DNA from: an uncultured Candidatus Saccharibacteria bacterium
Lineage (GTDB): Bacteria; Patescibacteriota; Saccharimonadia; Saccharimonadales; Saccharimonadaceae
Assembly (NCBI GenBank): GCA_937902295.1
Contig: CALGUM010000066.1
Span: forward strand, 1 to 17,306
Length of the DNA stretch: 17,306 nt
Direction of reading: 5' to 3'
This document shows, piece by piece, positions 1 through 17,306 of this stretch. Position 1 is the stretch's first letter. Each line of letters opens with the position of its first letter. Under the pieces are notes generated by a model, which saw only the letters and a program-made list of their open reading frames with translations, searched no databases and was not told the origin of the DNA. A program made the position numbers and the translations under genes.

Positions 1-1
1 G

Positions 2-736
2 TTGGGAGCATGGGTCCTGCGGCACAAACAGTTACTAAGGCACGCAGCAACTCAGGCGACTGTGGTGGCGGTCGCGTGTTCGTCGCTGATTGTAGTGTGG
101 GCGAGTCATTCAAGAAGTGCCTGGCTTGGTGTGGTGGCAGCTGGTATGGCGCTGCTCGTAGCAGTGCTACCACGGCGAGCTGCACTGCTGAGTGTCGCCG
201 GAGGAGTGCTGAGTATTGCCCTCATCTTGAGCGGTATTGTCGCAATGCGCGATCACCCCGTAGTGTCGAATGTATTTTTCCATAACAATCAGGATGGCGG
301 GAGTGAGCATAAGTCTGACGATGGCCACCTCGAATCGCTCCAGCATGGTGTAGAGGCAGCGGTGAATGCGCCAGCCGGCGAGGGGATTGGTAGTGCAGGC
401 TCTGCTTCTCTGCTGGCCGACGACCCAGTAATTATTGAAAACCAATTTCTTCTGATGGCACATGAGTCGGGATGGCTCGGATTATTGTTGCAACTCGCTT
501 TACTTATTACGGTACTGTTACGACTTTGGCACTTGCGCCGTGATTGGTTGTGTCTGGGGGTTGGTGCTGCAGGAGTCGGGATGATTGTCATTGGCATGCT
601 GCTGCCGGTATGGGCAGACGATGTGGTTGGATTGTATTGGTGGGGAATTGCTGGACTCGCACTTGGGAGCTCTGCTAGAATACGAACAAATGTCAACAAC
701 ACCAAAACACACTCGCGCCACAAAAAAGCAGTATGA
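2..736 (+). CDS. O-antigen ligase / Wzy-like polymerase, C-terminal part (5' end outside window)
   Basis: The reading frame is open to the window edge, so the true start lies upstream; the visible part is 244 residues. It shows about six membrane segments (roughly residues 20-34, 41-57, 62-82, 153-175, 183-203, 207-222) and one long extracytoplasmic loop (about 83-150) rich in His, Asp and Glu. The motif SHSRSAWLG at 35-43 and an ENQFL motif at 146-150 ahead of a helix resemble the Wzy_C/O-antigen ligase family, which joins or polymerises undecaprenyl-linked glycans on the outer face of the membrane. The family call comes from topology plus these motifs; the exact substrate cannot be told. 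Its last 47 bases overlap the following LexA-like gene. Confidence 0.68.
   Translation: MGAWVLRHKQLLRHAATQATVVAVACSSLIVVWASHSRSAWLGVVAAGMALLVAVLPRRAALLSVAGGVLSIALILSGIVAMRDHPVVSNVFFHNNQDGGSEHKSDDGHLESLQHGVEAAVNAPAGEGIGSAGSASLLADDPVIIENQFLLMAHESGWLGLLLQLALLITVLLRLWHLRRDWLCLGVGAAGVGMIVIGMLLPVWADDVVGLYWWGIAGLALGSSARIRTNVNNTKTHSRHKKAV
676..681 (+). promoter_or_regulatory. -10 box (TAGAAT) for LexA-like gene
   Basis: TAGAAT preceded by TGC (extended -10 form), eight bases before the ATG at 690 and inside the upstream coding region. A transcript from here would start at or within a base or two of the start codon. Confidence 0.5.
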
Positions 737-1079
737 ACTACTAAGTTTTATCGATGGGTTTATAAAAGGAAATGGGTACGGCCCCAGCTACCGCGAAATT
801 ATGCGGGCACTTGACTACCGATCGGTCTCGACGGTCGCTACGCATGTAACTGGCCTCATCACAAAAGGCTATCTAGAAAAAACCGACGACTCAGCTCGTT
901 CTCTCAGGGTGGTGACTGCCAGCTCAGCTGCAAATCCTCACAGCCTGACATGGCTGACACGCGAGTTAGCTGCAAAACGCACCCACGCGCAGCAAGAAAA
1001 TGATGAGTCGTCTGTCCAGGCGATCGACCGCGTGGCTCAATTATTCGGGATCGACCTGAATCTGGCTACTTCAAAATAG
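690..1079 (+). CDS. LexA-type winged-helix DNA-binding protein lacking the S24 protease domain
   Basis: A protein of 129 residues. Residues 12-75 match the N-terminal LexA DNA-binding domain: a first helix (about 12-27), the GPSYREI turn and helix at 31-37, a recognition helix around 45-59, and a beta wing ending in SLRVV at 71-75. Classical LexA is near 200 residues and carries a Ser/Lys S24 self-cleavage domain; here the remaining 50 residues are low-complexity and polar, with no AG cleavage site or catalytic Ser/Lys pair visible. The ATG at 690 is chosen because the fold begins just after it and a -10 box precedes it; the frame stays open upstream within the previous gene, but that extension looks like antisense-quality sequence. 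It probably represses transcription, but RecA-triggered self-cleavage seems unlikely. Confidence 0.72.
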   Translation: MSTTPKHTRATKKQYELLSFIDGFIKGNGYGPSYREIMRALDYRSVSTVATHVTGLITKGYLEKTDDSARSLRVVTASSAANPHSLTWLTRELAAKRTHAQQENDESSVQAIDRVAQLFGIDLNLATSK

Positions 1080-1092
1080 TTTCGACTACTGG

Positions 1093-1098
1093 TATTAT
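1093..1098 (+). promoter_or_regulatory. -10 box (TATTAT) for the 677-residue cell-wall protein
   Basis: TATTAT, with the overlapping alternative TATAAG at 1096-1101, 10-13 bases before the ATG at 1112. No Shine-Dalgarno sequence is visible in the short gap. Confidence 0.45.
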
Positions 1099-1111
1099 AA
1101 GCATAACTACC

Positions 1112-3145
1112 ATGAACCCGAATCAACCATATCCACCCCAGTCACCCGCCCCCACGTCCCCACCTAGCGAGGGATATTCGACTGATCCACAGGCCTACCA
1201 ACCTCCGCAGCACGATACCATTCCGCAGCCGCAGCCATATCAGCCCCCTCAAAATAACTGGTCACAGCCCCCCAGTCAGGCGTATCCTGCGTCTCCACAG
1301 GTTGCGCGGCCCTATGAAATGTCAGATACTCAGCCCACGTACACGCCACCACCGCGGCCAAAAACGTACGGCAAGGCGCCACTGCCTATCCGTATCGCAC
1401 AGTGGCTAAAGCGTCGCTGGTACGTACCGTTGCTTGTCATTGTTCTACTGCTATTAGTCGGCAATGTCGTATGGCAGGTGCTCTATCCGCTCAATGCACT
1501 GCCGCCAAACCTTCGTGTCGACGGGCAAAATGTCGGCGGCATGGAACGGGATAAGGCAGTGTCGGAACTCAACAAAGCCTACAGCCGTCTAAAAGTCGAC
1601 CTATACTTTGGCGACGCATCGGTGCCATACAAGACACCAACTGCAGGCGAACTTGGTATCGAAGTGGATAGCACCGAGCGACTCTCGCAGGTCTCCTACC
1701 CGTTTGCGCTGCGTTTTGTGCCGACATCCTATTGGTGGGTAGCGAATACAATACAAGTTGACGGCCCTACGTATAACCACGACGGCCCTACGCTTGACAC
1801 CTACGCACTTAATAATCTTGGCGAAGACTGTGTGATTCCAGCGACTAACGCCACATTACGACTCGACGACAATCAATTTGCAGTCGTCGCTTCTGAGCCA
1901 GGGGGACGCTGTAATTTGACAGAATTCAAGCAGGCGGTAAGTAGCGTTACATACGAAGAAGGATTTAGCGTCAAGACGGACATGCGCGCAGTCGAAGCAC
2001 CTCTAACTGATGACATTGCCCAGCAAGTTGCCGACGAACTCAATAACAATCTTCGTAGTGACATGCCACTGCAAGCAGGCGGTGAGACAACAGAGGTAAA
2101 ATCCGCTACTGTAAAAAGCTGGTTATCTTTTCGAGCGTACGTGCCAGAAGATGATAGCGATGGAAACGACGACAAGCCGCAGCTTCTATATACCATTGAA
2201 CCAGATCGTGTTGAGCGATATCTCCGAACCAGTGGTATCGCATCAAAGGTAGAGAAGAAACCAGGCACCACGCGAGTATCAACTACAGATTTTACCGAGA
2301 CAGCCCGCACGAACGGTGAGTCGGGCGTACTAATCGATATCAAAAAAACAATTGCGAGTATTGACCCATTTGTGGCAGGGCGTGCAACCCGCGCAACGGT
2401 GTCTGTCGGGCCAGTGCCGCCAACCATGCAGTTTACGCGCACCTACACACCGACCGAAGTAGGATACCGTGCGTTGGTGCAGCAATTCTCAGAAGACAAC
2501 CCAGGTACTATCGCAATCTCACTTATCGAACTATCCGGCCGGCGTCCGTATTTCTCGGTTGCGGCGAACGAATCTGCGGCACTGCCAGCAGCAGGCGTGG
2601 AGGGGATGTACGTCGCCTATGCGGTTCAAAAAGGTATAGAAGACGGGGTGACGCAACCTACCGATACGGTATTTGGCAGCATGTCGTACAAAGAATGTAT
2701 GGAAGCTGCGGTTACCACTCAGGATAGCGAATGTATCGCGGCGCTTGTCCGTGGCATCGGGAGTGCTACGACCCAGGCTCGTCTCGCAGAGATAGGACTC
2801 CGTGACACCTCATTTAGTGGCGACGTGACGACTACGAGTGCACGCGACATGGCGACATTTATGCGTAGACTCAACGAATCTGACTTGCCGATATCGAAGC
2901 ATGGTGAACTCATACAGCTCATGAACGATGTGAGCGTACGTGGGGGCATGAAGTCGGTTACCTCGAGCGCTCGAGTTGTCGGCGGTACTCAGACAGAGAA
3001 AAACTACAACGAAATGGCCTTTGTGACAGAAAAAGGGCGGTTTGTAGTCGGTATGATGAGCGACGGATCTGCTGGCGAAGAAACTGCCGCCAAGCTCCTA
3101 AAAGCAATCATTGCCATTCGGCAACAAAAACTAGACGCTCGCTAG
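1112..3145 (+). CDS. Membrane-anchored peptidoglycan-binding-4 / degenerate beta-lactamase-like protein
   Basis: A protein of 677 residues. Residues 1-95 are a Pro/Gln/Tyr-rich cytoplasmic tail; basic residues KRRWY lead into one membrane helix (about 104-125), so the rest is outside the cell. After the helix, the NVGGMERDKAVSELNKAY motif (about 139-157) fits the PG_binding_4 (YoaR/VanW-associated) family. The C-terminal 220 residues follow the plan of class A beta-lactamase/D,D-peptidase folds, but the three active-site motifs are gone: SxxK is GVEG at 495-498, SDN is SEC at 539-541, and KTG reads VGG at 623-625. Likely a non-enzymatic wall-binding or scaffold protein; the fold assignment is from pattern, not alignment. 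It ends just before the tRNA promoter. Confidence 0.65.
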   Translation: MNPNQPYPPQSPAPTSPPSEGYSTDPQAYQPPQHDTIPQPQPYQPPQNNWSQPPSQAYPASPQVARPYEMSDTQPTYTPPPRPKTYGKAPLPIRIAQWLKRRWYVPLLVIVLLLLVGNVVWQVLYPLNALPPNLRVDGQNVGGMERDKAVSELNKAYSRLKVDLYFGDASVPYKTPTAGELGIEVDSTERLSQVSYPFALRFVPTSYWWVANTIQVDGPTYNHDGPTLDTYALNNLGEDCVIPATNATLRLDDNQFAVVASEPGGRCNLTEFKQAVSSVTYEEGFSVKTDMRAVEAPLTDDIAQQVADELNNNLRSDMPLQAGGETTEVKSATVKSWLSFRAYVPEDDSDGNDDKPQLLYTIEPDRVERYLRTSGIASKVEKKPGTTRVSTTDFTETARTNGESGVLIDIKKTIASIDPFVAGRATRATVSVGPVPPTMQFTRTYTPTEVGYRALVQQFSEDNPGTIAISLIELSGRRPYFSVAANESAALPAAGVEGMYVAYAVQKGIEDGVTQPTDTVFGSMSYKECMEAAVTTQDSECIAALVRGIGSATTQARLAEIGLRDTSFSGDVTTTSARDMATFMRRLNESDLPISKHGELIQLMNDVSVRGGMKSVTSSARVVGGTQTEKNYNEMAFVTEKGRFVVGMMSDGSAGEETAAKLLKAIIAIRQQKLDAR

Positions 3146-3149
3146 TTGC

Positions 3150-3178
3150 TTGACTACTGAGGGGTGGGACGATATAAT
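3150..3178 (+). promoter_or_regulatory. Sigma-70-type promoter of tRNA-Asn
   Basis: TTGACT at 3150-3155 and a perfect TATAAT at 3173-3178 with a 17-base spacer. Transcription would begin around 3185, a few bases before the mature tRNA. It starts only 5 bases after the preceding stop codon. Confidence 0.85.
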
Positions 3179-3189
3179 ACGACAAGTAA

Positions 3190-3264
3190 TCCCGCGTAGC
3201 TCAGTGGTAGAGCGGTTGGCTGTTAACCAATAGGTCACTGGTTCGAGCCCAGTCGCGGGAGCCA
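3190..3264 (+). tRNA. tRNA-Asn (anticodon GTT), CCA encoded
   Basis: A complete cloverleaf. The acceptor strand TCCCGCG (3190-3196) pairs fully with CGCGGGA (3254-3260), followed by discriminator G3261 and encoded CCA 3262-3264. The anticodon stem GTTGG/CCAAT (3215-3219 / 3227-3231) encloses loop CTGTTAA with anticodon GTT at 3222-3224, which reads Asn codons. The T arm is ACTGG-TTCGAGC-CCAGT. Its 3' end is the sequence that recurs, more or less degraded, after many genes further along. Confidence 0.95.
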
Positions 3265-3396
3265 GACCAAGCAGAGAAAAACGTAGACCTAGTTCCTAGA
3301 CCTACAATAACTTCTCTCCTTGGTCATCCAAGAAAGAATATATAGCAATTACAAGCTACAATGTTGGAACCGTCATAAATGGCGGTTCTTTCATTT
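3265..3396 (+). ncRNA. Structured trailer RNA after tRNA-Asn, copy 1 (with terminator)
   Basis: Starts directly after the tRNA CCA. Helix A: GACCAAG 3265-3271 pairs with CTTGGTC 3319-3325, then a C-C mismatch (3272/3318), then AGAGAA 3273-3278 with TTCTCT 3312-3317. Inside is a hairpin 3283-3305: GTAG/CTAC, an AC/AC internal loop, CTAG/CTAG, loop TTC. Helix B: TAGC 3343-3346 with GCTA 3355-3358 around loop AATTACAA. A Rho-independent terminator follows: GAACCGTC 3367-3374 with GGCGGTTC 3381-3388 and a T-rich tail. The same plan with different paired bases is seen at 9651-9781. It would be co-transcribed with the tRNA. I do not recognise a known RNA family; pairing is by eye. Confidence 0.5.
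3367..3396 (+). terminator. Rho-independent terminator after tRNA-Asn unit
   Basis: Eight-pair stem GAACCGTC/GGCGGTTC (one G-T pair) with loop ATAAAT, followed by TTTCATTTT. Its sequence resembles the terminator of the second structured unit at 9757-9780. Confidence 0.75.
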
Positions 3397-3408
3397 TACC
3401 CCTGTAAA

Positions 3409-3480
3409 CTGGTTCGAACCCAGCCCGTCTCCTCCTGAAGGAGCAAGCACCCCAAAAGCTGACCCGTTCCCTAGACCTTT
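3409..3480 (+). repeat. Degenerate tRNA T-arm plus trailer-motif remnant
   Basis: CTGGTTCGAACCCAG (3409-3423) differs at one position from the tRNA-Asn T arm (3238-3252). About 37 bases further on, 3461-3477 repeats the GACC-GTTCC-GACC core seen inside both structured units. No acceptor stem, CCA or outer helix can be formed, so this looks like a decayed third copy of 'tRNA 3' end plus trailer'. Confidence 0.4.
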
Positions 3481-3487
3481 CCTAGTT

Positions 3488-3730
3488 CTACAAACCTAAT
3501 TTGCTAGTGATGTCTTCGACTGCAGTTTGACCTTGTTCGGTCACTGAAGTTACAGCCTCGGTTGCGCCATCCGTAACAGAAGTAACCGCTTCAGTTGCAC
3601 CGCCTGCTATATCTTGTACTTCTTGTACGCCTGGAATTTCACCCAAACCTCCTACGACGTCTCCAACCGAACCAGCAGCTGCGTCTGTAACACCCCCGAT
3701 TAAGTTTTGTATAGAATCGAATAATCCCAT
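3488..3730 (-). CDS. Small glycine/alanine/threonine-rich repeat protein (80 residues), unknown
   Basis: Begins MGLFDSIQNLIGG, an amphipathic start, and continues with glycine-rich segments. A duplicated GATEAVTSVT unit occurs (about residues 44-53 and 55-64). There is no membrane-length hydrophobic segment and no signal peptide. The start is supported by a strong Shine-Dalgarno AAAGGAGA about five bases before the ATG, unusual in this window. It lies 11 bases downstream of the HxlR-like regulator on the same strand and is probably co-transcribed with it. I do not recognise a family; the regular glycine pattern would suit a membrane-active or self-assembling amphipathic protein, but that is inference. 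Confidence 0.72.
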   Translation of the reverse strand: MGLFDSIQNLIGGVTDAAAGSVGDVVGGLGEIPGVQEVQDIAGGATEAVTSVTDGATEAVTSVTEQGQTAVEDITSKLGL

Positions 3731-3741
3731 TTTGCTCTCCT

Positions 3742-4047
3742 TTACTTATTAATTACTAAACTCTCTATATCCCTTATTAGAGGACGAAAGTCTTCGGATT
3801 TTTCGGTTATGAAGTAATGATTTTCAATTCCGTGCTGGCGGCAATCTACCAAACCTTCAGCTTTAAGAACTGTTAACTTCTTGGATAGGGTCACGGCATT
3901 AATATCCGTCATCCTTTTCAGCTCGTTGAATGACTTTTCACCAAAGTTCATTAGCTCATAAAGAATTAACACATTACTAGAGTCGCCAATGATCTTAGCG
4001 ATGCTTTTGGTCTTAACGATTTGTTCTTGACTATATATTGTACGCAT
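3742..4047 (-). CDS. HxlR/ArsR-like winged-helix transcriptional regulator
   Basis: A protein of 101 residues. It follows the HxlR layout: SIAKIIGDSSNVLILYEL (about 15-32), FNELKRMTDINAVTLSKKL (about 40-58, helix-turn-helix), LKAEGLVDCR (about 61-70) and a wing ending in YFITEKSEDFRPLI. HxlR proteins usually carry an N-terminal redox-sensing Cys before this region; none is present here, so an ArsR/PadR-type wHTH is an alternative. It heads a two-gene unit with the small glycine-rich protein and is divergent from the basic protein at 4133. Two TTACTAGT repeats in the intergenic region suggest that it regulates itself. Confidence 0.7.
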   Translation of the reverse strand: MRTIYSQEQIVKTKSIAKIIGDSSNVLILYELMNFGEKSFNELKRMTDINAVTLSKKLTVLKAEGLVDCRQHGIENHYFITEKSEDFRPLIRDIESLVINK

Positions 4048-4060
4048 TGGTATACTTTAT

Positions 4061-4088
4061 TTACTAGTTAATGATACTTACTAGTATA
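4061..4088 (-). promoter_or_regulatory. Promoter with paired ACTAGTAA operator repeats for the HxlR-like unit
   Basis: TTACTAGT occurs at 4061-4068 and again at 4078-4085, 17 bases apart on plus coordinates. The second overlaps a minus-strand TATACT (4088-4083) that can act as -10, with a weak TTGCAC at 4110-4105 as -35. Repeats overlapping a promoter beside a wHTH gene are typical of autoregulation; binding itself is inferred. Confidence 0.5.
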
Positions 4089-4132
4089 GCAGACAAGTGA
4101 TTTTGTGCAAATATTAATCAAAGGAGGTATCG

Positions 4133-4324
4133 ATGAAACTATCAAAGCTAAATTTGAATCATAAGAAGATTAGTAAAAAGCAGGCTATGGAAGACATGCG
4201 ATATCTTCAGAAAAAGATATCTGGCAAAAGTGTTTATGCTAACATTAAATCGGTGTACAAGAGAGTCCCGAAGCACAAGAACCGAAGTTATATAACTCAG
4301 TTTAATGCATTGCGAGGCAATTAA
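4133..4324 (+). CDS. Small basic protein (63 residues), unknown
   Basis: Very rich in Lys and Arg with few acidic residues, mainly helical in character (KKQAMEDMRYLQKKI at about 19-33) and with no hydrophobic segment; a nucleic-acid-binding role would suit the charge but no known domain is visible. The start is well supported by a near-perfect Shine-Dalgarno AAAGGAGG (4120-4127) five bases before the ATG, in contrast to most genes nearby. It is divergent from the HxlR-like regulator, with the TTACTAGT repeats between them. After its stop, 4375-4400 can form a nine-pair hairpin with one bulge but has no T-run. Confidence 0.62.
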   Translation: MKLSKLNLNHKKISKKQAMEDMRYLQKKISGKSVYANIKSVYKRVPKHKNRSYITQFNALRGN

Positions 4325-4410
4325 ACTTTTAATCACACATGTTGTAGTTAATGTTATGTGGGCCAGTATACACAATCTAAAGCAAGCCTAATGCTTAGAT
4401 CTGTATTTGC

Positions 4411-4416
4411 TAGAAT
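4411..4416 (+). promoter_or_regulatory. -10 box (TAGAAT) deciding the start of the HhH protein
   Basis: TAGAAT directly abuts a first ATG at 4417; the next in-frame ATG is at 4423. Transcription begins about seven bases after a -10 box, so the ATG at 4417 would lie upstream of the transcript and 4423 would be at its very 5' end. Confidence 0.55.
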
Positions 4417-4422
4417 ATGAAT

Positions 4423-4614
4423 ATGAGTAATACCGAAAATGATCTTCCAGCATCGATAGGTAGACCAGCTACAAGCGCCTTATTGTCTGCAAACATAACG
4501 AGCTTGAAGCAGGTCGCAGATCTGACTGACAAAGAACTGCTCGCGCTTCATGGAGTTGGCCCGAAGGCGGTTAGAATATTGAGAGAGTACATAGAAGAAG
4601 TCCGTGACCTGTAA
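4423..4614 (+). CDS. Small helix-hairpin-helix domain protein (63 residues)
   Basis: The whole protein is one helix-hairpin-helix unit of the type found in RNA polymerase alpha C-terminal-like domains: LPASIGRPATSALLSANI followed by LKQVADLTDKELLALHGVG and PKAVRILREYI. The LHGVGPKAV turn is the typical HhH hairpin that contacts the DNA backbone. It probably binds DNA non-specifically; partner and role are unknown. The second ATG is chosen because of the -10 box position. Its last codons (VRDL plus TAA) are supplied by the gene-end repeat at 4600-4625, so the repeat overlaps the coding region here, while elsewhere it begins at or just after the stop codon. Confidence 0.72.
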   Translation: MSNTENDLPASIGRPATSALLSANITSLKQVADLTDKELLALHGVGPKAVRILREYIEEVRDL

Positions 4615-4625
4615 TCTGAGCCAAG
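4600..4625 (+). repeat. Gene-end repeat, copy 1
   Basis: GTCCGTGACCTG followed by GAGCCAAG. It overlaps the 3' end of the HhH gene and is followed by a terminator hairpin closely resembling the one at 8238-8262. Confidence 0.65.
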
Positions 4626-4631
4626 CATAAG

Positions 4632-4658
4632 CACTATGATGAAAGTCAAGGTGTTTTT
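4632..4658 (+). terminator. Terminator after HhH gene
   Basis: CACTATG 4632-4638 pairs with CAAGGTG 4647-4653 (six of seven, one A-A mismatch), then TTTTT. Confidence 0.65.
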
Positions 4659-4671
4659 GCTTAGCTTGACG

Positions 4672-5388
4672 TTAATATGCATCATTTTTGTAGCGATACT
4701 CTGTTTCTGTCAGGAACGCATGTGAGCCACGAATAAAACCAAGTGTCTCGTCAATATCACCGAAACGCTTGTCTAACACAGAGTACTCATCGGGTGTAAG
4801 CCAGTGATTTGTGTGGGTTTCCGTTTCAATTATCATTGTGCCCTGAGGATTTACTCCGTGTACAAGAATTAAATATTTGTCTTCTAGCATCTCACTGTTT
4901 TCATCGTAATCAAGTTTGTGGTGTACTCCCACGGCTTTCAGTGTAGCGGTGAGCCCAGTTTCTTCCATAAGTTCACGAGCAGCTGCTTCAAGGATTGTCT
5001 CTCCCCAGCGTATTTTACCTGTTGGGAACCCCCAATATCCTGAATAGGGTTGTTTACGACGCTCTTGAAATAGGAATCTTCCATTGCCATCTTCAATACC
5101 GATATCTACCACAAGTTTGGGCTGCTTCTCGATGACGAGTTCTTCGGTGTCCATTCTATTGGCATATTCTTTGCCTTTGCGAGTTAGCTGGTATTTACCG
5201 TACGATTTTGGAGTGTGTTCGACCATGCCGGCTGTTACCAATTTCTTTATATGAAAAGTACCATGGTCATTGCTGAGTTTAGCTGTACGCGCAAGTTCGG
5301 AAAACGAAGAAACTCCTTGTATAAGTAGTGTGCGTAATATAGCCATCTGGGCTTTGTGTGCATTGGCCTCGTACGATTGTCGGGACAT
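4672..5388 (-). CDS. Winged-helix / Nudix hydrolase fusion protein
   Basis: A protein of 238 residues with two domains. Residues 10-80 are an ArsR/MarR-like winged helix (ILRTLLIQGVSSFSELARTA, then FHIKKLVTAGMVEHTP and a wing to about 72). Residues 90-235 are a Nudix domain with a perfect Nudix box at 124-146: G124, E130, R138-E139-L140, E142-E143, G145-L146, which binds Mg2+ and hydrolyses nucleoside-diphosphate-linked substrates. The order is opposite to NrtR, where the Nudix domain comes first and the HTH second. An intact box suggests real hydrolase activity, so this could be a ligand-controlled repressor or a DNA-tethered enzyme. It lies seven bases after the TIM-barrel gene on the same strand but also has its own TATAAT at the start codon. 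Confidence 0.85.
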   Translation of the reverse strand: MSRQSYEANAHKAQMAILRTLLIQGVSSFSELARTAKLSNDHGTFHIKKLVTAGMVEHTPKSYGKYQLTRKGKEYANRMDTEELVIEKQPKLVVDIGIEDGNGRFLFQERRKQPYSGYWGFPTGKIRWGETILEAAARELMEETGLTATLKAVGVHHKLDYDENSEMLEDKYLILVHGVNPQGTMIIETETHTNHWLTPDEYSVLDKRFGDIDETLGFIRGSHAFLTETEYRYKNDAY

Positions 5389-5394
5389 GACCTA

Positions 5395-5400
5395 ATTATA
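5395..5400 (-). promoter_or_regulatory. -10 box (TATAAT) overlapping the upstream stop codon
   Basis: On the minus strand a perfect TATAAT (5400-5395) contains most of the TAA stop of the TIM-barrel gene and lies six bases before the ATG of the HTH-Nudix gene. Confidence 0.5.
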
Positions 5401-6280
5401 CAGCCCTTGGGAGTGCGCTAAGAATATTGCTCGATGCTTCAAGATAGTCTTTTGCAGCATTGGGGTCAAAGCCGAGCGTGCCATCTTCGTGTATGCCGTG
5501 TACTTTTCCTTCAGTATCCCATGACAAATCAGGGTATGTATTCACGAGAGCCGTAAGCTCATTTCGCACCACCTCAGCGGAGAGCCCTCCAGCAACACCA
5601 AAGCCGACGGAAGTAAGCTGCTTAGATTCGTAAACTTTATCCAAGAAAGGACGCAGTGCATTTGGGTCCAAGCGTACGCCTTTTCCATGTGAAGCATCAA
5701 ATAATACATAATCAAGCGTGTGAGCGTACCTACCGAGTTGTGTTGCCACGTTTTCCGCACCAAGCTGTTGCATTGATTCGCCGTGAGCCTGAAGGATGAT
5801 GGTGTGATTTGTGCGTTGTTTTACCTCCTCAATAAAAGGGAGCATTGCATCGTTTTGCTGCCAGGGTAACATATCAAACTGAAGTGTATTAAGCCAGCTC
5901 TTTCCTCGCTCACAAATACGTTCTATAAATTTATTTCTGTAATCAGCATCCGCAACGGACCCTGGGTCAAAGTATATTTGGGCTGCTTTTAAGGCTTTTG
6001 AGCCTCCTTCATCGAGCGCAGTTGCAAATTCTTGCTCACCCACCGGATACCATTCGTTTCCGTACTTATTTTCAATATCAAGGTACTGAGTTTTGTGTAC
6101 TGCTTTTACTCCAAGGAGGATTTGTCGTTGGTTGGGCTGGTCTTGTCTGTTTTCAATCCCGGCGTAGGTGAACTGATCCATAAGCCAGTACTGCATACTT
6201 GTATTTTCGGGATCTGTGTTGTGTTTGAGGTTGTTTACTCCGCTGATGCCTATGTAGGGTAGTGGTCTTTCGGTTGTCAT
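5396..6280 (-). CDS. TIM-barrel protein, phosphoribosylanthranilate isomerase-like
   Basis: A protein of 294 residues. The beta-strand pattern and two motifs suggest a (beta/alpha)8 barrel near the phosphoribosylanthranilate isomerase group: an N-terminal YIGISGVNN strand (about 9-17), LDYVLFDASHGKG late in the chain, and VGFGVAGGLSAEVV, like the phosphate-binding strand of TrpF-like barrels. TrpF enzymes are about 200-210 residues and start with a conserved Cys after the first strand; that Cys is absent, and the chain is much longer, so tryptophan synthesis is unlikely. The pairing with a Nudix protein suggests nucleotide or sugar-phosphate metabolism, which is inference. A -10-like box lies 11 bases before the start. 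Confidence 0.6.
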   Translation of the reverse strand: MTTERPLPYIGISGVNNLKHNTDPENTSMQYWLMDQFTYAGIENRQDQPNQRQILLGVKAVHKTQYLDIENKYGNEWYPVGEQEFATALDEGGSKALKAAQIYFDPGSVADADYRNKFIERICERGKSWLNTLQFDMLPWQQNDAMLPFIEEVKQRTNHTIILQAHGESMQQLGAENVATQLGRYAHTLDYVLFDASHGKGVRLDPNALRPFLDKVYESKQLTSVGFGVAGGLSAEVVRNELTALVNTYPDLSWDTEGKVHGIHEDGTLGFDPNAAKDYLEASSNILSALPRAV

Positions 6281-6291
6281 AATCCGAGTTT

Positions 6292-6297
6292 ATAATG
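6292..6297 (-). promoter_or_regulatory. -10-like box for the TIM-barrel gene
   Basis: Minus-strand CATTAT (6297-6292), followed by AAA, 11 bases before the ATG. A plus-strand TATAAT covers the same bases but has no gene after it. Confidence 0.35.
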
Positions 6298-6412
6298 GCG
6301 GTGATAATTATTCTAGTGAAGTGGAGTTCTGTATTTTTCATCAATTACTAGTAGGGACTGTGCTGAGTCACGGTTGTAACCTCCTTCAAGTTATCTTATC
6401 TGTTAAGGGTTG

Positions 6413-6436
6413 AACCCCTCATGAAACCCCTCATGA
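6413..6436 (+). repeat. Perfect tandem 12-base repeat
   Basis: AACCCCTCATGA occurs twice back to back. It lies in a 280-base non-coding stretch (6281-6560) in which I otherwise see only a gene-end-repeat-like sequence, a terminator and the promoter of the next gene. Confidence 0.6.
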
Positions 6437-6462
6437 AAATCTTGTTTGATAGCAGTTATAAC

Positions 6463-6487
6463 GTTCTCTATCGTAGTGAGCCAAGAG
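6463..6487 (+). repeat. Gene-end repeat, degenerate copy 2
   Basis: Only the right half (GTAGTGAGCCAAGAG) is well kept, and no gene precedes it on this strand. The terminator after it is nearly the same as those at 7152-7182 and 15390-15424, which supports membership. Confidence 0.45.
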
Positions 6488-6501
6488 TATATATGCGACA
6501 G

Positions 6502-6538
6502 GAAGTCCAGTAAGCATTCACGCTACAGGACTTCTTTT
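6502..6538 (+). terminator. Hairpin terminator of repeat copy 2
   Basis: GAAGTCC 6502-6508 pairs with GGACTTC 6528-6534, then TTTT. The loop contains GTAAGCATTCACGCT, also found in similar form at 7160-7173. Confidence 0.65.
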
Positions 6539-6547
6539 CGTATTAGG

Positions 6548-6553
6548 TATAAT
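6548..6553 (+). promoter_or_regulatory. -10 box (TATAAT) for DUF4287 protein
   Basis: Perfect TATAAT, seven bases before the ATG at 6561, starting 9 bases after the preceding terminator. There is room for a -35 only inside the terminator, and none is convincing. Confidence 0.6.
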
Positions 6554-6560
6554 AAGTTGT

Positions 6561-7109
6561 ATGACAAAACCTATAAATATCGCATCAATCGAAAAGGCGA
6601 CAAACAAATCTTGGGATCAATGGGTAAGAGAACTCGATAAGAGTGGTGCACGAGAGTTGTCTCATGCCGACTTAGCGCACAAGCTCAATGACGAGCTTGA
6701 GGGTGAACTTGAAAGTCATGGATGGTGGGCGCAGGGTATTACAGTGGCGTATGAGCAGCATATAGGTAAGCGCGTCCCAGGTCAGTTAGCCAATGGACTA
6801 TTTGAACTAGCTGTATCGAAAACAGCGGCGACTTCACGTAATACATTATTTCCACAACTTGTTGAATGGTTTGAAAATCAAAGTGAATTCAATGGATCCG
6901 CGCCCTTGAAGTCCCGTAGCAGTGAGACTCCCAAGCGCAGCACATGGAGGTGTGACTTTGCTGACGGAAGTAAATTCTCATCAACTGTTGAGGAGAATGG
7001 AGAAAAATCTAAACTTATTCTTTCACACACCGCTGTTCCTACTAAACAAGAAGCCGATGATTGGAAGGATTTTTGGCGCAATACTGCTGAGCAATTGATT
7101 AAACAATAG
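6561..7109 (+). CDS. DUF4287 / SRPBCC-type protein
   Basis: A protein of 182 residues. Residues 10-75 fit DUF4287: KSWDQWVRELDKSGARELSH, then a helix and the hallmark HGWWAQGITVAYEQHIGKR. The C-terminal half begins with AVSKTAA and ends with the pattern CDFADGSKF, LILSHTAVPTKQEADDWKDFW, as in family members where DUF4287 is followed by an AHSA1/SRPBCC domain. The middle (85-125) is shorter than usual, so the SRPBCC fold may be trimmed. The family has no firmly known function. The unit has its own -10 box and ends in a gene-end repeat whose first G is the last base of the TAG stop codon. Confidence 0.72.
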   Translation: MTKPINIASIEKATNKSWDQWVRELDKSGARELSHADLAHKLNDELEGELESHGWWAQGITVAYEQHIGKRVPGQLANGLFELAVSKTAATSRNTLFPQLVEWFENQSEFNGSAPLKSRSSETPKRSTWRCDFADGSKFSSTVEENGEKSKLILSHTAVPTKQEADDWKDFWRNTAEQLIKQ

Positions 7110-7134
7110 TCTTTGATCTGTAAGCGGAGCCAAG
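7109..7134 (+). repeat. Gene-end repeat, copy 3
   Basis: GTCTTTGATCTGTAAG followed by CGGAGCCAAG. Its first base is the last base of the TAG stop of the DUF4287 gene. Confidence 0.65.
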
Positions 7135-7151
7135 ACAAGATATTTGAACAG

Positions 7152-7182
7152 AAGTCCAGTAAGTATACACGCTGGACTTTTT
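7152..7182 (+). terminator. Terminator after DUF4287 gene
   Basis: AAGTCCAG 7152-7159 pairs with CTGGACTT 7172-7179, running into a T tract. The -10 box of the next gene begins three bases later. Confidence 0.75.
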
Positions 7183-7184
7183 GT

Positions 7185-7190
7185 TATACT
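7185..7190 (+). promoter_or_regulatory. -10 box (TATACT) for NTF2-like protein
   Basis: TATACT eight bases before the ATG at 7199, immediately behind the upstream terminator, leaving no free -35 region outside the hairpin. Confidence 0.5.
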
Positions 7191-7198
7191 GATAAATA

Positions 7199-7588
7199 AT
7201 GATAACAAATATTCCTGACAATTGTGGCAACTCGCCTCGTTCACTTCTTGCGATAGAAGTAGCAGTCAATCTAGCTTCTAGTGAATACCATAAACTAGAT
7301 CCTCTACTGGCAGAAGATTTTACGTGGAGTGTTGCAGGGAGCGATAAAAAAATACTGAAATCTGAATTAAACTCATTTATGAATAAGGCAAATCAATCAG
7401 ATGTTCATATAGATAGGTTTGATGTTTTGACTTCAATTTCACACGGCAAATATGCAGCGGTAAGTAGTTGCGCATATGCGTCTAATGGGTGTATATTCAA
7501 TTCTCACGACCTGTATGAATTTACGAGTGCCGGTGGCTCGGCGAAGCTTTTGAAAGTAACGTCATATATAGTTGATGTTAAACAATAG
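7199..7588 (+). CDS. NTF2-like / SnoaL-like small protein
   Basis: A protein of 129 residues with the layout of the cone-shaped NTF2-like fold: N-terminal helices (SLLAIEVAVNLASSEYHKL), then LAEDFTWSVAGSDKKILKSELNSFM, a string of beta strands (VHIDRFDVLTSISHGKYAAVSS) and a final LYEFTSAGGSAKLLKVTSYIV strand pair. Such proteins bind small hydrophobic ligands or act as isomerases or dehydratases; typical catalytic Asp/His positions cannot be assigned here. No signal peptide is seen. It is a single-gene unit with its own -10 box and gene-end repeat. Confidence 0.65.
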   Translation: MITNIPDNCGNSPRSLLAIEVAVNLASSEYHKLDPLLAEDFTWSVAGSDKKILKSELNSFMNKANQSDVHIDRFDVLTSISHGKYAAVSSCAYASNGCIFNSHDLYEFTSAGGSAKLLKVTSYIVDVKQ

Positions 7589-7613
7589 TCCGTGACCCGT
7601 AAGCGGAGCCAAG
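7588..7613 (+). repeat. Gene-end repeat, copy 4
   Basis: GTCCGTGACCCGTAAG followed by CGGAGCCAAG, the copy closest to a consensus. Against the tRNA-Asn 3' end (3240-3264) it matches 16 of 25 positions without gaps, including all of GGAGCCA. Its first G belongs to the stop codon of the NTF2-like gene. Confidence 0.7.
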
Positions 7614-7618
7614 TAGAC

Positions 7619-7645
7619 GCACTTCGCAACTCGCGAGGTGCTTTT
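7619..7645 (+). terminator. Terminator after NTF2-like gene
   Basis: Nine-pair stem GCACTTCGC 7619-7627 with GCGAGGTGC 7633-7641, loop AACTC, then TTTT. Confidence 0.85.
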
Positions 7646-7679
7646 ACGTTTACCTATACATGCTTTATAGGAGAATATA

Positions 7680-7708
7680 TTGACATTATTATTAATTAAT
7701 GATAAAAT
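7680..7708 (+). promoter_or_regulatory. Complete promoter for the gene at 7797
   Basis: TTGACA 7680-7685, 17-base spacer, TAAAAT 7703-7708. The expected leader is about 80 bases, long for this window, and contains a perfect palindrome CTGCAGATCTGCAG at 7735-7748. Confidence 0.7.
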
Positions 7709-7796
7709 ATTATAAATCCTCTTCCCTGAGGTGGCTGCAGATCTGCAGATTACGCCCATGTCACCAGGGTCCATGGTGTCACAGAAAGGCGGCATT

Positions 7797-8132
7797 ATGT
7801 CCGCTAGTACTTTAATCAACACGTCCGTCCTCATGGCTCACGTTCCAGTCGATACGTTCGATATCGTGAACGGACCGAGCCAAGCACGCTGTCTTCAGAT
7901 TTCAGAGATGGTCGGCGCGAACCTGCACCACATCGAGCAGGCGTATGTCGACCAGATTTTCACATTGAAGACACTGGCGAGCAACACCGTGTTCAAGCGG
8001 AAGCTGAGGATTGCGACAATACTCGACGTTCAATTCGACGGCTCGTTCACCTTCACGGCGATCTTTAGTGATCGCGTTGTCTCCGGGGTTTACAATCCCA
8101 AGACAAAGCAAGGTTACTTTAGCCTCGACTGA
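7797..8132 (+). CDS. Unknown protein (111 residues), base composition unlike its neighbours
   Basis: I recognise no family. The N-terminal half is helical and hydrophobic-to-polar (ISEMVGANLHHIEQAYVDQI), and the C-terminal half looks like an antiparallel sheet (RIATILDVQFDGSFTFTAIF, then VVSGVYNPKTKQGYFSLD). There is no signal peptide. The ATG at 7797 is preferred because AAAGGCGG lies just before it; in-frame ATGs at 7758 and 7773 would add weak sequence. Unlike its AT-rich neighbours it uses many G/C-ending codons and has a full promoter, a long leader and a Shine-Dalgarno sequence, so it may come from another source. It ends in a strong terminator. Confidence 0.62.
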   Translation: MSASTLINTSVLMAHVPVDTFDIVNGPSQARCLQISEMVGANLHHIEQAYVDQIFTLKTLASNTVFKRKLRIATILDVQFDGSFTFTAIFSDRVVSGVYNPKTKQGYFSLD

Positions 8133-8139
8133 GTCGACC

Positions 8140-8188
8140 AACCCCGCTCATGACATGGGAGAATCCCGCGTCTAGCGGGGTTCTTTCA
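8140..8188 (+). terminator. Terminator after the gene at 7797
   Basis: Nine-pair outer stem AACCCCGCT 8140-8148 with AGCGGGGTT 8174-8182, an inner hairpin GGGA/TCCC (8157-8160 / 8164-8167), then CTTTCATT. Confidence 0.75.
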
Positions 8189-8204
8189 TTAACAAAGTAG
8201 TTGC

Positions 8205-8231
8205 AAACTGCGTTCACTAGCGGGAGCCAGA
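8205..8231 (+). repeat. Gene-end repeat copy 5 / att-like direct repeat (left)
   Basis: Contains CGTTCACTAGCGGGAGCCAG (8211-8230) and A8231. These 21 bases match 9632-9652 at 20 positions, and GCGGGAGCCAGA is identical to the tRNA-Asn 3' end (3255-3266). The terminator after it resembles that of copy 1. Confidence 0.65.
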
Positions 8232-8237
8232 TATAAG

Positions 8238-8262
8238 CACTTTGTGAAAGCAGAGTGTTTTT
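8238..8262 (+). terminator. Terminator of repeat copy 5
   Basis: CACTTTG 8238-8244 pairs with CAGAGTG 8251-8257 (one T-G pair), loop TGAAAG, then TTTTT. Confidence 0.7.
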
Positions 8263-8292
8263 GTTTATGCTTGCAAGTTACTCGCACCGCTG

Positions 8293-8298
8293 TATTAT
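8293..8298 (+). promoter_or_regulatory. -10 box (TATTAT) for the 408-residue protein
   Basis: TATTAT seven bases before the ATG at 8306, with a weak TTGCAA (8271-8276) 16 bases upstream of it. Confidence 0.5.
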
Positions 8299-8305
8299 CA
8301 TTATT

Positions 8306-9532
8306 ATGACGTCCAACTATCCAAAAAGCTTTGGAGATCTGAGTATCGTTCCAATCCATAGCTATAGCGAAGCTGACGAGGTGAAAGAGCGAGTCGAGGA
8401 TGCTTACTTTGGAGATGAGTACGATGAAGAGGTATATAGAGGTCTTAGGCCTGAGACTATACGAACACTCCTTGATAAAGTAGGCGAGGTTGGAGACAAT
8501 CCTATCATGGCGACGCTACTTTTCCGGGCTGGCGTTGCAGAGCCAGTTGAATCAAAACATACGTTGTATCAAGAGGGCGTGTATCAGTCGGTGGACAGTC
8601 CACCGAAACTTTTTGGTGTATATTTTGATGCAGATCGACTTCGAGCGGACGCTGAACCAGACGCACTGCTGCTAGCTCAGGGCTCTGGGCGCAAGGCATA
8701 TCGTGGATATGAAACGATCAAGACAGATTTTTGGAGCAACCCAGATAGACCAGCGGTGGCTGCAGCTGAGCGTACTGCACGCGACATGGCTCAACTTGCT
8801 ATACTCAGCGATTACGCCCATACGGACTACCTATTCGCCAACCAGCAGACGGTTGTCCATGAAATTATGGGTGCCGAAGAGAAAACCGTTTCAGAACTAG
8901 GTATTATGCCCGAAGACTATCATGACGGCTACAACCAACCCACCCCAGTAAATCGTCTAGGTCGGATTGAGTGTGCATCTGACTTTAGTGGAAGACCTGA
9001 ATTGCTAGAAGTGTATAAGAGTTTCTATCAAAAACTTAATCCAGAGGTCGATTTTAGGGGAGGTGAGGGTGAAGATATTTATGAACTCAGACTTAGTGAT
9101 GAACAGATCAGCGCATTGAATAGGCTTCAGAAATACGACAAAGCAAATCATATTACCGGACTGAGTATAGACAGGGAAGACCGCAATGATGAAGGTAAAT
9201 TTCTGCCACGACAACAAGACGAAACCAATCCGTTTTACACGAATGGTTGGGGAGATATGACCATCCGACTTCAGCTTGAACTCGACAACGTAGTGAGATG
9301 CTACACCCTAAGAGTGTATATGGATTCGGGACAAAGTGAGACGTATCTGAACAAATATACCGCCGAGTTGCATCAGACTTCTGACTGGATCACAAAGGAG
9401 GCCGGTCACATGCTTAATTCGCTGCAGGATCCGTTGGCGGAAGAAATGAGCTTCAGTCATATAGACGAATTCGAATACCAGGACTTGCTAAGATTAGTGC
9501 AGAATATTCAGGCAGTAACTACACTCGTTTAA
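8306..9532 (+). CDS. Unknown acidic soluble protein (408 residues)
   Basis: I do not recognise a family. The protein is rich in Asp and Glu, without signal peptide or membrane segments, and appears mixed helix and strand. Visible features: an acidic stretch DEVKERVEDAYFGDEYDEEVY (about 24-44), a Tyr/Glu-rich middle, and a final part with alternating strands (MTIRLQLELDNVVRCYTLRVYM) that might form a sheet. The frame is open upstream to 8255, but those codons run through the preceding terminator and promoter, so the ATG at 8306, seven bases after a -10 box, is chosen. It is the only gene between the two 21-base direct repeats and may be the cargo of a small mobile unit. Confidence 0.68.
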   Translation: MTSNYPKSFGDLSIVPIHSYSEADEVKERVEDAYFGDEYDEEVYRGLRPETIRTLLDKVGEVGDNPIMATLLFRAGVAEPVESKHTLYQEGVYQSVDSPPKLFGVYFDADRLRADAEPDALLLAQGSGRKAYRGYETIKTDFWSNPDRPAVAAAERTARDMAQLAILSDYAHTDYLFANQQTVVHEIMGAEEKTVSELGIMPEDYHDGYNQPTPVNRLGRIECASDFSGRPELLEVYKSFYQKLNPEVDFRGGEGEDIYELRLSDEQISALNRLQKYDKANHITGLSIDREDRNDEGKFLPRQQDETNPFYTNGWGDMTIRLQLELDNVVRCYTLRVYMDSGQSETYLNKYTAELHQTSDWITKEAGHMLNSLQDPLAEEMSFSHIDEFEYQDLLRLVQNIQAVTTLV

Positions 9533-9542
9533 TTTAGCAGAA

Positions 9543-9555
9543 TTGCTATAAGCAA
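9543..9555 (+). terminator. Weak hairpin after the 408-residue protein
   Basis: TTGCT/AGCAA stem with a three-base loop, 11 bases after the stop codon. There is no real T-run, so termination here is uncertain. Confidence 0.3.
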
Positions 9556-9625
9556 AGCTTTACCTATTAGCTGGTGTTGAACGCAAGAGACTCGCGCAGA
9601 CGAATAGAATCGTTAGAGTGGTATC

Positions 9626-9652
9626 GAAATACGTCCACTAGCGGGAGCCAGA
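9626..9652 (+). repeat. Gene-end repeat copy 6 / att-like direct repeat (right)
   Basis: Contains CGTCCACTAGCGGGAGCCAG (9632-9651). It differs from 8211-8230 at one base and carries the tRNA-Asn 3' end sequence. The second structured unit begins at its right edge, exactly as the first begins after the tRNA CCA. Confidence 0.65.
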
Positions 9653-9781
9653 CTCAGCAGGTAAATACCCAGACCGGGTTCCCTGACCAAAAGTCAGATT
9701 TACCCCTTGAGTCAGACAAAAGTACCAATTATCACCAAAAGGTACAAAACCGATGGAACCGTCCGAAAGGGCGGTTTTTTC
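9651..9781 (+). ncRNA. Structured trailer RNA, copy 2 (with terminator)
   Basis: Same plan as copy 1 with different bases. Helix A: GACTCAG 9651-9657 with TTGAGTC 9707-9713, a C-C mismatch (9658/9706), then GGTAAAT 9660-9666 with ATTTACC 9698-9704. The inner hairpin has CGGG 9675-9678 with CCTG 9682-9685, loop TTC, and the same AC/AC internal loop (9673-9674 / 9686-9687). Helix B: GTACC 9722-9726 with GGTAC 9741-9745, loop starting AATTA. The terminator is GGAACCGTCC with GGGCGGTT and a GAAA loop. An alternative hairpin CTGAC/GTCAG (9683-9687 / 9693-9697) competes with the inner one. There is no tRNA before it, only the 3' end of one. Confidence 0.5.
9757..9780 (+). terminator. Rho-independent terminator of structured copy 2
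   Basis: AACCGTCC 9757-9764 pairs with GGGCGGTT 9769-9776 around a GAAA tetraloop, followed by a T tract. Confidence 0.88.
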
Positions 9782-9824
9782 GTGTCCACCCCTGATATTT
9801 AGTCCTGAAAGCGACCAGTATCCT

Positions 9825-10046
9825 ATGGAGCGGCTGGACAGGCGAAAGGCTATCGCAGTTGCCGGTAACGATGAGATGTCAGTGCAGTACGTCATGGCGT
9901 TTGTGGATTCTCTCGGTATTGACCCCTTCTTCATCGGCACACTGAACGATACTCGCATCCTAGAATCTGGCGGCGCAGCATTTGGGACTAACCTGACATA
10001 TGACCAGCTCAGTTGTCTTGTTGCTATCCCGACGCCAAACCAGTAG
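9825..10046 (+). pseudogene. C-terminal remnant of an NADP/F420-type oxidoreductase
   Basis: Seventy-three residues from the first plausible ATG. The run RRKAIAVAGNDE, then VMAFVDSLGIDPFFIGTLND, TRILESGGAAFGTNLTYDQL closely follows the C-terminal end of 'NADP oxidoreductase, coenzyme F420-dependent' (Fno-like) proteins of about 200 residues. The N-terminal Rossmann fold that binds NADP is missing: the frame meets the terminator of structured copy 2 less than 50 bases upstream. No Shine-Dalgarno or -10 box sits at this ATG. It is best read as a gene cut off by whatever brought the structured unit and repeat to this site. The family call is from motif memory only. Confidence 0.55.
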
Positions 10047-10077
10047 CCGAGCCTATGGCGAACTGGTAGCTTTTTGA

Positions 10078-10083
10078 TATAAT
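10078..10083 (+). promoter_or_regulatory. -10 box (TATAAT) for the small membrane protein
   Basis: Perfect TATAAT seven bases before the ATG at 10091; no -35-like hexamer at the right distance. Confidence 0.6.
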
Positions 10084-10090
10084 CAAGCTC

Positions 10091-10285
10091 ATGAATAAGA
10101 ACAGTCGAAAAAACAATCAGTCCGACAACTTAATGCTTGGCTTTGCACTGTTGCTGCCGGGTCTATTTTTGGCAACGGCATCAGATGATAGCCGTCTTTT
10201 TCAGGTGATCGGGCTGGTCTTAATCGTTGCCGCTAGTGCTGTATTCGGTGCATCGATCAGTGCACGAACTAGCCGCAAAAAATAA
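10091..10285 (+). CDS. Small two-helix membrane protein (64 residues)
   Basis: A polar, basic N-terminus (residues 1-13) is followed by two hydrophobic helices (about 14-29 and 37-54) and a basic tail SARTSRKK. Two short helices with positive ends predict both termini in the cytoplasm. No family is recognised. The gene has its own -10 box and no Shine-Dalgarno sequence. After it lie small inverted repeats (GTACT/AGTAC just after 10308; TTGTTTG 10343-10349 with CAAACAA 10353-10359), which may end the transcript although no T-run follows. Confidence 0.62.
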   Translation: MNKNSRKNNQSDNLMLGFALLLPGLFLATASDDSRLFQVIGLVLIVAASAVFGASISARTSRKK

Positions 10286-10379
10286 ACGCCCCCTTCCTCT
10301 CCCTTGTTGTACTAAAAGTACCTGGAGTGGTGGCAAGGTGGCTTGTTTGACGCAAACAAACACGTACGCAATCTATAAA

Positions 10380-10420
10380 TTAGCACTCTTGACATGAGAT
10401 TGCTAATTTTATACTATACT
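10380..10420 (+). promoter_or_regulatory. CIRCE operator and promoter of hsp20
   Basis: TTAGCACTC (10380-10388), nine-base spacer, GATTGCTAA (10398-10406): the CIRCE inverted repeat with one mismatch to GAGTGCTAA. It is the binding site of the HrcA heat-shock repressor. TTGACA (10389-10394) lies inside the spacer, and two overlapping TATACT boxes (10410-10415, 10415-10420) follow, so bound HrcA would cover the promoter. Confidence 0.85.
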
Positions 10421-10478
10421 AATAGAAGCTTTTATGCTTCTCTGGAAACCATTAATGCAATGATGAAAGGAGAAAATT

Positions 10479-10904
10479 ATGAGCAACCTTGTAAAGTGGG
10501 ATCCGTTTGCAGAACTTTCTGCATTACAAAAACAATTCTTTGGTGATGACTGGATGTCGCCCCTAAAAGGCGTTAACATTCCGACGACTGACGTCTTTAC
10601 TAAAGATAATAACCTTGTGGTTGAGGCGCATCTGCCTAACTTTGAGCAGAAAGATGTCAATATCGAAGTGGAGAACGGTACACTCGTGATTAGTGCCGAA
10701 CGTCACGAAAAAGAGGAAGATAAAGGCAAGCAATACGTTGTGCGTGAAAGCTCAAGTAGCTTCTACCGACGCATTGCACTACCAAAGAGAGCAGACGCTG
10801 ACAAAATCGAGGCACACCTCGATGAGGGAGTCCTAAAAGTGAGCATCCCTCTCACACCACTGCCTGAGCCAAAGAAAATTGCTATCTCTTCGAAGAAGAA
10901 ATAG
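10479..10904 (+). CDS. Hsp20 / alpha-crystallin family small heat-shock protein
   Basis: A protein of 141 residues. The N-terminal arm starts MSNLVKWDPFAELSALQ; the alpha-crystallin domain covers about 33-130, with VFTKDNNLVVEAHLPNFEQ, DVNIEVENGTLVISAER (the typical strand pair) and the conserved A-x-x-x-x-G-V-L motif (AHLDEGVLKVSIP, about 111-123). It ends with the PKKIAIS extension that contains the I-x-I anchor for oligomer assembly. It is an ATP-independent chaperone that holds unfolding proteins in the cytoplasm. It has a strong Shine-Dalgarno AAAGGAGA and a leader of about 50 bases containing a GAAGC/GCTTC hairpin (10425-10440). Control by HrcA through CIRCE is well supported. Confidence 0.95.
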   Translation: MSNLVKWDPFAELSALQKQFFGDDWMSPLKGVNIPTTDVFTKDNNLVVEAHLPNFEQKDVNIEVENGTLVISAERHEKEEDKGKQYVVRESSSSFYRRIALPKRADADKIEAHLDEGVLKVSIPLTPLPEPKKIAISSKKK

Positions 10905-10921
10905 CAGTCGCGCGTTCTAGC

Positions 10922-10955
10922 CTAAAAGGAGGCCTTAAGGCTTCCTTTTAGTTAT
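10922..10955 (+). terminator. Strong terminator after hsp20
   Basis: Near-perfect palindrome: CTAAAAGGA (10922-10930) pairs with TCCTTTTAG (10943-10951) with GGCC/GGCT inner pairing. It could act in both directions. Confidence 0.8.
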
Positions 10956-11004
10956 AAAACCTGATTCAAGATCTGGAATTTGTTAGTTAAACTCCTTTAA
11001 AATG

Positions 11005-11045
11005 AGACACGCCCTAAAACATGCGTTTTGTGTCTTATTTGTCTC
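11005..11045 (+). other. Hairpin with two alternative partners, non-coding
   Basis: AGACAC (11005-11010) pairs with GTGTCT (11030-11035), with AAAAC/GTTTT (11016-11020 / 11025-11029) inside. GAGACA (11004-11009) could instead pair with TGTCTC (11040-11045). The region 10956-11071 otherwise shows nothing to me. Confidence 0.35.
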
Positions 11046-11071
11046 ATCCCGTGCCCCCACCCCTGTGATTG

Positions 11072-11097
11072 TTCCGTGACCTGTATGGTGAGCCAAA
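11072..11097 (+). repeat. Gene-end repeat, copy 7
   Basis: TTCCGTGACCTGTATG followed by GTGAGCCAAA. There is no gene directly before it, but its terminator and the promoter of the next gene follow in the usual order. Confidence 0.6.
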
Positions 11098-11102
11098 CAA
11101 TG

Positions 11103-11127
11103 ACACTTCCAGTAGGGAGTGTTTTTG
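11103..11127 (+). terminator. Terminator of repeat copy 7
   Basis: ACACTTCC 11103-11110 pairs with GGGAGTGT 11115-11122 (one T-G pair), loop AGTA, then TTTT. Confidence 0.8.
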
Positions 11128-11165
11128 TTTTGGCATTTAGAATGGCAGATGTATTGGTTGCATTG

Positions 11166-11171
11166 TAGAAT
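11166..11171 (+). promoter_or_regulatory. -10 box (TAGAAT) for the first MDR reductase
   Basis: TAGAAT six bases before the ATG at 11178, the same hexamer as at 676 and 4411. Confidence 0.5.
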
Positions 11172-11177
11172 GAAGCT

Positions 11178-12131
11178 ATGAAAGCAGCAATTATTGATCG
11201 ATATGGCCCACCGGAGCAGTTGCATATAGAGCAGGTAGCGAAACCTACTATTAACGACAGTCAGTTGTTAGTTCAGGTGGTTGCGACAGCAGTTACAGCT
11301 GCAGACGTACGAATACGTGCGGCCAAATTCCCAAAAGGGTTTGGTGCGATAGCCAGGCTTGCTTTTGGCATTCGTGGTCCACGAGCGAAAATATTAGGCA
11401 GCACTTATTCGGGTGTGGTTGTTGCAGCTGGAAAGAGTGTGCCTGAATTTAGCGTTGGTGACGAAGTATGTGGAATGACCGGAGTAAAAATGGGTACCTA
11501 TGCTGAATTTGTTACGGTTAATAACGTAAAGAGTATTGCTAAAAAGCCGGCTAACGTAAGTCATACACATGCAGCAGGTATGCTATTTGGCGGCACAGCG
11601 GCACTGTATTTTTTGCGTGATAAATTGAATATTAAGCAAGGCGAAACTATTCTTATAAATGGTGCTTCTGGGGCAGTGGGCACAAACGCTGTTCAGCTTG
11701 CTAAGCTTTTTGGCGCAACGATTACGGGTGTGACTACTCAAGGTAATGCTGCATTGGTTAAAGAGCTGGGCGCGACAGAAATTATTGACTATACAAAGCA
11801 GGACATAGCTGCAATTGGTAAGAAATTTGACGTGCTGCTAGACACTGAAGGGAACATATCGCCCGAGGCAGCCAAACCATTACTTACTCGTAATGGTAGG
11901 GCTGGATTAATGGTAGCTAGCTTAGGGGAAATGATACGCATGCGCGGGCCTGTTAAAAGTGGCACCGCTACAGAAAAGCGAGAAGATATAGAATATCTAT
12001 TATCACTCATGAAAGACGGAAAGCTTAAGGCGGTTATTGATAGTGAATATACCATTGATCACATTGTTGAAGCGCATCGGCATGTAGATTCTGGCCGTAA
12101 GGTAGGTAGCTGTATAGTAACGCTACGCTAA
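11178..12131 (+). CDS. Zinc-free MDR family NAD(P)-dependent oxidoreductase, paralogue 1
   Basis: A protein of 317 residues with the medium-chain dehydrogenase/reductase layout: an N-terminal GroES-like domain (about 1-125, with VVATAVTAADVRIRAAKFP and GDEVCGMTGVKMGTYAEFV) and a Rossmann domain with NGASGAVGTNAVQLAK starting at 161. The catalytic zinc ligands of alcohol dehydrogenases and the four-Cys structural zinc lobe are absent, so it belongs with quinone oxidoreductase-like enzymes reducing quinones or enones with NAD(P)H. It is clearly paralogous to the gene at 15927. It begins a same-strand block with a 97-residue membrane protein seven bases on and the P-type ATPase beyond. Confidence 0.9.
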   Translation: MKAAIIDRYGPPEQLHIEQVAKPTINDSQLLVQVVATAVTAADVRIRAAKFPKGFGAIARLAFGIRGPRAKILGSTYSGVVVAAGKSVPEFSVGDEVCGMTGVKMGTYAEFVTVNNVKSIAKKPANVSHTHAAGMLFGGTAALYFLRDKLNIKQGETILINGASGAVGTNAVQLAKLFGATITGVTTQGNAALVKELGATEIIDYTKQDIAAIGKKFDVLLDTEGNISPEAAKPLLTRNGRAGLMVASLGEMIRMRGPVKSGTATEKREDIEYLLSLMKDGKLKAVIDSEYTIDHIVEAHRHVDSGRKVGSCIVTLR

Positions 12132-12138
12132 TAAAGAT

Positions 12139-12432
12139 ATGAAAGATTATATTGTAAAACACCGTAAACGTATTGGAATTATTGGTGGATGCATGGCATT
12201 CATAGTCGCGTTAATCTACCTTGCAATTGTGCCTGAAGAGGCGAAGAATGCGAGCGGACTACAAAAAATCATTCTTTTATACGGGCATTCTGTGTGTTGG
12301 ATAGTACTAAGTGTAGCTAGCTTTTTATGGGCGATGACCAATAAGCATATATTGTCGAGTAGTTTGGCATACATAGCCTTGGCAATCTACGCTGTTTTTG
12401 TGGGCACGGTACTGCTTGTCAGTCGCATATAG
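12139..12432 (+). CDS. 97-residue three-helix membrane protein, paralogue 1
   Basis: The basic N-terminus MKDYIVKHRKR is followed by three hydrophobic segments (about 12-30, 50-66, 73-94). The linker VPEEAKNASGLQKIILLYGHS is strongly kept in its partner at 15058 (IPDEASTATGIQKTILIYGHS-like), with the same total length of 97. I recognise no named family. It begins seven bases after the MDR reductase, without a Shine-Dalgarno sequence or a good -10 box of its own, so it is probably read from the same transcript. Confidence 0.78.
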   Translation: MKDYIVKHRKRIGIIGGCMAFIVALIYLAIVPEEAKNASGLQKIILLYGHSVCWIVLSVASFLWAMTNKHILSSSLAYIALAIYAVFVGTVLLVSRI

Positions 12433-12476
12433 CAAACGGTCTACGGGGCCAATACTACCCATCTAGAGATATCTGT

Positions 12477-12482
12477 TATACT
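12477..12482 (+). promoter_or_regulatory. -10 box (TATACT) for the P-type ATPase
   Basis: TATACT eight bases before the ATG at 12491; no Shine-Dalgarno between. Confidence 0.5.
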
Positions 12483-12490
12483 TAAAAGTA

Positions 12491-15016
12491 ATGAAATTTT
12501 ATACACAAACAGTCGAAAACGTTCTTCACCACTTTGCATCATCAGAATCAGGATTATCTGATAACAATTATGCAGTTAATAAGGCAAAATATGGCCGTAA
12601 TATATTAACCATTAAAGGCCGACCGCTGTGGCGAAAGCTTGTTGAGCCATTTGCAAATGTTTTTGTGGCAGTGCTTGGTGTAGCAGCACTGATTAGTATT
12701 GCTACTGGCCATGCGATCGATGCAATTATTGTTACTGCAATAATATTCGTAAGCGCCATTATATATTACATTCAGCAGTTTTCCACCGAGCGGGTACTAA
12801 GGGCATTAAAACAGCACGATGTTCAAAAAGTAAATGTGCGACGTAACGGTAAAGTCATGGAAGTATCCAGCGAAGAACTGGTGCCGGGCGATGTTATTTT
12901 ACTTGGTGAAGGTGAAAAAGTGCCAGCAGATGCTCGCGTAATGCATGCCGAAAACATACGTACTAATGAAGCTATGTTGACTGGTGAGTCGCTACCTGTC
13001 ACAAAGCACGCTCATGCACTTGAAAAAGAGCATCCAGTTTACGAAAGAACAAACATGTTATTTCAAGGGTCATTCGTTGTATCTGGACGAGTGACAGCTG
13101 TAGTGGTGGCAACGGCTGCATCAACTGAGTTTGGGCGTCTAGCCGCCTTAGCGGCACCAACAGATTCTGTAAGCCCAGCTCAGCAAAAAATTGACCAACT
13201 TGTAACACGATTAATATCGGTGATCTCCGTAGTTGTGATTGTAGCGTTTGGTTTGGCATTAGTAAGAGGGATGGAGTTACTCGAATCGTTACGCTTTGTA
13301 TTATCACTGGCAGTTGCTGCTGTTCCTGAAGGATTGCCGGTTGCCGTGACGGTTGTACTAGTGCTAGGGATGCGTAGGTTGGCAAAATATAAAGCACTCA
13401 CTCGTTCAATGAAGGCAATTGAGAACATAGGCATTATTACCACCATTGCCAGTGACAAGACTGGTACACTAACAAAAAATAAGCTCAGTGTACAAGAGTA
13501 TTGGTTGTTACATAGCACCAAAAAACAGGATATGGCACTTTGGGCATCCTTAGTAGTGAATAATACTGGCGGTGCAACAGGCGATCCGCTCGATACGGCA
13601 TTGCATGAATTTGCTAAACAGCATCATGAAGCTAGACCTCACGGTCGCACCTTTACGAACAGTTTTGCATTCGACCAAAGCTTAGCGATGAGTGGCAATG
13701 TGTGGCAAGTGGGGGAGCGATACAACGTAGTTATTAAGGGCGCACCAGAGCGAATTTTGAAAGCATCGTCATTAAATGAGCTTCAGCGCGCTGAGGCCGA
13801 GCATAAGCTAAACCATTTTACGGGTATGGGCTACAGGGTTATTGGTATCGCCGAACATAAAGGAGCCACCACGCCACCATCATCGCTGAGTGAGGTGGGT
13901 GACGACCTACACTTTATTGGATTACTCGCTATTGCCGACGAGCTGCGGCCAGAGGCAGCAAAGGCAATTACTGCCGCTCAGTCTGCGGGCATTACGGTAC
14001 GTATGATAACTGGTGATCACGCTGAAACCGCTTTTGCAATTGGTAAGCAGCTGAGTCTTGTTCATCATCGCGATGAGGTGCTTGACTGCCGTAATCTTGA
14101 ACACATGAGTGACGCTGAGCTTGTTAAAAAGGTAAGAGATATTCGGGTATTCGCACGTGTAGTTCCTGAAGCTAAGCACAGGATACTCGGTGTACTAAAG
14201 ACAGATAACATTACCGCCATGACAGGCGATGGAGTCAACGATGTTCCGGCGCTCACGAACGCACATGTGGGTATTGCAATGGGATCCGGCTCGCAGATTG
14301 CAAAGGAATCAGGCGACATCGTGTTACTCGACGATAATTTTGCAACTATCGTTAGAGCTGTCGAGGGTGGGCGTATTGTGTACGACAACATTCGCCGTAT
14401 GCTGCTGTATATGCTCACAACTACATTAGCAGGGGTTGGAACAATCATGGTTGCAATGCTCAGTGGCTTGCCATTACCGCTTGTGGCCGTACAAATTTTG
14501 TGGATTAATTTAGTGACTGATACTATTTTTGCCATACCACTTGGATTAGAGCCGGCTGAAGAAGATGTGATGCAGCGACCACCGCGGGGAGTTAAGCAGC
14601 CAATCCTGGAGCGTCATATCATTATGCGACTTCTCATTGTGGGTGCAACGATGGCGGCTGTGACGTTGGCTATATTTATATATGCACTCAGTCGTTATTC
14701 ACTTGAGTATGCCCAAACATTGGCATTTGCAGCATTAGTCGTTGCGCAGTGGGCTAATGCAGTAAATGTAAGAAGCGAATTCACCTCGCTGTTTAAGCGT
14801 TTGCGGGTGCCGAATTACGCACTCCTTTTCGGGGCTGGTGTTGCAATACTATTACAACTATTAGTATTGTTCGGTCCTCTTGCGGGTGCTCTATACGTTG
14901 TACCGGTTGATATATATCACCTTGTCGCTGCAGTCGTGTCGGTATCCATTGCCGTAGTGGCCGTTGCTGAGCTGCACAAGTGGTACTGCCGACGGACAGT
15001 ACTCCGAACCTCGTAA
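12491..15016 (+). CDS. P-type (P2A-like) cation-transporting ATPase
   Basis: A protein of 841 residues with all domains: N-terminal cation-ATPase domain, actuator with TGES at 164-167, PEGLP in M4 at 279-283, phosphorylation site DKTGTLT with D322, a short nucleotide domain with KGAPER, hinge TGDGVND at 578-584, and M6 with N673 and D677. The M4 Glu280 and M6 Asn/Asp match calcium site II of SERCA-type pumps. In M5 the SERCA site I residues Asn and Glu are replaced (YMLTTTLAG), as in the one-site SPCA/PMR1 pumps that move Ca2+ or Mn2+. It is therefore most likely a Ca2+/Mn2+ exporter; the ion is inference. Two 97-residue membrane paralogues flank it on either side. Confidence 0.93.
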   Translation: MKFYTQTVENVLHHFASSESGLSDNNYAVNKAKYGRNILTIKGRPLWRKLVEPFANVFVAVLGVAALISIATGHAIDAIIVTAIIFVSAIIYYIQQFSTERVLRALKQHDVQKVNVRRNGKVMEVSSEELVPGDVILLGEGEKVPADARVMHAENIRTNEAMLTGESLPVTKHAHALEKEHPVYERTNMLFQGSFVVSGRVTAVVVATAASTEFGRLAALAAPTDSVSPAQQKIDQLVTRLISVISVVVIVAFGLALVRGMELLESLRFVLSLAVAAVPEGLPVAVTVVLVLGMRRLAKYKALTRSMKAIENIGIITTIASDKTGTLTKNKLSVQEYWLLHSTKKQDMALWASLVVNNTGGATGDPLDTALHEFAKQHHEARPHGRTFTNSFAFDQSLAMSGNVWQVGERYNVVIKGAPERILKASSLNELQRAEAEHKLNHFTGMGYRVIGIAEHKGATTPPSSLSEVGDDLHFIGLLAIADELRPEAAKAITAAQSAGITVRMITGDHAETAFAIGKQLSLVHHRDEVLDCRNLEHMSDAELVKKVRDIRVFARVVPEAKHRILGVLKTDNITAMTGDGVNDVPALTNAHVGIAMGSGSQIAKESGDIVLLDDNFATIVRAVEGGRIVYDNIRRMLLYMLTTTLAGVGTIMVAMLSGLPLPLVAVQILWINLVTDTIFAIPLGLEPAEEDVMQRPPRGVKQPILERHIIMRLLIVGATMAAVTLAIFIYALSRYSLEYAQTLAFAALVVAQWANAVNVRSEFTSLFKRLRVPNYALLFGAGVAILLQLLVLFGPLAGALYVVPVDIYHLVAAVVSVSIAVVAVAELHKWYCRRTVLRTS

Positions 15017-15045
15017 ACATTTCCACCGCTGCATTTCAATTAATT

Positions 15046-15051
15046 TATAAT
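15046..15051 (+). promoter_or_regulatory. -10 box (TATAAT) for membrane protein paralogue 2
   Basis: Perfect TATAAT six bases before the ATG at 15058; it is why that ATG is preferred over upstream in-frame codons. Confidence 0.6.
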
Positions 15052-15057
15052 CAGTAT

Positions 15058-15351
15058 ATGAAAAGTTATCTCGGAAAGCACGATAGGGCACTGAGCACTA
15101 TTGGAGCATTGATTGCTCTTGTCATTGCAATAATTTATTTGAAAGTTATACCGGATGAAGCATCAACTGCTACTGGGATTCAAAAAACAATTCTTATATA
15201 CGGGCACTCCCTGTGTTGGATTTTGTTGAGCGGAGCAAGTATAGTGTGGGCAATAATAAAAAACCATAAACTGTCGAAATTTTTGGCGTGTGCAGCATTA
15301 GCTACGTACATCATATTTGTAGGTACATTGCTGACCACAAAGTTTCTCTAA
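15058..15351 (+). CDS. 97-residue three-helix membrane protein, paralogue 2
   Basis: The same length and topology as the protein at 12139: basic start MKSYLGKHDRA, three hydrophobic segments, and the shared linker around TGIQKTILIYGHSLCWILL. The frame is open upstream to 14980, but those codons overlap the end of the ATPase gene and the -10 box, and the paralogue also starts at this Met. Unlike paralogue 1, it has its own promoter and a gene-end repeat two bases after the stop. Its position right after the ATPase raises the possibility of a small partner subunit, but this is inference from position alone. Confidence 0.8.
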   Translation: MKSYLGKHDRALSTIGALIALVIAIIYLKVIPDEASTATGIQKTILIYGHSLCWILLSGASIVWAIIKNHKLSKFLACAALATYIIFVGTLLTTKFL

Positions 15352-15352
15352 G

Positions 15353-15378
15353 GTCCGTGACCCGGAAACGGAGCCAAG
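15353..15378 (+). repeat. Gene-end repeat, copy 8
   Basis: GTCCGTGACCCGGAAAC followed by GGAGCCAAG, one base after the TAA of membrane paralogue 2. It is nearly the same as the copy at 7588. Confidence 0.68.
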
Positions 15379-15389
15379 AGTATGCAGCA

Positions 15390-15424
15390 AGAAGTTTAAG
15401 AAGTGCTCACATTGCTGGACTTCT
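15390..15424 (+). terminator. Partly decayed terminator of repeat copy 8
   Basis: AGAAGT 15390-15395 pairs with ACTTCT 15419-15424. The GCTGGACTTCT arm is shared with copies at 6502 and 7152, but the left arm has lost most of its match and no T-run follows, so it may be leaky. Confidence 0.4.
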
Positions 15425-15433
15425 ATATTGTGA

Positions 15434-15439
15434 AATAAT
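15434..15439 (+). promoter_or_regulatory. -10-like box (AATAAT) for the SRPBCC protein
   Basis: AATAAT, one mismatch to consensus, six bases before the ATG at 15446. Confidence 0.4.
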
Positions 15440-15445
15440 AACTAC

Positions 15446-15883
15446 ATGACAGAAATGCAATTTAGCGTCGAGATTAATGCCCCTAAAGAACGTATTTGGG
15501 AAACGTTATGGGGAGATAAAACGTTTCGTGACTGGGCAGGAATTGTCGATCCAGGAACGTACATGGTGGGTGAACTGGCAGAAGGCTCAGTAGTGCAGTT
15601 TAATTCTGCGGAAGGCTATGGAGTTACCAGCACGATTGCAAGACTTACACCAAAAGAATATATTCTTTTTAAACACAAAGCAGACACGAAAGATCACGGT
15701 GCTAGCAGTAGGGAAGAGCAGTGGACTGGTGGTTCAGAAAGTTACAAACTAACCGAGAAAAATGGTATAACGACTCTAACATTGGAATTTGATGTGCCTG
15801 CGAAACTGCGTCGAACCATGGAAGTAACTTATCCTAAAGCGCTGAGTCGTATTAAAGAATTATCTGAAACATACGGCTCGTGA
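15446..15883 (+). CDS. SRPBCC (AHSA1/polyketide-cyclase-like) protein
   Basis: A protein of 145 residues with the hot-dog-like START/SRPBCC plan: first strand MQFSVEINAPKERIWETLW, the following loop FRDWAGIVDPGTYM, GELAEGSVVQF, strands YGVTSTIARLTPKEYILFKH, then YKLTEKNGITTLTLEFDV and a long C-terminal helix (YPKALSRIKELSETYG). Such proteins hold small hydrophobic ligands in a deep cavity; no catalytic residue can be named. The DUF4287 protein at 6561 also ends in a related domain. It stands between membrane paralogue 2 and MDR paralogue 2. Confidence 0.85.
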   Translation: MTEMQFSVEINAPKERIWETLWGDKTFRDWAGIVDPGTYMVGELAEGSVVQFNSAEGYGVTSTIARLTPKEYILFKHKADTKDHGASSREEQWTGGSESYKLTEKNGITTLTLEFDVPAKLRRTMEVTYPKALSRIKELSETYGS

Positions 15884-15913
15884 CTCACTGATGGCTATGT
15901 TCAAATAGAGTGA

Positions 15914-15919
15914 TACAAT
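15914..15919 (+). promoter_or_regulatory. -10 box (TACAAT) for the second MDR reductase
   Basis: TACAAT seven bases before the ATG at 15927. An out-of-frame ATG at 15923 would be at or before the transcript start. Confidence 0.5.
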
Positions 15920-15926
15920 TCAATGT

Positions 15927-16877
15927 ATGAAAGTAGTCATAGCCGATAGCTACGGCGGTCCGGAGGTTTTGCATATCGTAAATGCTCCAAGTCCATCTAT
16001 CGGGGCAAACGACATTTTAGTACGAGTGAAAGCGTTCGCAGTCACTGCTGCCGATTCTCGAATCAGAGGAGCTCGATTCCCTCGAGGGTTTGGTTTTCTA
16101 GCGCGATTATTCTTTGGCTTACGCAAACCAAGAATAAAAATTCTTGGCTCAACATATTCCGGTGTAGTTGAGCAGGTGGGGAGTAGCCATACGCAGTTTG
16201 AAGTTGGCGACGAAGTCTGTGGCATGACGGGCGCAAAAATGGGTACCTACGCAGAGTTTATTAAGGTTACTAAGTTTAAAAGCATTACTAAAAAACCGAG
16301 TACAGTTAGCCACGAAGATGCTGCTGGATTGCTATTTGGCGGTACTGCGGCGCTCTATTTTATTCGTGATAAGCTTCTCGTTAAAAAAAATGACACAGTC
16401 GTTATCAACGGCGCCTCCGGTGCTGTCGGTACGAACGCTGTGCAATTAGCTAAGTATTATGGTGGAAAAGTTACAGGTGTAACAAGTACAAGTAATGAAA
16501 AGTTAGTCCGAGAACTTGGTGCAAGCTATATTCTAGATTATACAAAACAAGACTTAGTAACTTCGGGTCAGAAATTTGAGGTTTTGCTAGACACAGTCGG
16601 CAATATTAGCTCAACTACTGCAGAGAAGCTGCTGACCAAAAACGGAAGAGCGGGGCTTATGGTAGCTGGGCTATATGAAACATTACGATCCCGTGGCCCG
16701 GTTAAAACAGGTACGTCCACCGAAAGAAAAGACGATATCGATTTTTTACTCAAACTCACAGAGCAAGGCGAGCTCAAAGTTGTAATTGATAGAGTCTACG
16801 AGTTAAATAGGATTGCAGATGCACACAATTACGTTGATGCTGGAAAAAAGGTAGGTAACGTGATCGTTCGCCTGTAA
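15927..16877 (+). CDS. Zinc-free MDR family NAD(P)-dependent oxidoreductase, paralogue 2
   Basis: A protein of 316 residues, alignable end to end with the product of 11178. Shared stretches include GDEVCGMTGAKMGTYAEF, FGGTAALYF followed by RDKL, NGASGAVGTNAVQLAK with G162 at the same number, LDYTKQD, and NGRAGLMVA. Zinc ligands are missing here too, so the same quinone/enone reductase class applies. Codon choice differs clearly between the two, so the duplication is not recent. It has its own -10 box. Its 3' neighbour is the convergent DedA gene; the 48-base gap has a short AAG/CTT hairpin before a T-run. Confidence 0.9.
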   Translation: MKVVIADSYGGPEVLHIVNAPSPSIGANDILVRVKAFAVTAADSRIRGARFPRGFGFLARLFFGLRKPRIKILGSTYSGVVEQVGSSHTQFEVGDEVCGMTGAKMGTYAEFIKVTKFKSITKKPSTVSHEDAAGLLFGGTAALYFIRDKLLVKKNDTVVINGASGAVGTNAVQLAKYYGGKVTGVTSTSNEKLVRELGASYILDYTKQDLVTSGQKFEVLLDTVGNISSTTAEKLLTKNGRAGLMVAGLYETLRSRGPVKTGTSTERKDDIDFLLKLTEQGELKVVIDRVYELNRIADAHNYVDAGKKVGNVIVRL

Positions 16878-16925
16878 GTGTTGGTGACCTATGCTCAAGG
16901 CCAGGATAAGTAAATCAACAAGAAG

Positions 16926-17256
16926 CTAGACTTTTTTGTTTCTGCTTCGGCTTTTTAGTCGCAATCGTTTAACTACGAAGTATCCAGCTCCTAAAATAAT
17001 CACTGCAATAACCAAATATTGAAATAGGCTTACATATTCTTCGACTAGATGAAAGTTTTCTCCGAGTATGAAACCAAGGCCGATAAGGACGCTATTCCAG
17101 ATCAAACTTCCAGCGGCTGTGTAGACAATAAATAGTGCTATGTTCATACGTTCGATCCCTGCCGGAATTGATATTAAACTGCGAAATATGGGTATCATTC
17201 TTCCGAAAAAAACAGTTTTGATTTCGTGTTTTACGAACCACGCTTCGGTTTTATCG
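16926..17256 (-). CDS. DedA family membrane protein, C-terminal part (5' end missing)
   Basis: About 110 residues of genuine sequence, starting at the Asp encoded by 17255-17253. The stretch GRMIPIFRSLISIPAGIERM and then YTAAGSLIWNSVLIGLG is the hallmark C-terminal region of DedA (SNARE-associated/VTT) proteins, with the conserved Arg residues and IPAG turn. Members work as undecaprenyl-phosphate or lipid flippases in the cytoplasmic membrane. A last hydrophobic helix (YLVIAVIILGAGYFVV) and a basic tail follow. The frame seems to continue to a Met at 17273, but those first residues (MCSSDL) are translated adapter, so the gene is truncated by the contig end. Confidence 0.88.
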
Positions 17257-17306
17257 AGATCGGAAGAGCACACGTCTGAACTCCAGTCACACAGTGATCT
17301 CGTATG
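17257..17306 (+). other. Illumina TruSeq adapter read-through (not genomic)
   Basis: AGATCGGAAGAGC begins at 17257 and the standard index-adapter sequence continues to 17290. A six-base index ACAGTG lies at 17291-17296, then ATCTCGTATG to the end. This is the known layout of the TruSeq index adapter; the index reads as ACAGTG. Untrimmed reads were assembled into the contig end. Confidence 0.98.

Follow-up and report, generated by a model that had tools for sequence, protein, structure and literature searches.

A folded element behind tRNA-Asn in Saccharibacteria, probably the left-end module of serine-recombinase elements

The staphylococcal cassette chromosome (SCC) is inserted by a large serine recombinase (LSR), CcrAB, at a single target, the 3′ end of rlmH, and forms composite tandem elements. 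Tycheposons are tRNA-anchored cargo islands based on tyrosine recombinases. Integron arrays consist of small cassettes in one orientation at one locus, which are exchanged with exact ends; IntI is encoded beside attI, and each cassette has a folded attC. A further kind of element, the tRNA 3′ external transcribed spacer (3′ETS) RNAs, lies directly after the 3′ end of a tRNA, is cut from the precursor and base-pairs with a target. In Saccharibacteria, which are very small bacteria, gene acquisition is poorly understood.

The nearest known system to the locus reported here is, going by the parts of its description used here, the ssrA islands of Dehalococcoides (McMurdie et al. 2011, PMC3146451). 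These parts describe tandem serine-recombinase islands at the 3′ end of a stable-RNA gene, with short direct repeats of that gene as their bounds. The integrase lies beside attL, which its 3′ end overlaps, and some islands are without an integration module; a tRNA lies inside the integration module, and reductive dehalogenases are carried as cargo. SCC is named beside the ssrA islands in the same source (PMC3146451).

The window analysed here is a stretch of 17,306 nucleotides from an uncultured Candidatus Saccharibacteria bacterium (contig CALGUM010000066.1). Behind its tRNA-Asn gene lies a structured element that we call S, with parts named D1, H2, terminator and D2; we use att for recombination sites with a GAGCCA core. 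A first-pass annotation of this DNA had proposed a possible new structured RNA directly behind tRNA-Asn. We confirm the observation behind this proposal and find its interpretation partly supported: more than simply an RNA gene after tRNA-Asn, S is probably the left-end module of LSR mobile elements that insert at the GGAGCCA end of tRNA-Asn, and its older copies would be displaced as an array builds up.

The structured element and its family

In the window, tRNA-Asn (GTT) occupies positions 3190–3264 of the plus strand, as do all parts of S and all att sites given below, and ends in GGAGCCA, the presumed attB core. It is preceded at 3150–3178 by a sigma-70-like promoter (TTGACT-17-TATAAT; a consensus match only), and a consensus scan lists no plus-strand promoter-like site between this promoter and position 3966, including none inside copy A of S. 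Copy A starts with D1 (3265–3325), two stacked helices of 7 and 6 pairs that close an inner hairpin with the motif GACCTAGTTCCTAGACC. Hairpin H2 (TAGC-AATTACAA-GCTA, 3343–3358) and an intrinsic terminator (GGAACCGTC...GGCGGTTCTTTCATTTT, 3366–3396) follow. The first-pass annotation had ended the element here, at 3396, but the conserved unit continues to about 3480 with D2 (3397 to approximately 3480), in which a T-arm-like CTGGTTCGAACCCAG and then GGAGCAAGCA precede a second GACC..GTTCC..GACC motif. Copy B, at 9651–9783, comprises D1 (GACTCAG..TTGAGTC and GGTAAAT/ATTTACC, 9651–9713), H2 (GTACC/GGTAC, 9722–9745) and the terminator GGAACCGTCCGAAAGGGCGGTTTTTTC (9755–9783).

Both copies fold far better than shuffled sequence (copy A, 3265–3394, z = −7.24; copy B, 9651–9783, z = −7.37; for each, 0 of 200 dinucleotide shuffles fold as well). 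The seven-pair helix, the second helix, the small hairpin with a loop beginning AATTA and the GGAACCGTC terminator are present in both, as described. Other details were in need of correction. Copy A does start exactly after a tRNA end, that of tRNA-Asn, but copy B follows a tRNA-like end, CACTAGCGGGAGCCA, at which no tRNA is called. The C-C mismatch said to separate the helices is replaced in copy B by a 2×2 CA/CC interior loop, and the CGGG/CCTG pairing assigned to its inner part is not the best fold there, since the minimum-energy fold has two small hairpins, ACCC/GGGT and CTGAC/GTCAG.

Rfam has no match for S: against the Rfam 15 families at the curated gathering score, only tRNAs match, and permissive scans score far below gathering. 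The search for further homologues that had been suggested did find them. A first covariance model, built from 5 copies, matches 15 of the 101 genomes of the family of genome G046 at at least 43 bits, and a second, built from 17 copies, matches 43 of 392 genomes of the class at at least 45 bits. In the latter scan 48 genomes pass an E-value of 1e-4, five of them only at 30–35 bits. The 349 class genomes without S at 45 bits under strict filters count against the left-end reading. In a phylum sample of 379 genomes, strong matches occur only in four genomes already found by the class scan, and the remaining eight matches, at most 35.4 bits, are taken as noise. Both of these large scans used strict filters, so weak matches are lost. 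Model matches of about 20–35 bits were taken as chance: the phylum sample has scores as high as 35.4 bits in genomes absent from the class-scan list, and the two matches that we inspected, L111 and L112, are without GAGCCA. L111–L114 were left out of the covariation counts. Among viral contigs, 65 stretches matching GGAGCCAGACNNAGCAG have no S-like layout (flanks and folds inspected by eye), and one exact terminator pattern has no match. A scan of genomes with the upstream serine hydrolase alone found nothing; an alignment query in the genome scan found five loci. The named relatives of this hydrolase belong to Saccharibacteria, in agreement with the origin of the window.

The alignment of S draws on 38 sources, which gave 40 rows, 39 of them distinct after one duplicate. 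GAGCCA stands immediately before S in all 40 aligned rows. In 26 of the 39 retrieved copies zero bases separate tRNA-Asn from S (the tRNA was called by script in 25; in the 26th, G026, it was clipped by the script window and seen separately), and the other 13 follow other att or tRNA-like ends in GAGCCA. Just behind S in L103 and L174, some 270 nt from its beginning, lies an inverted repeat, AGCACTC-N9-GAGTGCT, which we take to be CIRCE/HrcA-like.

Covariation over the 39 distinct rows bears out the claim that the helices are kept through compensatory change. Standard pairs fill 92.2% of pair cells (shuffled mean 81.9%), and both sides change in 17 of 31 pairs (12.5 in shuffles, with 0 of 500 shuffles as high); double-change cells number 116 versus 41 in shuffles. 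When partners are slid as a control, pairing falls to 33–50%. The first helix, which is anchored by the tRNA end, has 7 double-change pairs. Since the alignment was fitted to the structure and the rows are related, both of which favour this result, the shuffle counts overstate the case. The H2 stem is kept with many different sequences, and ACAA occurs in the loop of 18 of the 35 hairpins printed.

These patterns bear on the idea that S acts in trans or in immunity as an RNA that, in the manner of tRNA 3′ETS RNAs, is released from the tRNA-Asn precursor by cutting and is made only while the element adjoins the tRNA. We consider this unlikely. It would fit the strict position after CCA in 26 of 39 copies, the structure, which is richer than that of a terminator, and the lack of any listed promoter-like site inside S in the window. 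However, displaced copies are not less paired: 11 of 13 have 12–13 of 13 pairs (p = 0.34). The relaxed constraint that a pure trailer role would predict for these copies was thus not found, and as they presumably lie beyond the reach of the tRNA promoter, their pairing also counts against the left-end reading.

Cassette arrays, trailers and the linked recombinase

Along the window the tRNA end recurs as GAGCCA after TCCGTGACCYGTAANCG or another arm, dividing the sequence into eight att-bounded segments and an open ninth, an integron-like row. Segment 1, which encodes a small protein, an HxlR-type regulator and an HhH-like protein, ends at the att site 4597–4626 (GAGCCA at 4618), and segment 2, with NUDIX and PRAI-like genes, at 6457–6486 (6478). 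Three further segments follow: segment 3 (182 aa) ends at 7106–7135 (7127), the 486-bp cassette 4 (129 aa) at 7585–7614 (7606) and segment 5 (133 aa) at 8203–8232 (8224). Segment 6, with a 425-aa gene, ends at the att half with the tRNA-like end before copy B (9624–9650; GAGCCA at 9645). Segment 7 ends at 11069–11098 (11090), after hsp20, and segment 8, encoding a zinc-type alcohol dehydrogenase family protein and a P-type ATPase, at 15350–15379 (15371). The sites at 6478 and 9645 fall below the threshold of the site matrix used later. The cassette cargo of the window comprises NUDIX, HxlR, hsp20, alcohol-dehydrogenase-family and P-type ATPase proteins together with small unknown proteins.

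Further observations concern the later part of this row. Nearby cassettes contain similar-looking protein pairs, of the alcohol-dehydrogenase family (11178–12131 and 15927–16877) and of small membrane proteins (12139–12432 and 14980–15351), as if cassette content had been acquired twice. A further cassette boundary may lie at about 16880–16940, where a T-rich stretch comes after a decayed att-like site, GTGACCTATGCTCAAGGCCAGG. At the end of the window (17257–17306), an assembly artefact beginning AGATCGGAAGAGCACACGTC, presumably Illumina TruSeq adapter sequence, cuts into a VTT-domain reading frame (16926–17273).

Similar arrays lie behind tRNA-Asn in relatives, with 56 sites on the tRNA strand in 23 stretches and 0 on the minus strand, which served as a control; the site matrix was partly trained on the same arrays, so the 56 are partly built in and a few are doubtful. 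With one mismatch allowed, an att pattern scan is noisy (27 matches, in 15 of 101 genomes, versus 12 in a reversed control), and we relied on its 17 exact matches among the 27 and on shared cassettes. Cassettes have been exchanged between genomes, some of them with exact GAGCCA ends. The 486-bp cassette (7126–7611) is also present in G162 (93%) and G026, and the longer stretch 6478–7613 matches G026 at 19657–20792 with 93.6% identity. Positions 10376–11096 are common to G115 (94%) and G085 (91%), and a 686-bp cassette opens the array behind tRNA-Asn in G370 and has an interior place in G115 (94%). Among 30 shared blocks of at least 300 bases and at least 80% identity, 9 end at the core in both genomes, versus 0.008 expected under independent placement; 2 of these 9 also start at a core, and the starts of the two G162 cassette blocks coincide with a core that differs by one base. 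The other 21 blocks have no core end in both genomes, which counts against the left-end reading.

Comparison of trailers indicates what an insertion may do to the tRNA gene. Behind tRNA-Asn, G108 and G071 have TGAAA, a hairpin and a T run, and no second site was found in the next 20 kb. In G046, S adjoins the tRNA, and 23 kb further on the last att site is followed by a trailer of the TGAAA type (TGAAATGACACCCCC...GGGTGTTTTTTCAT); the arrangement in G120 is similar, with a changed core. Four of the 23 stretches share a flanking gene, whose distance from tRNA-Asn is about 6 kb in G120, 12.5 kb in G003, 23 kb in G046 and 35 kb in G115. The plain trailer in relatives and the displaced trailer in G046 together suggest that insertion parts the tRNA from its terminator, for which, judged from sequence, the left end of the element seems to supply a replacement trailer and terminator. 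In the window, terminator-like hairpins are listed just after 7606, 8224 and 11090, and at the other sites hairpin-like sequence was seen by eye only. Other elements supply an apparently simple hairpin and the S family a large conserved module.

S is linked to one family of recombinases. Large serine recombinases occur near the tRNA-proximal end in G003, G026, G046, G115 and G162, and both of the relatives' recombinases that we tested have Resolvase, Recombinase and zinc-ribbon domains. In the class scan of 392 genomes, 16 LSR loci cover 80% or more of the G026 enzyme with an identity of at least 66%. Fourteen of these are on the same contig as an S, 0.5–7.5 kb away and always convergent; in G212 the S is on another contig, and G075 is without S. 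At an identity of at least 60%, S is present in 15 of 18 genomes with the LSR (Fisher p = 2e-13), a count that leaves out four LSR fragments (in G106, G002, G279 and G050, of which G002 and G279 carry S). The three LSR genomes without S speak against the left-end reading, as does the lack of a recombinase among the 20 reading frames tested in the window.

Three loci add observations of their own. The G046 element carries type I restriction genes and codes for a terminase large subunit, a ParB/methyltransferase protein and an ATPase taken here for a metal transporter. In G003 (L095, oriented 27–1493), the LSR reading frame crosses the trailer and attL and extends into the antisense of tRNA-Asn. 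In the viral contig IMGVR_UViG_3300048586_000823 (L211, reverse strand near 5108), a right-end att is joined directly to a decayed S-like left end, with an LSR and an ABC-F-like gene, named from its sequence, beside the joint. This S does not rise above noise in model score and the contig has no terminal repeat; the joint is a possible attP of a free element, and a free circle or a tandem insertion would both fit.

It is very unlikely that S is instead the host's own tRNA-Asn trailer, behind which mobile elements merely landed. Although most retrieved copies do lie directly behind tRNA-Asn, relatives have the different, TGAAA-hairpin trailer, S recurs behind displaced att sites, and the link to one LSR family is strong. 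Furthermore, the type-B S that is displaced in the window adjoins the tRNA in G219. The small-cassette array and the folded element beside a joint could, on the other hand, recall an integron-type system in which S is an attC-like, folded single-strand recombination site. We regard this as highly improbable, because most listed array sites lack S: it stands behind 15 of the 56 and is missing from 41, and sites without it bound cassettes with exact ends. The domains of the two tested recombinases also argue against an integron-type system, as do Phage_integrase matches, which number 1–2 per genome in 9 genomes and lie outside the arrays in the 8 for which arrays were retrieved.

Possible functions of the element

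The strand on which stems are maintained can be read from the ratio of G-U to A-C cells. In the terminator stem it is 68:2, and the terminator hairpin, on this measure, acts as RNA. The D1 stems show no sign of selection on the tRNA strand alone (22:18 in the outer stem and 25:20 in the inner), which counts against the left-end reading; as few independent events lie behind these cells, however, the test says only that an RNA role of D1 is unproven.

The D1 motif, GACC-NN-GTTCC-NN-GACC, comes again in D2, some 175 nt downstream and in the same sequence type as in D1, and in many copies D2 also has a T-arm-like stretch and a GGAGCA core-like stretch. The conservation of D2 beyond the terminator means that termination alone leaves S unexplained, a further difficulty for the left-end reading. 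Over 7 genomes, a strict form of the motif gives a single match in each of 6, every time within S, and none in G279. Moreover, a 15-mer of the D1 loop, in a matrix trained on 37 of the 39 copies, resembles the right-end att arm, with the same register in 29 of 29 arms and p < 0.01 against random 30-mers in 17 of them; because the arms are related and do not amount to 29 tests, this likeness is suggestive only. In G046, for example, the loop reads TAGTTCCTAGACCTG and the arm TAGTTCCGTGACCTG. Together with the T-arm-like and core-like stretches in D2, it raises the possibility that S stems from a duplicated att sequence, and S may still bind the recombinase.

The lack of strand bias in the long stem, combined with a loop like the other att arm, makes a DNA role of this stem possible. 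It is conceivable, though not probable, that S as a whole acts as DNA. On this view D1 and D2 would contain recombinase-arm-like sites (GTTCC-NN-GACC) next to attP; through binding of the LSR or a partner these would control integration or excision, and the trailer role would be incidental except for the terminator. The register of the loop and arm, the recurrence of the motif in D2, its occurrence inside S and the near-equal G-U and A-C counts of the first helix would all be in keeping with this. However, the compensatory changes in D1 and the varied yet paired H2 stems are typical of a folded RNA and would not be needed in a duplex binding site, and the match of the tRNA T-arm to the motif has only p = 0.20.

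We keep to the reading of S as the left-end module of LSR elements, under which the following course of events can be proposed. An LSR would insert the element at the GGAGCCA end of the tRNA-Asn gene, and the insertion would keep the tRNA intact, sever its own terminator and put S in place. S would then be transcribed from the tRNA promoter as the 3′ trailer of the tRNA, ending at the intrinsic terminator. Later insertions would move cassettes and earlier S copies further from the tRNA and so produce the integron-like array, in which copy B of the window would be a displaced S, the mark of an older insertion. The sequences themselves show the position of S, its family, the covariation, the link to the LSR, the differing trailer in relatives and the exchange of cassettes; the identity of the acting recombinase, like the transcription of S and its release from the tRNA by cutting, is an inference. 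The D1/D2 motif may plausibly serve a second function, in recombination or in controlling it. Quite unlikely, by our estimate, is an extended form in which S is an integration-gated RNA without its own promoter, made only as the newest insertion behind the tRNA-Asn promoter, and reports or enforces that state; it might, for example, block the recombinase, whose convergent gene is nearby, or exclude a second insertion, and would fall silent once displaced.

With 43 of 392 class genomes carrying it, S can serve as a marker of a cassette-array system in Saccharibacteria. It also opens two questions to direct test. One is how tRNA function is preserved when an element invades the tRNA gene; the other is whether the tRNA promoter, borrowed by an element, lets that element sense its own integration.

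Comparison with known systems

No such system in Saccharibacteria was found in the literature, judged by titles or the beginnings of abstracts among the matches listed, and the term 'serine recombinase' is absent from the part of the text of PMC13059738 that was available. Like the ssrA islands, the locus has tandem segments in one orientation that are bounded by direct repeats of the 3′ end of the target, and, near the attL end, an LSR that combines Resolvase, Recombinase and zinc-ribbon domains, here in relatives and with none found in the window; the overlap of the G003 LSR reading frame with attL resembles that of dsiB in those islands. The target, however, is tRNA-Asn, as opposed to ssrA (tmRNA) or the rlmH of SCC, and segments are as small as 486 bp. 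The left-end element is structured, and no such element is mentioned for the ssrA islands in the parts of their description used here (PMC3146451).

With SCC, the locus shares an LSR, one target at a gene 3′ end and composite tandem elements. We know of no structured trailer in SCC. The rows of small cassettes in one orientation at one locus, with exact-end exchange, are like those of integrons; unlike integrons, no IntI was found beside the arrays, the att core is the 3′ end of a tRNA and the recombinase is of the LSR type. Most sites here also lack an attC-like fold, as judged from S (present after 15 of 56). Similarly to tRNA 3′ETS RNAs, S lies directly after the mature tRNA 3′ end in 26 of 39 copies, and cutting would be expected by analogy, but S is element-borne, long and covarying and has its own terminator. 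Tycheposons are likewise tRNA-anchored cargo islands; the recombinase here is of the serine type, and S is absent from tycheposons as far as we know. New, as far as seen, are the target, tRNA-Asn, the very small size of the cassettes and the conserved, folded module at the left end. Serine-recombinase islands in tandem at stable-RNA genes were already known, whereas a left-end module of this conserved and folded kind, taking over a tRNA trailer, has to our knowledge not been described before.
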